Assembly: GCA_937899625.1 (NCBI GenBank) | Contig: CALCCB010000007.1 | Coordinates: forward strand, 1 to 64,000 | Length of the DNA: 64,000 nt | Direction of reading: 5' to 3' | DNA from: an uncultured Bacteroidota bacterium | GTDB lineage: Bacteria > Bacteroidota > Bacteroidia > Flavobacteriales_D > Crocinitomicaceae | In this document: positions 1 through 64,000 of the stretch, in pieces | Layout: each line of letters opens with the position of its first letter | How positions within the stretch are numbered: the first letter of the stretch is position 1 | The notes under the pieces: generated by a model | The model's input: the letters and a program-made list of their open reading frames with translations, nothing else | Told to the model about the DNA's origin: nothing | The model's database searches: none | Program-made: the position numbers and the translations under genes

Positions 1-2
1 GG

Positions 3-815
3 GAATTCAGCCCTAACGGATATTCTTATTTTTATGGTGATGTACTACCCGTTGTTGGTGGAATCTATGACATTGACGTGCGAGCCAATGAATTTTACAG
101 TGTTCCTGATTATCTGCAGGCAAGAATTGTAAAATCTCCTGATCCACATGTTCAATGGGAATGGGATGGTTCGCATGCCGGAATTATCGGTACAGATCCT
201 GATTTTACCGTATCAAGAACAGGTTTGTCTGATTGGAGCTACTTTGCAATTGCATATCCTCAAACACCATTGAATGTTAGTTTCGGTGGTGCGAATGTGA
301 AATGTGAGAATTCCAGAGTAAAGCTTGACTGGCACACCATGAGTGAAACGAACTCGAGCCATTTCTTAATTGAGATATCAATTGATGGTTTAAATTATGT
401 GGAAGCAAAAATTGTTCAGGCTGCAGGTAATGCATCCATTAGAAATGACTATCAGCTCAGCTTTGATGAAAAAGATGCATTCGAATACATACGGATTACT
501 GAGGTCGATCTGGATGGTCAAACCTACATGCTGGCAGTTTTACCTGTAAATTGTTTAAATGATGTTAATATCTATACCGCGCCAAACCCAAGCTCGAATG
601 ATTTTTCATTATACATTAGCGGTAACCACTTAATTGGGGATTTGAGCGTTCAAATCTCTGATGCTCAGGGTAAAATTGTACACCAGAGATTCATTTCACG
701 TGAAAAAGGATCCTCCGTGATTGAATTTAATGATATCGACCTAGAGTCAGGAATTTACTACGTAAGAGTGTCCGACGGGACAAGCTCTGAAATAGTAAAG
801 CATAGTTTTCGTTAA
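3..815 (+). CDS. T9SS type A cargo protein, 3' end only
   Basis: The reading frame is open from the first bases of the window, so this is the C-terminal part (about 270 residues) of a larger secreted protein whose start lies outside; the GTG at 78 is internal. The middle (roughly bases 300-540) has the pattern W-x-T-x-S-E-x-N-x-x-x-F-x-I-E-x-S-x-D-G, the fibronectin-like module that often precedes T9SS sorting domains. The last ~80 residues (from the APNPSSND motif, about base 580) are a type A sorting domain: a PNP-like turn, beta strands, then SGIYYVRVSDG and a basic end (KHSFR). Known for the family: this domain takes the protein through the outer membrane by T9SS. The catalytic or binding role of the missing N-terminal part cannot be told. 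A strong terminator follows. Confidence 0.85.
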   Translation, partial: EFSPNGYSYFYGDVLPVVGGIYDIDVRANEFYSVPDYLQARIVKSPDPHVQWEWDGSHAGIIGTDPDFTVSRTGLSDWSYFAIAYPQTPLNVSFGGANVKCENSRVKLDWHTMSETNSSHFLIEISIDGLNYVEAKIVQAAGNASIRNDYQLSFDEKDAFEYIRITEVDLDGQTYMLAVLPVNCLNDVNIYTAPNPSSNDFSLYISGNHLIGDLSVQISDAQGKIVHQRFISREKGSSVIEFNDIDLESGIYYVRVSDGTSSEIVKHSFR

Positions 816-832
816 AACTATTTGGTCTGAGG

Positions 833-864
833 AAGGCTGCCTGCAAAGGCAGCCTTTCGTTTTT
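833..864 (+). terminator. Intrinsic terminator
   Basis: Nine-base perfect stem (aaggctgcc / ggcagcctt) with a six-base loop at 833-856, followed by a T-rich run at 857-864. It ends the cargo gene just upstream. Confidence 0.85.
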
Positions 865-1103
865 ATAGCCGTTTCTCACATGTTTGTCTTTGATATCAGC
901 TCACCATAGTTAAATGATGATATTTCTGTTTTTCAGTTGCTAAGTCTTTCCTAAAACGGGAAAATAGAAATCATTTTGAGAAACTTCAATAGGAAATGAT
1001 TATCAACAATCCATTGTTAATAGCTTGAAAATAGGCGAGTTCAGCGATTTGGCACAAATTGGAATGACTCTTGGTTTGTGCGCATCACACTAAATTAGTA
1101 CTT

Positions 1104-1592
1104 ATGAAAAAAACGACTATGCTATTAGGAGTGTTCTTGCTGAGCATTCCTGTATTCTACGGTCAAGAGGTTCCTAAGTTCAGTTCCGAGGCTGAAAAAG
1201 CCGCTTGGATCCAGACCCATCCAAAGGAATATGAGCAAATCTCCGGGACAAGCGTAGAGGCCCCTCAGTTTACTACTGAGAAAGAAAAAGAGGCTTGGAT
1301 TAAAGAAAACCCAGGTGCTTACCTTAATCAAGGTGGAACTGCAGATCGCATGCCTGAGTTTAAAACACAGGAGGAGAAGGATGCTTACTTACTTAAAATC
1401 AAAGAAGCAACCGGCATAAGAGAGTTCAATTCGTCCAATGATGATTCGTTTCCACGATTTGAATCAACGGGAAATGAAGAATTGGACAACGCTCGATATC
1501 TTCAAGCGAAAGAAGAGTGGGTTAGAAACAACCCTGAAAAGTATGCAGCAATGCAGAACTTGAAGGAGGAAGCTAAGCCTGTAAACGAATAA
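1104..1592 (+). CDS. Small secreted protein with PxF/EKxAW/HPxxY repeats
   Basis: 162 residues from the ATG at 1104, chosen because it gives a clean signal peptide (MKKTTMLLGVF...VFYGQ); an upstream GTG at 1071 would add 11 unhelpful residues. The mature part is made of about four imperfect repeats of 20-35 residues: PKFSSEAEKAAWIQTHPKEY, PQFTTEKEKEAWIKENPGAY, PEFKTQEEKDAYLLKIKEA, and PRFESTGNEELDNARYLQ followed by AKEEWVRNNPEKYAAM. The constant elements are P-x-F, E-K-x-A-W and (H/N)-P-x-x-Y. I do not recognise a named family. The stop lies 20 bases before the start of the 1180-residue T9SS cargo gene, so the two are probably co-transcribed; a role as partner or periplasmic helper of that protein is only inference. 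Confidence 0.8.
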   Translation: MKKTTMLLGVFLLSIPVFYGQEVPKFSSEAEKAAWIQTHPKEYEQISGTSVEAPQFTTEKEKEAWIKENPGAYLNQGGTADRMPEFKTQEEKDAYLLKIKEATGIREFNSSNDDSFPRFESTGNEELDNARYLQAKEEWVRNNPEKYAAMQNLKEEAKPVNE

Positions 1593-1612
1593 TAACTGCA
1601 AAACTTAAGAAA

Positions 1613-4600
1613 ATGAAAGCGAAAAACTTTTTTACTTCGATAGCGATAGCAGTTATCGCATTTGTTGGTTTCCAAGGAAACGTAGCTGCTCAGTGTACGA
1701 ATTGTACAGGAGGACAATTTCCTGGTGCAACTCAAACAATTTTACCAAATCAAACTGCTAAGACGATCACTACTTGTAATTATGGTGGTGAATACTCCGT
1801 TTGTAGTGTTACTGCTGGTACAACCTACACATGGTTTACTTGTGGTGATACTGATTTTGACACTCAAATTACTGTGCGTGCTAACAATGGTACCTGTTCA
1901 GGTACTGTTTATGCCTACAATGATGACGCGTGTGGATTACAGTCACAAACTGCTCCATGGACAGCTCCATTTACAGGTACAGTTCGTGTATTGATCAACA
2001 AGTTTAACTGTACAACACAGTCTTCATGTATGACTGTAAAATGGTCTAGTTCTACACCAGTTGCTCCACCTCCATGTGCGTTCAATAACGTTCAGTTTTC
2101 TGTATCTGGGGGATCGTTTCCATCAGAAGTTTCTTGGACTTTAGTGAATTCTTCAGGAACACAGGTGGCAAACGGTGGAGCTAACTACAACGGCTCACTT
2201 TGTCTTCCTACAGGATGTTATACATTGAACATGTATGACTCTTGGGGTGATGGATGGAACGGTGCGAATTACACAATGACCTTGAATGGTTCAACAATCG
2301 CATCTGGAACTTTGTCAACTGGTTCTTCAGGTTCAGCGCAAATTGGAGTAAATTCAACTTGTGCGCCTCCAGTTAACCCGGCATGTACGAACGCAACAGC
2401 TCTGTCTTGTGGTGCAGCTTCAAGCTTTTCAGTTGCATCAGGTACAGGTTCTTGGAATGGTTATGGGCCTTTTGGAACTCCAGGTGTAGAGAAAGTGTAT
2501 ACATTTACTCCTTCTTTCACTGGTTCATATCAAGTTAACGTAACGAACAATGGTCCATCATCTTGGGTCGACTTGTTCTATGGAACAGCTTGTGGACAAT
2601 CTTCACAAACCTATTTGAGTGATGTATACCTTGGTACAGAATCATCTACCGTGAGCCTCGTAGCTGGAACAACGTACTACTTTGTTCTTGACCCTGAAAG
2701 TACTTCAGGATACTCTGGATCTATTTCTATTAGTCAGTCTTTGGCCGCTCCAGTTGTTTCAGGTGTTGCAAATATTTGTGGTGCAGGACCATTGAACTCT
2801 CAATACTCAATTGCTGCAGTGCCAGGTGCGTCTAATTACACATGGTCTATAACTACCGGTGTTGGTATGACTCTTCAACAAGGTGGTGCAGCTGGTACAT
2901 ACACAGGTACTGCTCTTACTAGAAACATCATTTTTAACGCGACATTCACTTCAGGAACCCTTACAGTGACTGCCAACGGATCTTGTGGTTCTACTACAAC
3001 AACTTACAACATTCAGCGTGTAGGTGGTGGAGATTTCCAGATTACTTCTGTTCCTTACACCAATAGTTCTTCAACTGCGGGTGCCGGTAATGATTGGGAT
3101 TTTGGAAGAACTTCCCAAGATCATATCTATTCATGGACACCAGCTTGTTCTGGATCATACACAGTATCACTTTGTGGATCATCGTATGATACATACCTAC
3201 AAGTAATTTCGGATATTTGTGGTGGTTCTCCATCAGTATTGGCATTCAACGATGATGCATGTGGTTTATCTTCTGAGTTAACATACAACTTCACTGCAGG
3301 TACTACATACTATATTTTAGTTGAAGGTTTCTCTTCTTCAAGTGCTGGAGCTTACACATTGAATGTAACTCCAAATGTAGGTGGTAATGCATCAATTGCA
3401 GGTACAACTTCTATCTGCGGTCCTGGAGCAACAACTGCAACATATACAGTAAGTGGTGCAGAGGCTGGAACAACATACTCTTGGTCATTGCCAGCTGGAA
3501 TGACAGTAAATGGAGCAACGAATGGAGCTTCAATCAACGTGAATGTTGATGCTTCTTTCAACAGTGGATCAGTAACTGCGAATTTAACGTCTGCATGTGG
3601 ATCTTCTTCTTCACTGTCAATCGCTGTTGCAAGATCTGTTGAAGATGCAGCTTATTCTAATGAATTCTCTCATTCAGGAAACACGATTGGTGCAAGTAAC
3701 TCTTCATCATTAAGAGCATCTGCTGACAACATCATCAAGTGGGATGTTACTTGTCATGGTACTTATACGCTTTCATTGTGTGGTTCAGGGTATGATACGT
3801 ACATGTATCTTACTAACGGACTTCCATGTAACGGAGGTTCTGTGATTGCATTGAACGATGACTTCTGTGGTTTACAGTCTCAATTGACAGCGGTGGTTCC
3901 AGTAGGAACATACTACATCGTTGTTGAAGGTTGGTCTTCAACAGGAGCTGGAGCTTACACATTGAATGTTACGGGAGATAACCTTTCTGCGTCTTTCTCA
4001 AATTCTGATTACAACGGATACGGAGTATCTTGTTTCGGAAGCACGGATGGTTCAATTAACATTTCGGCTGCAGGAGGATCAGGAATTGAATACTCAATCG
4101 ATGGAGGAGCTACATGGCAGTCTTCAGGTGCATACTCTGGTTTAGCTCCAGGATCATATGATGCTATGGTGCGTCAGTGTCTTGGTGACGAAGTAAGCCA
4201 GACTATCGTTCTTGTTGAGCCTACGAAGGTAAATATCTCTGCATCGAATACTGAGATCCTTTGTAACGGTGATCTTTCAACTGTATCGGTTTCAACTTGG
4301 GGTGGTGCTGCACCATACTCAACTGACGATGCTGGAACTTATTCAGTTCCTGCAGGAGACTATACATATAACGTAGTGGATGCTAATGGATGTTCTGCTT
4401 CAACTTCAGTTTCAATTTCTGAGCCTACTCCATTGACAATCAATGCAGGTGGTGATGAAACGACGTTCTACGGATACGGACCAATGCAGTGTGCTACACT
4501 TAGCGCTACAGCAGATGGTGGTACTCCAGGATACTCGTATTCTTGGAATGCTGGAGCGGGTCAGGAAGTAACTGTTTGTCCTGAGAATAGTGGTTCTTAC

Positions 4601-5155
4601 ACTGCTACTGTAACAGATGCTAACGGATGTACTGCTTCTGATGATCTATGGATCTGTGTAGTAAATGTTCAGTGTCAGCAAGGAACCAGCAACAACTACG
4701 GAGTAGAAATGTGTCAGACACCTCCAGGAAACCCTAACAACGCACATACAATCTGTATCGCACCGTCTGCAGTTCCTGCACACCTTGCAATCGGATGTGT
4801 ATTGGGTGCTTGTGGAGAACTAGAGAATGCTTGTTCAGGAGTAGTTGAAGTAGGTCAGGCTACAAATGCAGCGAAGAATGCTGGTTTGAGCACTGTACTT
4901 GCGCTTACAGCGTATCCTAACCCAGCAGCTGGAATGACTACAATTTCTGTTACTCCTGCTGATAAAGGGAATTATGAGATCAGAATGATCGATATGACTG
5001 GAAGAACAATTTCTACGGTTTACAACGGTTTCATCTCTGATTTCGAAAATCTTACGTTCGATGTTGATATGACTGAATTGTCTACTGGTGTTTACTCTGT
5101 AAACGTAGTAGGTGATAACGGAATTGTTGAAAACATTAGAATCGTTAAGCAGTAA
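1613..5155 (+). CDS. Large multidomain T9SS type A secreted protein
   Basis: 1180 residues with signal peptide (MKAKNFFTSIAIAVIAFVGF...AAQ). The body alternates beta-sandwich modules. PPC-like modules with the recurring pattern YDTYLxxxxxxC...AxNDDxCG...GTYYIxVEGxSS occur near residues 50-145, 470-590 and 685-795, with a more divergent one near 255-375. Between them lie PKD/Ig-like modules that begin with a GxxxICGxG pattern (about 385-465 and 595-680). A SprB-like repeat follows (CFGSTDGSINISAAGGSG, then GGATWQSSGAYSGLAPGSY). The C-terminus (LTAYPNPAAGMTTIS to VENIRIVKQ) is a type A sorting domain. Known for such modules: cell-surface adhesion or glycan binding. No catalytic motif was seen. 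It probably shares a transcript with the upstream repeat protein and is followed by a UUCG-loop terminator. Confidence 0.88.
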   Translation: MKAKNFFTSIAIAVIAFVGFQGNVAAQCTNCTGGQFPGATQTILPNQTAKTITTCNYGGEYSVCSVTAGTTYTWFTCGDTDFDTQITVRANNGTCSGTVYAYNDDACGLQSQTAPWTAPFTGTVRVLINKFNCTTQSSCMTVKWSSSTPVAPPPCAFNNVQFSVSGGSFPSEVSWTLVNSSGTQVANGGANYNGSLCLPTGCYTLNMYDSWGDGWNGANYTMTLNGSTIASGTLSTGSSGSAQIGVNSTCAPPVNPACTNATALSCGAASSFSVASGTGSWNGYGPFGTPGVEKVYTFTPSFTGSYQVNVTNNGPSSWVDLFYGTACGQSSQTYLSDVYLGTESSTVSLVAGTTYYFVLDPESTSGYSGSISISQSLAAPVVSGVANICGAGPLNSQYSIAAVPGASNYTWSITTGVGMTLQQGGAAGTYTGTALTRNIIFNATFTSGTLTVTANGSCGSTTTTYNIQRVGGGDFQITSVPYTNSSSTAGAGNDWDFGRTSQDHIYSWTPACSGSYTVSLCGSSYDTYLQVISDICGGSPSVLAFNDDACGLSSELTYNFTAGTTYYILVEGFSSSSAGAYTLNVTPNVGGNASIAGTTSICGPGATTATYTVSGAEAGTTYSWSLPAGMTVNGATNGASINVNVDASFNSGSVTANLTSACGSSSSLSIAVARSVEDAAYSNEFSHSGNTIGASNSSSLRASADNIIKWDVTCHGTYTLSLCGSGYDTYMYLTNGLPCNGGSVIALNDDFCGLQSQLTAVVPVGTYYIVVEGWSSTGAGAYTLNVTGDNLSASFSNSDYNGYGVSCFGSTDGSINISAAGGSGIEYSIDGGATWQSSGAYSGLAPGSYDAMVRQCLGDEVSQTIVLVEPTKVNISASNTEILCNGDLSTVSVSTWGGAAPYSTDDAGTYSVPAGDYTYNVVDANGCSASTSVSISEPTPLTINAGGDETTFYGYGPMQCATLSATADGGTPGYSYSWNAGAGQEVTVCPENSGSYTATVTDANGCTASDDLWICVVNVQCQQGTSNNYGVEMCQTPPGNPNNAHTICIAPSAVPAHLAIGCVLGACGELENACSGVVEVGQATNAAKNAGLSTVLALTAYPNPAAGMTTISVTPADKGNYEIRMIDMTGRTISTVYNGFISDFENLTFDVDMTELSTGVYSVNVVGDNGIVENIRIVKQ

Positions 5156-5173
5156 GTTTATCTAAACCAATCT

Positions 5174-5200
5174 AAAGGGGGCTTCGGCCCCCTTTTTTTT
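5174..5200 (+). terminator. Intrinsic terminator with UUCG tetraloop
   Basis: GGGGGC-TTCG-GCCCCC hairpin at 5177-5192, extended by A-T pairs, then eight T residues. UUCG is an exceptionally stable loop. It ends the two-gene unit 1104-5155. Confidence 0.93.
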
Positions 5201-5228
5201 AATATAGAGAATTAAGAATATTGATCAA

Positions 5229-5798
5229 ATGAACAAATTACATAAGACATTTCATCAAATATTAATTTGTGCATTTCCAGTTTTTTTACATGCCCAAACG
5301 ACGTATGAGTTATCTGATACCTTATCCAAAAATGATTCTGTTTTGGATATAGATACAGCACAATTAATGGTTCAGGAGTATTCGAAAAGCTGGTCAGAAA
5401 AATTGTTGGAGAGTGCATATGAACTATACAATTCGGAGAAATTATGGAAATTGAGGTACATCGAAATTGATGAATCCAGGTTAAATAAAAATTTCGATAA
5501 AAAAGAAGATCTTTTGTTTGAGTATTATGCAGTGATGTCAGCCGGTTTAATTTATATTGAATCTGATTCACTCATCTTACTTGCTTCTAAAAAGGATGAG
5601 CTTTTACCTTATATACTTGGGCCCAAACTGGTCAAAGAAAATAACGTAACAGTCCAGCATTTGGATATGAATTGTGAGTCATGCCAGAAAACATTCTTCT
5701 TTGATCGACAATTTATCAATGATGAGCTGTGTTTGTTCATTAAGGATGAAAAGATTGATCATGAAGATGTATATTACAAGTTAGTTTTTAAAGAGTGA
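5229..5798 (+). CDS. Secreted protein of unknown function
   Basis: 189 residues with a signal peptide (MNKLHKTFHQILICAFPVFLHAQ). No family recognised. The mature part is acidic and mainly hydrophilic, with a helical stretch near residues 48-90 (EYSKSWSEKLLESAYELYNS) and a short CESC motif near 156-159 that could form a disulphide. It lies 73 bases after a terminator and 7 bases before the next T9SS gene, so it is probably the first gene of a two-gene unit. Without homologues I assign no function. Confidence 0.65.
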   Translation: MNKLHKTFHQILICAFPVFLHAQTTYELSDTLSKNDSVLDIDTAQLMVQEYSKSWSEKLLESAYELYNSEKLWKLRYIEIDESRLNKNFDKKEDLLFEYYAVMSAGLIYIESDSLILLASKKDELLPYILGPKLVKENNVTVQHLDMNCESCQKTFFFDRQFINDELCLFIKDEKIDHEDVYYKLVFKE

Positions 5799-5805
5799 TT
5801 TTAAC

Positions 5806-7632
5806 ATGATTCGAATTATCCAAGTATTTGTCCTTTGCTTATTTACCACTGGTATCTATGCGCAATTAATTTCTCAGAATTCATATTCTGTTAAGGCATA
5901 CTATTCACCGGAATTAGCTACTGAATTTCCCGAAGAAAAATCTAAACCGATTGCTGAAGAAAAGGCTCCAGGTTCAATCATCTTTTCAGCTAACTTTGCG
6001 AATTCATTGGGTTCTTGGACAACTTCAGGTCCTGATGCTGCTATCTGGCAACATGATGACGATGGACCATCAGGGCCATTCTCTAACGGAGTTCTCGAGA
6101 TCATTAATTCTCAAAGTGTTAATAATGGATTTGCGATCTTTGATGCGGATCTGGCCAATAACGGCAGTATGATCAATCGAAGCGGAAATCTCATTTCACC
6201 TTTGATCAATTTAAGTAATATCAATTATGCATACATTCAATTTGCGCATAAGTACAGGTTCTGTTGTGATGATGCTTTCATTCCTAAGGTGGAAGTTTCA
6301 ACCAATGATTTTTTAACATATGCCTCATTTGATGCAAGTATTCCCGGAGTTGAGCCAAATATGATCTCGGAGACTTATTTTTCCAAGATCAATATTGCAT
6401 CTTTTCTTGATACGGCTTCGAACAAACAAAATTTCAAATTAAGGTTTAATTGGGATGGATCTAATGGTGGTTCCCATTATTACTGGCAGATCGATGATGT
6501 AAAAGTTCGAGAAGCATATTCTTACGACCTCTCACTTACCAATGCTGGCTTTTACACCGGGCAGATGGAAATTCCCTATTTTTTTATTCCGAAAAGCCAG
6601 TACTCTCCGTTGATTTTCAGAGGGACGATAACCAACGATGGGGGTATGCCTGCTGAAAATGCCTTTTTAAACGTCACACTAGACCAAGGTGGAGGGAATA
6701 TCAATTCTAATCCAATAAATATTGATCAGACACAATCACAAAATGTTCTGACCGATGCATTCAATTATGTCAATGATACATTGGTGTATTTCGTAAATTA
6801 CAATGTTCAACAAGATTCTTCTGAAGCACTTTCTGTAGACAATTCATTTTCTGAATTTTTAAATGTAACAAGAACTGTATTTAGTGCAGATAACAATGCT
6901 CCATCAGGGTTTATTTCGAATTTGAGTAATCAACCTGGTCAGCCCTTCAAGGTCGGTAATGTAATGGAAATTTTGAATAATGATGTAATTGATTCAATGT
7001 TTGTATATGTCACAGCGACATCCACCAATATTGGGGCAATTATTCATGGAGAATTATTTAAAAAAGTGAACGGTATTTGGAATCCTATTGGCAGTACCTT
7101 GCCAAGACAAATAGGTTTTGATGACAATGGAGGAAGCATAGGGCTTAAATTTCCGGCTCCTATTCTTGTTGCCCAAGGTGATACCATACTTGTCGCGGCA
7201 TGTCACAATGGAGGATCTCCTGATGTTAGGTTTAGGGTATGTCAGCGAGTAGAGAATGGCTTCGTTCAAGGATTTGATGCAAATGGGGCTAATTTTATTT
7301 TGGAAAACCCTAAAGCGCTTATGGTCCGTTTAAACATGGGAGAACTTCTATCTATCAATGAATTCGAACATGAAAACATGTTAGTTTATCCCAACCCAAC
7401 TAATGGTTTGATCTCAATTTCGGCATTAGATGATATTAGTGGAAATGTAGAATTTATTGTTCTCGATGCAAGTGGAAAAGAGGTAAATGGCCCATCTTTC
7501 ATTGTCACAGAATTACAAAACGGGAAAAAAGCCTATCGCATTGATCTTAGTAAGCTTGATGCTGGGCTATACGAAGTTCTTATCCTAAAAGAACGATCTG
7601 TAATTGAAAATGTTAAAGTGGTTAAGCAGTAA
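5806..7632 (+). CDS. T9SS type A secreted protein with MAM/jelly-roll-like N-terminal region
   Basis: 608 residues with signal peptide (MIRIIQVFVLCLFTTGIYAQ). Residues about 55-235 look like a beta-sandwich of the kind found in secreted peptidases and adhesins: IFSANFANSLGSW at the start, and HYYWQIDDVKVREAYSYDLS at the end, the usual end of such a module. The middle (240-500) is beta-rich with no catalytic motif I can name. The end (YPNPTNGLISIS ... ENVKVVKQ) is a type A sorting domain. Its last codons and terminator resemble those of the 1180-residue protein upstream (VENIRIVKQ versus IENVKVVKQ). It follows the unknown secreted gene by 7 bases. Confidence 0.82.
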   Translation: MIRIIQVFVLCLFTTGIYAQLISQNSYSVKAYYSPELATEFPEEKSKPIAEEKAPGSIIFSANFANSLGSWTTSGPDAAIWQHDDDGPSGPFSNGVLEIINSQSVNNGFAIFDADLANNGSMINRSGNLISPLINLSNINYAYIQFAHKYRFCCDDAFIPKVEVSTNDFLTYASFDASIPGVEPNMISETYFSKINIASFLDTASNKQNFKLRFNWDGSNGGSHYYWQIDDVKVREAYSYDLSLTNAGFYTGQMEIPYFFIPKSQYSPLIFRGTITNDGGMPAENAFLNVTLDQGGGNINSNPINIDQTQSQNVLTDAFNYVNDTLVYFVNYNVQQDSSEALSVDNSFSEFLNVTRTVFSADNNAPSGFISNLSNQPGQPFKVGNVMEILNNDVIDSMFVYVTATSTNIGAIIHGELFKKVNGIWNPIGSTLPRQIGFDDNGGSIGLKFPAPILVAQGDTILVAACHNGGSPDVRFRVCQRVENGFVQGFDANGANFILENPKALMVRLNMGELLSINEFEHENMLVYPNPTNGLISISALDDISGNVEFIVLDASGKEVNGPSFIVTELQNGKKAYRIDLSKLDAGLYEVLILKERSVIENVKVVKQ

Positions 7633-7654
7633 TACTTAGTCTAAACTCATAACC

Positions 7655-7680
7655 AAAGAGGGGGCTTCGGCCTTTTTTTT
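7655..7680 (+). terminator. Intrinsic terminator, degenerate copy of the one at 5174
   Basis: The same core, gggggcttcggcc, as at 5177, but the 3' arm has lost C residues, so three G-C pairs are followed by G-T and A-T pairs into the T run (7673-7680). Confidence 0.7.
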
Positions 7681-7938
7681 TGTTTTAAAAATGAATCAAT
7701 TTTATGGATGACCAATGTTTAACATAATTGCTTTGTTTCAGAGAAAATATTGTTAAATTCAAGGTAATCTATTCAGCTGGTTAGATATTTACGCTGAGTA
7801 AACCAACCATAATATGTTTGAGAAAGACCCGGGTAACTGGGTTTTTTTAATGACATAAATCAGTTTTTTTAAAAATCTCACTCATATTTCTATACTTACA
7901 TCCTACAGACATTTGTGATATACAAATACGAAATTACT
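7681..7938 (+). other. Intergenic stretch ending in an orphan terminator-like hairpin
   Basis: Counting from the stop at 7632, 306 bases hold no gene. The first part is the terminator at 7655. Bases 7681-7826 are AT-rich with no coding potential. At 7813-7820 TATGTTTG matches the Bacteroidota -7 box, but no good TTG lies at the right distance upstream. A terminator-like hairpin follows at 7827-7848. A short RNA ending there, or an attenuator before the small membrane protein, is possible but unproven. Confidence 0.35.
7827..7848 (+). terminator. Terminator-like hairpin with GUAA loop
   Basis: ACCCGG-GTAA-CTGGGT (7827-7842) pairs over six base pairs including one G-U, with a GNRA loop, then a run of seven T (7842-7848, the first T belonging to the stem). 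It has no coding gene directly upstream. Confidence 0.55.
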
Positions 7939-8232
7939 ATGGAAGCAAATGTACAATCAACAAGCTGGATGGATAAGATCATGGGGGACTCGGAATTTAA
8001 TCGTTTCGGATTGATCTGTGTGGTTTTATTAGTGGTAGGATGCTTAGGCGGAACAGCAGTAGGATTAGGTGCGATCAATAATACATTTACATTGATCATG
8101 GTTACTATCCCAACAATGATGACGCTAAGTCTACTTCTCGCTGTTTCACCGATGAGGTATATCATTACCTCAGCTTTGGTCAGCGTTGCGATCGACGTTC
8201 TAATGATCGTTTATTTTTCACTATTGGCCTGA
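7939..8232 (+). CDS. Small membrane protein of unknown function
   Basis: 97 residues from the ATG at 7939 (MEANVQSTSWMDKIMGDSEF), preferred to an in-frame ATA start at 7915. About three hydrophobic helices can be seen: residues 25-47 (GLICVVLLVVGCLGGTAVGL), 49-70 (NNTFTLIMVTIPTMMTLSLL) and 75-97 (YIITSALVSVAIDVLMIVYF). There is no signal peptide; the N-terminus is hydrophilic. I do not recognise a function. A palindromic terminator separates it from the convergent sensor kinase. Confidence 0.65.
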   Translation: MEANVQSTSWMDKIMGDSEFNRFGLICVVLLVVGCLGGTAVGLGAINNTFTLIMVTIPTMMTLSLLLAVSPMRYIITSALVSVAIDVLMIVYFSLLA

Positions 8233-8291
8233 GTATACCAACATACATAGGGTGTTCATCCTTTCAGGATGAGCGAGGTTTTCTGACAATT

Positions 8292-8312
8292 GGCCGAATC
8301 ACTGATTCGGCC
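8292..8312. terminator. Bidirectional hairpin between convergent genes
   Basis: Nine-base perfect stem (ggccgaatc / gattcggcc) with a three-base loop, between the small membrane protein and the sensor kinase stop. The flanking T and A tracts are short but present on both sides. Confidence 0.7.
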
Positions 8313-8320
8313 TTGTCGTT

Positions 8321-11300
8321 TTATAAGGCAGGAAGATCAATAAAGAAAGTAGTTCCTTTTTCGGAAGACTCATAAGTAATAGATCCATGATGGATCTCAA
8401 TGATCTGTTTTACCATTGCCAGCCCTAGCCCTGTTCCGGTACCTTTTGTCGTGAAATAAGGGACAAAGATCTTACTTTTAAGATCCTCGGGAATACCAGT
8501 TCCATTATCTGAGATCTCGATGTTAATTCTGGAACCTGATCTTTTTACTTTTAAATTGATCTCCGCACTTTGATCTTCGTCAACGGCTTGAAGACCATTC
8601 TTGATCAGATTATTGAATACTCGTATCATTTGATCTTTATCAGCTCTGATCATAGGATGTTCTTCCTCACATGCCAGCGTGATCGAGATATTTTCCTCAT
8701 TTGAAAACATTTCCATCACATTTTCGAGAACTGCCTTTAAATTCACCTCCGATTCATGAGGAACAGGCATTTTGGCAAAATTGGAGAATTCATTGGCGAT
8801 CTTGGTCAGCGCATCGATCTGTTCGATTAACGACTGACTTACTTTTTCCAGTTTTTTATAAGAATCAGGATTCTCTGGATCATACACCCTCATTAATTGT
8901 TGAACACTCAATTTCATGGGTGTCAACGGATTCTTGATCTCGTGTGCAACCTGTTTAGCCATTTCTCTCCAAGCACTTTCTCGTTCGCTTTTGGCAAGTT
9001 CCTGAGCAGCCAGCTCGAGTTCCTCCAACTTTGAATTATAGGCTTTCACTAATGCACCGATCTCATCGTCACGCTGGTAATCGATTTGTTGATTTGTTTT
9101 ATCAAATCTCACCCCCGCAAAGCTTTCCTGGATAAGTCGAAGAGGTGCCGTCACCCAATTGGAAACAAAGATGGAGAGTACCACCGAAATGGCTAACAAT
9201 AGGACAAAAACATTAATGATCGACACAAGGAATCGTTGGATCTGATCTTCAAAACCTTTCTGTTGTCCAAAGTGTTGCAGGTTTAAATAACCAAGCATGC
9301 TGTTTTCATTATTGAGAAAAGGCTGATAGGCGGACGAGTATTTTAAATTACCGATATTTTCCTGGTGAATAAACTCACTCTTTGATCGTTCTTTCAGGGC
9401 AAAGTATGCCTCCGGATTGATCTGTTCGCTCAGTAGACCATAGTTGTATAATTTCGGGCGTGATGAAGCCAATAAAACACCTTGATGATTATAGATATTG
9501 ATGTCCGTGACGAAGACTTTAGAAAACTTCTTCAATAAAAAATTCAGATAGCTACCGTCCTTTGCAAGATCAAGCTCTTTCTTTGAACCGATCTTTCCTT
9601 TGATCTCTGTGTAAACAGAAGACATTCGTTCTCTAATTACACCGTTGGTATATTCAAAGTATTGATCTTTAATAAAGATTCCGCTTCCGAATCCAAACCC
9701 GAGCAGGGTGATGAATACCAATCCGATCAGGATCAATTGGACGCGCATTGCAATGCCCAGTTTACCTGAATAAAAGCTGTATCCATTGTTTTTATCGAAA
9801 AGTACTGGTAATAGTAGTAGACCAAAAAAGCAAAAAAGATAAGAGAAGGAGGTCAGATTTTCTACCCATGTGATCAGTGGAGTAGAAAGCACTATGGTAT
9901 TGACAGATGACTGATACAAGATGTAGTGACTGTAGTCATCTGTATCATAATACCCATTGGTTGTTCTCCATTTCTTCAGCTCTTTTACGTCTGAAGGAAA
10001 GGCAAATGCTCCATATTTGTTATTCAATTTTCCTTGATAATATTTTCCGATCGAATAGTTTTCAAGGGGTTCAAGAACATTGGCCTTTGATGAGATCAAT
10101 AAACGTGGAAAACCGATTTCTTCCGGAATTTTTTTAGAGCGCATAGCCGCGATCAACGTTCCGTTAAATCTTCCACTAACGAAGATTTTCTTTCGAATGA
10201 CATAGGAATATTGATTGATATTGTCATTGACATAAAAGACGGAAGGGTTAAATTCTGATTCTGAACAATGATCGGCAATCACATGATCCATTTCAGAAAT
10301 ACTGAAATTCTGGTTTTCATCCATGATCACTGAAACACCCACACTGTCAAACAAATTGAGATCTATATCATATCGTTCCCAGTGACCATGGAAAAATCGA
10401 CGTTCCATTGCATCTTCAAAGTCGTCAATCTCCATATTCTTTGGAGATTGAAGAAAACGAAGTATAAATTGATCTTTTTCAATTCGGTTTTCAATATTCG
10501 TGAATTCGATCTCGGTAACAATGTCTTTTTCCGTTGCGAGCTGGTTAGCATATAATTCTCGTTCGCCTTTTTCTTTTTTATTGTTGATGTTTGTAAATAC
10601 AGAAGCCTGTGAACCACAAAAAAGGATCAGGATTAAAATACCGTAGGCCAAAACGGAATTTTTATCATTTTTAAAATGCTGATAGATGATCACGAGTGTT
10701 GTGATCAAGGGAAAGAGGGCAACAAAAAGTACTTCTTGCCCAAAGGATATATCAAAGATGAAATAAAGAACACCTATGATAAACGTATAGGTCGTGAACA
10801 TCGAAATACGAGCACTCTGCTGACAGATCGCCTTGATACTCGATGAAAGTAAATGATGCATGGAATAGTAGGTCAAGCCAATTGAGAAGATCGCCATAAA
10901 CGAATAGCTGTTCAACGTAAAAAGCTGATCGACCTGTAGAGGAATTGATGAGTTTAAGATCAGGTCTTCGATCTGAAGAGCAAGAAGATACCAGAGAATA
11001 AGGAAAACAGGAATAACAAAATATCCGGTTACAAATTGTTGCCTTTTTGAGGATCTGGAGATCAGGTCGCCCGCATTAAAAAGAACAAACGATAATAGGA
11101 TCAGATTCCAAAGGAAATAAGTGAAATTTGGATAATACTCGTTACTAGCGTATAAACTTACGTCACTGATCTCAAACGGATCCATGAAAGAAAGAAACTG
11201 AACTTTGATGAGAAGGATCTGAACGATGGGGATTCCTAGGATAAAACCCCATCCGAATACAGGTTTGTTCCTTTTAATAAGGATTCTCAATAACCCAAGC

Positions 11301-11941
11301 CAGAAAAATAATGCCGAGAAGAGAAAAAAACTGGTGATGAGACTTTCGATATGGGTAGGTAGAATTTCTTCATCGGGTTCTACTGAGAAAAGGAATTCAT
11401 TTTCTGCATTAGAGATAGGGTAGCCATTAGCCGTTTTTTCTGGAACAATATGAGCCTTGAAATCTTCATTAAACGGAGAGGAAAAAGAATTTTGAAGCTG
11501 GTCATTTTCAATAGGAAATTCATTTTTGATCAGAAATGAACTACTCAGAATATATCCGTCTTTTTTTACGTACTTAGTGTAGTACCAACCATTTTGTAGT
11601 CGAACTACCCCATCCGAAGGAAAATGGGCATCAGCAAATTGGGAAATAGGAACCTGGTTAGTGTTCCAGTAGATCAAGGAATCATTTCTGTAATAATGGA
11701 TGGCTATACCGTCATAAGAGCTAAGGTTTTTCCAACTTCCAAAGTCTGTGTTCCGATCAAGTTCCTTTGAATTGATCTGTAGAGAACGGTCTAGCTTTTT
11801 TTCTAACTCAAGAAATGTAGTCTGAAATATTTTGGCCGAATTACGTAGATCTGGATGAAGAACAGAATACCGGTATGCTACAAAAGTGAAACTGCTCAGT
11901 AAGGCAAGTAGCAATAATCGGTATTTCTTGATCCTGTTCAT
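8321..11941 (-). CDS. Very large NtrY-like sensor histidine kinase
   Basis: 1206 residues. A first membrane helix (about 8-26) is followed by an extracytoplasmic region to about 200, a cluster of roughly eight helices (205-470), a long soluble loop, two more helices (about 700-760), a second sensor loop, a final helix (about 895-920), a HAMP-like segment and the kinase core. The H-box is KQVAHEIKNPLTPMKLSVQQ with the phosphorylated His at residue 1000; the N-box NLIKNGLQA and the G-boxes DNGTGIPE and GTGTGLGL are intact. The HEIKNPLTPMKLS form is typical of NtrY-like kinases. No response regulator gene is adjacent. Its ATG overlaps the uridine kinase stop by 4 bases, so it is the last gene of a three-gene reverse operon. 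The signal sensed is unknown. Confidence 0.93.
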   Translation of the reverse strand: MNRIKKYRLLLLALLSSFTFVAYRYSVLHPDLRNSAKIFQTTFLELEKKLDRSLQINSKELDRNTDFGSWKNLSSYDGIAIHYYRNDSLIYWNTNQVPISQFADAHFPSDGVVRLQNGWYYTKYVKKDGYILSSSFLIKNEFPIENDQLQNSFSSPFNEDFKAHIVPEKTANGYPISNAENEFLFSVEPDEEILPTHIESLITSFFLFSALFFWLGLLRILIKRNKPVFGWGFILGIPIVQILLIKVQFLSFMDPFEISDVSLYASNEYYPNFTYFLWNLILLSFVLFNAGDLISRSSKRQQFVTGYFVIPVFLILWYLLALQIEDLILNSSIPLQVDQLFTLNSYSFMAIFSIGLTYYSMHHLLSSSIKAICQQSARISMFTTYTFIIGVLYFIFDISFGQEVLFVALFPLITTLVIIYQHFKNDKNSVLAYGILILILFCGSQASVFTNINNKKEKGERELYANQLATEKDIVTEIEFTNIENRIEKDQFILRFLQSPKNMEIDDFEDAMERRFFHGHWERYDIDLNLFDSVGVSVIMDENQNFSISEMDHVIADHCSESEFNPSVFYVNDNINQYSYVIRKKIFVSGRFNGTLIAAMRSKKIPEEIGFPRLLISSKANVLEPLENYSIGKYYQGKLNNKYGAFAFPSDVKELKKWRTTNGYYDTDDYSHYILYQSSVNTIVLSTPLITWVENLTSFSYLFCFFGLLLLPVLFDKNNGYSFYSGKLGIAMRVQLILIGLVFITLLGFGFGSGIFIKDQYFEYTNGVIRERMSSVYTEIKGKIGSKKELDLAKDGSYLNFLLKKFSKVFVTDINIYNHQGVLLASSRPKLYNYGLLSEQINPEAYFALKERSKSEFIHQENIGNLKYSSAYQPFLNNENSMLGYLNLQHFGQQKGFEDQIQRFLVSIINVFVLLLAISVVLSIFVSNWVTAPLRLIQESFAGVRFDKTNQQIDYQRDDEIGALVKAYNSKLEELELAAQELAKSERESAWREMAKQVAHEIKNPLTPMKLSVQQLMRVYDPENPDSYKKLEKVSQSLIEQIDALTKIANEFSNFAKMPVPHESEVNLKAVLENVMEMFSNEENISITLACEEEHPMIRADKDQMIRVFNNLIKNGLQAVDEDQSAEINLKVKRSGSRINIEISDNGTGIPEDLKSKIFVPYFTTKGTGTGLGLAMVKQIIEIHHGSITYESSEKGTTFFIDLPAL

Positions 11942-12561
11942 GAAGTTATATTGACCATTTCGAGACGATTGTCGATCTCAAGGGTCAATTTAGTAAAATC
12001 CTTTTCAGCATGGTTATCATTTCTGAATCTGAAATCTGCAAGACTCTGATACGGCAGCAAATAATTGTGGTAACAAGGCATCACATGGTGCTCCCATTGA
12101 TAGAGAATTTCCTCTTTGCTGTAGCCTCGGTTCTCCTGATCCCTTTTTATCCTTCGGTCAAGTTGTTCTTCCGGACTAACAGAAATAAAGATCGAATAGT
12201 CGAGAATGCATCTTACCTTTTCGTAATGAAAAAGAAACAGTCCTTCCACAATAATTAATTTGGATGGTTTGATGATGATCGTAGTATCCAGGTCAGGAGG
12301 TGCGTTGAAATGGTATTCTTTAACCATAATTTCTTCTCCTTGAAGTAGACGATATAGATCATCCACAAGTCGTCTTTCTTCCAAAGCGGTAGGTAAGTCA
12401 AAATTAACTTTTCCGTTTTTGTCAATTGCCTGTTCTTCAATGGGTTTGTAATAATTGTCCATTGAAAACACAGAAGGATTTAAGTAAGCATAATATTCAG
12501 AAAGCTTGTCAAGCAAGGTTGTTTTACCTGAACCACTTCCTCCGCAAATACCAACGATCAT
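11938..12561 (-). CDS. udk: Uridine kinase
   Basis: 207 residues, the normal length for bacterial uridine kinase, which phosphorylates uridine and cytidine with NTP in pyrimidine salvage. The Walker A motif GICGGSGSGKTTL starts at residue 4. SMDNYYKP and NFDLPTALEERRL are the substrate-binding segments of the family, and RRIKRDQENRGYSKEEI matches the lid region (RRxxRDxxxRG). The gene overlaps its neighbours on both sides by 4 bases (ATGA type), so translation with the upstream secreted-protein gene and the downstream kinase gene is probably coupled. The functional link to these neighbours is not obvious. Confidence 0.92.
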   Translation of the reverse strand: MIVGICGGSGSGKTTLLDKLSEYYAYLNPSVFSMDNYYKPIEEQAIDKNGKVNFDLPTALEERRLVDDLYRLLQGEEIMVKEYHFNAPPDLDTTIIIKPSKLIIVEGLFLFHYEKVRCILDYSIFISVSPEEQLDRRIKRDQENRGYSKEEILYQWEHHVMPCYHNYLLPYQSLADFRFRNDNHAEKDFTKLTLEIDNRLEMVNITS

Positions 12562-13751
12562 TTCTTGATTAATTCAAATTTTAGTTCACCCTGCCTATTT
12601 AGTTGTGAAGGGTCCATGAATAAATTACTGGAAGACAAAGATACTGCAAAACTCGATTTGGGATCCTTGATAAGGAAACTACTTGGGTTAAAAGTGGTGC
12701 GATCGGTTGGTGAATTTACAATGACACTTCCCGTTGTGGGAAGCAAATACATTTTTCCTTCCAATGTGCACGCAATCCCTTCGTTAAAGCATATTGCCGT
12801 AAAGTCAGTAATTCCCTTTTTGGCATTTAGTGTAGAGAACGCAGCACTTTGAAGTTTTTGCCATTTCCCACTTTTCAACGTGTAGGTTTCCAGTTGAGAT
12901 GACTGTATTCCAACCAGATAATAACTTCCTTTATTGTAAAAGACTTTACCAGCTGTATTTTCTTTTGTTTTTAAATAGAACCCGCCTGTAGTTCCAGAAG
13001 CTGAAAGAGAAACTGATGTAAAGTTCATTCCTCCCTCAAGGAAAATCGACTCTTTTAATTGTGCTTTTGACGTAAATGCGCGTATGGTCCATCCAGATTT
13101 TTTGTCTTGATAATCGGGTGTTGTAAAATAGATCTCATCCTCACCGAAACCAGAATATCCCCAGTGTCCATATTTAGTGTCTTTCAACATGGCATCATCA
13201 ATCTTGCCGATGATCGTAGCATACAATAACATATTGTGATGGGTCATTGTAACCATAAAGTCAACATGTTTTTTTTCCTTTTTATTGTTCCATCTCATTA
13301 AAAATACCAAGGCTTTATCGGTCGTGATAATATCTGTCATTGACATCTCATTGATATCATAGCTTCCCATTTTTTTAATGGCAGAACTCAATAAAGCTGA
13401 TGAGCTCTTTATGTTTCCCGCACTATTGACCTGATGAAAAAAGATCTTTCCATCAACAGGCTGTAATTGATCCAGGAAATAGACATATCTGGCATTTTCT
13501 CCTGCAATGTAGAAATAATCTTTTCCTGATGGATTAAAGCTTTGCTGCCAAACAGAAGTAGTTTGTTCTCCAACCATTGTGATGTTGATCTTTCTTTTTA
13601 CACCTGAAGGATCTCTGTTTAGAAGCATGGTGCCCATGCCTTTCCATTCCACTGCGTCAAAAAAAGGATAATCCTCTGCTGGGATTGAAAATTCTTGCGC
13701 AGCACAATTTAGCAATGAAAGAAGGAAAAAAAGTAGGATCGGTTTTCTCAT
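12558..13751 (-). CDS. Secreted protein of unknown function
   Basis: About 397 residues from the ATG at 13751, which begins a signal peptide (MRKPILLFFLLSLLNCAAQ); an upstream in-frame start at 13787 would add 12 polar residues before it and is less likely. The mature part is beta-rich and has repeated segments of propeller appearance (GKDYFYIAGENARYVYFLD, GKVFYNKGSYYLVGIQSS), but no motif allows a family name. Cleavage before QEFSIP is likely; the Cys in LLNCAAQ is a poor lipobox. It is the first gene of the reverse operon with uridine kinase and the sensor kinase (4-base overlap). Confidence 0.68.
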   Translation of the reverse strand: MRKPILLFFLLSLLNCAAQEFSIPAEDYPFFDAVEWKGMGTMLLNRDPSGVKRKINITMVGEQTTSVWQQSFNPSGKDYFYIAGENARYVYFLDQLQPVDGKIFFHQVNSAGNIKSSSALLSSAIKKMGSYDINEMSMTDIITTDKALVFLMRWNNKKEKKHVDFMVTMTHHNMLLYATIIGKIDDAMLKDTKYGHWGYSGFGEDEIYFTTPDYQDKKSGWTIRAFTSKAQLKESIFLEGGMNFTSVSLSASGTTGGFYLKTKENTAGKVFYNKGSYYLVGIQSSQLETYTLKSGKWQKLQSAAFSTLNAKKGITDFTAICFNEGIACTLEGKMYLLPTTGSVIVNSPTDRTTFNPSSFLIKDPKSSFAVSLSSSNLFMDPSQLNRQGELKFELIKK

Positions 13752-13828
13752 AGATTTTTGTAATTTGTTGTCGCTTTGTACAAACAATGTGCTAAAAATA
13801 GTTGTTTGAAGGTTAAATTAAAAAGAAG

Positions 13829-14479
13829 ATGAAGAAGTTAATCCATTTTATGCTCATTGTAACGTTGCCAACTTTATTGGTTTCGTTTTCGTCATTACAA
13901 ATGAAGGACAAGTCACCAAAACCTCTTAAAATTGGAAAGGAGGCACCGATGAGTGATGTGAAACTTCAGAATATCGATATTCAGAATTATTCTTTGAAGG
14001 ATCTGAATAGGGAGAATGGGTTATTGGTTGTTTTCTCCTGTAACACTTGTCCTTTCGTGGTGGGGAATGATAAGTTTGCGGGTTGGGAAATCCAGTACAA
14101 CGATTTGAAAATATTGGCGGACAGTTTGAAAATAGGGATGACTCTCATCAATTCAAATGAAGCAAAAAGAGAAAATGAAGATTCATTTGAAGCAATGAAA
14201 ACAAGAGCCAGTGAAAAAGGGTACAAAATGTCATATTTGCTTGACATGGATTCAAAACTAGCTGATGCTTTCGGCGCGAAAACGACACCGCATATTTTTC
14301 TTTTCAATAAGGATCTGAAATTAGTTTATTCCGGTAGTATTGATAATTCTTGGGACAGTCAACGAACGGAGGATATTTCTTATCTTGCAAATGCAATGGG
14401 GGAAATTGGTTCTGGATTGAAGGTGTCTACAAAGGAGTCATTACCAAGAGGATGCAGTATTAAGCGTATTAAAAAGTAA
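13829..14479 (+). CDS. Exported thioredoxin-fold (redoxin-like) protein
   Basis: 216 residues with a signal peptide or membrane anchor (MKKLIHFMLIVTLPTLLVSF). The redoxin fold is shown by GKEAPMSDVKLQNID (strand before the active site), VVFSCNTCPFV with a CxxC pair at residues 71 and 74, and KTTPHIFLFNKD holding the cis-Pro loop. Family members with the CNTCP motif are AhpC/TSA-like proteins common in Bacteroidota; a periplasmic thiol-disulphide role is inferred. The C-terminus RGCSIKRIKK keeps another Cys. It stops 18 bases before the secreted protease, which contains many Cys, so help with its disulphides is conceivable but not shown. Confidence 0.82.
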   Translation: MKKLIHFMLIVTLPTLLVSFSSLQMKDKSPKPLKIGKEAPMSDVKLQNIDIQNYSLKDLNRENGLLVVFSCNTCPFVVGNDKFAGWEIQYNDLKILADSLKIGMTLINSNEAKRENEDSFEAMKTRASEKGYKMSYLLDMDSKLADAFGAKTTPHIFLFNKDLKLVYSGSIDNSWDSQRTEDISYLANAMGEIGSGLKVSTKESLPRGCSIKRIKK

Positions 14480-14497
14480 ACAAGCTAAACTAGAAAT

Positions 14498-16846
14498 ATG
14501 AAAAAACAAGTACTGATTATCGTAGGATCATTGTTCTTCGGATGGTCCTTCGCTCAACAGGGTGACGGAGGTTTACCCAAGGGTGAAAAATTAAGCAACG
14601 GTTTCAAGGAAATCGACACAAGGGTTTTCGCTCAACCGGACATTGAAGCGCTTAGACTGGAAGATGAGATCAATGATATTGAGAAGACAGGTCCGTGGCG
14701 TTTCGGGTTCAACAATTACACGTCATTGAATTTGAATAATTCAGGTTCATGGTACGATATTCCAGCAGGAAGAGTATGGTTATTGAAATTGAAATGTCAG
14801 GATGCTTTAACGGTGAATTTGACATTCGACAATACTGAGATCCCTGAAGGAAATGAATTGTTCGTATATAATCCACAGAAAGATTTCATTTTAGGGAAAT
14901 TTACAGCATATCACTTGTATGAAGGACAGTTAGGAACTGAATTAGTTCCTGGAAATACAGTTATTGTAGAGTATTTTGTACCCTCTTATAACTATGATGC
15001 AAATCGCGTTGGGTCTGTTCAAGTTGGTATGGTTACTCACGGATACCGCACAGCAGGCGAATACATTGAGAAAGCATTTGGAGGTTCTGGGAACTGTAAT
15101 ATGAATGTTAATTGCCCTGATGGAGCTTCTTGGACGAATGAGAGAAATAGTGCTGTAATGCTCGTTTCTGGTGGTTCAGGATTCTGCTCTGGAGCTTTGA
15201 TAAATAATACATTAAATGATGGTAAACCATATGTCCTAACAGCGAATCACTGTTATAGCAATCCAGCGAATTGGGTTTTCAGATTCAATTGGCAGGCAAC
15301 CGCATGTACAAACCCTGGTTCTTCTCCTACTTTCCAGTCTTTGTCCGGCGCAGTATTAAGATCGAGAAGAACTCCTTCTGATTTCTGTTTGGTTGAGATC
15401 ACAGGTGGTCTTGTGGGCGGAACTGTTCCAGCGGCTTATAATCCTTACTTTTCGGGTTGGGACAAATCAGGTGTGATTCCAAGTTCAACAGTATGTATCC
15501 ACCATCCTTCTGGAGACATTAAAAAGATCTCTTTTGACGATGCTGCTCCGGCTATCTCTCAAGGAATGGGATCTACAGAAGCGAACTCGACCTGGACAGT
15601 TGAATGGGACAGAAATACAACAACTGAAGGTGGGTCCTCTGGATCACCATTGTTTGATCAGAACCATAGAATAATTGGACAGCTTTGGGGTGGAGGTGCT
15701 TCATGCTCGAACCTTTCGGCTCCTGATTATTATGGAAGAGTTTCTAATTCTTGGAACCCATCTGGAAGTAACAGTACAAATCATTTGGTGACTTGGTTAG
15801 ACCCAAACACAACTGGAGCACAGTTCATCGATGGTTACGATCCTTCTGGAGCAACAGCTGCAGCAATTGACGCGGGAGTGGCTGGACTAACACTTTCAGA
15901 AGTCATTATTTGTGGGACGGATTTCGAACCTACAATGAATCTTTCCAATTCAGGCACCTCGACATTGACAAGTGCAATTATCGAGTATTCAATTGATGGT
16001 GGAGCGACTCAAACTTATAACTGGAGTGGATCGCTTGCTCAATGGCAAACTCAAGTGGTTACTTTACCAACTGTATCGTTGGCTGTAGGTTCACACACAA
16101 TGTCTGTGAACGTTGTCTCTCCTAATGGTTCGACAGATGAAAACCTTGCGAATAATAACGCAACCACAAACATTACTGTGAATGCAATTCCTGAGACGAT
16201 GGTGACACTTACGGTAAACTTCTTAACAGATGATTATCCGGAAGAAACATATATGGAGATCACGAACTCTCTGGGAAATGTTGTTTGGTCTGAAGGAAAT
16301 GAAAACGTTGACGGAAACTTCGGAACAGGTAATGCTAATCCGACAGCTGACCCGACAAATGCTTTGACCGCTAATAATTCATATTCATGGAACGTAACAT
16401 TACCTGCTTTGGATTGTTACACATTCAGCATCTATGACTACTATGGTGATGGAGTTGACTCTCAGCAGTGGGGAGGAACAAATGGTTCACTTTCTCTATT
16501 GAGTAATTCAGGAGCAACACTTTACACATTGAATCCGGTTGACTTTGGAGGAGATGAATCTACAACGGTAAGAAATGTAGAAGGTGGAAGTGGAGCAGGA
16601 TTGGATGATTTCAATGCTTCAGTGATCAAGTTGTATCCAAACCCATCGAATGGACAGTTTGTGATCGACGCGATTGGAATGAACATCACCTCTGTTAAAG
16701 TGATGAATGTTTCAGGTCAGGAAATCATGTCAAAACTAATCGGTGCTTCTCAAGCGAATATTCAATTAGATCTTTCTGCAGGAATTTATCTGGTAGAAGT
16801 TTCGACTGAGAACGGAAGTACAATTAAGAGAATGGTGATCAAGTAA
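14498..16846 (+). CDS. T9SS-secreted trypsin-like serine protease (lysyl endopeptidase type)
   Basis: 782 residues with signal peptide (MKKQVLIIVGSLFFGWSFAQ). After a propeptide-like N-terminal domain (about 20-195), an S1 protease domain runs from about 198 to 450. The triad is visible as TANHC (His251), SDFCLVEI (Asp295) and GSSGSP (Ser381). Several Cys pairs around it resemble lysyl endopeptidase (Achromobacter protease I). A CARDB-like module follows (about 455-560; SNSGTSTLTSAIIEYSIDGG) and then another beta module. The end (LYPNPSNGQFVID ... TIKRMVIK) is a type A sorting domain. Cleavage specificity for Lys is inferred from family likeness. It is probably transcribed with the upstream thioredoxin-fold gene. 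Confidence 0.9.
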   Translation: MKKQVLIIVGSLFFGWSFAQQGDGGLPKGEKLSNGFKEIDTRVFAQPDIEALRLEDEINDIEKTGPWRFGFNNYTSLNLNNSGSWYDIPAGRVWLLKLKCQDALTVNLTFDNTEIPEGNELFVYNPQKDFILGKFTAYHLYEGQLGTELVPGNTVIVEYFVPSYNYDANRVGSVQVGMVTHGYRTAGEYIEKAFGGSGNCNMNVNCPDGASWTNERNSAVMLVSGGSGFCSGALINNTLNDGKPYVLTANHCYSNPANWVFRFNWQATACTNPGSSPTFQSLSGAVLRSRRTPSDFCLVEITGGLVGGTVPAAYNPYFSGWDKSGVIPSSTVCIHHPSGDIKKISFDDAAPAISQGMGSTEANSTWTVEWDRNTTTEGGSSGSPLFDQNHRIIGQLWGGGASCSNLSAPDYYGRVSNSWNPSGSNSTNHLVTWLDPNTTGAQFIDGYDPSGATAAAIDAGVAGLTLSEVIICGTDFEPTMNLSNSGTSTLTSAIIEYSIDGGATQTYNWSGSLAQWQTQVVTLPTVSLAVGSHTMSVNVVSPNGSTDENLANNNATTNITVNAIPETMVTLTVNFLTDDYPEETYMEITNSLGNVVWSEGNENVDGNFGTGNANPTADPTNALTANNSYSWNVTLPALDCYTFSIYDYYGDGVDSQQWGGTNGSLSLLSNSGATLYTLNPVDFGGDESTTVRNVEGGSGAGLDDFNASVIKLYPNPSNGQFVIDAIGMNITSVKVMNVSGQEIMSKLIGASQANIQLDLSAGIYLVEVSTENGSTIKRMVIK

Positions 16847-16861
16847 TTGATTGGTATAAAG

Positions 16862-16888
16862 AAAAAGGGCGGTAACACCGCCCTTTTT
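16862..16888. terminator. Bidirectional intrinsic terminator
   Basis: AAAAAGGGCGGT-AAC-ACCGCCCTTTTT, a twelve-base perfect stem with A and T tracts on the two sides. It ends both the protease gene and the convergent aldehyde dehydrogenase gene. Confidence 0.95.
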
Positions 16889-16894
16889 TATTGC

Positions 16895-18337
16895 TTAATA
16901 TTTAATGAAAACGTTCTTTGGTTCTGTGAAGAAGCGAAGTGCTTCCCAGCCACCTTCTCTTCCCACACCGGATGCTTTTACGCCACCAAATGGCGTGCGA
17001 AGATCCCTTACCAGCCATGAGTTGATCCAAACGATCCCTGCATGAATTTTATCGGCCATACGATGTGCTCTTTTCAAGTCATTGGTCCATAGGGTAGAAG
17101 AAAGTCCATATTGTGTTGAATTGGCCATCATTAAGACTTCTTCTTCTGTATCAAAAGGCGTGATCGTCACTACAGGGCCAAAGATCTCTTCCTGATTTGT
17201 GCGGCAATCGTATGCCAAACCTTCGATCACCGTTGGACGAAGGTAATATCCTTCTGAATATTCTCCTTCCATGATCACGCGATGACCGCCAGTAAGTACA
17301 GTTCCACCTTCCTCTTTTGCCAATTCGACATAAGACATTACTTTTTCCATATGAGGTTTAGAAACCACTGCTCCTAATTTTGCGTGTTTATCCGTCGGAT
17401 AGGAAACCACTGTATTTTCAACCTTCTCAACAAAGGCTTTCTTGAACTTTTCATAGATCGGTCTTTCGACAAAGATCCTGGATCCACACAAGCAGATCTG
17501 ACCCTGATTTGCAAATGACGAACGTAAAGTTGTACTCAGCATGTCATCAAAATCACAGTCCGCAAATATGATATTCGGATTCTTGCCACCAAGCTCAAGT
17601 GATAACTTCTTGAACATCGGTGCGGCAGTTCTTGCGATGTATTCTCCTGTTTTTGTACCTCCTGTAAAGGAAATTGCTTTCACTTTTGGATGTTTCACAA
17701 TGGCATCACCAACACTTCCCCCTTCACCATGCAAAATATTGAGTACCCCATCAGGCATACCCGCTTCTTTACAGACTTGTCCTAACAAATAGGCAGTATA
17801 AGGGGTGATCTCTGAAGGTTTTGCTACAACACAATTTCCTGAGGCAAGTGCAGGAGCAATTTTCCAGGAAAAAAGATACAGAGGCAAGTTCCATGGAGAA
17901 ATACAACCCACAATACCTAACGGTTTGCGCATGGTGTAATTCACTCCAACGCCTTCCATGTAATGGGACTCAGAAGCAAAGTGAATGATCGCTGTTGCAA
18001 AGAAATGAAAATTGGATACTGCACGAGGTATATCCACATGCGCTGCAAGGGTTAATGGTTTTCCATTATCTCTTGATTCTGCAGCAACAAATTCATCCAT
18101 TCTTCTCTCGATCCCTTCTGATATTCGCACCATTACAGCAGACCGCTCTTCGGTGCTCATTGCTGACCAGATAGGAAATGCTTTTTCTGCCGCCTGAACG
18201 GCCATTTCTACATCCTGAGCATCGGAATTCGGGATCAGACAATATACTTTACCTGTTGCTGGTTCATAATTGTCAATGTAGTTTCCTGCTATTGGTTCTA
18301 CATATTTTCCGTCGATAAAATTCTTAAGCTTTTCCAT
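16895..18337 (-). CDS. NAD(P)-dependent aldehyde dehydrogenase
   Basis: 480 residues, the usual length. Motifs in order: GIVGCISPWNLPLYL (active-site Asn), KPSEITPYTA (cofactor), SFTGGTKTGEYIA (Rossmann glycine-rich turn), LELGGKNPNIIF (general-base Glu) and FANQGQICLCGSR (catalytic Cys in QGQIC). EEIFGPVVTI and TPFGGVKASGVGREGG are the C-terminal family signatures. The last signature and overall likeness suggest the 2-hydroxymuconic semialdehyde dehydrogenase-like group, but no pathway genes are near, so the substrate is open. The gene lies 2 bases after the VanZ-like gene and is the last of a reverse operon that may begin with hemW. Confidence 0.93.
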   Translation of the reverse strand: MEKLKNFIDGKYVEPIAGNYIDNYEPATGKVYCLIPNSDAQDVEMAVQAAEKAFPIWSAMSTEERSAVMVRISEGIERRMDEFVAAESRDNGKPLTLAAHVDIPRAVSNFHFFATAIIHFASESHYMEGVGVNYTMRKPLGIVGCISPWNLPLYLFSWKIAPALASGNCVVAKPSEITPYTAYLLGQVCKEAGMPDGVLNILHGEGGSVGDAIVKHPKVKAISFTGGTKTGEYIARTAAPMFKKLSLELGGKNPNIIFADCDFDDMLSTTLRSSFANQGQICLCGSRIFVERPIYEKFKKAFVEKVENTVVSYPTDKHAKLGAVVSKPHMEKVMSYVELAKEEGGTVLTGGHRVIMEGEYSEGYYLRPTVIEGLAYDCRTNQEEIFGPVVTITPFDTEEEVLMMANSTQYGLSSTLWTNDLKRAHRMADKIHAGIVWINSWLVRDLRTPFGGVKASGVGREGGWEALRFFTEPKNVFIKY

Positions 18338-18339
18338 AA

Positions 18340-18723
18340 TCAGGTGCTTCGGGATGTGAGTTTGAGTTTTATACAGATCCTCAGGATCGTGCTTCCAAAG
18401 ATAGCCAGAATTGTTGTTCCGAATAAAACTCCTGCTGTATTTGCGATCAGGTCATAGATCGAAAAGATCCTTCCCGGAATGAAGTTTTGTAGCGATTCAA
18501 GCATTAAACTATATCCAAAAATAAGGACACCGACCCATGCTCTTTTCGAAAAGACCAATCCTGCATTTAATGTTAAAGCTGAATAAGCCAAGAAGTGCCC
18601 CAGTTTATCATTAATCTCGATCTCTATTGGGCCGTCCTTAGGTTGTAGACTTAAAAAAGAAATAACGAGGACCAATAAAATCAATCCGATCGATAAAGGA
18701 TCAATGCGATTCCTGAAGCTCAT
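18340..18723 (-). CDS. VanZ-like membrane protein
   Basis: 127 residues with four predicted membrane helices. NDKLGHFLAYSALT and ESLQNFIPGRIFSIYDLIAN are hallmarks of the VanZ-like family (D-K-x-x-H-F and E-x-x-Q...R-x-x-x-x-x-D). The family is named after a teicoplanin-resistance protein, but most chromosomal members, probably including this one, have no known role in resistance. Its ATG lies 23 bases inside the 3' end of the S9 peptidase gene, and the aldehyde dehydrogenase starts 2 bases after its stop, so the three genes form a transcription unit. Confidence 0.85.
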   Translation of the reverse strand: MSFRNRIDPLSIGLILLVLVISFLSLQPKDGPIEIEINDKLGHFLAYSALTLNAGLVFSKRAWVGVLIFGYSLMLESLQNFIPGRIFSIYDLIANTAGVLFGTTILAIFGSTILRICIKLKLTSRST

Positions 18724-21526
18724 AACCTTGTTCCTTTCCCTTTTTAAGTGCTGGAATACCCTCCGTTAACCACAGTGGAGCAGGTTGACCCTGTAAATAA
18801 TGATCAAAAAATTGCTTCATACGGATACTAAGGTCAATACGATTGGCATTTTTCATCAGATTATGATCATCCCCATTGTAATTTAATAACCAGCAAGGTT
18901 TACCCAATCGTCTCATTCCCGTGTACAATTCAATTCCCTGATACCATGGAACGGCACCGTCTTCATCATTGTGCATGATCAGTAATGGGGTATTGACATT
19001 AGGAAGGTGGAACAATGGTGAATTCTCAATATACAACTCTGGAGCTTCCCAAATCGTTTTACCGATTCGACTTTGAGTTCTCTCATACTGGAACTGACGA
19101 TTCATTCCGCTTCCCCAACGGATGCCACCATAAGCAGAGAACATATTGGATACCGGAGCACCTGCCATTGCTGCTCTGTATCGATTGGTCATTGTGATGA
19201 GCTGTGCCGTTTGATATCCTCCCCAGCTTTGACCTTGCAGTCCCATGCGTGTTGAGTCAATGTTCGGATAAAGTTTTAAGGCATGATCGGTCGCACTCAT
19301 GATACAGTCGTATGCTGATTTTGCCGGGTGACCTTCCTTGTATCTGATATCCGGGATCAGGACAATATATCCAGAAGAGGCATATTCTGTCGGATAAATG
19401 ATCGATGCGGTTGGTTTAGGAACATAGTGATTATGCAGATTCTCAGAGTAGGTCTCGTAGTAATAGACCATTAATGGATATTTCTTTTCCGGATCGAAAT
19501 TTTCAGGAGTATAGATCAATCCCTCCAGAGGAATTCCTGAATAACTTTTCCATTCGATTAATCTCACATTGGCCCAGTTGTAATTGCCTTGCTGCGGATT
19601 GGTGATTGAGATCTGCTTGCGCTTTTCAAAGGAAGTATTGGTCAATTGAACTTCAGGGTATTCACTCACTGACATTTCTCGTAGTATGAGTTCATCTGAA
19701 TTTTCAGCTTTTGAAAGCTGCACATTTTTGTGTGCAGTTCGGTAGATCTCTATCATATCATTATGATCACCATGTTCTATGAACTTGTAATACACCTCAT
19801 CTTTGGTGATCTCATCAAAACCTCTGAGAATAGATCCATTGAGTTGAATTGTGCTTGAATCCCTTTCCCAGTTGATCAAAGAGATTTTTGTTCTTTTCTC
19901 AGAACCGATAGTCGATATCAGATTGTTTAATTTTTCCGTACTAAGGTCATACGCCCAAAGATCATATTCGGATTGGATCAGAATATTTTTTCGATCTCTT
20001 GAATATCCAAGTACCCCGTATGGCGAAGCGATCATTGGCATTCCGTTCACATCGTCTTGCCACTTTACACCTGTAGTTCCACAAGTCAAACATTTCTCAA
20101 TACCGGATTCAATATCAATGATGTGATGCTGACCTTTGAGTTCATTAAAATAAAGAAAGCTTTTCCCATCCGGTGAAAGTTCACCTCCTGTGCGTACCTC
20201 CGATCGAATCAGCTCCTTCTCCCCGGTGAACAGGTTAATGCGATAATGATCCTTTCGATCAGGCATATCCCAGTTATTCTGAATAGCGTATAACTCCTCG
20301 GAGCTACCTAAAATGTATTCGCCATCCGTAAATCTTGAAACATAAGCGTTTAATGTATCATTGTTTACATTAATGATCTGTCCGTTGTTCAGATGATACA
20401 CATAAAGATCCGTTTTTCGTTCATCTCTTTTCAACTCTTTGAGCTGCTGTGGTTGAATTCTGTGATCCTCATAGTGCCAGATGTCGACTTTCGCTTTTTC
20501 ACTTTCTAAAAGGGTATCTTTTTCCTCTGGAAGAACACGGTCGGATGATCCAAAAAAGAAGTATTTTCCGTTTTCTGAGAATACAGGTTTGAACGATTCA
20601 GAAACCGCTTTCCTTTCGGGAAGGATCCCGGAAAGTGTGTCTGCAATTGAAAAAAGCGTTTTATCGGTAAACGAATACAAGTGCAGCTGATGCTGTTTTT
20701 GCTTGGCTGTATCTGCACTTTCATAGTAACTGAACCATGCTTCATTGGGTGAGAACACAAGCTGCTTGTAGGATTTGGTCGCACCAAATGAACGCAACTC
20801 ATTGCCGCTGCGGTCGGTGATCATTAGGTAAACGGAGTCGGTTTTGGTTTTTTTATGCTGAACAATAGCAACGTGCTCTCCTTTCTCACTAATCGTGTGT
20901 TCGGTAACATCCTTGAACTGTTTGGATTGTCCGGTTTTTGGGTCATATATGGTAAGGACAGTCCCGTCTGATTTGTACGCTTCCTCGGTGTCCTTTTTCT
21001 TTTTCTTCTTGCAGATGTGTTTCTTTTTCTTTTTAGGCTCACTACTAACTTGCTCGGAGTCGAGTTTATTTTCTTCAGAAACAAAGCTTAACAGGTCTCC
21101 TTTTTCTGCCAGGTCGAAGGATTTTATTTTGGCAAATTTGATCAAGGAATCCTTTTCCAGCAACCATACACCCAATGTATCCTTTGGCCATTTCTTTTTA
21201 TCGACCTTATCCAATTCGCATGTGCGCAAAGTGTCAAATCCAGGGGTGATTTTAAAGACAAGTAATTTTCCATCATGCGAGAATCTTGCTCCTTTCCCTC
21301 TGGGCAGACTATCCAGTTTGTCCTTTTCTGAATCGTACAGATAAATGAAACCATCACCGCGATGAGGTGTGATCTCGTATGAAACATATCTGCCATCATT
21401 TGATAGGATCGCATTTTCAATTTTTTTCCACCCGTCGTAGGCATTGTGGTCGATCACTTGCTTTTGAGCAATTGAATTGAAGTTGAAAAGAAATAGCAAA
21501 AATGTAATGATGATGCTCTGTTTCAT
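18701..21526 (-). CDS. S9 family (prolyl oligopeptidase-like) secreted peptidase
   Basis: 941 residues with signal peptide (MKQSIIITFLLFLFNFNSIAQ). The N-terminal two thirds form a WD-like beta-propeller (for example SPDGKSFLYFNE). The C-terminal alpha/beta hydrolase domain has GLQGQSWGGYQ (Ser767), HNDEDGAVPW (Asp856) and NGDDHNLMK (His888), a complete catalytic triad. Family members cut peptides, often after proline, in the periplasm of Bacteroidota. Odd: a very basic insertion (about residues 162-177, KKKKKHICKKKKKK) interrupts the propeller. The gene starts 28 bases after hemW stops and overlaps the VanZ-like gene by 23 bases. Confidence 0.9.
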   Translation of the reverse strand: MKQSIIITFLLFLFNFNSIAQKQVIDHNAYDGWKKIENAILSNDGRYVSYEITPHRGDGFIYLYDSEKDKLDSLPRGKGARFSHDGKLLVFKITPGFDTLRTCELDKVDKKKWPKDTLGVWLLEKDSLIKFAKIKSFDLAEKGDLLSFVSEENKLDSEQVSSEPKKKKKHICKKKKKKDTEEAYKSDGTVLTIYDPKTGQSKQFKDVTEHTISEKGEHVAIVQHKKTKTDSVYLMITDRSGNELRSFGATKSYKQLVFSPNEAWFSYYESADTAKQKQHQLHLYSFTDKTLFSIADTLSGILPERKAVSESFKPVFSENGKYFFFGSSDRVLPEEKDTLLESEKAKVDIWHYEDHRIQPQQLKELKRDERKTDLYVYHLNNGQIINVNNDTLNAYVSRFTDGEYILGSSEELYAIQNNWDMPDRKDHYRINLFTGEKELIRSEVRTGGELSPDGKSFLYFNELKGQHHIIDIESGIEKCLTCGTTGVKWQDDVNGMPMIASPYGVLGYSRDRKNILIQSEYDLWAYDLSTEKLNNLISTIGSEKRTKISLINWERDSSTIQLNGSILRGFDEITKDEVYYKFIEHGDHNDMIEIYRTAHKNVQLSKAENSDELILREMSVSEYPEVQLTNTSFEKRKQISITNPQQGNYNWANVRLIEWKSYSGIPLEGLIYTPENFDPEKKYPLMVYYYETYSENLHNHYVPKPTASIIYPTEYASSGYIVLIPDIRYKEGHPAKSAYDCIMSATDHALKLYPNIDSTRMGLQGQSWGGYQTAQLITMTNRYRAAMAGAPVSNMFSAYGGIRWGSGMNRQFQYERTQSRIGKTIWEAPELYIENSPLFHLPNVNTPLLIMHNDEDGAVPWYQGIELYTGMRRLGKPCWLLNYNGDDHNLMKNANRIDLSIRMKQFFDHYLQGQPAPLWLTEGIPALKKGKEQGYELQESH

Positions 21527-21554
21527 GATATGACTTTGACTTAAAAGTATTTAT

Positions 21555-22682
21555 TTAATTGGTTTTGAACAATTCGGAAGCGATCCGATCGGCAAGTATT
21601 TTGCCTTGTGGGGTGAGTAGGATCCTTTGGTTTTGAATGGTCAGCATCTCCTGTTCTTCCCAGAAAGTTAATGTTTGCATAAACTCTTCATCCGGAGGGA
21701 ACAATGAATACAGGGTTTGAAGATCTACGCCGAATTTCGTTCTTAAGCCGGTCATGATCAACTCGTTCCAACGGTCCTGATGTGAAAGTTCTTCAGTTTC
21801 AAAGTAGTTGTTCTCCGTTTCCAGACCTTGCATGTATTGCGCATTGTTGGATATGTTCCATCTTCTTGAAATTCCATCAAATGAGTGGGCAGAGGGTCCA
21901 AAACCTAAATAAGATCTTCCGGTCCAATAGGCTGAATTGTGTTTCGAATATTTTTGATCGCGGGCAAAATTAGAGATCTCATATTGCTCATAGCCGTTCT
22001 GGCCCATTAATTCGATCATACAATCAAATTGTTTGCTCTGGATTTCTTCTCCTGCAGGATGAATCTTTCCTTTTTTTACCCAGTTATTCAGCGCAGTCCC
22101 TTCTTCGATGGTCAGACAATAGGCTGAAATATGATCTACAGAAAGGTCAAATACCATTTGCAGATGATTTTCCCAATCCGCTATACTGAGGTTGGGTAGT
22201 CCGTAGATAAGGTCGATCGTAATGTTTGTGAAACCAGCTTTTTGTGCCCATTCAACAGCCTGTTTTGATTGCTCAGCAGTATGCGATCGATTCATCCATT
22301 GAAGATCCTGTTCGCGAAATGATTGGATCCCTATGCTCAATCGATTGACTCCTACCTTTCGCCAGACTTTCAACGAATCAGGTGAAATATCTTCCGGATT
22401 TGCCTCCAGAGTTATTTCAGCATCATTTGTTACCTCGTAACTCGAGTAGATCGCTTGAAGGATGAGCTCGAGTTCTTGAATTGTAAGCAGGCTTGGTGTC
22501 CCTCCTCCAAAATAGATCGTTTCAATTGATTCACCGGAGAATTCATTCCTTCGTGTCGTGATCTCTTTGGTGATCATATTGATCATTCGATCTCTATATC
22601 CTGAGAAAGTGGTACTGAAATGAAAGTCACAGTACGAACATTTTTTTCTGCAAAAAGGAATATGGACATAAATGCCTGCCAT
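21555..22682 (-). CDS. hemW: Radical SAM protein HemW (heme chaperone)
   Basis: 375 residues. YVHIPFCRKKCSYCDF gives the radical-SAM CxxxCxxC cluster (Cys11, 15 and 18), followed by YFGGGTPS (SAM binding) and EANPED. The C-terminal HemN-like part is seen in QYEISNFAR and YLGFGPSAHS. Members of this length without the longer HemN N-terminus are HemW, which carries heme, rather than a true coproporphyrinogen oxidase. A match to the -7 box (TATCTTTG, reverse complement of 22687-22694) lies just upstream of the ATG, which would give almost no leader. The S9 gene follows after 28 bases. Confidence 0.92.
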   Translation of the reverse strand: MAGIYVHIPFCRKKCSYCDFHFSTTFSGYRDRMINMITKEITTRRNEFSGESIETIYFGGGTPSLLTIQELELILQAIYSSYEVTNDAEITLEANPEDISPDSLKVWRKVGVNRLSIGIQSFREQDLQWMNRSHTAEQSKQAVEWAQKAGFTNITIDLIYGLPNLSIADWENHLQMVFDLSVDHISAYCLTIEEGTALNNWVKKGKIHPAGEEIQSKQFDCMIELMGQNGYEQYEISNFARDQKYSKHNSAYWTGRSYLGFGPSAHSFDGISRRWNISNNAQYMQGLETENNYFETEELSHQDRWNELIMTGLRTKFGVDLQTLYSLFPPDEEFMQTLTFWEEQEMLTIQNQRILLTPQGKILADRIASELFKTN

Positions 22683-22781
22683 ATTGCAAAGATAAGGTCT
22701 TTGATTCCTTAGAGGTCACGAAATTGATTTGTTAAAAAAATGAAATGGTTGTAGAGGCAAGCAATAATTAATTATATTTCG

Positions 22782-23153
22782 ATGAATAACGATAGATGCA
22801 TGAACGATTTCAGTCATAATAAGGAAGAGTTAAATAGAGAATTGGAACGGTTCATTCAGACATTGAATGAAGTGTTGCCTCGCTATTCTTCTTTGTTAAA
22901 GAAAACGAATGTAACCAAGGAGGAGCTTGCTGAATTGGGAGAGATCGAACATTTTTTGATCGGCATGAATTATCAGATCTCTGAGATCAAGGAGCGTATT
23001 GAGCAGGATCTTTTTGGTCATACGTTGGACACCTACTATAAATTGAAACGGTTAGCCGAGTTTGGCGACACCGAAGCTCAGAAAAAAATGGAGCGCTTGC
23101 GGTTGGTGTTCGAAGAATACCTTCGAAAAGGAAATATTGTAAATTACAACTGA
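22782..23153 (+). CDS. Small helical protein of unknown function
   Basis: 123 residues from 22782, or 117 from a second ATG at 22800. A possible promoter (TTG at 22749-22751, 21-base spacer, TATATTTC at 22773-22780, one mismatch to TAnnTTTG) would start transcription near 22786, inside the first codons, which favours 22800. The sequence is almost wholly helical and charged (EELNRELERFIQTLNEVLPR; EIKERIEQDLFGHTLDTYYK), with no signal peptide and no motif I can name. It stands alone between hemW (divergent) and GlyRS (convergent). Confidence 0.65.
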   Translation: MNNDRCMNDFSHNKEELNRELERFIQTLNEVLPRYSSLLKKTNVTKEELAELGEIEHFLIGMNYQISEIKERIEQDLFGHTLDTYYKLKRLAEFGDTEAQKKMERLRLVFEEYLRKGNIVNYN

Positions 23154-23158
23154 ATAAA

Positions 23159-23178
23159 AAGGCCGCAATCGCGGCCTT
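23159..23178. terminator. Bidirectional intrinsic terminator
   Basis: aa-GGCCGC-AATC-GCGGCC-tt hairpin (core 23161-23176) between the small helical gene and the convergent glycyl-tRNA synthetase gene, with A- and T-rich flanks. Confidence 0.88.
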
Positions 23179-23184
23179 TCTTAG

Positions 23185-24723
23185 TTAGTTTTTCAAGAGT
23201 GTCTTCATGTTCACTTTCTGATCGATCATGGAATGCAATTGATCCACAGAAATGCGGATCTGTTCCATCGTATCTCTGTCTCTGATCGTTACGGTATTAT
23301 CTTCAAGTGTCTGATGATCCACTGTCACTGAATACGGAGTTCCAATGGCATCTTGTCTTCTATATCGCTTACCGATCGAGTCTTTTTCATCGTATTGACA
23401 CTGGAAATCAAACTTTAGTTCATCAATGATCTCTCTTGCTTTTTCAGGTAGGCCATCTTTTTTCGTCAATGGCATAATAGCAACCTTATATGGAGCGAGG
23501 GCAGGAGGGATAGAAAGAACTGCTCTTTCACTTCCATCTTCCAGTTTTTCATTCTTGTATGCAGAGCTCAATACGGCCAGGAACATTCTGTCAAGTCCTA
23601 CTGAAGTCTCTACTACATAAGGAACGTAGTTTTGGTTCAGTTCAGGGTCAAAGTACTGTAATTTCTTTCCTGAATGATATTCGTGTTGTTTTAAATCGAA
23701 ATCTGTTCGAGAGTGAATTCCTTCCAGCTCCTTGAAGCCCATTGGGAAATCAAATTCGATATCGCAAGCTGCGTTTGCATAATGTGCAAGCTTAATGTGG
23801 TCGTGGAAACGATAAAGATTATCTCCTAAACCAAGCGCTTTGTGCCACTTTGCACGAGTTTCTTTCCAGTATTCGTACCACTTCATTTCTTCTCCCGGAC
23901 GACAGAAGAATTGCATTTCCATCTGCTCGAATTCACGCATACGGAAGATGAATTGCCTTGCTACGATCTCATTTCTGAACGCTTTACCGATCTGTGCAAT
24001 TCCAAATGGGATCTTCATACGTCCCGTTTTCTGAACGTTCAGGAAGTTTACAAAAATACCTTGAGCCGTTTCCGGTCTCAAGTATATCGTCGCTGCATCT
24101 CCAGCTACCGAACCTAATTCTGTGGAGAACATCAAATTGAACTGTCTTACTTCCGTCCAGTTCTTCGAACCCGAGATCGGACAAGCGATCTCCAGATCTA
24201 CGATCAGATTGTATACCCCTTCAAGATCATTGTTCTCCAAAGTTTCACGCATTCTGTCCTCGATACTTTTAATCTTGTCCATGTTGCGCAACACATTCGG
24301 GTTGGTATTGCGGAATTGTTCCTCATCGAAAGAAGGGCCAAATTTCTTTTGTCCTTTTTCAACTTCTTTATCGATCTTCTGACGGATCTTTTCGATGTGT
24401 TCTTCGATCAGGACATCAGCTCTGTATCTCTTTTTGGAATCTTTATTGTCGATCAAAGGATCATTAAAGGCATCAACGTGACCAGATGCTTTCCAAGTGG
24501 TAGGATGCATGAAGATCGCAGCATCGATACCAACGATGTTTTCGTGCATTTGCACCATCGCTTTCCACCAGTACGATTTGATGTTGTTCTTCAATTCAGA
24601 ACCCAACTGTCCATAATCATAGGTAGCAGCTAAACCATCATAGATCTCTGATGACGGAAAAACAAATCCGTATTCCTTTGCGTGGGAGATAACCTCCTTT
24701 AATTTGTCTTCTTTTTGTTCCAT
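23185..24723 (-). CDS. glyS: Glycyl-tRNA synthetase, alpha2 type
   Basis: 512 residues from the ATG at 24723 (a GTG at 24729 is also in frame). Class II synthetase of the single-chain alpha2 type, which attaches glycine to tRNA-Gly. FPSSEIYDGLAATYDYGQLG is the family N-terminus; YLRPETAQGIFVNFLNV is motif 2 region, FRNEIVARQFIFRMREFEQM continues it, and ETSVGLDRMFLAVL is motif 3. The anticodon-binding domain is at the end (APYKVAIMPLTKKDGLPEKA; IGKRYRRQDAIGTPYSVTVD). It is the last gene of a reverse operon with the M20 dipeptidase, a lipoprotein and EngB. Confidence 0.96.
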   Translation of the reverse strand: MEQKEDKLKEVISHAKEYGFVFPSSEIYDGLAATYDYGQLGSELKNNIKSYWWKAMVQMHENIVGIDAAIFMHPTTWKASGHVDAFNDPLIDNKDSKKRYRADVLIEEHIEKIRQKIDKEVEKGQKKFGPSFDEEQFRNTNPNVLRNMDKIKSIEDRMRETLENNDLEGVYNLIVDLEIACPISGSKNWTEVRQFNLMFSTELGSVAGDAATIYLRPETAQGIFVNFLNVQKTGRMKIPFGIAQIGKAFRNEIVARQFIFRMREFEQMEMQFFCRPGEEMKWYEYWKETRAKWHKALGLGDNLYRFHDHIKLAHYANAACDIEFDFPMGFKELEGIHSRTDFDLKQHEYHSGKKLQYFDPELNQNYVPYVVETSVGLDRMFLAVLSSAYKNEKLEDGSERAVLSIPPALAPYKVAIMPLTKKDGLPEKAREIIDELKFDFQCQYDEKDSIGKRYRRQDAIGTPYSVTVDHQTLEDNTVTIRDRDTMEQIRISVDQLHSMIDQKVNMKTLLKN

Positions 24724-24772
24724 GGGCACAAAAGTAATTGGTAATTCGAAATCTCTATTCGAGATCGGGAAA

Positions 24773-25369
24773 TTATAATTGAGAATTGATCGTTTCGATA
24801 TAGTTCAGGATCTTTTCTTTCCCGAAAGCAGACTCGCTTGAAGTCGTAAACAATGGAGGAAGTGCCTCCCAGTATTTAAGCATTTCCTTTTTATACTTGG
24901 CGAGATTCTTCTGTAGGGCCGAACTCGACAATTTATCGATCTTGGTGAATACCATCGAGAAAGCAATGCCTTTTTCTCCGCACCAGTTCATGAATTCAAG
25001 ATCGATCTTTTGTGGTTCCAACCGACAATCAATTAGTACGAAAAGATTCACTAAGGATTCTCTTTGAGTCAGGTATTCGGAAATGAATTTTTCCCATTTG
25101 TATCGTGCAGTCTTCGATGCCTTCGCATAACCATAACCAGGAAGATCGACAATGTACCATTCGTCATTGATGAGGAAATGATTGATCAATTGAGTTTTAC
25201 CGGGCTTTCCGGATGTTTTGGCAAGTCCCTTTTTCTCGGTAAGCATATTGATCAAAGAGGATTTACCAACGTTCGATCGACCAATGAACGCGTATTCAGG
25301 TCGTCCATCACTTGGACATTTCTTGTAATCTTCATTCGAGATGACGAAAACGGCTTCTTTGATCTTCAT
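24773..25369 (-). CDS. engB: Ribosome-biogenesis GTPase EngB/YsxC
   Basis: 198 residues, the usual length. G1 is [13 protein letters not shown]2 lies around [14 protein letters not shown]3 is [12 protein letters not shown] and G4 is FTKIDKLS. These place it in the EngB (YihA/YsxC) family, GTPases needed for assembly of the large ribosomal subunit. The gene begins 11 bases after the upstream lipoprotein stop and is followed 49 bases later by GlyRS, fitting a translation-related pair. Confidence 0.96.
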
Positions 25370-25380
25370 TCTTTCAGTAC

Positions 25381-25839
25381 TTAAAATTTACCTCTGAGGT
25401 TCTTCCCAGGAACCTTTATGGTGTCGTTCACTTCAATTTTCTTTGAAATTATCCATACTCCACCTTTCACTTTACCCTTGACGATCAAATTGACTTCATC
25501 CTTCATGGAGTATTTTAATGCTGTAATCAAAGCACCATCTTCAAGCGCCATCTTTAATGGAAACTCAATAGTGGATTCTCTGTTGGCTTTCATTTTTGCC
25601 TTTTTCTCCAATGAAAGGATACCCATGTATTGGTCTTCCAGGTAGACCTCTACTTTCGATTTTTTCAATTTCACGCCAAACCAATTCGGGTTATAAACTT
25701 TTACACCAGCATTGAACTTGATTTCATTGCCTTCTCTGCCTTCCATTTTGAATCCTTCTGAACCTCTGAATTCCGGAGCTTTAAGTGCACAAGATTGTAT
25801 CAACAACATTAGGGGTAATACCCACCTTAGTGTTTTCAT
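25381..25839 (-). CDS. LEA/WHy-like lipoprotein
   Basis: 152 residues. The N-terminus ([20 protein letters not shown]) looks like a lipoprotein signal with Cys17 as the likely lipid site, though Gln before SC is not an ideal lipobox. The mature part ([20 protein letters not shown], then [16 protein letters not shown]) matches the beta-sandwich pattern of LEA-type-2/WHy domains (V-x-V-x-N-P-N...L...). Function of bacterial members is unclear; a structural or stress role at the membrane is inferred. Its start overlaps the last base of the M20 stop, and engB follows. Confidence 0.75.
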
Positions 25840-27227
25840 TATTTCGATAATTCTGTAAAGTGCTTGTAGAAATAAGGAATTGTTTCGATCCCTCTGTAGA
25901 AATTGAATAATCCGTAATGTTCGTTCGGAGAATGGATCGCATCGCTATCCAAACCGAATCCCATCAGGATGGTTTTCAATCCAAGAACTTTTTCGAACAT
26001 CGCCACGATCGGAATACTTCCTCCACTTCTTACCGGAATAGGTTTAACACCGAATGTTTCTTCATAGGCAATGGATGCGGCTTTGTACGCAATTGAATCA
26101 ATCGGAGTAACCGCCGCTTCTCCACCGTGATGAGGAGTCACTTTTACTTTTGTTCCTTTCGGTGCGATCGATGTAAAGTGATCCATGAATAATTTAGTGA
26201 TCTCGTTTGGATTCTGATCCGGAACTAAACGCATAGAAATTTTTGCATATGCCTTCGATGCGATTACTGTCTTGGCACCTTCGCCGATATATCCACCCCA
26301 TATTCCATTCACATCAAGTGTTGGGCGGATAGAACCTCTCTCCATAGTTGAATATCCTTTCTCACCGTATGTATCTTCAATATCCAGTGCCTTGCAATAT
26401 GCATCATGGGAAAATGGCGCTTTTGCCATTTCTGCTCTTTCCTCATTAGAAAGTTCGATCACTTTATCATAAAAACCTGGGATGGTAATTCTGTTGTTTT
26501 CATCGTGCAACGAAGCGATCATCTTTGTGAGAATATTGATCGGGTTGGCTACACAACCTCCGTATAATCCTGAATGAAGGTCTCTGTTTGGTCCGGTTAC
26601 TTCAACTTCAACATAGGATAAGCCTCTTAATCCTGTAGTAACTGAAGGAACGTCATTGGCAAGCATTCCGGTGTCAGAAACCAGAATTATATCTGCTTTT
26701 AACCTTTCAACGTTATTCAAAGCAAATTCTTCAAGGTTATCACTTCCAACTTCTTCTTCACCTTCGATCATGAACTTAACATTACATGGCAATTCACCAG
26801 ATCTCATCATCGCTTCGACCGCCTTAACATGCATGAACATTTGTCCTTTGTCATCACAAGCTCCACGTGCAAAGATGGCACCATCAGGATGTATCTCAGT
26901 TTTCTTGATAACTGGTTCAAAGGGAGGATCAGTCCAAAGGTCTATCGGGTCCGCTGGCTGAACATCATAGTGTCCATAAACCAAAACTGTAGGCAATGCT
27001 GGATCAATGATCTTTTCTCCATAAACGATCGGATGGCCTTTAGTAGCACAAACTTCTACTTTGTCCAATCCAAGTGTCGTAAACTGTTCGGCGATCAGGT
27101 GTGCTGTTTTTTCTACATCTTTTGCATAAGCCGGATCGGCAGAAATAGAAGGGATCCTTAACAGATCTAAAAGTTCATTCAAGAACTGTTCTTTATGCGA
27201 GGAGATATAGTTTTGTGTATTGTTCAT
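25839..27227 (-). CDS. M20 family dipeptidase
   Basis: 462 residues from the ATG at 27227; an upstream in-frame ATG (27254) would add nine residues before the conserved part. Zinc-site motifs are present: VYGHYDVQPADP, GACDDKGQ and EGEEEVGS, plus the dimerisation-domain HSGLYGG and a late zinc ligand in DAIHSPNEHYG. This is the CNDP-like branch (peptidases of carnosine and other dipeptides), acting in the cytoplasm since there is no signal peptide. It is the first gene of the operon with the LEA-like lipoprotein, engB and glyS; the link is probably only co-transcription. Confidence 0.92.
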   Translation of the reverse strand: MNNTQNYISSHKEQFLNELLDLLRIPSISADPAYAKDVEKTAHLIAEQFTTLGLDKVEVCATKGHPIVYGEKIIDPALPTVLVYGHYDVQPADPIDLWTDPPFEPVIKKTEIHPDGAIFARGACDDKGQMFMHVKAVEAMMRSGELPCNVKFMIEGEEEVGSDNLEEFALNNVERLKADIILVSDTGMLANDVPSVTTGLRGLSYVEVEVTGPNRDLHSGLYGGCVANPINILTKMIASLHDENNRITIPGFYDKVIELSNEERAEMAKAPFSHDAYCKALDIEDTYGEKGYSTMERGSIRPTLDVNGIWGGYIGEGAKTVIASKAYAKISMRLVPDQNPNEITKLFMDHFTSIAPKGTKVKVTPHHGGEAAVTPIDSIAYKAASIAYEETFGVKPIPVRSGGSIPIVAMFEKVLGLKTILMGFGLDSDAIHSPNEHYGLFNFYRGIETIPYFYKHFTELSK

Positions 27228-27364
27228 TTGTGATATTTTTTCGAAGAATCCCAAAAATCGTAATTATTCTTTAAAAAATTGGTGAGATTCTAATTTTTAC
27301 TGAACTTCGTGCAACCTTAATTAGGCTTTACTTGTCTAAGCAATATAAATTACTTCAAACGCAT

Positions 27365-29611
27365 ATGAAGAACATACTTTTCATCGCATCTATTTTATTA
27401 GTTATTAATGGGGTAAATGCTCAGATCACAGTTACAAATACTCAAACACCGAACTCTCTTGTTCAGAATGTTCTTTTGGGTTTTGGAGTAACTGCGTCAA
27501 ACATCACAGTGAATGGTAGTCCTGTAAATGCAGGGAATGTTCAAGGAAATATCGCCTATTTCAGTGCTGCCGGTACAACATTCCCAATTCCATCTGGAGT
27601 ACTTTTGACAACGGGAAATGCCGCAGCTGCTGTTGGACCTAATACTTCAGGGTCTTTTACAAATAATAACCCAGCTACGCCGAATGTATCTTCTGATCCA
27701 CACTTGAATGCGATTGCAAACAGTGGTGTGACCAACGGAACAGTATTAGAATTTGATTTCATTCCGGCTGGCGACACGATTTCATTCAACTATGTTTTTG
27801 GATCGGATGAGTATCCTGAGTTTTCGCCGTCATCATTTAATGATGCATTTGGATTCTTCCTCTGGGGCCCTGGTATTAGTGGACCTTTCGCTCTAGGTGG
27901 TTATCCTGCAGGTGGAACAAACCTGGCGATCATCCCTGGAACTTCAACACCGGTTACCATTAATAACCTTGGACCAGGTGCTGGTCAATACCCTCAGTAC
28001 TACGTGAACAATTTATCCGGAGCAGGTTATGGTACGGCAATTCAATATGATGGTACTACAACTGTGCTTTCATGTAATGCATCTGTACAATGTGGTCAAA
28101 CGTATCATATCAAGCTAGCGATCTCGAATGTAGGTGACCAATCGTATGATTCTGGTGTTTTCTTGCAAGCGAATTCATTCAGCTCTGAAGCGGTGCAGGT
28201 TGCTGTTGCGACTGTTTCTGGCGATACAAGTGTTTATGAAGGATGTTCCGAAGCAAATTTGATGTTCATCCGACCTCAAACTCAGCTAGGAGATACATTG
28301 ACCATCAATTATGAGGTTGGTGGAACTGCGATCGAAGGCACGGATTATAATGACCTTCCAAATCCAATTACTTTCCTTCCAGGAGAAGATACAATTGTTC
28401 TGACTATTACCCCAACAGCAGATGGTTTCTCTGATAATTTTGAATACGTAACAATTACTGCTACGACGATTTCAGGATGTGGGGATACGATCATTTCTAC
28501 GGGGACATTATATATTCTTGATTCTATTCCAATACCTATCAATGAGACAGACCCTACCGTGCTCTGCGCAACGGATTCAGTTCTTGTTTCAGCTACGGCA
28601 ACAGGTCTCTTTGGACCATTCACTTATGCCTGGGAAGGTGGCCAAACCGGTACCACTGCCTATTTCCCAACCATACAGGGAACGATGCAGGGAACCGTCG
28701 ATTATCTGGTAACAGCGACTAACTCTTGTGGGTATTCGAGTACGGATACGGTCACCATCACTTTGAATCAAACCTTGATGGTCGATACATTATTTTCATT
28801 CCCTGCGACGTGTGACCCGATCGGAGCAGTATCTGCTGTCATCAGTGGAGCTACCGGTGTTCCGAATTATGAGTGGCATGGACCAAACGATCCGAACAGT
28901 GTAGCATTCATTAATGCGTCAGTTTGGCAAAACCTTTCTTCTGGATGGTATTATTTCACGATTGAGGATGACGTATGTACGGCAAATGATTCAGTATTTG
29001 TTGACATCTTAAACCCACCGATGGCTGCCTTTACAGCAACTCCAAATGATGGATGTACACCTTTAGAGGTTCTTTTTCAGAATAACAGTCAGAATGCATC
29101 GAATTTCCAATGGGATTTTGGAAATGGTAATACTGCGAGCGTTGGTAACATGGATCCTCAAACTCAGACCTACACAAACAGTGCAGTTGTGAGATTGATC
29201 GCAAGCGAAGGCAACTGTGCCGATACGACTTATGCAACGATCACGATCAGCATTTGTGGTTGCACGGACCCACTTGCTGTGAACTATGATCCAACGGCGA
29301 ATTTTGACAATGGAAGTTGTACGTATCCTGCACCAACAGTGTATGTACCGAACGTGTTCACACCGAACAATGATGGAGGAAACGATCTATTCTTCTTGAC
29401 AACAACCAATTCTACCAATATTGAACTCACTATTATCAATCGATGGGGTAACGTTGTATTTGAAAAGAGTGGAGTAAATCCAGCTTGGGATGGTAAAACA
29501 CAAAATGGCGCTTTGGCCGATGATGGTGTTTATTTCTACAAGTACAAAGTTGATGGATTACAGGATCAGTATTTAGAAGGACATGGATTCCTCCAATTGA
29601 TCAGAGATTAA
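27365..29611 (+). CDS. T9SS type B secreted protein with choice-of-anchor L domain
   Basis: 748 residues from the ATG at 27365, which starts a signal peptide (MKNILFIASILLVINGVNAQ); an upstream TTG at 27332 is less likely. Residues about 25-265 form a choice-of-anchor L domain (GVLLTTGNAAAAVGPN, FNYVFGSDEYPEF, FGFFLWGP, HIKLAISNVGDQSYDSGVFL). A Calx-beta-like module (ANLMFIRPQTQLGDTLTINY), Ig-like modules and a PKD domain (NFQWDFGNGNTASVG) follow. The last ~85 residues (VYVPNVFTPNNDGGND ... GHGFLQLIRD) are a type B, gliding-associated sorting domain. Known: such signals direct T9SS export, and large type B proteins often act as surface adhesins. A terminator follows. Confidence 0.92.
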   Translation: MKNILFIASILLVINGVNAQITVTNTQTPNSLVQNVLLGFGVTASNITVNGSPVNAGNVQGNIAYFSAAGTTFPIPSGVLLTTGNAAAAVGPNTSGSFTNNNPATPNVSSDPHLNAIANSGVTNGTVLEFDFIPAGDTISFNYVFGSDEYPEFSPSSFNDAFGFFLWGPGISGPFALGGYPAGGTNLAIIPGTSTPVTINNLGPGAGQYPQYYVNNLSGAGYGTAIQYDGTTTVLSCNASVQCGQTYHIKLAISNVGDQSYDSGVFLQANSFSSEAVQVAVATVSGDTSVYEGCSEANLMFIRPQTQLGDTLTINYEVGGTAIEGTDYNDLPNPITFLPGEDTIVLTITPTADGFSDNFEYVTITATTISGCGDTIISTGTLYILDSIPIPINETDPTVLCATDSVLVSATATGLFGPFTYAWEGGQTGTTAYFPTIQGTMQGTVDYLVTATNSCGYSSTDTVTITLNQTLMVDTLFSFPATCDPIGAVSAVISGATGVPNYEWHGPNDPNSVAFINASVWQNLSSGWYYFTIEDDVCTANDSVFVDILNPPMAAFTATPNDGCTPLEVLFQNNSQNASNFQWDFGNGNTASVGNMDPQTQTYTNSAVVRLIASEGNCADTTYATITISICGCTDPLAVNYDPTANFDNGSCTYPAPTVYVPNVFTPNNDGGNDLFFLTTTNSTNIELTIINRWGNVVFEKSGVNPAWDGKTQNGALADDGVYFYKYKVDGLQDQYLEGHGFLQLIRD

Positions 29612-29638
29612 CCCCGATCACTATAGATGAAAAAGAGA

Positions 29639-29666
29639 GAGGAGGTCAGTAATAGCCTCCTTTTTT
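29639..29666 (+). terminator. Intrinsic terminator
   Basis: GGAGG (29641-29645) pairs with CCTCC (29656-29660), extended by A-T and G-T pairs, followed by six T. It ends the type B cargo gene and abuts the convergent hflX stop. Confidence 0.8.
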
Positions 29667-30852
29667 AATACAAGAAATTGTTATACGGATAACGAACCTT
29701 GAAGATCTCCTTAACTTCTTCGTATATGATTTGCTTCAATTCTTCAATATTCTCTTTGTCGGTAGCCGAAATGAATACGCATTTGGTTTGACCCATTTTT
29801 GCCATCCAGGTTCTTTTCAATTCTTCAAGCGTAAATTGATCGTCTTCCTCTTCACCTTCCGGGTTTTCGGCAGGATGATATGCATCAATTTTATTAAAAA
29901 CAAGAATTGTCGGTTTGTCTTTATTGTCAAGTTCAGCTAGTGTTTGGTTGACCACGTTGTAATGATCCTCAAAGTTTAGATGTGAAATATCCAATACATG
30001 AACCAATAGATCAGCTTCTCTCACCTCGTCAAGTGTTGACTTGAACGATTCGACCAATTGCGGAGGTAATTTTCGGATAAAGCCTACAGTATCTGTAAGC
30101 AAGAAGGGCAAGTTGTCAACCACGACTTTTCGCACTGTAGTATCAAGAGTTGCGAACAATTTATTCTCTGCGAACACATCACTTTTTGAAAGGAGATTCA
30201 TCAATGTACTTTTTCCAACATTAGTATATCCAACAAGAGCCACACGAACCAGCTGACCTCGATTACTTCGCTGAACTGCCATTTGTTTGTCGATTTCCTT
30301 CAAACGTTCTTTCATCAGCGCTATGCGCGTCTGGATGATCCTTCTGTCCGATTCAATTTGAGATTCTCCTGGTCCTCTTAAACCAATTCCTCCTTTCTGC
30401 CGTTCAAGGTGGGTCCACATTCGAGTAAGACGCGGTAACATGTATTGCAATTGGGCAAGTTCGACTTGTGTTTTTGCGTGAGATGTTCTTGCGCGACTAG
30501 CAAAAATGTCGAGGATCAAAATGTTCCTGTCCAGAATTTTACATTGCAGTTCTCGTTCAATATTTCGAAGCTGCGATGGAGATAATTCATCATCAAAAAT
30601 GACCAACTCTACATCGTTTGACTTTATGTAATCTTTAATCTCATCCAGTTTTCCAGTCCCTACATACGTTCTTGGATTTGGAAAAGGTATTTTTTGAAGG
30701 AACTTTTTCACTGTAATTGCTCCAGCAGTTTCAGCCAGAAACTCAAGCTCATCAATGTATTCATTCGCAATATCTTCATTGATATCTGAATTGATCACAC
30801 CAACTAATACACAGGTTTCTTCTTTTGCGTCTACAGTAACGTGTCCTTGCAT
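29665..30852 (-). CDS. hflX: GTPase HflX
   Basis: 395 residues. The N-terminal HflX domain is seen in PNPRTYVGTGKLDEIK and FDDELSPSQLRNIE, the linker in GGIGLRGPGESQIESDRR, and the G domain in GYTNVGKSTLMN (G1), DTVGFIRKLPPQLV (G3) and VFNKIDAY (G4). HflX binds ribosomes and splits stalled or stressed ones. The start is 1 base from the stop of the cytochrome c gene upstream, so it is the third gene of a short reverse operon; the link with the cytochromes is not clear. Confidence 0.96.
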   Translation of the reverse strand: MQGHVTVDAKEETCVLVGVINSDINEDIANEYIDELEFLAETAGAITVKKFLQKIPFPNPRTYVGTGKLDEIKDYIKSNDVELVIFDDELSPSQLRNIERELQCKILDRNILILDIFASRARTSHAKTQVELAQLQYMLPRLTRMWTHLERQKGGIGLRGPGESQIESDRRIIQTRIALMKERLKEIDKQMAVQRSNRGQLVRVALVGYTNVGKSTLMNLLSKSDVFAENKLFATLDTTVRKVVVDNLPFLLTDTVGFIRKLPPQLVESFKSTLDEVREADLLVHVLDISHLNFEDHYNVVNQTLAELDNKDKPTILVFNKIDAYHPAENPEGEEEDDQFTLEELKRTWMAKMGQTKCVFISATDKENIEELKQIIYEEVKEIFKVRYPYNNFLY

Positions 30853-30853
30853 T

Positions 30854-31195
30854 TTATTTCCTTAATTCAATGGTGTATTCAGCAACCTTATCTACTTTCT
30901 CCTGAGAAGACAGAATTTCTTTCATTGGCGGCATTCCATTTCGTCCTTCATTTAGTACCTTCTTGACTTCTTCGATAGTCAATCCAGATTTTGAAAGATC
31001 GTAAGCTCCTGATAATCCAAGTTTCCCATCTGAACCATGGCAAGAAGCACAGTTTTCCAGATAAATTTCTTGTCCGGTAAGTTCTTCTTCAGGCAGACCA
31101 GCGGTAGTCTTTTCAGATTCACCACAACTGCTTAACAAGACAATTCCGACGAAGATCAGAACCAGCTTGCTCCCAAAGCAACTCTGAATGGCCAT
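30854..31195 (-). CDS. Cytochrome c lipoprotein
   Basis: 113 residues. The signal LVLIFVGIVLLSSCGESE has a good lipobox (LSSC, Cys24). Heme attachment is NCASCH (Cys49, Cys52, His53), and GMPPM supplies the likely axial Met. This is a small class I c-type cytochrome held on a membrane in the periplasm, an electron carrier. The ATG at 31195 lies 40 bases inside the 3' end of the b-type membrane protein gene; no later in-frame ATG exists before the heme motif. The partnership with the membrane protein upstream suggests an electron transfer pair. Confidence 0.88.
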   Translation of the reverse strand: MAIQSCFGSKLVLIFVGIVLLSSCGESEKTTAGLPEEELTGQEIYLENCASCHGSDGKLGLSGAYDLSKSGLTIEEVKKVLNEGRNGMPPMKEILSSQEKVDKVAEYTIELRK

Positions 31196-31587
31196 GGAAT
31201 GAAAATTAAAACAAGGAATAATCCTATGGTGAAATAAATAAGAGTTTTCTTATGTTTTTTAACCGGGTCATCGATTCTCTTTGCCAAAGAATAACCTAAA
31301 GTAACAAATACAATAGCTAGGATCATTCCAACTAAATGCTCTAATCCATAAAAACGAAACTGAGTGATTTGCATCCAGTTTTCACTGAAATTCACTTTAC
31401 CTGAGGTGAAATAAAGGGCCAATCCCAACACTAATTGAATGTGAAACATTACCATAGTAAAAAGGGTCACCATTTTATCCTTTTTCGAATAACTTCCGGA
31501 TCGAACTCCTGAAAAGGCATTGTAGATCGCAAAGATCAAAAGCAACAAAGCGACCCAACGTAAACCTGAATGTGCGTGTACCAACAT
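31156..31587 (-). CDS. Four-helix membrane protein, probably b-type cytochrome
   Basis: 143 residues from the ATG at 31587 (MLVHAHSGLRWVALLLLIFA); an upstream in-frame start at 31644 is unlikely because a -7 box (TATTTTTG, reverse complement of 31608-31615) lies between. Four membrane helices are visible, with His residues at helix ends: HAHSGLRW, MVMFHIQLVLG, LEHLVGMI and VKKHKK. Paired His in such a bundle suggest heme b binding, as in cytochrome b561-like proteins; this is inference. The gene overlaps the cytochrome c lipoprotein gene by 40 bases, and the two may transfer electrons together. Confidence 0.72.
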   Translation of the reverse strand: MLVHAHSGLRWVALLLLIFAIYNAFSGVRSGSYSKKDKMVTLFTMVMFHIQLVLGLALYFTSGKVNFSENWMQITQFRFYGLEHLVGMILAIVFVTLGYSLAKRIDDPVKKHKKTLIYFTIGLFLVLIFIPWPFRVALGASWF

Positions 31588-31695
31588 AGCTTCAATTTTA
31601 ATTGACACAAAAATACCAAAAGAAATCGGTAAAGCAGGGACCAAACTGTTTGGTTTTAATTAATTTCGAGCCGTACAGAATTACCGGAGAATTAT

Positions 31696-34600
31696 ATGAG
31701 ATCTATTATTGTTCTAGTCACTTTGATCCCTTTTTATTTCCTTGGCCAATACAGGCCAACGAACGGAGTAACTGACTCAAAAGCAGGATTTATTGCACTT
31801 AAAAATGCGGAAGTTGTTGTTAGCCCGGATAAAACAATAAAAAATGCGACTATCCTCATACAGGGTGAAAGCATTGTAGATGTTGGTATACTTGTAAATA
31901 TTCCAGCGGGGACGAAGGAGATCGACTGTTCTGATCTAGTTATTTTGCCAGGATTTATCGAATTAAACAGCGATTTGGGGCTTCCAAAGCCGTCATCCAA
32001 TGGAGGTTACAATTTTAGACCTCAGTTGGAGTCGAATAAAAAAGGAGCTTACTACTGGAATGAGTCAGTCCATCCGGAAGTAAATGCTTCTGATAGCTAT
32101 GATATCGACACAAAAAGTGTCGAGGAGCTTATTAAATTCGGAATCACTTTTACCTTAACTCATCATCAGGATGGTATTTTTAGGGGTACAGGCGCCTTGG
32201 TTTCATTGGGTGTTGAGGACGTGAACCGACAAATGATCAAACCAAAAGCGGCACTGGTCATTTCTTTTCAAAAAGGATCTTCTAAGCAAACGTATCCTTC
32301 CTCTCAGATGGGAAGCATTGCTTTGATCCGTCAGTTTTTATATGATGTGAAATGGTATTCAGATGGCAATTCAAAAGAAACCGATCTTTCAATTGAAGCT
32401 TATCTTGCTCAGGATTCTCTACCGATCTTATTCGAGACAAAGGACAAATGGGAAATCCTGAGAGCAGAAAAAATTGCGAAAGAATTTGGCTTGTCGTTCA
32501 ATTACTATGGTTCAGGGAATGAATACATGGCGCATGATCAATTGAATCCGGTAAATGGGTTTGTGATCCTTCCTTTGAATTTTCCTGAAGCCTACGAAGT
32601 AAGGGATCCATATGTAGCAAGACAGATTCCTCTATCTGACCTTAAGCATTGGGAAATGGCACCTTCTAACCCTCATGTGATGAAGACCGAAGGTGTAGAC
32701 TTTTGTTTTACAAGTAGTGGGTTGAAGACCAGTGATCAGTTCTGGAAAAATATGAACATGACGATGCAGCGAGGCCTCTCAAAGCAAGATGTGTTGGCTG
32801 CATTAACGGTTAATCCGGCAAAATTACTCGGAGTCGAAAAGAAGTTAGGTACACTTGAAAAAGGGAAGCTGGCAAGCTTCAGTATTTATTCTGCCGATCC
32901 TTTTGCAGGAGGGAAGCTTCTTGAGGTCTGGACAATAGGTGAACAAAAAGTGCTAAGCAGGGCTCCTGAGCAAGATATTCTTGGGAAATATACAATTAAC
33001 GTAGACGGAAAAAGGTACCCTCTTGAAATTGCTGGTTCAAAAGAAAAGCCGGACTCAAAAGTGTCTGTGATCAAGGATGTAAAAGATGATAAGACAGGGC
33101 TGACTAAAAAGGATACTTTACAAGTGAAAGCGTTTACTCAACTGATCGGGAATGACCTTACCCTTCAGTTTAATGTCGATGATGAAAACTTCAAGGGAAG
33201 TATGAGCCTTCATGGGAAGGTGAACATGAGAGTGGGAGTGCTTTTCGGTGATGCTTCTCTTCCGGATGGGAGATGGGTTCAGTGGTCGGCAGTTAAGAGC
33301 GATAAGGTCAAAGAAAACAAGCAAGAACCGAAAAATCCCGAAATCGACACTTTGATCTGTCAACGGATATGGTTCCCGCACATGGCGTATGGATTTGACA
33401 CCAAACCGACTTCAGAAACGATCGTAATTCGAAATGCTCAGTTGTGGACCAATGAGGAACAGGGTGTGATCAAGGACGGAACTGTCATTGTTCAGGACGG
33501 GAAAATAACATTTGTTGGACAAGGTGGCTTTACCATTCCAACAGGAGCACGAGTAATTGATGCAAAAGGCAAACATGTAACACCAGGTATCATTGATGAA
33601 CATTCTCACATCGCCATTTCGAAAGGGGTGAATGAAGGAGGACAATCAATTTCCGCAGAGGTTAGTATTGGAGATGTTATTAACCCGGATGACATCAATA
33701 TTTACCGTCAACTTTCTGGAGGTGTTACAGCGGCACAATTGCTACATGGTTCTGCAAATCCGGTAGGTGGGCAAAGTGGCCTAATCAAATTGAAGTGGGG
33801 CGCTACTCCTGAGGAAATGCTGATCGACAATGCTCCAAAATTCATCAAGTTTGCGCTCGGTGAAAATGTGAAACAAGCGAATTGGGGTGATTTTAATACA
33901 GTTCGTTTTCCTCAGACAAGAATGGGGGTAGAGCAAGTGTACTATGATGGTTTTCACAGAGCACAGGAATATATGGCGGCATGGGAACAATTCAAGTCTG
34001 ACGAAAAAGGCAAAGTGAAGCAACCACGCAAAGATCTTGAACTTGAGGTGTTGGCGGAGATCCTTCGATCAGAACGTTTTATCAGTTGTCACTCATATGT
34101 ACAATCGGAGATCAATATGTTGATGAAAGTTGCTGATTCAATGGGATTCAAAGTGAATACGTTCACTCATATCCTTGAAGGATACAAAGTGGCAGATAAA
34201 ATGCTGGCGCATGGAGTTGGGGCTTCTACTTTCTCGGACTGGTGGGCGTATAAGTATGAGGTGAATGATGCAATTCCATACAACGCTTCTTTGATGAATG
34301 AAATGGGATTAGTGGTTGCCATTAATTCTGATGATGCTGAAATGGGAAGGAGATTGAATCAGGAAGCCGCAAAAGGAATCAAATATGGAGGGATGACTGA
34401 AGTAGAAGCTTTGAAAATGGTAACATTAAATCCTGCGAAGCTTCTTCACCTCGATGATCGTATGGGAAGTTTGAAAGTCGGAAAGGATGCAGATCTAGTT
34501 ATTTGGTCTGACAATCCACTAAGTATTCAAGCAAAGGCAGAGATGACGATTATCGATGGAACGGTAATGTTCGACGTTGAGAAAGATAAGGAACTTCAGA

Positions 34601-34755
34601 TGGTCAATCGACAAGAAAAGGCAAGGATTATCAATAAAATGCTTGAGTCAAATGATAAGGGAGAACCTTCGAAACCTTTCCTGAAGAAAAAAGCAAAGCA
34701 TTTTCATTGTGATACAATGGGAGAAGAAGGATCAGAAGGAGAAAACCAACATTAA
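31696..34755 (+). CDS. Secreted tandem amidohydrolase-fold protein
   Basis: 1019 residues with signal peptide (MRSIIVLVTLIPFYFLGQ). Two amidohydrolase-like halves. The N-terminal half (about 30-430) keeps the fold (FIALKNAEVVVSPDKTIKNA; LGTLEKGKLASFSIYSADPF) but where HxH is expected it reads GFIELNSDL, so it probably lacks the metal site. The C-terminal half (about 555-985) has GIIDEHSHIAIS (His636, His638), SCHSYVQSEI, FTHILEG and AINSDDAEMGRR, a plausible complete metal site. Members hydrolyse amide or ester bonds, often in imidazolones, hydantoins or dipeptides; the substrate is unknown. The broken amidohydrolase gene follows after 6 bases. Confidence 0.87.
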   Translation: MRSIIVLVTLIPFYFLGQYRPTNGVTDSKAGFIALKNAEVVVSPDKTIKNATILIQGESIVDVGILVNIPAGTKEIDCSDLVILPGFIELNSDLGLPKPSSNGGYNFRPQLESNKKGAYYWNESVHPEVNASDSYDIDTKSVEELIKFGITFTLTHHQDGIFRGTGALVSLGVEDVNRQMIKPKAALVISFQKGSSKQTYPSSQMGSIALIRQFLYDVKWYSDGNSKETDLSIEAYLAQDSLPILFETKDKWEILRAEKIAKEFGLSFNYYGSGNEYMAHDQLNPVNGFVILPLNFPEAYEVRDPYVARQIPLSDLKHWEMAPSNPHVMKTEGVDFCFTSSGLKTSDQFWKNMNMTMQRGLSKQDVLAALTVNPAKLLGVEKKLGTLEKGKLASFSIYSADPFAGGKLLEVWTIGEQKVLSRAPEQDILGKYTINVDGKRYPLEIAGSKEKPDSKVSVIKDVKDDKTGLTKKDTLQVKAFTQLIGNDLTLQFNVDDENFKGSMSLHGKVNMRVGVLFGDASLPDGRWVQWSAVKSDKVKENKQEPKNPEIDTLICQRIWFPHMAYGFDTKPTSETIVIRNAQLWTNEEQGVIKDGTVIVQDGKITFVGQGGFTIPTGARVIDAKGKHVTPGIIDEHSHIAISKGVNEGGQSISAEVSIGDVINPDDINIYRQLSGGVTAAQLLHGSANPVGGQSGLIKLKWGATPEEMLIDNAPKFIKFALGENVKQANWGDFNTVRFPQTRMGVEQVYYDGFHRAQEYMAAWEQFKSDEKGKVKQPRKDLELEVLAEILRSERFISCHSYVQSEINMLMKVADSMGFKVNTFTHILEGYKVADKMLAHGVGASTFSDWWAYKYEVNDAIPYNASLMNEMGLVVAINSDDAEMGRRLNQEAAKGIKYGGMTEVEALKMVTLNPAKLLHLDDRMGSLKVGKDADLVIWSDNPLSIQAKAEMTIIDGTVMFDVEKDKELQMVNRQEKARIINKMLESNDKGEPSKPFLKKKAKHFHCDTMGEEGSEGENQH

Positions 34756-34761
34756 GAAATT

Positions 34762-36051
34762 ATGAAATTGAGATTTGGAATAGTTTGTTTTTCGCTGCTT
34801 GCAACCTTTTTTGCGCAGGCTCAGGATCAAAAGAGCATCTTACTGATCAACGGATTCCTCCACAAAGGAAATGGCGAAATTCTGGAAACAGCATTAATTG
34901 GTGTTAGATCTGGAAGGATCGAAATGGTTAGAAATTCACTGGCGACTTCATACAAAAGAGAAGAGTGGGATACCATAATTGATCTTCAGGGTAAACACAT
35001 TTATCCTGGATTTATCGCACCCAATTCTACACTTGGTTTGACAGAAATTGATGCAGTCAGAGCGACAAGAGATTTTGATGAGGTTGGGATATATAATCCG
35101 CATGTCCGCTCTCAGATTGCTTTCAACGTCGAATCGAAAGTGATTTCTACAGTTAGGACTAATGGTGTGTTGATTTGTTAGGCTACTCCAAGAGGAGGAA
35201 GTATCAGCGGTACATCTGCTGTTATGTTAATGGATGGTTGGAACTGGGAGGACGCAACAGTCAGTTCTGATGATGGGATCCATGTGAACTGGCCCTCGAG
35301 TGCGGAAGGTGGAGGTTGGTGGGCTGAGCCATCACCTAAAAAGAGGAATGAAAAATACGAAGATCAAAAAGCGGAATTGATCAATTTCTTTTCAGATGCA
35401 AAAGCATACTGTGATGGAGGTAAAAAAGTGGATTTGGATCTTAGATTCAATGCAATGAGGGATTGTTTCAAAGGGGAAAAGAGAGTCTACTTTCATGCGA
35501 ACGACGTACAACAGCTCCTGGATGTGATCGATTTCGTAAGAAAATTTGAATTGCCTTTTCCGGTAATCGTGGGTGGATACGATAGTCACTTGATCGCTGA
35601 TCGATTGAAAGAAGATAAAATACCGGTTATGATCGGAAGGGTGCACAGTCTTCCTGAATATGAAGAGGATCCAATTGATCAGCCATTTTCACTTGCTGCT
35701 CAACTTCACGCTGCCGGAGTAAAGTTCTGTATTCAAAATTCAGGTGATATGGAAGCAATGAATGCGAGGAACTTACCATTTCAGGCAGGCACATGTATTG
35801 CATATGGATTGCCTGCTGAAGAAGCAGTTAAATCACTTACATTGAATACTGCAGAGATCATAGGGATCAATAAAGATTACGGAAGCATTGAAGAAGGAAA
35901 ATCAGCAACACTTTTTGTTTCTGATGGAGACGCTTTGGATATGCGCTCAAACAATGTTTCACTCGCAATGATCAATGGCAAGTTCATGTCGCTAGACAAC
36001 AGCCAAAAACAATTGTACAAGAAGTACCACAATAAATACCAGAAAAAATAA
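34762..36051 (+). pseudogene. Secreted amidohydrolase-like gene interrupted by one in-frame TAG
   Basis: From the ATG at 34762 the frame runs 139 codons to a TAG at 35179-35181, then stays open in the same frame for 290 codons to the TAA at 36049. Read through, it gives a 429-residue amidohydrolase-like protein with signal peptide (MKLRFGIVCFSLLATFFAQA). Before the TAG the protein reads STVRTNGVLIC, and after it ATPRGGSISGTSAVMLMDGW, a continuous stretch of the family. A CAG (Gln) to TAG change would explain it. The usual HxH is replaced (YPGFIAPNSTLG), so even the full protein probably has no metal site, like the N-terminal half of its neighbour. It could be a recent nonsense mutation, a sequencing error, or amber readthrough. 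An internal ATG at 35224 could allow a separate second part. Confidence 0.8.
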
Positions 36052-36073
36052 AAGAGCCCGAAAGGGCTCTTTT
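36050..36073. terminator. Bidirectional intrinsic terminator with GAAA loop
   Basis: AAAAGAGCCC-GAAA-GGGCTCTTTT, a ten-base perfect stem with a GNRA loop. It overlaps the last base of the amidohydrolase stop codon and lies 2 bases from the convergent T9SS gene stop. Confidence 0.95.
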
Positions 36074-36074
36074 G

Positions 36075-37823
36075 CTATTCTTTGATGAGGTGTTTGACCT
36101 TCCTATTTGTACCGTCGCTGATCTCAATAAGATAACTTCCAGCTCTCATATCGCTTAGATCGAGGACATATGAGCCATTTTCCAGTTTAAATGTTTCGAT
36201 CACTCTACCTGTCATGTCCATTAAGTTTCCTGCCAGGCCAATCCCCAGGTGAGCTGTTTGAATCGTACAAGACGTATTCGCCGGATTTGGGAAGACAATG
36301 AATGTGAAATCCTGAATGTCTGCAATTCCAAGATTTACGTTAAAGGCATTCGAAGTGTAAACACACCCAAAACTATCTGTCAATGTAACTGTATATGCAC
36401 CCGGATCGGTGGCCACTATCGTATCATTTGCTGCACCTGCGATCTCATTACCGTTCAATGACCATTGGATTGAATAATCTACCTGTGAATTAATGATCAC
36501 AAGAGAGGAGTTCGCAGATAATTGAATCGAAGGGGTATAATTCGGATTACAGTATACTGCTGTGATGGTATCGGAAAAACTAACACATCCGAATTCGTTA
36601 ACTGCCACTACGTAATAAACTCCTGATTGAAAAACAGGGTGTTCATTGGATGTCGACCAACCGATGGGGCTACCATTGAAATACCATTGGTATCCATATC
36701 CCAGGTCAGGAGTAGTCAAAACATTTGTAGTAGTGTTGTAGCTTACGACAGGTACTGGTGGATATCCATATACATGCACTGTATCTTCAGAAACAACCAC
36801 TGGAGATGGGTTGATGGTTTGATTGGTTACTGTGTAATTGATGTTTGCACTTGATCCTGAATCACCTCCAGATGTGGCACAACCTGTACATCCTGTCAGC
36901 ATTACCGTATGTTGTCCCATATAGTCATCGGCACCCAACAAGACTTCTCCAAAGCTATCATCGGCTTCGTAAACATGAAGGGTGTATGTATTGGCAGGGG
37001 CTAATAGTATACTGGTAGTCCAGCTTACCGGAGGATTTTGATCTCCTATTATACTGGAATTGTAAATTGGTGTGCCATTCTCTCTTAGCACCCAATAGGT
37101 ATCTGCATTGTCATACGAAGGAAAACCTGCACCGTAGTTTGTCATGGAATTAACTGTAATTCCTGTGAAGGTATAGACCTGAATTACGTCAAGATTGTCA
37201 TAAGCTTCATAATGTACAACATAATCTCCGGGAGCAGTGTACACTTGTGGGGCAGGATTTTCAGAAGTTGAAATATTTCCGTTCCCAAAATCCCATGAAT
37301 AGGATAGCAGACCTGGGTTATTATTTTCGAATTCAACTGTAATCGGAGAGCACCCTGAAGCACCTATCATGGTAAAACCATCATTGGTTGTAGATACGTT
37401 ACTAGGCAGTATTTCCATATAAATCTGGAAAACAAAGGGGTATCCAGAAACGACAGTAAGATCAGCAAGAACAGTTACATCGACCAGATATTGACCTGCC
37501 AATAAAGGCGTTCCACTAATATTAACACAACCATATTGACTTACCTGAGGATTATAATTGCATCCGTTTGCGTCATTGTTACATTGCCAGGATAGTCCAA
37601 CTGGAAGCGCAACGGAAAGGATCTTGAAATTTGTGAAGTCATAACCTAATGTATCAAGCGGCATAACAAAGGTAATATCAGTATCATAGGGTTGACCGAC
37701 ATACCCTGTAGGCAGCGTGTCAGGATAAAGTCCAACTGCAGTCTGAGTATTGTCAATTGTGCAGATCTGACCCGTTAATTGAAAAAACGGGGTGAATAGC
37801 AGAAAAAGTAGTAGTTTTTTCAT
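36075..37823 (-). CDS. T9SS type A secreted protein with PKD and Ig-like domains
   Basis: 582 residues with signal peptide (MKKLLLFLLFTPFFQLTGQ). An N-terminal putative-Ig module (about 20-130) is followed by a PKD domain (SYSWDFGNGNISTSENPAPQ), a beta module with Cys pairs (TGCTGCATSGG), then two or more Ig-like repeats of the form GYQWYFNGSPIG and YSIQWSLNGNEIAG. The last ~80 residues (FPNPANTSCTIQ ... KVKHLIKE) are a type A sorting domain. No enzymatic motif; a surface adhesin or matrix protein is the best guess. A -7 match TACATTTG (reverse complement of 37848-37855) lies 24 bases upstream of the ATG. Confidence 0.86.
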   Translation of the reverse strand: MKKLLLFLLFTPFFQLTGQICTIDNTQTAVGLYPDTLPTGYVGQPYDTDITFVMPLDTLGYDFTNFKILSVALPVGLSWQCNNDANGCNYNPQVSQYGCVNISGTPLLAGQYLVDVTVLADLTVVSGYPFVFQIYMEILPSNVSTTNDGFTMIGASGCSPITVEFENNNPGLLSYSWDFGNGNISTSENPAPQVYTAPGDYVVHYEAYDNLDVIQVYTFTGITVNSMTNYGAGFPSYDNADTYWVLRENGTPIYNSSIIGDQNPPVSWTTSILLAPANTYTLHVYEADDSFGEVLLGADDYMGQHTVMLTGCTGCATSGGDSGSSANINYTVTNQTINPSPVVVSEDTVHVYGYPPVPVVSYNTTTNVLTTPDLGYGYQWYFNGSPIGWSTSNEHPVFQSGVYYVVAVNEFGCVSFSDTITAVYCNPNYTPSIQLSANSSLVIINSQVDYSIQWSLNGNEIAGAANDTIVATDPGAYTVTLTDSFGCVYTSNAFNVNLGIADIQDFTFIVFPNPANTSCTIQTAHLGIGLAGNLMDMTGRVIETFKLENGSYVLDLSDMRAGSYLIEISDGTNRKVKHLIKE

Positions 37824-37910
37824 GGTGTTTCAATGTTGTTTCGTTGCCAAATGTACGTGAAAACGCTTGAATCAGGATATGGAGAACAATATTTTCAGTT
37901 TTTTTTGCGG

Positions 37911-37941
37911 TTGTTCTTTCCATTGTTTTTTGCTAATTTTG
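37911..37941 (+). promoter_or_regulatory. Promoter of the superoxide dismutase gene
   Basis: TTG at 37911-37913, 20-base spacer, TAATTTTG at 37934-37941: an exact match to the Bacteroidota TTG/TAnnTTTG promoter, about 30 bases before the ATG at 37971. Confidence 0.75.
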
Positions 37942-37970
37942 ATTCATTATAAATAACAAAAATCAATATT

Positions 37971-38570
37971 ATGGCATTCGAATTACCAAATCTACCATAC
38001 GCATATGATGCGTTGGAACCGTACATTGATGCAAGAACAATGGAGATCCATCATACTAAGCACCATAATGCATATACAACAAACTTAAATGCTGCTATTG
38101 CAGGTACTGATCTTGAAGGAAAAACAATTGAGGAAATCATGTTGGCATGTAAGGATAAGCCTGCAGTTCGTAACAACGGAGGTGGTTTCTGGAATCACTG
38201 TTTATTCTGGGAAGTAATGGGACCAAATAAAGGAGGTCTTCCTACAGGAGATCTTGCAGCAGCGATCAACGAGGCTTTTGGATCATTTGACAGTTTCAAA
38301 GAAGAATTTTCAAAAGCAGCTGCTACTCGATTTGGTTCAGGATGGGCTTGGCTGTGTGTAACAAACGGAAAATTGGAAGTTTGTTCAACGCCGAATCAGG
38401 ATAATCCGCTAATGGGAGAAGGTTGTCAAGGTGCTCCAATTCTTGGACTTGACGTTTGGGAACATGCATACTATTTGTTGTACCAGAACAGAAGACCTGA
38501 CTATGTAAATGCTTTCTTCAATGTTATCAACTGGGATGTTGTAGCAAAGAAATACGCTGACGCGAAATAA
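37971..38570 (+). CDS. sodA: Superoxide dismutase, Mn/Fe type
   Basis: 199 residues, the normal length; cytoplasmic, no signal peptide. It converts superoxide to oxygen and hydrogen peroxide. Metal ligands are visible: His27 in [11 protein letters not shown], His76 in [12 protein letters not shown], Asp161 and His165 in [15 protein letters not shown] before the second His and the Gln in [10 protein letters not shown] point to the manganese (or cambialistic) type rather than strict iron, an inference from known sequence markers. Single gene with its own promoter (37911-37941) and a bidirectional terminator. Confidence 0.96.
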
Positions 38571-38588
38571 GAATTACTTTTTATTTGA

Positions 38589-38616
38589 AAAGGGGAGTGA
38601 AAGCTTCCCTTTTTTA
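38589..38616. terminator. Bidirectional intrinsic terminator
   Basis: aaaggggag (38589-38597) pairs with cttcccttt (38604-38612) with one G-T pair and a six-base loop, followed by T residues; between sod and the convergent NifU-like gene. Confidence 0.82.
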
Positions 38617-38617
38617 T

Positions 38618-38887
38618 TTAAAGGTTTCGTTCAAAATCAGGCATATTTACCGCTTCCACTGCTTTCACTTCTGGAGCTACTTTCTTTACAGCTTCTTCCA
38701 GTCCTGCTTTGAGGGTCATAAGGCTCATTGAGCAATCGCTACAAGCTCCAAGTAATCTCACCTTTACAATAGCCTCATCGGTAATTTCAACCAGCTCCAT
38801 GTCTCCTCCATCTGCGTGTAAGAACGGTCTGAGCTGCTCCAATGATGAATTGATCTTCTCTGCTAAATCCTCTTTATTAATGCTCAT
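38618..38887 (-). CDS. NifU C-terminal domain protein (Fe-S scaffold/carrier)
   Basis: 89 residues, comprising only the NifU-like C-terminal domain. PFLHADGGDMELVEI and LLGACSDCSMS are the family signatures, with the cluster-binding CxxC at Cys49 and Cys52. Such Nfu proteins carry 4Fe-4S clusters to target enzymes. Its ATG overlaps the stop of the Mrp ATPase gene by 4 bases, and both families handle Fe-S clusters, so a joint maturation role is well supported by context. Confidence 0.94.
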   Translation of the reverse strand: MSINKEDLAEKINSSLEQLRPFLHADGGDMELVEITDEAIVKVRLLGACSDCSMSLMTLKAGLEEAVKKVAPEVKAVEAVNMPDFERNL

Positions 38888-39972
38888 TTCGTCGTTTGTA
38901 GATTTTTTGCATTGTTGATTTCTTCAACTTGCTTTACAAATTTATGAACTAATTCTTCAAAGGCCTCAGAAACAGGCGTTTTTTCTTGGAATACAGCTGG
39001 TCGTCCAACATCACCTGACTCCCGAACACTTTGAACCAAAGGAACGTGACCAAGGAAAGGAACCTTCATGCCTTCAGCCAGATTCTTAGCACCATCGCGG
39101 CCGAAAATGTAGTATTTATTTTCTGGTAACTCAGCAGGCGTGAACCATGCCATGTTTTCAACAAGTCCTACGATCGACACTTTCATACCATCCATTTTAA
39201 ACATGTTAATACCCCTTCTTGCATCTGCTAATGCCACTTCTTGTGGAGTACTCACTATGACAACTCCGTCAAGTGGAACAGTTTGAACTAATGACAAATG
39301 GATATCACCAGTACCTGGAGGAAGATCGATCAGGAGATAATCGAGCTCACCCCAATAAGTATCGGTAAACATTTGAGTCAATGCTTTTGCCGCCATTGGA
39401 CCTCTCCACACTACAGCGTTATCTTGATCAGTAAAGAATCCTATGGATAACAATTGGAGCCCCTGACTTTGAACAGGTACAATTTTATTTTCACCATCCA
39501 GTTCTTTCATTGATGGTCTTTCTCCGACCACATCAAACATAGTCGGCATGGATGGGCCATAGATATCGGCATCAATTATTCCGACAGAGTAGCCTGCTTT
39601 GACAAGACCACCGGCAAGGTTAGCTGTCACGGTAGATTTTCCTACCCCCCCTTTCCCTGACGCAATTGCAATAATGTTTTTGACTTCAGGTAAAATTTTT
39701 CGGTGAGCTTTTTTCGCTTCTGCCGGTATCGCTTTTACTGTCGATACTATCGAAATGTCCTTTCCAAAGACTCTTCTCAAATTAAATTCCACAGCTTCCT
39801 GCATTCTTTTTCTGGCATGCAAAGCTGGATTTGAGACGTGAACGATAAGCTGAATTGAATTTTCTCCAATTTGAAGATCTTCAACAAGGTTAAGGGTAAC
39901 GATATCTTTTTTCAGATCAGGTTCAAGAATCCCACCTAAAACCTCAAGCACATTTTCTCTGTTCAACTCCAT
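38884..39972 (-). CDS. Mrp/ApbC family Fe-S cluster carrier ATPase
   Basis: 362 residues. The N-terminal MIP18-like (DUF59) domain (about 1-90) precedes a P-loop ATPase domain with the deviant Walker A ASGKGGVGKSTVTANLAGG, then IIDADIYGPSMPTMF and LLIDLPPGTGDIHLSLVQT. Members transfer Fe-S clusters. The usual C-terminal CxxC pair of many Mrp proteins is not seen; there is NMAWFTPAELPENKYYIFG where CPxC is common, so the cluster may be bound differently or be supplied by the adjacent Nfu protein. A -7 match TAATTTTG lies just upstream (reverse complement of 39977-39984). Confidence 0.92.
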   Translation of the reverse strand: MELNRENVLEVLGGILEPDLKKDIVTLNLVEDLQIGENSIQLIVHVSNPALHARKRMQEAVEFNLRRVFGKDISIVSTVKAIPAEAKKAHRKILPEVKNIIAIASGKGGVGKSTVTANLAGGLVKAGYSVGIIDADIYGPSMPTMFDVVGERPSMKELDGENKIVPVQSQGLQLLSIGFFTDQDNAVVWRGPMAAKALTQMFTDTYWGELDYLLIDLPPGTGDIHLSLVQTVPLDGVVIVSTPQEVALADARRGINMFKMDGMKVSIVGLVENMAWFTPAELPENKYYIFGRDGAKNLAEGMKVPFLGHVPLVQSVRESGDVGRPAVFQEKTPVSEAFEELVHKFVKQVEEINNAKNLQTTK

Positions 39973-40027
39973 GGAACAAAATTAATAATAGCTGATGGTT
40001 AAACCTAGATCAAAAGAAGAGTTGATC

Positions 40028-40648
40028 TTACTTTTGGATCGGTTTGAAAGATTTAATTGATTTTGCCATGAGCTCAATGATCACTTTTTCGTAACCTTCG
40101 TCTCGGCTTCGGAGCTCATAAGTAACTCCGTCTATCGTTTTTTGACCATAAACATGGTATGAACGATGTTCAACGCCTACTGATTTAGCGGCTTTTTTAG
40201 AACCCTTGACAAGCAGTGTTTGCTCGTAAAGAATAAGATCCTTTTCGTTGATCAAATAATTGATCTTCACAAAGTCATACTCTTTCAACTCTTTTTTCTT
40301 TACTTCGACAAGGTCATTGTAATCACCGTAGTCTTCAATGTGTAACTGAAAATTTGGTCCAACAAGGATATCCCATTTGAAGTCTCCGTCTGCGTGAATG
40401 ATTTCCGGTTTAGTAGCTGCGCCAATGTTTGCCGTTTCATCTGGCAACATGATCATTGCGTTGATACCATTAGTCGAGAGTGATAAACCTTTGAAATCAT
40501 AGTAATCCTCGTTAAGGGTAAATTCCTCTTTTTCCTCTGATTTTTCTTCACTTCCTCCGCAAGAAGAAAGCAGCGATAAACCCATAAATAATGCTAGTGA
40601 TACAGCTTTGAATGGGACAGTGAAAAAAGTATATTTCTTGGTGGCCAT
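40028..40648 (-). CDS. Lipoprotein of unknown function
   Basis: 206 residues. The signal KAVSLALFMGLSLLSSCGGSEEK has a typical lipobox (LSSC, Cys30) followed by an acidic spacer (SEEKSEEKEEF). The mature part is a mixed alpha/beta sequence (IMLPDETANIGAATKPEII; FQLHIEDYGDYNDLVEVKKK) with no motif I recognise. It lies 55 bases upstream of the Mrp gene on the same strand and is divergent from the MerR-type regulator; it may be transcribed separately from Mrp. Confidence 0.7.
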   Translation of the reverse strand: MATKKYTFFTVPFKAVSLALFMGLSLLSSCGGSEEKSEEKEEFTLNEDYYDFKGLSLSTNGINAMIMLPDETANIGAATKPEIIHADGDFKWDILVGPNFQLHIEDYGDYNDLVEVKKKELKEYDFVKINYLINEKDLILYEQTLLVKGSKKAAKSVGVEHRSYHVYGQKTIDGVTYELRSRDEGYEKVIIELMAKSIKSFKPIQK

Positions 40649-40745
40649 TATGAAAATTACTTGATGTAAATATACACAATTTTAATTCGGTTTTGGAAAC
40701 AAAATAGAGAGATCTTTGTTTATCGATTAGGATTTGATTAAAAGT

Positions 40746-41624
40746 ATGGCTGAGTACAAAATAAGTGATCTTGAAACTCTAACAGGGATCAAAGCACATA
40801 CCATAAGAATATGGGAAAAACGATATGGTCTAATTAGTCCTGACCGCACTGAAACAAAGATCAGAATGTATTCTGATCAAGAACTTGTTCAATTGCTGAA
40901 TATAGCTCTTCTGAATAAACATGGTTACAAGATCTCTAAGATAGCCAACATGTCCTCTAGTACAATAGGAGAGCATGTTCAAAAACTTGAATCTAACGAT
41001 GATGAGGATGTGAGCATGGAAAGACTGATCCTCTCAATGGTAGAGATCGATGAATCACTTTTCTCTAAAACACTGAACTCTCTGATCGATAAAAAAGGTC
41101 TTGAAAAAACCTTTACTGAAACGATCATCCATTTTTTAGATCGAATAGGTATCATGTGGCAAGTTGGATCGATCACCCCAGCCCAAGAGCATTTTATGTC
41201 AAATCTGATTCGACAAAAGGTGATTTCAGCGATTGATGCCTTAAGCGGCGAGAAAGCATCAAACCAAAGTGTTTTGCTCTATCTTCCTGAACATGAATGG
41301 CACGAGTTGAGTCTGCTCTTTTATCAATTTGTTCTAAGAAAACGGGGTGTTAAGACGTACTATCTTGGACAAAGTGTTCCTTACGATTCTATCATTTCTT
41401 GTTATCACCAATTGAAACCGGATCTGCTTGTAACATCTTGGTTAACTTCTGTTGATCCAACTTTTATGGTTCAATATTTCAAAAACTTAAAAAAGGATCT
41501 GGATAATGCTCCTATTCTTGTTGGGGGATTCCAAATGAATAAAAATCGTGAACTTATCGGTGATCTTGTGTCAGAGATCAAAACGATCGAAGACCTTATC
41601 AAGGGTGTTAGTCACCTAAAATAA
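40746..41624 (+). CDS. MerR family regulator with cobalamin-binding-like domain
   Basis: 292 residues from the ATG at 40746 (an upstream TTG at 40734 is possible). The MerR-type helix-turn-helix is at the N-terminus (YKISDLETLTGIKAHTIRIW, EKRYGLISPDRTETKIRMY). The middle is a B12-binding helical domain, and the end a Rossmann-like B12 domain (LLYLPEHEWHELSLLFYQFV; RGVKTYYLGQSVPYDSI; PILVGGFQMN). The E-x-H of the CarH/LitR signature is kept (EWH), but the following Gly is Ser. CarH proteins sense light through adenosylcobalamin and repress carotenoid or photoprotection genes; none are adjacent here. Its 3' end overlaps the convergent gene by 17 bases. Confidence 0.88.
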   Translation: MAEYKISDLETLTGIKAHTIRIWEKRYGLISPDRTETKIRMYSDQELVQLLNIALLNKHGYKISKIANMSSSTIGEHVQKLESNDDEDVSMERLILSMVEIDESLFSKTLNSLIDKKGLEKTFTETIIHFLDRIGIMWQVGSITPAQEHFMSNLIRQKVISAIDALSGEKASNQSVLLYLPEHEWHELSLLFYQFVLRKRGVKTYYLGQSVPYDSIISCYHQLKPDLLVTSWLTSVDPTFMVQYFKNLKKDLDNAPILVGGFQMNKNRELIGDLVSEIKTIEDLIKGVSHLK

Positions 41625-42021
41625 CTCCCTTTTGACCTAATTCGGGAATAAGCTTCATTTTCTCTTTTGAAATGGTTTCTGGTAGGAAAACGAACTTCTT
41701 ATCATATAGATCATCGTTTACCCAAAAGCTAACCCAATATTCATTTGCAAGACCAAATACTTCTTCCATGATCGGTTCAATTTTAGCAGCCTCATTTGGA
41801 AGTAAAACCTCCAGAGAATGTCTTAAGGTTGAAGTTCTGATCTTTTCGCCTGTATTGACATTTTCTCCGTAACCTGTGCTATTAATAATAATTCCTTCCA
41901 TAATATCATCTCGCAGGTTCACTAAATAAGCATAATACATCGTCTCGTTAAGCTCATTTGTCTCCTCTACGATCGCTACAGCAACTTTCTCAACTTTTGG
42001 ACCGGTTAAACCTTCTCGCAT
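41608..42021 (-). CDS. Conserved-looking cytoplasmic protein of unknown function
   Basis: 137 residues without signal peptide. Mixed alpha/beta: KVEKVAVAIVEETNELNETM, YLVNLRDDIMEGIIINSTGY, then a helical part (LLPNEAAKIEPIMEEVF) and FVFLPETISKEKMKLIPELG. Similar small proteins in Bacteroidota are sometimes labelled as phenylalanyl-tRNA synthetase-related, but no synthetase motif is present and I do not adopt that name. It lies 10 bases after the beta-lactamase-like gene, at the end of a reverse operon, and its 3' end overlaps the MerR gene by 17 bases. Confidence 0.68.
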   Translation of the reverse strand: MREGLTGPKVEKVAVAIVEETNELNETMYYAYLVNLRDDIMEGIIINSTGYGENVNTGEKIRTSTLRHSLEVLLPNEAAKIEPIMEEVFGLANEYWVSFWVNDDLYDKKFVFLPETISKEKMKLIPELGQKGVILGD

Positions 42022-42031
42022 CGATTATTTT

Positions 42032-43282
42032 CTAGTGTGCCAGTCTCCTTCCGATCTTCAAATAGGTAAAGAGATCTTCAGGGTGACCGACTTTGTTATT
42101 TAATTCGGATCTTTTTTCGGGTGAAACTTTCGTGTCTTCCGGGAACACAAAGTTATCCATTCGGTCCATTCCTAAACGCACGATCACTAAATTTTCTTTT
42201 GGCAAGCTCATGATATACTGCCCCTTGATTCCTCTACAGTAGGCAATGTTTTCTATTGGATCTTTATAGATCCATATATGAAGACCATAGCGCTGATTTT
42301 TTATTCCTTCTTCCGTATCCATCGGAGCTAAACTTACCAATTCCTCCATGTACCATTCGGGAATTATCTGTCGACCATTCATTTTGCCTTTGTTCAGAAT
42401 CAGCTTTCCCAGCTTACCGAAATCACGTGCAGTAGAGTAAAGACAGCAGAAAGCCTTTTCATCCCCGTTTTCTTCATCTAAGCTCCAGTATGCTTCATGT
42501 TCAGCACCCATTGGTTTCCAGATTTTTTCCTGTAAATAGTCAGACAATCCCATGCCCGTAGCTTTTTCTACAATAAATCCGAGCACTTGAGAATTCCCAC
42601 TTTGGTAGTTGAATAATTTGCCGGGTTCAGAGATTCTTTTTTGTCTGTGAACTAATCCATAAAGGTCAGACCCATAGTAAGATTCTGCGTTTTCGGATAA
42701 AGGGTCTTTGGAACTTTCTTTCCAGTCCAGGCCGGAAGCCATCAACAAAAGGTCTCTGATGGTAATTTTTTCTTTCCCATGTGTATTGAATTCGGGAAGA
42801 TAATTAACCGCGGGTTCATCCAAACTTTTGATCTTTCCTTCATCAATAGCGATACCGATCAATAAGGCAACAACCGTTTTTGCTGCGGAAAATGAATTTG
42901 AAACTGTATTTGCATTATGTTCTTCCCAATAATTCTCAGCGATGAGACTATCTCCTCTAAATACAAGAAATGCTTTTGTTTTAAGTGACTTGAGAAAATT
43001 TAATTCTTCGTTACTCAGTTTATTTTGCTGGTTCTTGGATCGTATTTTCCAAGAATCAGGTTTTCCTGTTTGAATTGTTGTGTGGTAAAACACGTCAAGT
43101 TCGTATATCCCTGGACTACTTTGCCCCTTGAGGTAGGTGTTCGCAATTCCTTTGTACAAATAGAATCTTCCCGAAAGAATAATAAACAGATTCAGAAGAA
43201 TAAAAACAGCAAGAATAAGGAATATAAAACTCCTTACTATTCTTCGAGTCAATGATCTTTTTCGATTAGAATTGTTAGACAT
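42032..43282 (-). CDS. Serine hydrolase, beta-lactamase/penicillin-binding fold
   Basis: 416 residues from the ATG at 43282 (MSNNSNRKRSLTRRIVRSFI), which overlaps lipB by 8 bases; an earlier start at 43306 is less likely. One N-terminal membrane helix (about 17-40) anchors a periplasmic hydrolase. The catalytic S-x-x-K is in SNSFSAAKTVVALL, the Tyr motif in NYQSGNSQVLGF, and MASGLDWKES is a family signature. Class C-like serine hydrolases include esterases, peptidases and true beta-lactamases; nothing here points to antibiotic resistance. It is third in the operon isomerase-lipB-hydrolase-unknown. Confidence 0.86.
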   Translation of the reverse strand: MSNNSNRKRSLTRRIVRSFIFLILAVFILLNLFIILSGRFYLYKGIANTYLKGQSSPGIYELDVFYHTTIQTGKPDSWKIRSKNQQNKLSNEELNFLKSLKTKAFLVFRGDSLIAENYWEEHNANTVSNSFSAAKTVVALLIGIAIDEGKIKSLDEPAVNYLPEFNTHGKEKITIRDLLLMASGLDWKESSKDPLSENAESYYGSDLYGLVHRQKRISEPGKLFNYQSGNSQVLGFIVEKATGMGLSDYLQEKIWKPMGAEHEAYWSLDEENGDEKAFCCLYSTARDFGKLGKLILNKGKMNGRQIIPEWYMEELVSLAPMDTEEGIKNQRYGLHIWIYKDPIENIAYCRGIKGQYIMSLPKENLVIVRLGMDRMDNFVFPEDTKVSPEKRSELNNKVGHPEDLFTYLKIGRRLAH

Positions 43283-43973
43283 ATGTGTAGTGGAATTGCT
43301 GAGCAAGATGATCTTTAAGAACTTTGGAGACTTCCTCTAAATCGATTGGTCTTCCCAACTCCCTTTGCATTGAAGTTACATCTTTATTGTCAATTCCACA
43401 AGGTATGATATGAGAAAAATAGTTCAGATCACTATTGATATTGAAACCTATGCCGTGCATTGTTACCCATCTCGAACTTTTTACCCCCATTGCACAGATC
43501 TTGCGTGCTTTATCAGTGTCGCCATCAATCCATACTCCTGTCAATCCTTCTACACGCTCTCCTGTAATTCCGAAATCCTTTAAAGTCAATATTACGGCTT
43601 CTTCGAGATATCGCATGTACTTATGGATATCGGTAAAAAAATAATCCAGGTCAAAGATCGGATAAGCTACCAATTGGCCTGGGCCATGATAGGTAATGTC
43701 ACCACCTCTGTTTATTTTATAAAAAGTAGCGTGTTGTTCAGAGAGTTGTTCTTCATTCAGTAGCAGATGATCCATACTTCCACTTTTACCTAGAGTATAG
43801 ACATGAGGGTGCTCACAGAACAAAAGGTAATTCTTAGTGTGAAGACCGTCTTCACCATTACGAGCTCTGATTTTTAGTTCAATATTTTCTTTAAAAAGAG
43901 TTTCTTGTAGATCCCATGCCTCCTGGTAATCGATTAGGCCAAGATTTCTGAACTCGACAACTGGGTTATCCAT
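43275..43973 (-). CDS. lipB: Octanoyltransferase (lipoate biosynthesis)
   Basis: 232 residues. LipB moves octanoyl groups from acyl carrier protein to lipoyl domains, the first step of lipoate synthesis. RGGDITYHGPGQLVAYPIFD is the family signature; the catalytic Cys lies in HIIPCGI and the Lys in KICAMGVK, with the substrate loop HGIGFNINSDL. It starts 1 base after the isomerase stop, and the hydrolase start overlaps its 3' end by 8 bases. No lipA is in view. Confidence 0.95.
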   Translation of the reverse strand: MDNPVVEFRNLGLIDYQEAWDLQETLFKENIELKIRARNGEDGLHTKNYLLFCEHPHVYTLGKSGSMDHLLLNEEQLSEQHATFYKINRGGDITYHGPGQLVAYPIFDLDYFFTDIHKYMRYLEEAVILTLKDFGITGERVEGLTGVWIDGDTDKARKICAMGVKSSRWVTMHGIGFNINSDLNYFSHIIPCGIDNKDVTSMQRELGRPIDLEEVSKVLKDHLAQQFHYTYV

Positions 43974-43974
43974 A

Positions 43975-44967
43975 TTAGATCTTAGCTAACTCCCCTTTTA
44001 ATAGGTTGATAACATCAATCTCTATTGAATCTACTTTTTTAAGATCCGAAAGATACCATGTAGCCCAGTCCACTAAATTGATCAAATAGATCGATCTTTC
44101 GATCATATTGTTTCCTTTTGCATGGACTTCCATTACGTGCGATGTTCTTTGTCTGATTACGTCCATGGTGATTTCCCACCTACGTTGATTTCTTTCTATG
44201 ACATCAGCAGGATGAATAAAAAGTGCAGCGAATCTGTCATCGCCACCTCCCCAGCCAACAAGTTCATTGTGGTTCATTTCAGGAATGACATGATGCCAGC
44301 ATAAATATTTTGAGTTTTCATTGAATTGCTGACGAGCTCTTATGGCAACCCCTTCATATCTTGCGGTCGAATAGATTACACCAACTTTTCCCAACATGTG
44401 TTTTGCGATACTTTTTGCTTCAGTGTGGATCTCTTCTCTTTGACTAGTGATCAGATCCCTTGCTGAACGCACCTCATCTAATGCAGATCCATGAAGATAC
44501 CCAATTTGACTAAAGATATTTACTAACTGAATGAGAGAAAAAGCAAGCTGAGAGCGAGGGGGATTTCCACCAGGAACAATGACTACAGGGTAGTTGTTTG
44601 ACCTGCAGAATTTTTCCATCTCACCTCCAGAAGTTATTCCGATAATATAAGCACCCTTTTCGTGTGCTTTCGCAACGCTGATCGTAGTTTCTTCCGTGCC
44701 ACCAGAGTATGAAGAACCAATTACTAATGTATGTTTGTCTACCCAGTTCGGTAAATTATAGTCATTAAGTATCTCTACTGGTACCGTAGAATCACTGGCC
44801 ATCCATAGAGAGACAATCTTTCCTCCAATTCCAGAACCACCCATGCCGCAGATTAGAATGTTCTTGATTTCTCTATCCGGCTTTTCGAATTGGTGCTTTG
44901 ATGCTATTACAAGTGAGTCTGAAATATTCTCAGGAAACTCTTCAATAAGTTGATTCATTGTTTTCAT
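43975..44967 (-). CDS. Bifunctional phosphoglucose/phosphomannose isomerase-like SIS protein
   Basis: 330 residues. Two SIS domains: ICGMGGSGIGGKIV and SSYSGGTEETTISV are the phosphosugar-binding motifs, with ITSGGEMEKFC, then a second domain containing CWHHVIPEMNHNELVGW with the catalytic Glu/His region. This pattern is that of the bacterial/archaeal bifunctional glucose-6-phosphate/mannose-6-phosphate isomerase, which interconverts both with fructose 6-phosphate. Start at 44967 is the first ATG; a second at 44958 is possible. It begins the operon that continues with lipB. Confidence 0.92.
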   Translation of the reverse strand: MKTMNQLIEEFPENISDSLVIASKHQFEKPDREIKNILICGMGGSGIGGKIVSLWMASDSTVPVEILNDYNLPNWVDKHTLVIGSSYSGGTEETTISVAKAHEKGAYIIGITSGGEMEKFCRSNNYPVVIVPGGNPPRSQLAFSLIQLVNIFSQIGYLHGSALDEVRSARDLITSQREEIHTEAKSIAKHMLGKVGVIYSTARYEGVAIRARQQFNENSKYLCWHHVIPEMNHNELVGWGGGDDRFAALFIHPADVIERNQRRWEITMDVIRQRTSHVMEVHAKGNNMIERSIYLINLVDWATWYLSDLKKVDSIEIDVINLLKGELAKI

Positions 44968-45024
44968 AATGTAAAAATAGAAAGACTTTCGTTAATTGTT
45001 TTTGGAATACGACCAAAATGATCT

Positions 45025-45052
45025 TTGGTTACCGGCACTTTAGCTATTTTTG
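45025..45052 (+). promoter_or_regulatory. Possible promoter of the thioesterase gene
   Basis: TTG at 45025-45027 and TATTTTTG at 45045-45052, spacer 17 bases. The ATG at 45065 is only 12 bases beyond, so the leader would be very short. Confidence 0.5.
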
Positions 45053-45064
45053 TTAAAAAAAGGA

Positions 45065-45580
45065 ATGAAATCTAGAACAGCAGCTGAGACGCTTTCGATC
45101 ACAACAAAAGTGGTTTTACCAAATGACACGAATACACTAGGAAATCTATTTGGTGGACAGCTGCTGGCATGGATGGATGTTATAGCAAGTGTTTCTGCAC
45201 ACAGACATTCCAAAAGAGTTGTTGTTACAGCATCGGTGAACAATGTTTCTTTTCAGAAGCCCATTAACCATGGTTCTATAGTAACCCTTGAAGCAAAAGT
45301 TTCTCGGGCATTCAATTCATCGATGGAAGTGTTTGTGGATGTTTTTGTAGAGGACCATGTTACAGGTAAACGAGAAAAATGCAATGAGGCGATCTATACT
45401 TTTGTAGCGGTGGATCAAATGGGTGGACCAATTCAGGTTCCAGATCTGATTCCTGAAACCGAAGAGGAAAAAGAAAGATTTGAGGGGGCATTGCGCAGGA
45501 AGCAATTAAGTCTAATTCTGGCAGGAAAAATGAAGCCATCCGAAGCTTCTGAATTAAAGAAACTTTTCCTGGAAGAATAA
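45065..45580 (+). CDS. Acyl-CoA thioesterase, hotdog fold
   Basis: 171 residues from the ATG at 45065; a TTG at 45050 is in frame but lies in the probable promoter. The hotdog pattern NTLGNLFGGQLLAWMDVIAS, with Asp in the catalytic position, and TASVNNVSFQKPINHGSIV match YciA/BACH-type acyl-CoA thioesterases, which cleave acyl-CoA to free CoA and fatty acid in the cytoplasm. The end is helical and charged. Its stop is separated from the convergent glycosyltransferase stop by a single base, and no hairpin terminator lies between. Confidence 0.9.
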   Translation: MKSRTAAETLSITTKVVLPNDTNTLGNLFGGQLLAWMDVIASVSAHRHSKRVVVTASVNNVSFQKPINHGSIVTLEAKVSRAFNSSMEVFVDVFVEDHVTGKREKCNEAIYTFVAVDQMGGPIQVPDLIPETEEEKERFEGALRRKQLSLILAGKMKPSEASELKKLFLEE

Positions 45581-45581
45581 C

Positions 45582-46568
45582 CTAACGAAGGTTATTGATC
45601 TCATTTCGGATCTTATTCAGATCCTGTTTGTTCATACAATTGAAGTGTCCCTTTGGACATTTACTATACCCAATTTTAGAACAAGGTCTGCAAGAAAGGT
45701 CTTTCACTTCATTAATAGTGAATTGGATGTCTGCATTTGGATAATATGGGTACATCCCAAGGGAAGGTACGGTGTTTCCCCAAATACTGATGATTGGGAT
45801 GTTAAAACACGTCGCAATATGCATCAACCCAGTATCGTGCGTAATCAATCCTTTACTTTTGCTTACAAGAAATGCTGATTCTGAAATGGTGTGATTGCCA
45901 CAGGTATTAACGATATGATTACTTGAAAGATTTTTTACAATTTCATCACCGACCGTCTTGTCTTCCTTACCTCCTAATAACATAATTGGGCCCTCGATTC
46001 CTTTTAGAAGCTCGATCATTTTATCCACAGGAAGACGTTTTGTCGCAAATTGGGCTCCGATTGCAAAGCCGAAATATTGATGCTCCTTTAATTGATAGTT
46101 GGCTTCGATATCGATTTGATCTCGATCTGTTAGTGTATATCGACAGCTGTAATTTTTGTTTTTAACTCCAAGGTTTTCGACTGTTTTGAAATAACGATCC
46201 ACAATGTGGATTTCAGGAAGAAGATTCACCTTAAACTTCGTAAGGATCCACTTTTTAAGATTCAGTTTTGGGAAACTGTATGATTTTCTCCCTAAAAAAA
46301 GGTTAAGCTTTAACGTCCTGATGTTGTTGTGCAGGTCTATAATTGCGTCAAAATGCTCATTTTTCAATTCTTTATTAACTTCCGATAGCGAATGCTGAAT
46401 TGTCCAGAGTCTATCGATATCAGAATTGTTCTCCAGAATTGGTCGGAAAGATTCTTTCGTTAAATAGTGGATTTCAACATTGGACAATTGATCCTTCAAA
46501 GCTCTCAAAACAGGTGTTGTGAGAACGATATCCCCAATTGAACTGAAACGAAGTATTAAGACCTTCAC
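45582..46568 (-). CDS. Glycosyltransferase family 9 (heptosyltransferase-like)
   Basis: 328 residues. MKVLILRFSSIGDIVLTTPV is the GT9 N-terminal signature; the donor-binding C-terminal half shows MLLGGKEDK, GLITHDTGLMHIATCFNIP and SIWGNTVPSLGMYPYYP. These enzymes add heptose or related sugars to the lipopolysaccharide core from nucleotide-activated donors at the inner face of the membrane. The CRPCSKIGYSKCPKGHFNC segment near the end is Cys-rich, as in many GT9 members. It is the last gene of the envelope operon 49933-45582. Confidence 0.92.
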   Translation of the reverse strand: MKVLILRFSSIGDIVLTTPVLRALKDQLSNVEIHYLTKESFRPILENNSDIDRLWTIQHSLSEVNKELKNEHFDAIIDLHNNIRTLKLNLFLGRKSYSFPKLNLKKWILTKFKVNLLPEIHIVDRYFKTVENLGVKNKNYSCRYTLTDRDQIDIEANYQLKEHQYFGFAIGAQFATKRLPVDKMIELLKGIEGPIMLLGGKEDKTVGDEIVKNLSSNHIVNTCGNHTISESAFLVSKSKGLITHDTGLMHIATCFNIPIISIWGNTVPSLGMYPYYPNADIQFTINEVKDLSCRPCSKIGYSKCPKGHFNCMNKQDLNKIRNEINNLR

Positions 46569-46580
46569 ACTACAAATCTA

Positions 46581-48065
46581 TTATTTATTTACGGTGCGAT
46601 AATTCGTTTCCCAAACTTCGATATATTCATTGGCATTTCGAGGGTTCAACCATCTGAGCATTTTATCGATCAAGCTGGGATGACTTTTCTTATGAAGCCT
46701 CATTTTAGGGTAAAGCTTTTTGTATTCATCGATCCTTTTGTCGAGGTCCTTGTCGTCAAAAAAGAAAATGTAATCATAATTGAGCGCATCATTCACTTTA
46801 AGAGAAAGGTTCGGGTTGGTTCTTTCTACAAATTCGCAATGCCAGCTTTTTGAATAGAATTTAGGCATCATAGAAATGCGCTGGTCGGCGGATCCTTCAA
46901 GGAGGATCAATTCATTACCGACCTCGTTATTATAGAGACTATACATTGCCTCAACTCTTGACTTTTTAGAATACATCGTTACAGAGAAAACTAGGAAGAT
47001 CGTGTTAAACATCCAAAAAACAAGCATAGACACTTTCCAAATCTTTTCTTTTTTCTTCAGCATTAACTCCTGATATCCCAATACTCCCAAAATGATGAAA
47101 AATGGTAGTATACTTAAAATAAACCTTTCCTGTCGATTCGGATAGAGTGTGTGAAATAGAATAAACAATAGGGTAGGGAGGAATAGCATCCAATACTTTT
47201 TGTAGGACTTTATAAAGCCCCACATCATCAGGATTCCCATTGGGATAAAGAAGCATCCGATCAACACCAGGAAGTACATCAGGTAGTTGTTATTTGGCAA
47301 GTAGGTTGTTCCTTCCGTCATGTTGTAAAAAACATAACCCAGAAATTCCGCAAACGGATATCCCCAGATAAAGTAATCTACCAATCCTTGGGTCAATGTA
47401 AACATGACAAGAACACCAGTACAGAAAAGCAGAAATTTTTGCCATTCCATCTTTAGAAAATAATATCCAGCGACTCCGATGGCAAAGACACCTATCTGAT
47501 ATCTGAAAGAAACGGCCATTCCCGCCATAAGTCCGGCGAGAATAAAATTAGATCTGTGATCATTTTTAAGTAAAAGCCAAACCCCATAAACCAGCCAAGG
47601 AACGGTAGCGATCTCTACAAGGTTTCTAACAGAAACAAATGGTAAGATCCATAAAAGTGCCAACAGCCACCCTACGATCTTCGCATTTTGAACATTGCTT
47701 AATTTTTCCGTGATTTTGATACTATACAAAACGACTATCATGGACGCCAACGCATGTAAAAATCGGTTGATCAGCATGAGCGTTTTTGGATCTGTAACTC
47801 CGATCATTTTCATTAAACCGAAATACAGAAAATTGAATCCTACGTATGTAAAACTGTGCCCGTGTGGGTGTCCGGGATTGTTCGGTGACCAAGGTAACCA
47901 GTTGTTATAATCATATCCATCTACCCAGGAAGAAGAGGATTCGATAATTAGAAAATGATCATCGTGCATCCCGTAACCTGGGGAAAAGATCACTGCGATC
48001 AGTCTGACAAGAAATGCTGCCAGAAGAATTAATCCATATGGAGACTTCTTCAGTGCGTCGATCAT
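46581..48065 (-). CDS. Polytopic membrane glycosyltransferase, GT22/GT39-like
   Basis: 494 residues with about 11-12 membrane helices. GYGMHDDHFLIIESSSSWVD near the N-terminus places acidic residues in the first outer loop, as in GT-C transferases, and FHTLYPNRQERFILSILPFF matches the H-x(3)P-x(3)ERF motif of GT22 mannosyltransferases. These enzymes use polyprenyl-phosphate sugars and act on the periplasmic face. The C-terminal 130 residues form a soluble domain. Its ATG overlaps the sulfatase-fold gene stop by 4 bases and the GT9 gene follows after 12 bases, which supports work on one envelope glycan. Confidence 0.85.
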   Translation of the reverse strand: MIDALKKSPYGLILLAAFLVRLIAVIFSPGYGMHDDHFLIIESSSSWVDGYDYNNWLPWSPNNPGHPHGHSFTYVGFNFLYFGLMKMIGVTDPKTLMLINRFLHALASMIVVLYSIKITEKLSNVQNAKIVGWLLALLWILPFVSVRNLVEIATVPWLVYGVWLLLKNDHRSNFILAGLMAGMAVSFRYQIGVFAIGVAGYYFLKMEWQKFLLFCTGVLVMFTLTQGLVDYFIWGYPFAEFLGYVFYNMTEGTTYLPNNNYLMYFLVLIGCFFIPMGILMMWGFIKSYKKYWMLFLPTLLFILFHTLYPNRQERFILSILPFFIILGVLGYQELMLKKKEKIWKVSMLVFWMFNTIFLVFSVTMYSKKSRVEAMYSLYNNEVGNELILLEGSADQRISMMPKFYSKSWHCEFVERTNPNLSLKVNDALNYDYIFFFDDKDLDKRIDEYKKLYPKMRLHKKSHPSLIDKMLRWLNPRNANEYIEVWETNYRTVNK

Positions 48066-49933
48066 AGGTTTATATATTCTTTATAAAGAAGCGACATGAA
48101 TGAATGACATCTTAATTGTTCCTTTTTTAATTCCTTGTCCTCAAAGGTAAGCTCTGGAAAATTCTTTCCATCCATATGATAACTGAAATTACCCTTTGGA
48201 GTGATCCAGCCGTATCCTCTATTGATGGTGTGAAGTGCAAATTGTGGTGATCCAGGATTTAATAGATCTTTACTCCAGATGTATTTATTTGAAGGTAAGT
48301 TCATTTGCGTCAAAAGTGTCTTTGCAATATCAGACTGAGATCCCAAATGGTTTATTTGCTTCCCTCTAAATTCTTTTCGGAGGGGTTCTCCCCAGATCAG
48401 CAAAGGAATATGGAAGTATCCTGATAAATTCGGATTTTGTAAGGTGGGTGAAGCGTGACCGTGGTCAGCAACAAAAATGAAGATCGTATTCTTGAACCAT
48501 TTTTTTGATTTCGATGCTTTCAGGAATTGAAACAAACATTTATCTGCATAAGCAACGGAAGTCATGAAGTCACTTTCTGTGCCGTCCCATTTCTTAATGT
48601 CTTTGCGAGGGTGATCATAAGGAGAATGTGTACTGCCTGAAAACGCGCAATGCATGAACGGCTCTTTGGTGTTGTCAACTTTTTCAGACAAAAAGTGATA
48701 AAGATCTTCGTCAAAGTAATTCAGCTTTCCTCTTTTCAATTGTTTGGGAAAATCATTTTCATCCAGAACTTCATCAAAACCATGATCCATGAAATAACCA
48801 CCTATATTTCCATATTTAAGATCACCACTAAAGATGTAATGACTTGAATAACCTTCTTTTTTCAGATCCTGATTCAAACAAGGCAATTTCCTGTGTTTAT
48901 CTGGCTGCATTGAAATAAATATCTCCGGCAATGCTGGGTAACCACTAAATATGCTCGAATTTCCTACCTCTGAAGTACCACCTGTAGCATAGATCTTTGT
49001 GAAAAGTAGTCCCTCTTTTGAAAGCTTGTCGAAATATGGGGTCGCACCTTTGTCAGTAGAAAGCACTCCAACTGCGTTTGCAGTCCAGCTTTCAAGAATT
49101 ACGAATACAAGGTTAGGTCGATCATTCTGAAAGATCCTCGTTTCGTTGTTGTTTTCTGAATGAAAGAAATCACCAAGGTTCTTCCTTGCCTGTGATTCAT
49201 CGATCAATGGAAATTGAACACCTGTCTGTGATCGGGTATAAAGCAGATAACTTTTGGTGAAAAAGTAAAAGGAATTTACAGACAAGTCATTCGCAACGTA
49301 GTTTTTGGAATAATAGGCGCTATCAATGTTGATTGGGATCTGCTGAAATCCGCCACGTCCCAAAACAGCGAAAATAGATCCGGGAATTAAAAATAGACCT
49401 GTTGAGATTGCTATATTCCAATACCATTTCCTGGTTGTGGTAGTTTCTTTTAGATCGAAAATTCGATTGGTAATAAAAATTCCTGTGGCAATCTCGATTA
49501 GAGCATAGAGAAAGAACCAGAAGGTCATCGAATAATCTGCAGTTCTGAAAACTTCGTCCGGATGAAATAAGTGATTGAATACACGAGTGGTTAATTTATG
49601 ATTCCACTCAGTATAAGCGTTGATCTCTCCTCCATGGATCAGGGAAACGACAATGATCTCTGCAAACAATACCCAAAAGAAGCCTTTTCTCGACCACTTC
49701 GAATTGATCGTGAAATGAACTGTCAGCAATAATAAAGGAATAAACGATAGAAATGCTGCTGATGCAAGATCAAGACGGATGGAATACCAAAACACCCCAA
49801 GCCATTCAATAAATCCAACTTCTTTGATCTTGCCAAAATTGTGAATCGAAAAAATGATCCTCTGAATGTCGAAAACCACGACCCAGAAGAAGATGAGCTT
49901 AAGGATATTTAAAACAGCTGTTCTCAGCAACAT
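48062..49933 (-). CDS. LTA synthase-like sulfatase-fold membrane transferase
   Basis: 623 residues from the ATG at 49933 (MLLRTAVLNILKLIFFWVVV), preferred to an in-frame start at 50005. About five membrane helices (to about residue 200) precede a periplasmic alkaline-phosphatase-fold domain: NLVFVILESWTANAVG (first metal site), ATGGTSEVGNSSIFSGYPAL with the likely nucleophile Thr, FSGSTHSPYDHP, and FIFVADHGHASP (late metal ligands). Relatives add glycerol-phosphate or phosphoethanolamine to lipids and glycans. With two downstream glycosyltransferases, decoration of lipid A or core oligosaccharide is a reasonable inference. Confidence 0.88.
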   Translation of the reverse strand: MLLRTAVLNILKLIFFWVVVFDIQRIIFSIHNFGKIKEVGFIEWLGVFWYSIRLDLASAAFLSFIPLLLLTVHFTINSKWSRKGFFWVLFAEIIVVSLIHGGEINAYTEWNHKLTTRVFNHLFHPDEVFRTADYSMTFWFFLYALIEIATGIFITNRIFDLKETTTTRKWYWNIAISTGLFLIPGSIFAVLGRGGFQQIPINIDSAYYSKNYVANDLSVNSFYFFTKSYLLYTRSQTGVQFPLIDESQARKNLGDFFHSENNNETRIFQNDRPNLVFVILESWTANAVGVLSTDKGATPYFDKLSKEGLLFTKIYATGGTSEVGNSSIFSGYPALPEIFISMQPDKHRKLPCLNQDLKKEGYSSHYIFSGDLKYGNIGGYFMDHGFDEVLDENDFPKQLKRGKLNYFDEDLYHFLSEKVDNTKEPFMHCAFSGSTHSPYDHPRKDIKKWDGTESDFMTSVAYADKCLFQFLKASKSKKWFKNTIFIFVADHGHASPTLQNPNLSGYFHIPLLIWGEPLRKEFRGKQINHLGSQSDIAKTLLTQMNLPSNKYIWSKDLLNPGSPQFALHTINRGYGWITPKGNFSYHMDGKNFPELTFEDKELKKEQLRCHSFMSLLYKEYINL

Positions 49934-50006
49934 GCCGCAAAGATAGTCGAAGCATGTGAGTCTGCCCAATGTAATTTGTGTTACCTTTTTTCCTGTAAAG
50001 AACAAC

Positions 50007-50014
50007 TAACTTTG
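50007..50014 (+). promoter_or_regulatory. -7 box upstream of thioredoxin gene
   Basis: TAACTTTG, an exact TAnnTTTG match followed by C, 14 bases before the ATG at 50029. No TTG at standard distance upstream, so only the -7 part is supported. Confidence 0.5.
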
Positions 50015-50028
50015 CAAAAACAATTGAA

Positions 50029-50322
50029 ATGGGAAAATTCGGAGATATCGTAAAATCAGACATTCCAACCTTAGTTGATTTCTATGCGACCTGGTGCGGA
50101 CCGTGTAAGGTGATGCATCCCATCCTTGATCAATTAAAGGCTGAAATGGGAAATAAAGTCAGGATCCTCAAGATCGACGTAGATAAAAACCCGGCTGTCG
50201 CTGATCAGTTCAAGATAAGAGGAGTGCCTACTTTTATTCTTTTTAAATCTGGGGAGATCCAGTGGCGTCAGAGCGGTGGAATGGATCTTCAGATTTTAAA
50301 AAGACGAGTATTGCAGAAATAA
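50029..50322 (+). CDS. Thioredoxin
   Basis: 97 residues, short but complete thioredoxin fold without signal peptide. ATWCGPCKVMHP gives the canonical WCGPCK site (Cys23, Cys26), IDVDKNPAVADQFKIRGVPT keeps the cis-Pro loop and the family's central Asp, and FILFKSGEIQWRQSGG ends the fold. It reduces protein disulphides in the cytoplasm. It is a single gene between the divergent sulfatase-fold gene and the pyrophosphatase gene, 151 bases upstream of the latter. Whether this is the main thioredoxin of the cell cannot be told. Confidence 0.92.
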   Translation: MGKFGDIVKSDIPTLVDFYATWCGPCKVMHPILDQLKAEMGNKVRILKIDVDKNPAVADQFKIRGVPTFILFKSGEIQWRQSGGMDLQILKRRVLQK

Positions 50323-50403
50323 AACGGTTTAGACCTGATTTACCGTAAAATGTTGTAACCCTAGACTTTTTCGTGCGTAGGAAGGCATTGTCATTAATTG
50401 AAG

Positions 50404-50425
50404 TGTAAACTTGCACATGTTTACA
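50404..50425 (+). promoter_or_regulatory. Inverted repeat (possible operator) over the pyrophosphatase promoter
   Basis: TGTAAAC-N8-GTTTACA, a perfect seven-base inverted repeat at 50404-50410 and 50419-50425. Its spacer contains the TTG of the promoter at 50411-50413, the place where a repressor would block RNA polymerase. Confidence 0.55.
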
Positions 50426-50441
50426 TAAACTTCTACTTTTG
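50411..50441 (+). promoter_or_regulatory. Promoter of the membrane pyrophosphatase gene
   Basis: TTG at 50411-50413, 20-base spacer, TACTTTTG at 50434-50441; same spacing as the sod promoter. The predicted leader is about 25 bases to the ATG at 50474. Confidence 0.78.
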
Positions 50442-50473
50442 CGCCCTGTTTAAAAAATAAACAAATTACACAC

Positions 50474-52918
50474 ATGGAAAAGAATTTGATCTTTTTACCT
50501 ATTGGATTATCAATCGTTGGATTGATCTTCATGTTAGTTAAAATGGCTTGGGTTAAAAAACAAAACCCTGGAAATGAGAAGATGCAGAGTATCTCAAAGA
50601 GTATCAAGGAAGGTGCAATGGCATTCCTTGCTGCTGAATACCGATTACTCGCAATTTTCGTTGTAATTGCTTCTGCGGCATTATTTGGAATATCAACGAT
50701 TGTTGAGACGACAAGTTGGATGATCGTTCCTGCATTTGTTGTAGGTGCTGTTTTCTCTGCGGTAGCAGGTAACATTGGTATGAGAATCGCTACTGACGCC
50801 AATTCAAGAACAACAGAAGCTGCTCGTACGAGTTTACCACAGGCTTTGAAAGTTTCGTTTGGTGGTGGAACGGTTATGGGATTAGGTGTTGCAGGTCTTG
50901 CAGTTCTTGGTCTGAGCTTGTTCTTCATGGCTTTTGTAAGCTCATTTATGACAGAGGATGGAAATTTCTACAACGAAATGACCATGGTACTTGAGGCATT
51001 GGCAGGTTTCTCTTTAGGAGCCGAATCGATTGCATTGTTTGCTCGTGTTGGTGGAGGTATTTATACGAAAGCTGCTGACGTAGGTGCTGACCTTGTTGGA
51101 AAAGTTGAAGCTGGAATTCCAGAAGATGATCCACGTAATCCTGCAACGATTGCAGATAACGTAGGTGATAACGTAGGTGATGTTGCCGGAATGGGTGCCG
51201 ATCTATTCGGTTCTTATGTTGCAACGGTACTTGCATCAATGGTGTTAGGAAACTACATCATCAAAGACATGGCGGATGCTTCAGAAGGTGGAGTTTTCGA
51301 AGATGCATTTGGAGGAATGGGGCCTATCCTACTTCCGATCATGATCGCTGGTGTTGGGATCATCGCTTCGATCATTGGAACTTTCCTAGTTCGTATTTCT
51401 AACAATGAAGCGAAAGAGGCTGAAGTTCAAAGAGCATTGAACATTGGTAACATCACATCTATTCTTCTTTCTGCGGTTGCGGGATGGTTCCTTGTAAGTT
51501 GGATGCTTCCTGAAACAATCACAATGAAGTTCTTTGGAGAAGGAGTAAAAGAGATCCCTAGCCGTCACGTTTTCTATGCAACTCTTGTTGGTTTGGGTGT
51601 TGGATACTTGATCTCGGCATTTACTGAATATTATACTGCACTTGGTAAGAAGCCGGTTCTTGATATCGTAAAGAATTCATCTACGGGAGCAGCGACGAAC
51701 ATTATTGCTGGTCTAGCGACAGGTATGATCTCAACATTCTCTTCTGTGATCCTTTTCGCAGTTGCGATCTGGGGTTCATATGAATTAGCTGGATTCTATG
51801 GTGTAGCTATCGCTGCATCAGCTATGATGGCAACTACTGCAATGCAGTTGGCGATCGATGCATTCGGTCCAATTGCTGATAACGCAGGTGGTGTTGCTGA
51901 AATGTCTGAGTTGCCAAAAGAAGTTCGTCAACGTACTGACGTCTTGGATTCCGTTGGTAACACAACTGCTGCAGTAGGTAAAGGATTTGCGATTGCTTCT
52001 GCTGCGCTTACTGCGCTTGCTCTTTTCGCAGCGTATGTAACATTTACAGGTATTGATGGGATCAACATCTTCAAAGCAGATGTATTGGCTGCATTATTCA
52101 TCGGAGGTATGATTCCGGTTGTTTTCTCTGCATTGGCCATGAAGTCTGTAGGTAAAGCAGCGATGGACATGGTAATGGAAGTTCGTCGTCAGTTCCGCGA
52201 AATCCCTGGAATCATGGAAGGGACAGGAACTCCAGAATACGGAAAATGTGTTGAGATCTCTACTAAGGCTGCACTTCGTGAAATGATGTTGCCAGGTGCG
52301 ATCACAATTATTTCTCCGATCATTATTGGTTTTGCCATGGGTGCTGAAGCACTTGGTGCTTACATGGCAGGTGTTGCTGTTTCTGGAGTCCTTTGGGCGA
52401 TCTTCCAGAACAACGCTGGTGGTGCATGGGATAACGCTAAGAAATCTTTTGAAGCGGGTGTAATGATCAACGGTGAAATGACTTTCAAAGGTTCTGATGC
52501 TCATAAGGCAGCGGTTACTGGAGATACAGTAGGAGATCCATTTAAAGATACTTCTGGTCCTTCTATGAATATCTTGATCAAGTTGACTTGTCTTGTAGGA
52601 TTGGTAATTGCTCCGATCTTAGGTGATGGACATGGATCAGACAATGGAGCTGCAAATGCTTGTGGAATGGAGCAGTGTGATGGGAAGATGGAATGTCACA
52701 AAGACATGAAGGGATGTGAAGGCCATGATATGGAGGCTTGCGGTCCTCATATGGAAGGAAAACACATGATCGGCAAGTGTGACATGAGAGAATGCGCTAA
52801 AATGTCTAAGGATGAATGTGCAGCAATGTGTGATTCTTTAAAATGCACTCCTGAAGAGAAGGAAATGTGTTTGTCTCACTATGACGAAAATGGAAAATTC
52901 AAGGGTGGCCATCATTGA
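50474..52918 (+). CDS. hppA: Membrane ion-pumping pyrophosphatase with Cys/Met/His-rich tail
   Basis: 814 residues. About 16 membrane helices couple PPi hydrolysis to H+ or Na+ transport. Signature: [20 protein letters not shown], then [19 protein letters not shown] and a late [25 protein letters not shown], with Ala and Gly at the positions that are Lys and Thr in the K+-independent class, marks a K+-dependent enzyme; the pumped ion is undecided. Odd: the enzyme normally ends soon after the last helix (about residue 718), but here a soluble tail from residue 720 to 814 holds 11 Cys, 10 Met and 8 His (for example [20 protein letters not shown]), looking like a metal-binding module. After the TGA at 52916 the same frame stays open and Cys-rich. 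Own promoter and possible operator upstream. Confidence 0.95.
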
Positions 52919-53002
52919 GGAGAAAAGAAGGCATGCTGCACTTCCAAAGAAAAATGTGAAAACAAGTCGAAGTGTAAAGACAAAGACAGTTGTAATCATT
53001 AA
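52919..53002 (+). other. In-frame Cys-rich extension after the pyrophosphatase TGA stop
   Basis: Directly after the TGA at 52916-52918, the same frame encodes 27 residues (GEKKACCTSKEKCENKSKC, then KDKDSCNH) before a TAA at 53000-53002. Five Cys in 27 residues, Lys-rich, with no ATG of its own at the start. The terminator follows the TAA by only 6 bases, as expected if the TAA were the original stop. It could be a tail lost by a nonsense mutation, an assembly error, or a product of UGA readthrough. Confidence 0.6.
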
Positions 53003-53008
53003 TAGTTT

Positions 53009-53031
53009 AAAGCGCTGTCAAGCGCTTTTTT
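53009..53031 (+). terminator. Intrinsic terminator
   Basis: AAAGCGCT-GTCA-AGCGCTTT (53009-53028) with a perfect eight-base stem and following T run; it ends the pyrophosphatase transcript. The next gene starts 8 bases later. Confidence 0.92.
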
Positions 53032-53038
53032 TATTAGA

Positions 53039-54340
53039 ATGACTTTACTATATCGGATATATAAAACGATTGTTCCTATCATTTGTAGAACCTATTTCAG
53101 TAAAATAGAAATAGAGGGAAGTGAACATGTTACCGGAAAAGATCCGGTACTATTTGTAGCGAATCACCCTAGTGCTTTATTGGATCCAATGGTTTGCGGT
53201 GCTTTTGCCAAAATTCCAATCAATTACTTGGGTCGAGCAGACTTATTTAAATCTAAAATAGCTTCATGGTTCCTCACTTCTTCGCACATGTGGCCAATAT
53301 ACAGGGATGTCGATGGTAGAGAGAATCTTGATAAAAACGAAGAAGTTTTCAAGCACTGCTATGCGAAACTTAAAATGAATCAAGCTCTTTTACTTTATGG
53401 CGAAGGGTTTACTGATGAGAAGTTTGTTAGAAGAGTAAAGAAAATAAAAAAAGGTCCTGCAAGAATAGCATTTGGTGCTGAGGAGCATTATCATTTCGAA
53501 ATGGGACTTAAGATCATTCCTCTCGGAATAAATTATTCAAATCCTGATGAATTTGGAAGTGATATTTTGCTGAAATACGGAGAACCAATATTGGTTAGTG
53601 ACTTTAAAGAAAAATATCAAGAGAATCAAGCAAAGGCAATGCTGGAGCTGACCAATTTGATCGAAAAAAGGCTTAAAGAATGTATCATTCATATTGAAGA
53701 TGCCAAATCTTTAAAGCTTTTTGAAAATGCCGAAAAATACCGCGAGACATTCTACGGATTATCTTCCAACAATTATGTTAAAGACCTGAAAAGATCTTGG
53801 AAAGAAACCAAAAAGGATTCAGAAAAATTTAATCAATTAGAAGAAGGTCAAAAGGAACAGTTAACCATAGCTTTAAGTGAAGTCTCCACCTTCAATGTCC
53901 AAAAAATTTCAGGAATTGAATCGAAGCACATAGATAATGTGTTGAGTTGGATATGGTTGATTTTTATGGCACCTTTTTCATTAGCCGGATACCTGCTTAA
54001 TTTTCCAATTTTTCTTCTTTTAAAAGTGTTGCCCGCAAAATTAACCAGAAGGTCTTGTTTTTATCCAGGAATGAAGATTGCCTTTAGTATGATCCTTTTT
54101 CCTTTGGTCTTAAGTATTGAATTCTTTATTCTGAAAATGGTTTTTGATGTACCTCTCTATTATTGGCCAGTCTACATTGTGGGTGTTACAATTTTAGGAT
54201 ATTCCTTTGTAAAATCAAGACTTTATCTCAATCGAATTAGTTATAATCGAAAGGTCAAGAAGTTAAAACAATCTATTCATGAACCCAGAAAAAAGGAGTA
54301 TCAGAGTATCCTCGAAAGGATCAATATGATTCTTAATTAA
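53039..54340 (+). CDS. PlsC-like glycerophosphate acyltransferase
   Basis: 433 residues. The N-terminal acyltransferase domain has ANHPSALLDPM (NHxxxxD catalytic motif) and LLYGEGFTDEKFVRRVKKIK (the EG of motif III), with a membrane-associated N-terminus. The C-terminal half has a charged helical section (about 230-300) and two or three hydrophobic helices (about 302-385). Members acylate lysophosphatidic acid or other lysolipids at the inner membrane; this large two-part form is common in Bacteroidota, and its exact acceptor is unknown. The start lies 8 bases after the terminator stem-loop of the previous gene, so its own promoter must lie within hppA or transcription reads through. The stop overlaps that of the convergent VOC gene. 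Confidence 0.87.
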   Translation: MTLLYRIYKTIVPIICRTYFSKIEIEGSEHVTGKDPVLFVANHPSALLDPMVCGAFAKIPINYLGRADLFKSKIASWFLTSSHMWPIYRDVDGRENLDKNEEVFKHCYAKLKMNQALLLYGEGFTDEKFVRRVKKIKKGPARIAFGAEEHYHFEMGLKIIPLGINYSNPDEFGSDILLKYGEPILVSDFKEKYQENQAKAMLELTNLIEKRLKECIIHIEDAKSLKLFENAEKYRETFYGLSSNNYVKDLKRSWKETKKDSEKFNQLEEGQKEQLTIALSEVSTFNVQKISGIESKHIDNVLSWIWLIFMAPFSLAGYLLNFPIFLLLKVLPAKLTRRSCFYPGMKIAFSMILFPLVLSIEFFILKMVFDVPLYYWPVYIVGVTILGYSFVKSRLYLNRISYNRKVKKLKQSIHEPRKKEYQSILERINMILN

Positions 54341-55413
54341 TCCTTATCAATATAGCGATCACCAATTCTCATGAATCGCATCGCTTTGATTAACCAATCC
54401 GGTAAGTTCGCTTCTGGACTTCGCTTCTCAACATTCAGAAACAGATTGAGCTTTTCAATAATCGGAATCTTATAAACCTCAATAAGTTCGATAAGGGTTC
54501 CATCCGGGTCTTCAACATAGACGCAATGCACTCTTGTTTGACCCATATGAAGGCCATTGGATGAATCACAAGTAAAAGGATAGCCTTTTGAGGTAAGGAA
54601 TTCCTCCACATGTGACATGTTTCTTACATCCATTCCCAAATGAACAAACCCAACATCCCCCCAAATTCTATTTTTAAATATTCTCTCTGGTGTGCGATCC
54701 AATGCCTGAAAGAGTTCAATATAAGATGTTCCAGATAATTTGGAGAAACCACCGGAAATATGAACATCTTTTTTTAATAAACATCTTTTGAAGGTTCCTG
54801 TTCCTCCTGGTAGGTCCTTGAGATCATGAAACTTTCCTTCAACTTGGTATATTACATCATGATAACCCATGTATCCATAGAACTCCTTCGATTTTTCCAT
54901 GTCTGATACTCCTATCATACATCCACCTATTCCAGAAGTTTTATATTTGCCTTTTAAATATTCTTTATCCCCCTCGATCAATTGAAAAATGAGACTATCA
55001 GGAGACTTCAAATAAGTTACTCGTGTATTCCCAGGAGCTTCATATAATATTGAACCTTCTTTTTTTTCATAGGATGCAAGGGTGTCAGCGAACTTTGAAG
55101 GTGAAATTTTTATCTTGGCCGCAAAAATCCCAAGATCCCCAACTTGTATCTCATAATTCGGAGCTTGAGGAACCTCAGAAAGCAATTCAATTAATTCAAT
55201 TGGACAACCTCCTTGAATATTTAAGATCATTGCCGCACGCTTATTTACTGAAATATCATTTGTGTATTTGGCCATTAACTCAGCTTTCGCAATAGAATCA
55301 AACATGGGAATATCAAAACCAAAATTCGATTTTAACCATTTCCAGTTTGTTTTGAAGTCACTTGTACCTATTCCAAGATGCTGAATACCGTTAATTCTTT
55401 TTTTATTGTCCAT
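54337..55413 (-). CDS. Two-domain VOC (glyoxalase/dioxygenase superfamily) protein
   Basis: 358 residues from the ATG at 55413, which overlaps the SDR gene by 11 bases. Two VOC domains: the first begins INGIQHLGIGTSDFKTNWKW and ends SPDSLIFQLIEGD; the second begins SGIGGCMIGVSDMEKSKEFY and continues with WGDVGFVHLGMDVRNMSHVE, ending VEDPDGTLIELIEVYKI. The His in FVHLGM and Glu in IELIEV are likely metal ligands. The two-domain layout recalls 4-hydroxyphenylpyruvate dioxygenase and extradiol dioxygenases, but the specific signatures are missing, so the reaction is unknown. Its operon with an SDR dehydrogenase suggests a small oxidative pathway. Confidence 0.82.
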   Translation of the reverse strand: MDNKKRINGIQHLGIGTSDFKTNWKWLKSNFGFDIPMFDSIAKAELMAKYTNDISVNKRAAMILNIQGGCPIELIELLSEVPQAPNYEIQVGDLGIFAAKIKISPSKFADTLASYEKKEGSILYEAPGNTRVTYLKSPDSLIFQLIEGDKEYLKGKYKTSGIGGCMIGVSDMEKSKEFYGYMGYHDVIYQVEGKFHDLKDLPGGTGTFKRCLLKKDVHISGGFSKLSGTSYIELFQALDRTPERIFKNRIWGDVGFVHLGMDVRNMSHVEEFLTSKGYPFTCDSSNGLHMGQTRVHCVYVEDPDGTLIELIEVYKIPIIEKLNLFLNVEKRSPEANLPDWLIKAMRFMRIGDRYIDKD

Positions 55414-56398
55414 TAGCCCAGTCAATTGTTTTCCTTAATGCATCTTCCTTTTTTGTAGGCATGTAATTTAGTTCCTCTTGTGCTTTGGTTATGTCGGCAG
55501 CCCAATTGTGCTTTATTTTTTCGATCCAATCGTATGTTATTACTGGGTCGAATTTGAACATTCTTGCGAATGGCACTATTGTAAATGCATAAAACAATAG
55601 TAGCCAAACAGGAATTGAAAGGGAGAAGCGACTTTTTCTCCCCATTATTACATCTATGGATTTTAATAAATCATTCATATTGGAATTGAAAGATCCAATG
55701 ATATATTTTTCACCTGCTTTTCCATTTTGCATTGCTAGAAGTAATCCTTGAATTACATCATCAATGTAAACGTAGTTCGCTTTATCAAGCCCTTTTCCTA
55801 TCATGAAATGCCATTTTCCTTGAATATATTTTCGGATGATAGTAGTTAATGTACTGCCAAGTGTTTCTGAATTTCCAGGGCCAAAAATACGCGTTGGACA
55901 AATTATGACGATATCCATTCCCTGCTTCACATAAGATTGAATTCTTTCATCTGCAATGATTTTTGACATTTCATAATCTCCAAAAAATCGAACTCTTCGG
56001 TATTGATTTTCCGTAATTAGTGTTGAATTATCTGGAGATGGTCCTATTGTACCAGCAGTAGAAGTTACGACGATCTTTTTAACACCATTTTTACGACAAG
56101 CCTCAAGTAAATTAATTGTTCCACCAACATTTACTGAATAAAATTGACGAGGATCGTTTGACCAACTTCTTGCAAAGGCCGCAATGTGGTATACTTGATC
56201 AATATTTCTTGTGATTGAAAACATAAAGTCTTCATCTTCAATAGAACCCTTTACTTGACTTACATTCGAAAGCTGCGTTAATTCTGGATTTTCCTTGGAA
56301 TGAATTAAGGCAATAATTTCGATATTGGTTGACCTAGACAAACTTTTACAAAGCTCTTCACCTACATATCCTCCTGCACCAGTAACCAAAATCCTCAT
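55403..56398 (-). CDS. NAD-dependent epimerase/dehydratase (extended SDR)
   Basis: 331 residues from the ATG at 56398; an upstream in-frame start (56458) lies in the promoter region and is rejected. MRILVTGAGGYVGEELCKSL gives the NAD-binding GxxGxxG, the active-site Ser/Thr is in VVTSTAGTIGPSP, and the Y-x-x-x-K pair is in FGDYEMSKIIADERI. Extended SDR family, closest in general pattern to 3-beta-hydroxysteroid dehydrogenase or dihydroflavonol reductase-like proteins; the substrate is not known. The VOC gene overlaps its 3' end, so the two are translated together. Confidence 0.88.
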   Translation of the reverse strand: MRILVTGAGGYVGEELCKSLSRSTNIEIIALIHSKENPELTQLSNVSQVKGSIEDEDFMFSITRNIDQVYHIAAFARSWSNDPRQFYSVNVGGTINLLEACRKNGVKKIVVTSTAGTIGPSPDNSTLITENQYRRVRFFGDYEMSKIIADERIQSYVKQGMDIVIICPTRIFGPGNSETLGSTLTTIIRKYIQGKWHFMIGKGLDKANYVYIDDVIQGLLLAMQNGKAGEKYIIGSFNSNMNDLLKSIDVIMGRKSRFSLSIPVWLLLFYAFTIVPFARMFKFDPVITYDWIEKIKHNWAADITKAQEELNYMPTKKEDALRKTIDWANGQ

Positions 56399-56431
56399 AA
56401 AGGTTATTTTTATATCAATTTGTTGAGAGTA

Positions 56432-56463
56432 CAAAATTAAACATTCGTATTCGTTCAAAACAA
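56432..56463 (-). promoter_or_regulatory. Promoter of the SDR-VOC operon
   Basis: On the reverse strand TTG (56461-56463), 21-base spacer, TAATTTTG (56432-56439). It lies 34 bases upstream of the ATG at 56398 and supports that start. Confidence 0.65.
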
Positions 56464-56477
56464 AGTATTATTGTCAT

Positions 56478-57875
56478 ATGAATATTATTTTTCGGATAAT
56501 TTTCCTACTGTTGATTTGTCAGTCTAGTGTTTCTCAAGTCGAGTTTAGTCAGACGAAACATGACTTTGGAGATCTTGAGTCTTATGATGACCGATTCGTA
56601 GATATCATCTTGACGAACAAGGGCAAAAAACAGGAGTATTTATTAACTGTGAAAAAGCCTCACGAGGTATCTTATCTGATCCAGGGGAAATTTATGGAAC
56701 CGGACAGCTCCATGATTCTGAGACTTCAAGTGAATCCAAAGGTCAAAGGGAAGTTCAATTTTTCGATAGATGTTTTTACTTCGGATAGACATGATCCGGT
56801 GCAGATCAAAATTTCGGGGAACACAAAGGAACTTCTGGCAGACAATACTGCTGCATTTACGGCATGCCCTGATTTCGGCTCTAGACCAGGAGGCGAGAGA
56901 GGAGATGAATTCAAAATGACAGTGGTAACGATTGATAAAGAAACGAAACAGGAATTGGATCGCTCGAAGGTTACCCTGATTCAAAACGGACAACCCTTGT
57001 GGACAAAGCTAACTGACAAGGATGGAAAGATCCAGGAAAAAGCGGTACTAGGCTTTGGTTATTTTTATGCTCTTCATGAGGGATACAAGAAAGCCGAGTT
57101 GGGTGCTTACATCAATTTTCAGAGAAATTACCTGGTGATCGAATTGGAAAAGGATCCATTGTATTGCCCTCCACCACCTCAAAATGTGGTGGTTGAAATT
57201 GAACCGGAAAAAGAAATTCCTTTAGAAATCGAATTGGCCTCAGAAGAGACGACCCCATTTATCGAGGAAAAGCCAGTGAGTTTCGATAGTATTTCACCAG
57301 ATAATTTCTCGGATGAGTACTTCAAGCCGGTCAATGTGATCTTTGTTCTGGATATTTCAGCTTCAATGAAGCAGGGAGATAAAATTGAATTGATGAAGTA
57401 TTCCCTTTACCAATTGACGGAGATGCTAAGACCTCAGGATAGAATGGGAATTGTTACCTATGCATCTGATGCGAGAGTTTTATTGCCTCCTACGTCTGGT
57501 ATGGATAAGGATCTGATCAAAAAAGAGGTTTCAAAATTAAAAGCTTCCGGAATGACGGCAGGTGGTGCCGGGATCAAGCTGGGCTACAAACAAGCCCTGA
57601 AAAGCTATTTGAAAGAAGGAAATAACCAGATCATTATTATCACCGATGGCGCTTTCAACAGGAGCTCAGATGATTATAAGAAATACATTAAAAAATACCG
57701 AAAGAAAGGTGTGAATATGTCTGTTGTAGGGATCATGATCAAAGATGTGGACAAAGAAAACATGAAAGAAGCCGCTGACCACGGTGGAGGAAGATTGGTT
57801 CCGATCATGAAATTGGCTGATGCTCAAAACAACCTGAAGCAAGAGATTAGATTGTCCAGCTTTAAATTAAAGTGA
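56478..57875 (+). CDS. Secreted protein with von Willebrand factor A domain
   Basis: 465 residues with signal peptide (MNIIFRIIFLLLICQSSVSQ). The N-terminal part (about 20-115) resembles an Ig-like DUF1573 domain (VEFSQTKHDFGDLESYDDRF). A central domain of about 130-220 looks like a carboxypeptidase-regulatory-like beta fold (DKDGKIQEKAVLGFGYFYAL). A proline/acidic linker leads to a vWA domain (about 287-455) with the full metal site: FVLDISASMK (DxSxS), GMTAGGAGIKLG (Thr) and IITDGAF (Asp). vWA domains bind partner proteins through the metal. There is no C-terminal sorting signal, so it may remain in the periplasm. The gene is alone between the SDR promoter and a repeat-bearing gap. Confidence 0.85.
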   Translation: MNIIFRIIFLLLICQSSVSQVEFSQTKHDFGDLESYDDRFVDIILTNKGKKQEYLLTVKKPHEVSYLIQGKFMEPDSSMILRLQVNPKVKGKFNFSIDVFTSDRHDPVQIKISGNTKELLADNTAAFTACPDFGSRPGGERGDEFKMTVVTIDKETKQELDRSKVTLIQNGQPLWTKLTDKDGKIQEKAVLGFGYFYALHEGYKKAELGAYINFQRNYLVIELEKDPLYCPPPPQNVVVEIEPEKEIPLEIELASEETTPFIEEKPVSFDSISPDNFSDEYFKPVNVIFVLDISASMKQGDKIELMKYSLYQLTEMLRPQDRMGIVTYASDARVLLPPTSGMDKDLIKKEVSKLKASGMTAGGAGIKLGYKQALKSYLKEGNNQIIIITDGAFNRSSDDYKKYIKKYRKKGVNMSVVGIMIKDVDKENMKEAADHGGGRLVPIMKLADAQNNLKQEIRLSSFKLK

Positions 57876-57907
57876 CCTGCAAATACATAGATCTACACAG
57901 AAAACGT

Positions 57908-58015
57908 CTATGACAAACCATATTTGTACTATCATCAAACCTAAAAGCGGAGATTAATGGACTAAAAGCCCTCTTTTTTAATTAATAACTTTATGTGATT
58001 AGTCGTGTAGTTTTA
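57908..58015 (+). repeat. First copy of ~108 bp direct repeat
   Basis: Begins ctatg...tatttgta, contains ctaaaagccctct (57962-57974) and ends in a 28-base stretch (57988-58015) identical to that of the second copy. Offset between copies is 248-249 bases throughout, so the copies are collinear. Confidence 0.8.
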
Positions 58016-58155
58016 TTACTTAATGAATTTACCAAGGAAAATTAGAGTACCCATAGAGGCCTCCCAGCCAGTTATATGATCCTACAGCTGTACAGCATTT
58101 TAATTGTTGTGAAGACGTTTTTCCTCTGTTCTAAGTAGATATACTTATACGATTA

Positions 58156-58264
58156 CTATGCAAATACGTATTTGTATGATAATCAAACCCAATAGCAAAA
58201 GATTGTAGGGCTAAAAGCCCTCTCTTTGAGCTAATTACTTTATGTGATTAGTCGTGTAGTTTTA
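58156..58264 (+). repeat. Second copy of ~108 bp direct repeat
   Basis: Same order of blocks. In this copy GGGCT-AAA-AGCCC (58208-58220) forms a perfect small hairpin followed by a pyrimidine run, like a weak terminator; in the first copy one pair is lost. The 28-base identical block is 58237-58264. Confidence 0.8.
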
Positions 58265-58274
58265 GGTTTAGGTA

Positions 58275-58303
58275 AAAAAACGGTTCCATTGGAACCGTTT
58301 TTT
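58275..58303. terminator. Bidirectional intrinsic terminator overlapping the kinase stop
   Basis: AAAAAACGGTTCC-ATT-GGAACCGTTTTTT, a thirteen-base perfect stem. Its last bases overlap the stop codon of the reverse-strand kinase gene. Confidence 0.93.
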
Positions 58304-59627
58304 ATATGCAAATTTTAAGATTAGTACCTACGCCAATTTCAGATTCCAAGAAATATTCACACTTGAAAAGTTTAAGACGATTCTCTATATTTTTCAAGCC
58401 GAATCCTGGCTTTATTTTTTCGGGATCAAAACCAACGCCATCATCACAGATTTGAATTACCACATTACCATTAACGGTTTTAATAGTACAATCTATTGAT
58501 TTACACTTTGAATGTTTTTGTGAGTTACTGACAAACTCCTGAATAACTCTGAATAGGTTGTATGAATCTACCTGATTTATGTGGTCAAGGTTAATTTTTT
58601 TCGATGAAAAAGTATAAGTGATTTGAGGTGACATTTCATTTTGTCGTCCAAAGAAAGTATCTAAGCCATGTAAAAGACCCAAATCCAATGAAGGAGGGGT
58701 TAAATAATAACATACACTCTTTACCTGAAGAATACTCTCTTTTAATGTTTCTCGAATTAAATTTACGAGGTGTGAAGAATTTGGATCTGTGAAATTTAAC
58801 TGAGCCAGGGTCAAGTTAATTGCTGTCAAGTTTTGACCTATACTATCATGTAATTCTGAAGAAATTCTTGTTCTTTCATTTTCCAGATTTGTTTGGATAA
58901 TCTCTTCACGATTAATCTCACTGAATTTTATTTCGTTTATATCTTCAAAATATGCAATCAACAAATCATCATCTTCCTTGCCTAAGTTTCCTGCGGTCAC
59001 TCTATACCAACGTTCTGTTTTGTCATCATTGATCATTCTAAACTCACTTCTGAATATATTTTCTTCAATACTGAGTTGAGAAATTTGCTTTCTGAACGTG
59101 ACGACATCCTGTGGATGCATTTTTTCAAAAAAGAATTTGTCATTTTCGAAAACTTTGTCACTATTTACCATTGGGAAGAGAACTTGAAAGTTCTCACTGG
59201 CATATGCAGGCAGAATGCTTTTCCCTTTAAGATTAAAGCACAGATAAGCTAATGGAAGCCCGGGGAAATCCTGAAAAATTCTTGATGCGGATTCGCTTAT
59301 GAATTCATTGAACGAAATCTTGATGATAAATCCTTCATTATCGATTGGAGTGATTCCAATCGATTCGACTTTTTTGTCAATAAAGCCATCGGTCAAACTG
59401 ACCTTCTGTTTGAACATCACTGATTCGTATACTTTTATCAAAACTTCACTTTGAATGCAGTTTTTAAGTATATCCAATAACGATTGATTTTTTATTTCAA
59501 ATCCTATTTTAGAACATGATTCGTTTTTGTAGATTAATTTATAATTGTTGTTTACGATGAGGACTGCGTTCTTAGCGTCACCGAAATAGGAATCTAAAAC
59601 AATCTCGTTACGTTCATCAGGGAACAT
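58302..59627 (-). CDS. PAS-containing sensor histidine kinase (NarX/DegS type)
   Basis: 441 residues from the ATG at 59627; a GTG at 59693 would add 22 residues. No membrane helix is visible, so the kinase is probably cytoplasmic. Two PAS-like regions (about 10-105, AVLIVNNNYKLIYKNESCSK; and 120-245, FRSEFRMINDDKTERWYRVT) precede a HisKA_3 domain with ERTRISSELHDSIGQNLTAI (His260) and an HATPase domain (EFVSNSQKHSKC, CDDGVGFDPEKIKPGFGLKN). Kinases of this class usually pair with LuxR-type regulators; none is adjacent, so it is an orphan here. Confidence 0.9.
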   Translation of the reverse strand: MFPDERNEIVLDSYFGDAKNAVLIVNNNYKLIYKNESCSKIGFEIKNQSLLDILKNCIQSEVLIKVYESVMFKQKVSLTDGFIDKKVESIGITPIDNEGFIIKISFNEFISESASRIFQDFPGLPLAYLCFNLKGKSILPAYASENFQVLFPMVNSDKVFENDKFFFEKMHPQDVVTFRKQISQLSIEENIFRSEFRMINDDKTERWYRVTAGNLGKEDDDLLIAYFEDINEIKFSEINREEIIQTNLENERTRISSELHDSIGQNLTAINLTLAQLNFTDPNSSHLVNLIRETLKESILQVKSVCYYLTPPSLDLGLLHGLDTFFGRQNEMSPQITYTFSSKKINLDHINQVDSYNLFRVIQEFVSNSQKHSKCKSIDCTIKTVNGNVVIQICDDGVGFDPEKIKPGFGLKNIENRLKLFKCEYFLESEIGVGTNLKICI

Positions 59628-59817
59628 AATTATTTTGTTCAGCGAAATGTTCTGATCTGATTGAAACCCTGAATGTTCGTTTGGAGCGTGCACGTGCCGT
59701 CTCTATCAAAATTCGTTCAAATTGTTGAAAACCTTTGATATTCAGTGTTAATAACTTTTTATTTTAAAGGAAAATTCTCTAATTGGGAAGATATTTCCAA
59801 AAAATAGAATTTCTTGA

Positions 59818-60486
59818 CTAGTCCTTTCTTGTTGTAATGAACACTCGGTCTGTGTCCAGTTGCGATTTGAGATTTTCAAAAAAGGAGTCTTTTTCGTTCT
59901 CAGCAATACAGTTGGAAGGAAAGTTCAGTTGTAGTCCTTTGATGTAATCAAAAAAGATACTGTCTTGGTGAATACTGATCTTCCTTAAACCCGAAAAGTA
60001 GATCAGGTTCACTTCGCGGTCAGCGAGTATGACAGCCTTGGAAGTGATCCCCACTCTGAACGCCTTTCTGGATAATCCATAAACAAGGAAAATGATCCCG
60101 TCTAATCCTCCAAATACAAGGCCGATCGCCGGAAAGATCGCTTCTTTGCTGATGGTATATAAACCGTAAGCAACCACGAACATTACAAATGATTCAAGCA
60201 GGGAATAAACGACGATTCTGTTTTTTCGTTCTGAACTCACTTCTTTGTTCCAGCTAAACCTGTTTACTTTCAAGATCAAGTGGATTCCCATCCATTTTCG
60301 GATACTTCGTCTCAAATTGATCAAGAATAGAATTAGCCCAAAAGCTAAAAAAGCTTCCTTACGATAAGGTAAGTGTCCCCCTGAAACTTTAAGTATCTCA
60401 ATTGGAAGGTCGAATCCAACAAAGATGGTTAGACCCATTGTTGGAAACAGGAAAAACAGCAATAGAGCGTTTATGAATTTATTCAT
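59818..60486 (-). CDS. Membrane protein of unknown function
   Basis: 222 residues with about four hydrophobic helices: residues 5-26, 46-60, 93-112 and 116-138 (FPAIGLVFGGLDGIIFLVYG), followed by a soluble C-terminal domain (about 140-222) of strands (VGITSKAVILADREVNLIYF, SIHQDSIFFDYI) that recalls a PH-like bacterial domain; this is only a resemblance. Its start overlaps the DUF349 gene stop by 8 bases, so it is last in the operon PfkB kinase, DUF349 protein, this protein. Confidence 0.7.
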   Translation of the reverse strand: MNKFINALLLFFLFPTMGLTIFVGFDLPIEILKVSGGHLPYRKEAFLAFGLILFLINLRRSIRKWMGIHLILKVNRFSWNKEVSSERKNRIVVYSLLESFVMFVVAYGLYTISKEAIFPAIGLVFGGLDGIIFLVYGLSRKAFRVGITSKAVILADREVNLIYFSGLRKISIHQDSIFFDYIKGLQLNFPSNCIAENEKDSFFENLKSQLDTDRVFITTRKD

Positions 60487-62185
60487 AAGGAATTAGCTTC
60501 AAACGGTTTCTCAGTGCCTGGATTTTATCCTGATTGGCTTTGATCTTGGTCTCAACTTCTTTTCTCAAAGCATCGGCTCCTTTCGATCTTGCAAAGAATC
60601 CGAGGTTGTTCTCGAATTGAATGATCTCTGCATTTAGCTTATCGATCTGTTGTCTGATATCTGTCCGCTCTCTTGACATAAGTCGTGCTGAATCAGGTGA
60701 AGATTGCATTGTTTCTAGTTTGGCCTCAAACATGATCTTATCCTTTTCAGATCCTTCAAGTTTGATCTTTGCGTAATGCCTGTCCAATGCACTTTTAAAA
60801 CGATCATAGATCGTATTTTTTTCTTTCATTGGCACTTTGCCTGCATCGTTGAATCGAGACGCAAATTGTTTCAGGTCTGCCAGAGTTTCTTTAATGTTTT
60901 CCTTAGGCTGGTAAGCACTGATTTCCTCAATGATTGCTTCTTTTACCTTAAGATTATTCTCAAGCTCTTTGTCTTGATCTTCAAAGTATTTCTGTCTTGC
61001 GTTGAAAAAAGCATCACAAGCTGATCGGAATTCATTCCATAATTTTTGTTCAAGCTTTTGACCTGCATGCCCCGTTTTTTTCCATTGCTTTTGAAGCTGG
61101 ATCAACTGGTTAGCGGTTTCTTTCCAATCTGCTGAATCCTTTAATTCGTTTGCCTTTTGTATGAGTTGCTTTTTCGCTTCTGCAATATCAGAATATTGTT
61201 CATGAACCGTTGCGAAAAACGCTTTTTTAGCTTCGAAGAAACGATCGCAAAGTGCTCTGAATTCTTGCCAGACTTCTTCGTTTTCTTTTTTAGGGCCAAA
61301 TCCAACTGATTTCCATGTCTCTTGAAGGTGAAGTAGGGTAGATGTCGCTTTTTCCCATTCTTTCACCGTAGATAATGCAATTGATTCAGCAACATGCTGT
61401 TCTGTTTGTGAGATCAGTTCTTTCTTCTTGGAAATATTTTCCTGAAGTGTGTTTCTTCTCTCATCATAGAACTGTTGGATCTTTTCATAAAGAGATCTTA
61501 CATTTTCCCAATAGCTGTTCTTTAAAGACTCCCACTCCTCATTTACCACCGGTCCGATTTCATCCCAGTCATTTTGAAGTGATTTCAGGGCACTTTCTAG
61601 TTCTTTGATGGAGGAAATATTTTTCAACTCCTCAAGTTGCTGAACGATCTCGGTTTTAAGTTGGGTATTCCTTTTCAGATCATGATCCTTAAGCTCCTTG
61701 TAGATCTTTATGTTGTAAAAGAATTGCTCAAGCAGTTTAGAATATTCCTTCTGGATCTCATCCCTCTTTTCACGAGGAATATCACCAATGGTTTTCCATT
61801 TGTCATGAATTTCCTTGTAAGCATTGAACGCAGACCCGATGTTCTCTTCGTGAAGAATGATCTCCTGTAGTTTGGCGATCAATGCTTTTTTCTGCTTAAG
61901 ATGTTCAGTTTCTTCTGCGTCTTTCTGTGCCTTTAGCTGCTTGCGTTTTTCACGGAAGTCATTGTAGATTTCATAGAACTCGTCTTTCAAAGGCTTGAAA
62001 TCCATTAACTCTATTTCTTCACCCTTCTCCTGAGCTTCCATAGCGGCTATTTGTTGCTTACGTTCCTCCTCAAGGATATAGTCCTCAAAACGAGTCTTAA
62101 GCTCATTTACTTCACGACTAACGCTAAGGATATCTTCCTGTTGAGATAAGCCCTTTAATTCCTCTATCAATTTATTTTCTTCCAT
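60479..62185 (-). CDS. DUF349 repeat protein
   Basis: 568 residues, almost wholly helical and highly charged, with at least five repeats of about 70-75 residues of the DUF349 type: IHDKWKTIGDIPREKRDEIQ, QNDWDEIGPVVNEEWESLKN, QETWKSVGFGPKKENEEVWQ, QKQWKKTGHAGQKLEQKLWN and ASRFNDAGKVPMKEKNTIYD. Each has W(K/D)-x-x-G followed by a basic FF or FY stretch. The function of DUF349 proteins is not established. The last ~70 residues form a coiled coil (IRQQIDKLNAEIIQFENNLG). It lies between the PfkB kinase gene and the membrane protein gene. Confidence 0.92.
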   Translation of the reverse strand: MEENKLIEELKGLSQQEDILSVSREVNELKTRFEDYILEEERKQQIAAMEAQEKGEEIELMDFKPLKDEFYEIYNDFREKRKQLKAQKDAEETEHLKQKKALIAKLQEIILHEENIGSAFNAYKEIHDKWKTIGDIPREKRDEIQKEYSKLLEQFFYNIKIYKELKDHDLKRNTQLKTEIVQQLEELKNISSIKELESALKSLQNDWDEIGPVVNEEWESLKNSYWENVRSLYEKIQQFYDERRNTLQENISKKKELISQTEQHVAESIALSTVKEWEKATSTLLHLQETWKSVGFGPKKENEEVWQEFRALCDRFFEAKKAFFATVHEQYSDIAEAKKQLIQKANELKDSADWKETANQLIQLQKQWKKTGHAGQKLEQKLWNEFRSACDAFFNARQKYFEDQDKELENNLKVKEAIIEEISAYQPKENIKETLADLKQFASRFNDAGKVPMKEKNTIYDRFKSALDRHYAKIKLEGSEKDKIMFEAKLETMQSSPDSARLMSRERTDIRQQIDKLNAEIIQFENNLGFFARSKGADALRKEVETKIKANQDKIQALRNRLKLIPYE

Positions 62186-62196
62186 GATTTTTGTTG

Positions 62197-63123
62197 TTAA
62201 GCCGGAACAACCATTTCAAACGCAGTTAGCGAAATAAACTGGTCGATTCTGTCTTCAAGTTCTTTCTTACTGATCTCAGTCAGACGGTCTGTCCCAAATT
62301 TTTCAACGCAGAAAGATGCTAATGCCGAACCAGCAATGATGGCTCTTTTCATGTTGTCGAAAGAATAGTCATCTGTAGCGGCAATGTATCCCATAAATCC
62401 ACCTGCGAATGTATCTCCAGCTCCTGTAGGATCAAAAACTTCTTCCAATGGTAAAGCAGGTGCAAAAAAGACTTTGTCACCATGGAATAAAAGAGCGCCG
62501 TGTTCTCCTTTTTTGATGATCAGGATCTTTGGTCCCATTGCACGGATCACCTTAGCGGCCTTCACCAATGAATATTCCTTTGATAATTGTCTTGCCTCTT
62601 CATCGTTGATGATCAATACATCAACCATAGACATGGTTTTCTTCAATTCATCCAATGCTATTTCCATCCAGAAGTTCATCGTATCCATTGCCACCAACTT
62701 TGGACGCTTCTCTAATCTTTCAATAACCGATCTCTGCACTTGTGGACTAAGATTTCCCAACATCAAGTATTCAGTATCCTGATAATTTTCAGGGATGATC
62801 GGATCAAAATGTTCCAATACGTTTAGTTCAGTTACAAGTGTATCTCTTGAGTTCATATCATTATGATATTTTCCCGACCAGAAGAACGTTTTCTCTCCTT
62901 TTTTGATCTGAAGCCCGTCAGTATTAACCCCTCTTGATACAAGTGTATCGATCATTTCCTGTGGGAAATCATCCCCAACAACCGCCACAATTCGCTGTTC
63001 TTTCATAAAGAAAGAAGAAGAAAGGGCGATATATGTACCCGCTCCACCAATAATTTTATCGGTTTTTCCAAAAGGTGTTTCGATCGCGTCAAATGCCACA
63101 CTTCCAACTGTAAGTAAACTCAT
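62197..63123 (-). CDS. PfkB family carbohydrate/nucleoside kinase
   Basis: 308 residues. The PfkB signatures are present: GSVAFDAIETPFG and GGAGTYIALSS near the start and DPTGAGDTFAGGFMGY near the end, holding the catalytic Asp and anion hole. Members phosphorylate sugars or nucleosides; this cytoplasmic form resembles the group often annotated as sugar or adenosine-type kinase, with the substrate unknown. A -7 box TATCTTTG lies 28 bases upstream (reverse complement of 63151-63158). The DUF349 gene follows after 11 bases. Confidence 0.92.
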   Translation of the reverse strand: MSLLTVGSVAFDAIETPFGKTDKIIGGAGTYIALSSSFFMKEQRIVAVVGDDFPQEMIDTLVSRGVNTDGLQIKKGEKTFFWSGKYHNDMNSRDTLVTELNVLEHFDPIIPENYQDTEYLMLGNLSPQVQRSVIERLEKRPKLVAMDTMNFWMEIALDELKKTMSMVDVLIINDEEARQLSKEYSLVKAAKVIRAMGPKILIIKKGEHGALLFHGDKVFFAPALPLEEVFDPTGAGDTFAGGFMGYIAATDDYSFDNMKRAIIAGSALASFCVEKFGTDRLTEISKKELEDRIDQFISLTAFEMVVPA

Positions 63124-63290
63124 TTTCTATGTATTGTTTAAAAAGGAAAACAAAGATAGTTCTTCATAGGTAGAATGTTGTTAGAATTCCGAAGAATCTT
63201 GGTGTCGACTTGACATAGAAATAGAAAAAGAGTCTTCTTCACAGTTATAAATCCAAACAAATCAGCGTTAATAAGTTATAACGAAGAACG

Positions 63291-63321
63291 TTGATCAGCC
63301 CTGATATACGGGGTAAATTTG
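63291..63321 (+). promoter_or_regulatory. Promoter of the AsmA-like gene
   Basis: TTG at 63291-63293, 20-base spacer, TAAATTTG at 63314-63321. The ATG at 63329 is only 7 bases beyond the -7 box, so the messenger would be leaderless or nearly so. Confidence 0.65.
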
Positions 63322-63328
63322 ATATTAC

Positions 63329-64000
63329 ATGAAGAAAACCTTGATCATAATAGGCAAATGGCTTGGTATTGCGATAATTTCTATCGTGGTAATAATTACT
63401 GCTTCCCTGTATTTTTTCAAGGATGAGATCTGTGGGATCGTAATCAACGAGATGAACAAGCACCTGAAAGCCAAGGTAGAAGTGGGCAAGGTGGATCTCA
63501 CCTTTTGGGGGTCGTTCCCTAATTTGAGTGTCGATTTCAACCACGTTTTTATACAGGATGCCTATCAGGATGCACGCTCTAAAGACACCTTGTTCTTTTC
63601 AGAAAGGGTGCGTCTTAAATTCAATCCTCTTGACATTTGGAAGGAGGAATATAAATTAAAAAAGGTAGAAGTTGCCCGTGGAAGTTTACAGTTGAGGATT
63701 CGTCAAGATGGCGCCGTGAACTATGATATCATGAAACCGTCTGAAGGTACTTCCTCATCAGAGTTTGAATTTGCGATCGAAGAAGTAGCTCTCGAAGGAT
63801 TGAGACTTCTGTATGATAATCAGGCTACTAAACAGTTCTATTCAGCGGATCTGAATGAAACCTCACTGAATGGAAACTTCAATGAAGAAAGATTTGATGT
63901 AGGTGTAAAAAGTGATCTGAAGATCCAGAAAGCGAAGAGTGGAGAAGTCTCTCTAATGAACAGAAAAAAAGCATCTTTGAATCTTAAAGTCACCGTTGAT
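63329..64000 (+). CDS. AsmA-like protein, 5' end only
   Basis: 224 codons run off the end of the window. MKKTLIIIGKWLGIAIISIV is a single N-terminal membrane helix; the following residues (AKVEVGKVDLTFWGSFPNLS, then VDFNHVFIQDAYQ and FNPLDIWKEEYKLKKVEVAR) match the AsmA N-terminal domain, with the usual VxxGxxxLxxxxxGxxN pattern (RGSLQLRIRQDGAVNYDIM). AsmA-like proteins are long bridge-like envelope proteins thought to move phospholipids to the outer membrane. Start chosen because it follows the promoter and gives the anchor helix. Confidence 0.88.
   Translation, partial: MKKTLIIIGKWLGIAIISIVVIITASLYFFKDEICGIVINEMNKHLKAKVEVGKVDLTFWGSFPNLSVDFNHVFIQDAYQDARSKDTLFFSERVRLKFNPLDIWKEEYKLKKVEVARGSLQLRIRQDGAVNYDIMKPSEGTSSSEFEFAIEEVALEGLRLLYDNQATKQFYSADLNETSLNGNFNEERFDVGVKSDLKIQKAKSGEVSLMNRKKASLNLKVTVD

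Follow-up and report, generated by a model that had tools for sequence, protein, structure and literature searches.

What is the role of a small exported repeat protein whose gene lies directly ahead of that of a giant T9SS cargo? The question was raised by positions 1104-1592 of the window, that is, the whole stretch of 64,000 nucleotides of Crocinitomicaceae DNA analysed here. The small protein is referred to as the accessory. The features on which the argument draws are listed by position:

831..858, + strand: terminator-like hairpin of 12 pairs with a T-rich tail, after the previous cargo gene (pattern scan, no mapped transcript end)
1104..1592, + strand: small exported repeat protein (accessory), 162 aa (ORF call, signal peptide by reading)
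1170..1244, + strand: repeat 1, residues 23-47 (self-alignment; helix-break-helix in the AlphaFold2 model)
1260..1334, + strand: repeat 2, residues 53-77 (self-alignment; AlphaFold2 model)
1350..1415, + strand: repeat 3, degenerate, residues 83-104 (self-alignment; one helix in the AlphaFold2 model)
1446..1556, + strand: repeat 4, the longer form, containing FPxFxxTGN, residues 115-151 (match to profile A2 at 1446-1559)
1315..3127, no strand: block differing as one piece between the window and locus L004 (blastn)
1613..5155, + strand: T9SS type A cargo, 1180 aa (PKD_6 and Por_Secre_tail matches)
1691..2053, + strand: GGEY domain, mature N-terminus of the cargo (profile A3, E 1.9e-40; fold judged on the L018 homologue)
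4913..5125, + strand: Por_Secre_tail sorting domain of the cargo (profile match)
5174..5195, + strand: terminator-like hairpin of 9 pairs, after the 1180-aa cargo gene (pattern scan)

The accessory begins with an ATG at 1104, and the tool-called ORF opens at an upstream TTG at 1071. Its signal peptide was judged by reading, with cleavage probably before Gln21. Cys is absent from the signal peptide and from the mature part, and so also from the cleavage site, where an envelope lipoprotein would carry it. The mature protein is acidic (34% charged residues, net charge -10). An earlier note on this DNA had described an exported protein made up largely of repeats, and this was borne out: four repeats with a unit of ~30 residues cover ~109 of the 142 mature residues, and the best off-diagonal ungapped self-alignment scored 109 at offset 30, against a mean of 27.6 (sd 4.4) and a maximum of 47 in 500 shuffles. 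Repeats 1 and 2 follow the pattern (V/A)PxF(S/T)(S/T)ExEKxAWIxx(H/N)PxxY, the third is degenerate, and the fourth is longer and contains FPRFESTGN. AlphaFold2 (12 rows) predicted a string of beads, in which repeats 1, 2 and 4 each consist of two helices separated by a break at (H/N)P. Mean pLDDT was 89-94 over the blocks of repeat 4, and the whole model had a pTM of 0.33, so that no fixed arrangement of the beads is predicted. Flexible helical beads of this kind, as modelled, would be expected of a binding partner. Peptides, glycans or the cargo itself had been put forward in the earlier note as what the repeats may bind.

Searches in Pfam, NCBIfam, PDB chain sequences and PHROGs gave only chance-level matches for the window accessory. 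PDB 9wau (CteX), at E 1.5, was among them. The proposal that the repeats match no described family therefore held for Pfam, NCBIfam and PDB chain sequences. T9SS sorting domains (PF18962/TIGR04183, PF13585/TIGR04131) were not detected on the accessory in Pfam and NCBIfam up to E 1, nor was PF11751 (PorP/SprF) in Pfam. Nor did the accessory resemble Skp/SurA-type or other chaperone families in either database down to the same limit of E 1, a result about family membership by which chaperone-like action is not judged. The best Foldseek match of the accessory model had E 3.4, which says little because the model is not compact.

The accessory stop ends at 1592 and the cargo ATG lies at 1613, with 20 bases between them. 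This agrees with the earlier placement of the gene 20 bases upstream of a 1180-residue surface protein, and it is this large neighbour that carries the T9SS sorting domain (Por_Secre_tail, Pfam E 8.9e-10). The further claim that it is the largest T9SS cargo stood for the window, judged by sorting-domain matches on the contig, but not for the genome, in which the longest open frames with a sorting-domain match have 2925 aa (PF18962) and 3774 aa (PF13585). That genome (G000; 2.93 Mb, 171 contigs) has 120 Por_Secre_tail (type A) and 40 CHU_C (type B) matches at E 1e-4, a very large T9SS cargo load for 2.9 Mb.

The pattern scan found terminator-like hairpins on both sides of the gene pair and none in the 20 bases between the genes; two weak 7-pair candidates lie just inside the cargo gene, at 1638-1659. 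Positions 1104-5155 thus read as a two-gene unit, on the evidence of pattern matches rather than mapped transcripts. A simpler scan, from -10 of the accessory stop to +10 of the cargo start, found a simple hairpin terminator in none of 34 accessory-cargo junctions. Further along the window, at 5229-5798, a second exported ORF of 189 aa has its stop 7 bases ahead of the next cargo, at 5806-7632 (608 aa, Por_Secre_tail match). Most of the 5229-5798 gene is without a counterpart at the same place in L004, which makes it a recent gain or loss.

Relatives of the accessory were found by several routes. When the family was searched at the protein level, 10 of 150 genomes had a match, the own genome among them. 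The scan of genome contigs returned one locus, L004, from a Crocinitomicaceae MAG, which carries the same ORFs as genome G140. Profile A2 (38 positions, from the fourth repeat) had matches at E 0.05 in 27 of the 150 family genomes, a part of which are chance hits; in 395 phylum genomes it found the own genome and, outside the family, nothing credible, and a 38-position profile can miss distant relatives. The two other genomes matched in the phylum set were rejected, one (G266) with an open frame of just 30 aa and the other (G380) with neighbours that are phage-like by reading. Phage records gave one match, at E 0.4.

In 10 of 11 fully read loci of relatives, the gene of a large exported protein follows immediately after the small gene, with spacings from an overlap to 35 bases; at the eleventh locus, L016, the cargo start is unclear. 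Homologues that never adjoin T9SS genes would have contradicted the earlier note; they do adjoin them. The 24 loci of the A2 profile hits contained more of the same gene plan and two looser kinds of accessory. One kind comprises proteins of 208-223 aa (L035, L041, L043, L045, L047, L048), the other proteins of 98-129 aa with KEAWIRSNPEE (L037, L042, L044, L054; VKEAWIRSNPEE in L054), and every one of them precedes a large exported protein. The large proteins behind the second kind have a different N-terminus, with C..M.PIC......NPTWYYF in most. The accessories of L042 and L054 belong to no known family in Pfam or NCBIfam. In all, ten cargo-adjacent proteins other than the window accessory had no family match above a curated cut-off (best NCBIfam E 0.0011). 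Five loci (L046, L049, L050, L055, L056) were discarded as chance profile hits. Some cargos may have two accessories: at L041:1048-2162 and L047:955-2025 the large protein is preceded by a pair of unlike small exported ORFs, of ~210-220 and ~140 aa, one behind the other.

The pairing was also examined in the reverse direction, starting from the cargo. N-termini of many accessory-linked cargos share a domain of ~115 residues with the pattern QC...C.YGGEY...YNDD.CGLQS..., captured in profile A3 and named the GGEY domain. Searched with profile A3 alone, 68 of the 150 family genomes (E 1e-6) and, across the phylum, 6 of 390 genomes (E 1e-8) had the domain, the own genome being included in both counts. 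The test set consisted of 39 loci with a GGEY-domain E below 1e-27, and an upstream accessory was defined as an ORF that is 60-280 aa long, begins in a signal-like way and ends -40 to +60 bases from the cargo start. Such an ORF was present directly upstream in 35 of the 39 loci (gap -11 to +41). The misses were L080, L082, L086, which has a CotH-type cargo, and L087. In the accessory-less cargos of L080, L082 and L087, the stretch ahead of the domain is unusually long (34-57 residues), as if the absence of the accessory were accompanied by an extended signal peptide. Fourteen of the 39 loci had originally been found via the small protein (the window, L058-L064, L066, L067, L070, L071, L072 and L099, sorted by hand), so the fair count is 21/25.

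T9SS cargos of the own genome served as a control under the same rule and gave 2/18, the two hits being diacylglycerol-kinase-like and acyltransferase-like ORFs as judged by eye (L132, L137), hence 0/18 on reading. The 20 control cargos were hand-picked from the upper sorting-domain lists as long open frames, not at random, and two (L130, L136) were not evaluable. A weaker sub-class of GGEY cargos gave 1/15 by rule and 0 on reading, since the ORF found, at L117, is WD40-like by eye. Fisher tests of 21/25 yielded p 2.1e-6 in the comparison with the control and 1.7e-6 in that with the weaker sub-class. Five weaker loci with E 1e-8 to 1e-11 (L089, L090, L091, L092, L097) had no accessory by rule, two not being evaluable. 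One locus in the counts 35/39 and 21/25, L104, is atypical in that its domain starts 79 residues from the cargo start, its upstream ORF has 271 aa and its cargo is an M43 peptidase; without it the fair count is 20/24 (p 3.2e-6), and it is not among the 34 loci on which the motif, BLASTP, Mantel, composition and junction analyses were done. An accessory is present as well at G140:C193 (L031), a locus outside the 39. The C-terminal end was testable in 27 of the 39 cargos, and 26 of these had a T9SS sorting domain above cut-off (20 type A, 6 type B), the one without a match being L084. Of the other 12 cargos, ten are cut short by the end of their contig, and L061 and L064 likewise extend to contig ends. 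Taken against the controls, these pairing rates tie the accessory to a single class of N-terminus among the cargos rather than to T9SS cargos in general.

The accessories themselves are diverse. With signal peptides removed, BLASTP at E 1e-3 placed 24 of 34 in one linked group and 10 outside it, in a small database that makes the threshold lenient; with signal peptides kept, 25 of 34 were linked. A loose motif, W-I-x-x-(N/H)-P-x-x-Y, occurred in 12 of the 34 against 1.9 expected from shuffles, mostly once and at most three times per protein, and several other accessories end in a similar F..LP.E.Q..IL..PE.Y, as judged by eye. Many proteins in the same position therefore are without the repeat motif, and the gene coupling is independent of the repeats. 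The tandem repeats are thus one variant within a wider, rapidly changing range of small exported proteins. Distances between accessories correlated with those between GGEY domains (Mantel r 0.359, 0 of 5000); between genera, with genus labels assigned by hand, the correlation was weak (r 0.17, 73 of 5000). In the locus pairs L069/L077, L073/L084 and L079/L100, the domains reach 76-86% of the maximal score and the accessories are almost without similarity. Accessories thus diverge much faster than the GGEY domain, which argues against strict lock-and-key recognition. Of all results, the weak correlation between genera and the unlike accessories of such similar domains weigh most against a one-to-one match of the two.

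The fold of the GGEY domain was judged on a read-through model of L018, which joins the accessory, one stop read as Gly, the cargo signal peptide and the domain. In it, the domain is a well-predicted beta-sandwich (blocks of 85-97 pLDDT), and in the accessory half the TGN motif is modelled, less confidently, as two helices. The fused model has a pTM of 0.56, no PAE and 3 rows for the accessory half, and carries no inter-domain confidence. The predicted domain resembles PPC and clostridial collagen-binding domains in fold (Foldseek E 2.6e-5 to 5sv5; VIA Z 9.6, rmsd 2.4, 98 aligned); the top VIA row was the lysozyme inhibitor PliG (4dzg, Z 10.8). Unlike PPC domains, it has conserved Cys, GGEY and YNDD motifs, and the N-terminus of the window cargo has no match to Pfam PPC (PF04151); in L017, PF04151 was found elsewhere, at residues 426-493 and below cut-off. 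Folds of this type are often used for ligand binding.

Comparison of the window with L004 by blastn revealed a sharply bounded difference. The flanks are 93.2% identical over 1-1314 and 94.4% over 3128-5199, and inside 1315-3127 the sole aligning part is 2714-2889, at 73%. This block runs from the end of accessory repeat 2 through the distal accessory half and the junction up to cargo residue 505, which means that the accessory's distal half has changed jointly with the N-terminal cargo part. Such co-exchange, as read from the alignments, supports a joint function of accessory and cargo, with the proviso that neighbours also move together by chance. Genome G125 (L019) has another accessory-cargo pair between the same two conserved flanks, and the second pair of the own genome (L014) is 93% identical to the G140 pair (L031) over the 3.1 kb compared. 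Comparing window positions 1-7640 with L004 and L019, gene content between the GPDH-like and small membrane-protein genes varies among the three related genomes, and this segment looks like a hot spot for cargo gene exchange.

Dedicated partners of T9SS cargos have been described. In PMC12618676 and PMC9143113, PorP/SprF-like shuttles (PF11751) are dedicated partners of type B cargos: outer-membrane proteins, usually encoded downstream, that act on the C-terminal sorting domain. The accessory is like them in that its gene adjoins that of a cargo and in that it would take the same export route as they do to the envelope; it differs from this account of the shuttles in being upstream, small, predicted to be helical and found with both type A and type B cargos. 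Both kinds of partner coexist at L022, where an accessory comes first, then a type B cargo of 2487 aa and then a PorP/SprF gene (PF11751). L020, L021 and L022 all have a small repeat gene followed by a giant cargo, with the PorP/SprF gene third in L022, where the contig reaches far enough; this gives a three-gene layout of accessory, adhesin and shuttle.

SkpA is presented, in PMC10994853, as a chaperone-type general part of the F. johnsoniae T9SS translocon. With SkpA and Skp/SurA-type chaperones the accessory would share its proposed place, the periplasm, and its proposed action, helping a T9SS cargo before export; unlike SkpA as presented there, accessories are many, each is tied to one cargo gene, and the window accessory has no chaperone-family match. 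By sequence, the accessory belongs to neither the PorP/SprF nor the SkpA family. The flagellar proteins FlgN, FliS and FliT are cognate export chaperones according to PMC8527033. They too are small, helical and dedicated to one exported protein, a working likeness only and not kinship; they are cytoplasmic and act before type III export, whereas the accessory would itself be exported by Sec. With its gene tied to one cargo class above control (21/25 versus 2/18), the accessory may be a cargo-dedicated export partner in the sense of a working kind, not of a sequence family. No description of an upstream cargo-dedicated T9SS partner was found in the open-licence literature searched.

What has to be explained at the level of sequence is a compact gene pair, a signal peptide on both products, no recognisable sorting domain on the accessory and its recurrent pairing with GGEY cargos. 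The best explanation, to which we assign a probability of about 0.42, is that the small protein is a cargo-dedicated periplasmic partner, an escort or mask, of the N-terminal end of the cargo; binding is inferred. The accessory would be translated first, cross the inner membrane by Sec and meet the cargo in the periplasm. Its helix-Pro-helix beads would then bind the N-terminal cargo part (the GGEY domain and the domains after it), and in the manner of an escort or chaperone it would keep this end soluble or masked until exit via the T9SS translocon. It is by the C-terminal side that type A cargos are attached to the cell surface, as stated in PMC9143113 and PMC12618676, so that the GGEY domain would become the outer end of the anchored cargo.

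The nearest rival places the accessory on the surface: as a co-exported subunit it would bind the cargo in the periplasm and stay on the adhesin, for example as a tip component that adds binding beads. The same gene coupling is compatible with this, beads of repeated motifs suit multivalent binding, and fast divergence suits a surface-exposed part; having no sorting-domain match, however, the window accessory would have to travel with its cargo, and we regard this rival as rather unlikely. Less probable still is a co-regulated but independent periplasmic or envelope protein that acts elsewhere, on the cell wall or the T9SS machine, with no cargo contact. It would accommodate accessories that have no one-to-one match to the cargo domain, as well as the different accessory classes that precede cargos with other N-termini, but it sits badly with a link that is confined to a single cargo class and that the control cargos, other T9SS cargos from the own genome, hardly show.

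The genes overlap or lie close together (median gap 10.5, -11 to +41) and the sequence changes rapidly, which could also mean that the main role of the upstream ORF is to adjust how the giant cargo is translated or exported, by translational coupling, its sequence mattering little. We consider this improbable by a wide measure, because 24 of 34 accessories still form one BLASTP-linked group without their signal peptides and because the window protein preserves its repeat motif to a degree well beyond chance. Tandem repeats of ~30 residues in an exported protein would suit a precursor of repeated secreted peptides as well, yet the loose motif is mostly single in the 12 of 34 accessories that have it, and the constant neighbour is a giant cargo; this explanation is hardly credible.

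Returning to the cargo-dedicated partner, the usual position of the small protein ahead of a giant cargo suggests a dedicated, so far undescribed helper. The small gene precedes most GGEY-type cargos across a whole bacterial family, and the accessory group has no Pfam or NCBIfam model. The Crocinitomicaceae may thus possess a third, undescribed kind of T9SS partner, a proposal that we make tentatively and think likelier to be wrong than right: a large, fast-evolving set of Sec-exported escorts, each encoded upstream of its own giant adhesin-like cargo, which would act on the N-terminal end as PorV/SprF act on the C-terminal one.

Follow-up and report, generated by a model that had tools for sequence, protein, structure and literature searches.

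Stop codons within bacterial reading frames, among them cases of CAG/TAG alternation under purifying selection, have been described by Belinky et al. (2021, PMC7918605), who required a stop to be present in two or more species in order to exclude errors. The stop considered here resembles those cases in the CAG-to-TAG change and in the purifying selection acting on the gene, but it is known from one genome, whereas the stops in that study were common to at least two species. The second group of described cases to which it can be compared are recent amber pseudogene alleles in bacteria. It shares with them a lone in-frame stop in a conserved gene, its absence from sister genomes and selection that has not relaxed; nothing distinctive sets it apart, except that the present case comes from a single consensus of a metagenome-assembled genome (MAG). 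The window, i.e. the whole stretch of DNA analysed, comprises 64,000 nucleotides of a contig from an uncultured Crocinitomicaceae bacterium. The stop is best explained, with high probability, as a recent amber nonsense allele or strain variant that truncates an exported amidohydrolase-like protein.

The interrupted frame

The features of the locus are as follows.

31696-34755, forward strand: intact upstream partner, a tandem amidohydrolase of 1019 aa (open reading frame, relatives, Pfam)
34762-35178, forward strand: 5' part of the amidohydrolase-like gene, 139 codons, with a signal-peptide-like N-terminus and the N-terminal domain (aligns with the N-terminal third of intact orthologues)
35179-35181, forward strand: premature TAG (amber) at codon 140, where the homologues carry Gln (53/62), Glu (8/62) or Val (1/62) (sequence and homologue alignment)
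35182-36051, forward strand: conserved rest of the frame, 289 codons and TAA, whose C-terminal part matches Amidohydro_1; probably translated poorly or not at all (open reading frame, relatives, Pfam)

The first-pass annotation had reported a single TAG at codon 140 of the gene starting at 34762, with the frame open on either side and 275 codons following the next ATG, and all of this holds. Translation of 34762-36051 gives 139 residues, the TAG at 35179-35181, and a further 289 residues up to the TAA at 36049-36051, so that the frame is otherwise open over 429 codons; the next ATG, at 35224, opens 275 codons. In the list of open reading frames the gene accordingly appears as two fragments, 34762-35181 and 35224-36051. 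The upstream gene stops 6 bases short of the interrupted one, and the same neighbourhood is found in relatives.

Since both halves are open and the second has an ATG of its own at 35224, they might be read as two separately conserved genes abutting at 35179. Full-length relatives, however, run through as one continuous reading frame of approximately 420-520 codons to which both halves align, and the conserved PRGG and SGTS motifs are encoded in 35182-35223, between the TAG and the next ATG. This alignment argues for one interrupted gene rather than for chance or for two genes, and the two-gene reading is left with next to no probability. Internal re-initiation was also considered and rejected: the AGGAGGA at 35193-35199 is separated from the next ATG by 24 bases, more than the spacing usual for a ribosome-binding site. 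The same heptamer encodes the conserved RGG residues.

Relatives and the age of the stop

When the downstream part was searched against 60 related genomes, 55 gave matches, some of them through paralogues only. The two closest sequences, from MAGs G014 and G012 (97 and 96 % amino-acid identity, respectively), both have an uninterrupted frame of 431 codons. At the interrupted gene their DNA aligns to the window without gaps at approximately 94 % identity, and both carry CAG in place of TAG, the codon that had been predicted for sister strains. Among 62 full-length homologues the codon at this site is CAA in 35, CAG in 18, GAG in 6, GAA in 2 and GTG in one, and none of the 62 has a stop there. 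An in-frame stop thus lies within a frame that is intact in the orthologues, as in a nonsense pseudogene.

The gene was found in 169 of 200 sampled genomes of the family and in 131 of the 146 high-quality ones. Its loss is tolerated, since it was not found in the remaining 15 of these 146. A search for a plasmid copy of the interrupted gene found none.

One orthologue carries an independent internal stop, a TGA near codon 30 of an otherwise intact frame (locus L123, G207:C713:4984-6458), in a draft assembly of about 800 contigs. It is the sole other true internal stop among the approximately 150 matches listed, in a tally that leaves out G077, G135, G145 and G193 (two partial matches each), and it indicates that singleton internal stops do occur in draft MAGs. 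Recurrent internal stops in G044, G166 and G181 were rejected, as the flagged TGA or TAA codons sit at the very end of the frame.

Comparison with the two sisters assigned 4 nonsynonymous and 21 synonymous private changes to the window lineage over the whole gene (1 and 9 before the TAG, 3 and 12 after it). For the upstream gene, which is intact, the counts are 7 and 33, respectively (Fisher p = 1), and a ratio near 2.7 would be expected under neutral drift, as computed. Selection on the interrupted gene therefore shows no relaxation. With the nonsynonymous changes at their 95 % upper limit, the branch can have been unconstrained over no more than about 9 % of its length, an approximate figure because the polarisation of the changes rests on three sequences. 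The stop is therefore no older than roughly the final 9 % of the branch, unless it is a consensus base error. A very recent stop would be expected to leave no relaxation; relaxation is awaited only in older pseudogenes and is not strictly defining.

The alternative of an error in the MAG consensus or assembly, whereby the organism would carry a sense codon and its gene would be intact, fits the single-base difference, the lack of any further lesion in the frame and the unrelaxed constraint, and the assembly is a draft MAG of 171 contigs. Against it, stops account for only about 3.8 % of the weighted single-base changes possible in this frame, so random consensus errors would rarely yield such a pattern. 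Moreover, natural changes are usually transitions, as this one is, and at error rates typical of short-read consensus sequences well under 0.1 such events would be expected per window. A base error is therefore considered unlikely, and the base is presumably real in the cell.

The first-pass annotation had left three options, a very recent change, an error or readthrough. The unrelaxed constraint suits the first two, and the third finds no positive support. Strong constraint until very recently is nevertheless also what readthrough would produce, and to that extent it counts against the nonsense allele.

Release factors, tRNAs and recoding

A functional stop, with programmed or suppressor-mediated UAG readthrough supplying the full protein at a low level, would account for the purifying selection kept on both flanks, and the CAG/TAG alternations with dN/dS below 1 cited at the outset provide a precedent. 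The translation apparatus speaks against it. Two class-I release factors are encoded in the genome, one with a PET motif and the other with SPY. We assign PET to RF1, the factor for UAA and UAG, and regard SPY as a variant of the SPF motif of RF2. The RF1 gene is neither lost nor altered, being a 378-codon frame with both the PET and GGQ motifs, and TAG is an ordinary terminator here, ending 4 of the 47 genes of the window.

Among the tRNAs recovered with the Rfam RF00005 covariance model over the whole genome and ARAGORN on the loci, a set that also lacks those for Gln, His, Trp and Ile, none has a CUA anticodon. Searches with two patterns spanning CUA anticodon to T-loop hit nothing but chance matches or the D-loop of tRNA-Glu. 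A control pattern for tRNA-Gln likewise found no tRNA, which means either that the method has yet to prove itself on this genome or that the assembly lacks the tRNA-Gln gene. The failure of the tRNA family search to recover the Gln, His, Trp and Ile genes in G000 probably reflects assembly gaps or the limits of a first-look filter. An incomplete set of this kind leaves some room for a suppressor.

A TGA inside hppA had been put forward as a second in-frame stop of the window, but it does not exist: the frame 50474-52918 is open for 814 codons and has only its terminal stop, at 52916. The support that a second stop would have lent to recoding falls away with it. The 125 C-terminal residues of hppA were matched free of stops in 37 of the 40 genomes searched, its own included.

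The hppA-like membrane pyrophosphatase encoded at 50474-52918 has a Cys/His/Met-rich C-terminal tail of about 90 residues. Genomes of the same genus have matches to most of its last 125 residues, those outside the genus only to the first 30-50 of these, and the tail thus looks restricted to the genus or its neighbours.

Genome-wide, ABC-ATPase domain matches over the cut-off contained no internal stop. One TGA-containing match (C7:12469-12579) was dismissed because it lies below the cut-off and extends upstream past the start of the open reading frame 11938-12561. Neither a stop conserved in relatives nor recurrent TAG in conserved frames was seen among the 62 homologues, the ABC-ATPase domains and hppA. 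Genome-wide recoding was rejected, given the presence of RF1 and the stop-free ABC-ATPase domains over the cut-off; the single in-frame stop is no sign of an altered genetic code, and recoding is not supported.

With no relative examined having a stop at codon 140, a functional stop is very unlikely. That the amber codon is usefully read through, for instance by a suppressor tRNA in an unassembled part of the genome, leaving the gene functional at a reduced dosage, is scarcely probable.

Fate of the protein and significance

The part after the stop matches PF01979 (Amidohydro_1) with 39 bits against a curated cut-off of 25, and its C-terminal part also matches the amidohydrolase PDB 3ooq by sequence. 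While this match places the protein with the amidohydrolase superfamily, the HxH metal-binding motif usually found behind the first strand of the barrel is absent: there is no conserved His, and positions 86-90 read A-P-N-S/T-T in most of 63 sequences. Since A-P-N-S/T replaces HxH in most homologues, the protein may not belong to the standard metal-dependent amidohydrolases. The upstream partner carries an HSH motif in its C-terminal half, and one could guess that the interrupted gene encodes a non-catalytic partner of that enzyme (31696-34755).

Under the preferred explanation, a nonsense allele, the second of the two genes in the amidohydrolase unit would have lost a conserved Gln codon to an amber stop through one recent C-to-T substitution, either fixed in the population or retained in the MAG consensus as one strain variant. 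Translation would most likely be terminated by RF1 after 139 residues, leaving an exported N-terminal fragment that keeps the signal peptide and has lost most of the barrel and the C-terminal domain. As judged from the sequence, this fragment is presumably inactive and the downstream part not efficiently re-initiated. Because no well-placed start follows just past the TAG, and any downstream product would lack the signal peptide, the gene would be a freshly formed loss-of-function allele.

If readthrough were true after all, the case would represent a tolerated amber codon in Bacteroidota. As it stands, the stop exemplifies the singleton nonsense alleles that form a low background in draft metagenome-assembled genomes, and it cautions against taking one in-frame stop as recoding. 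It is confirmed but ordinary: a broken (or mis-called) allele of a conserved enzyme-like gene in an uncultured Crocinitomicaceae bacterium.
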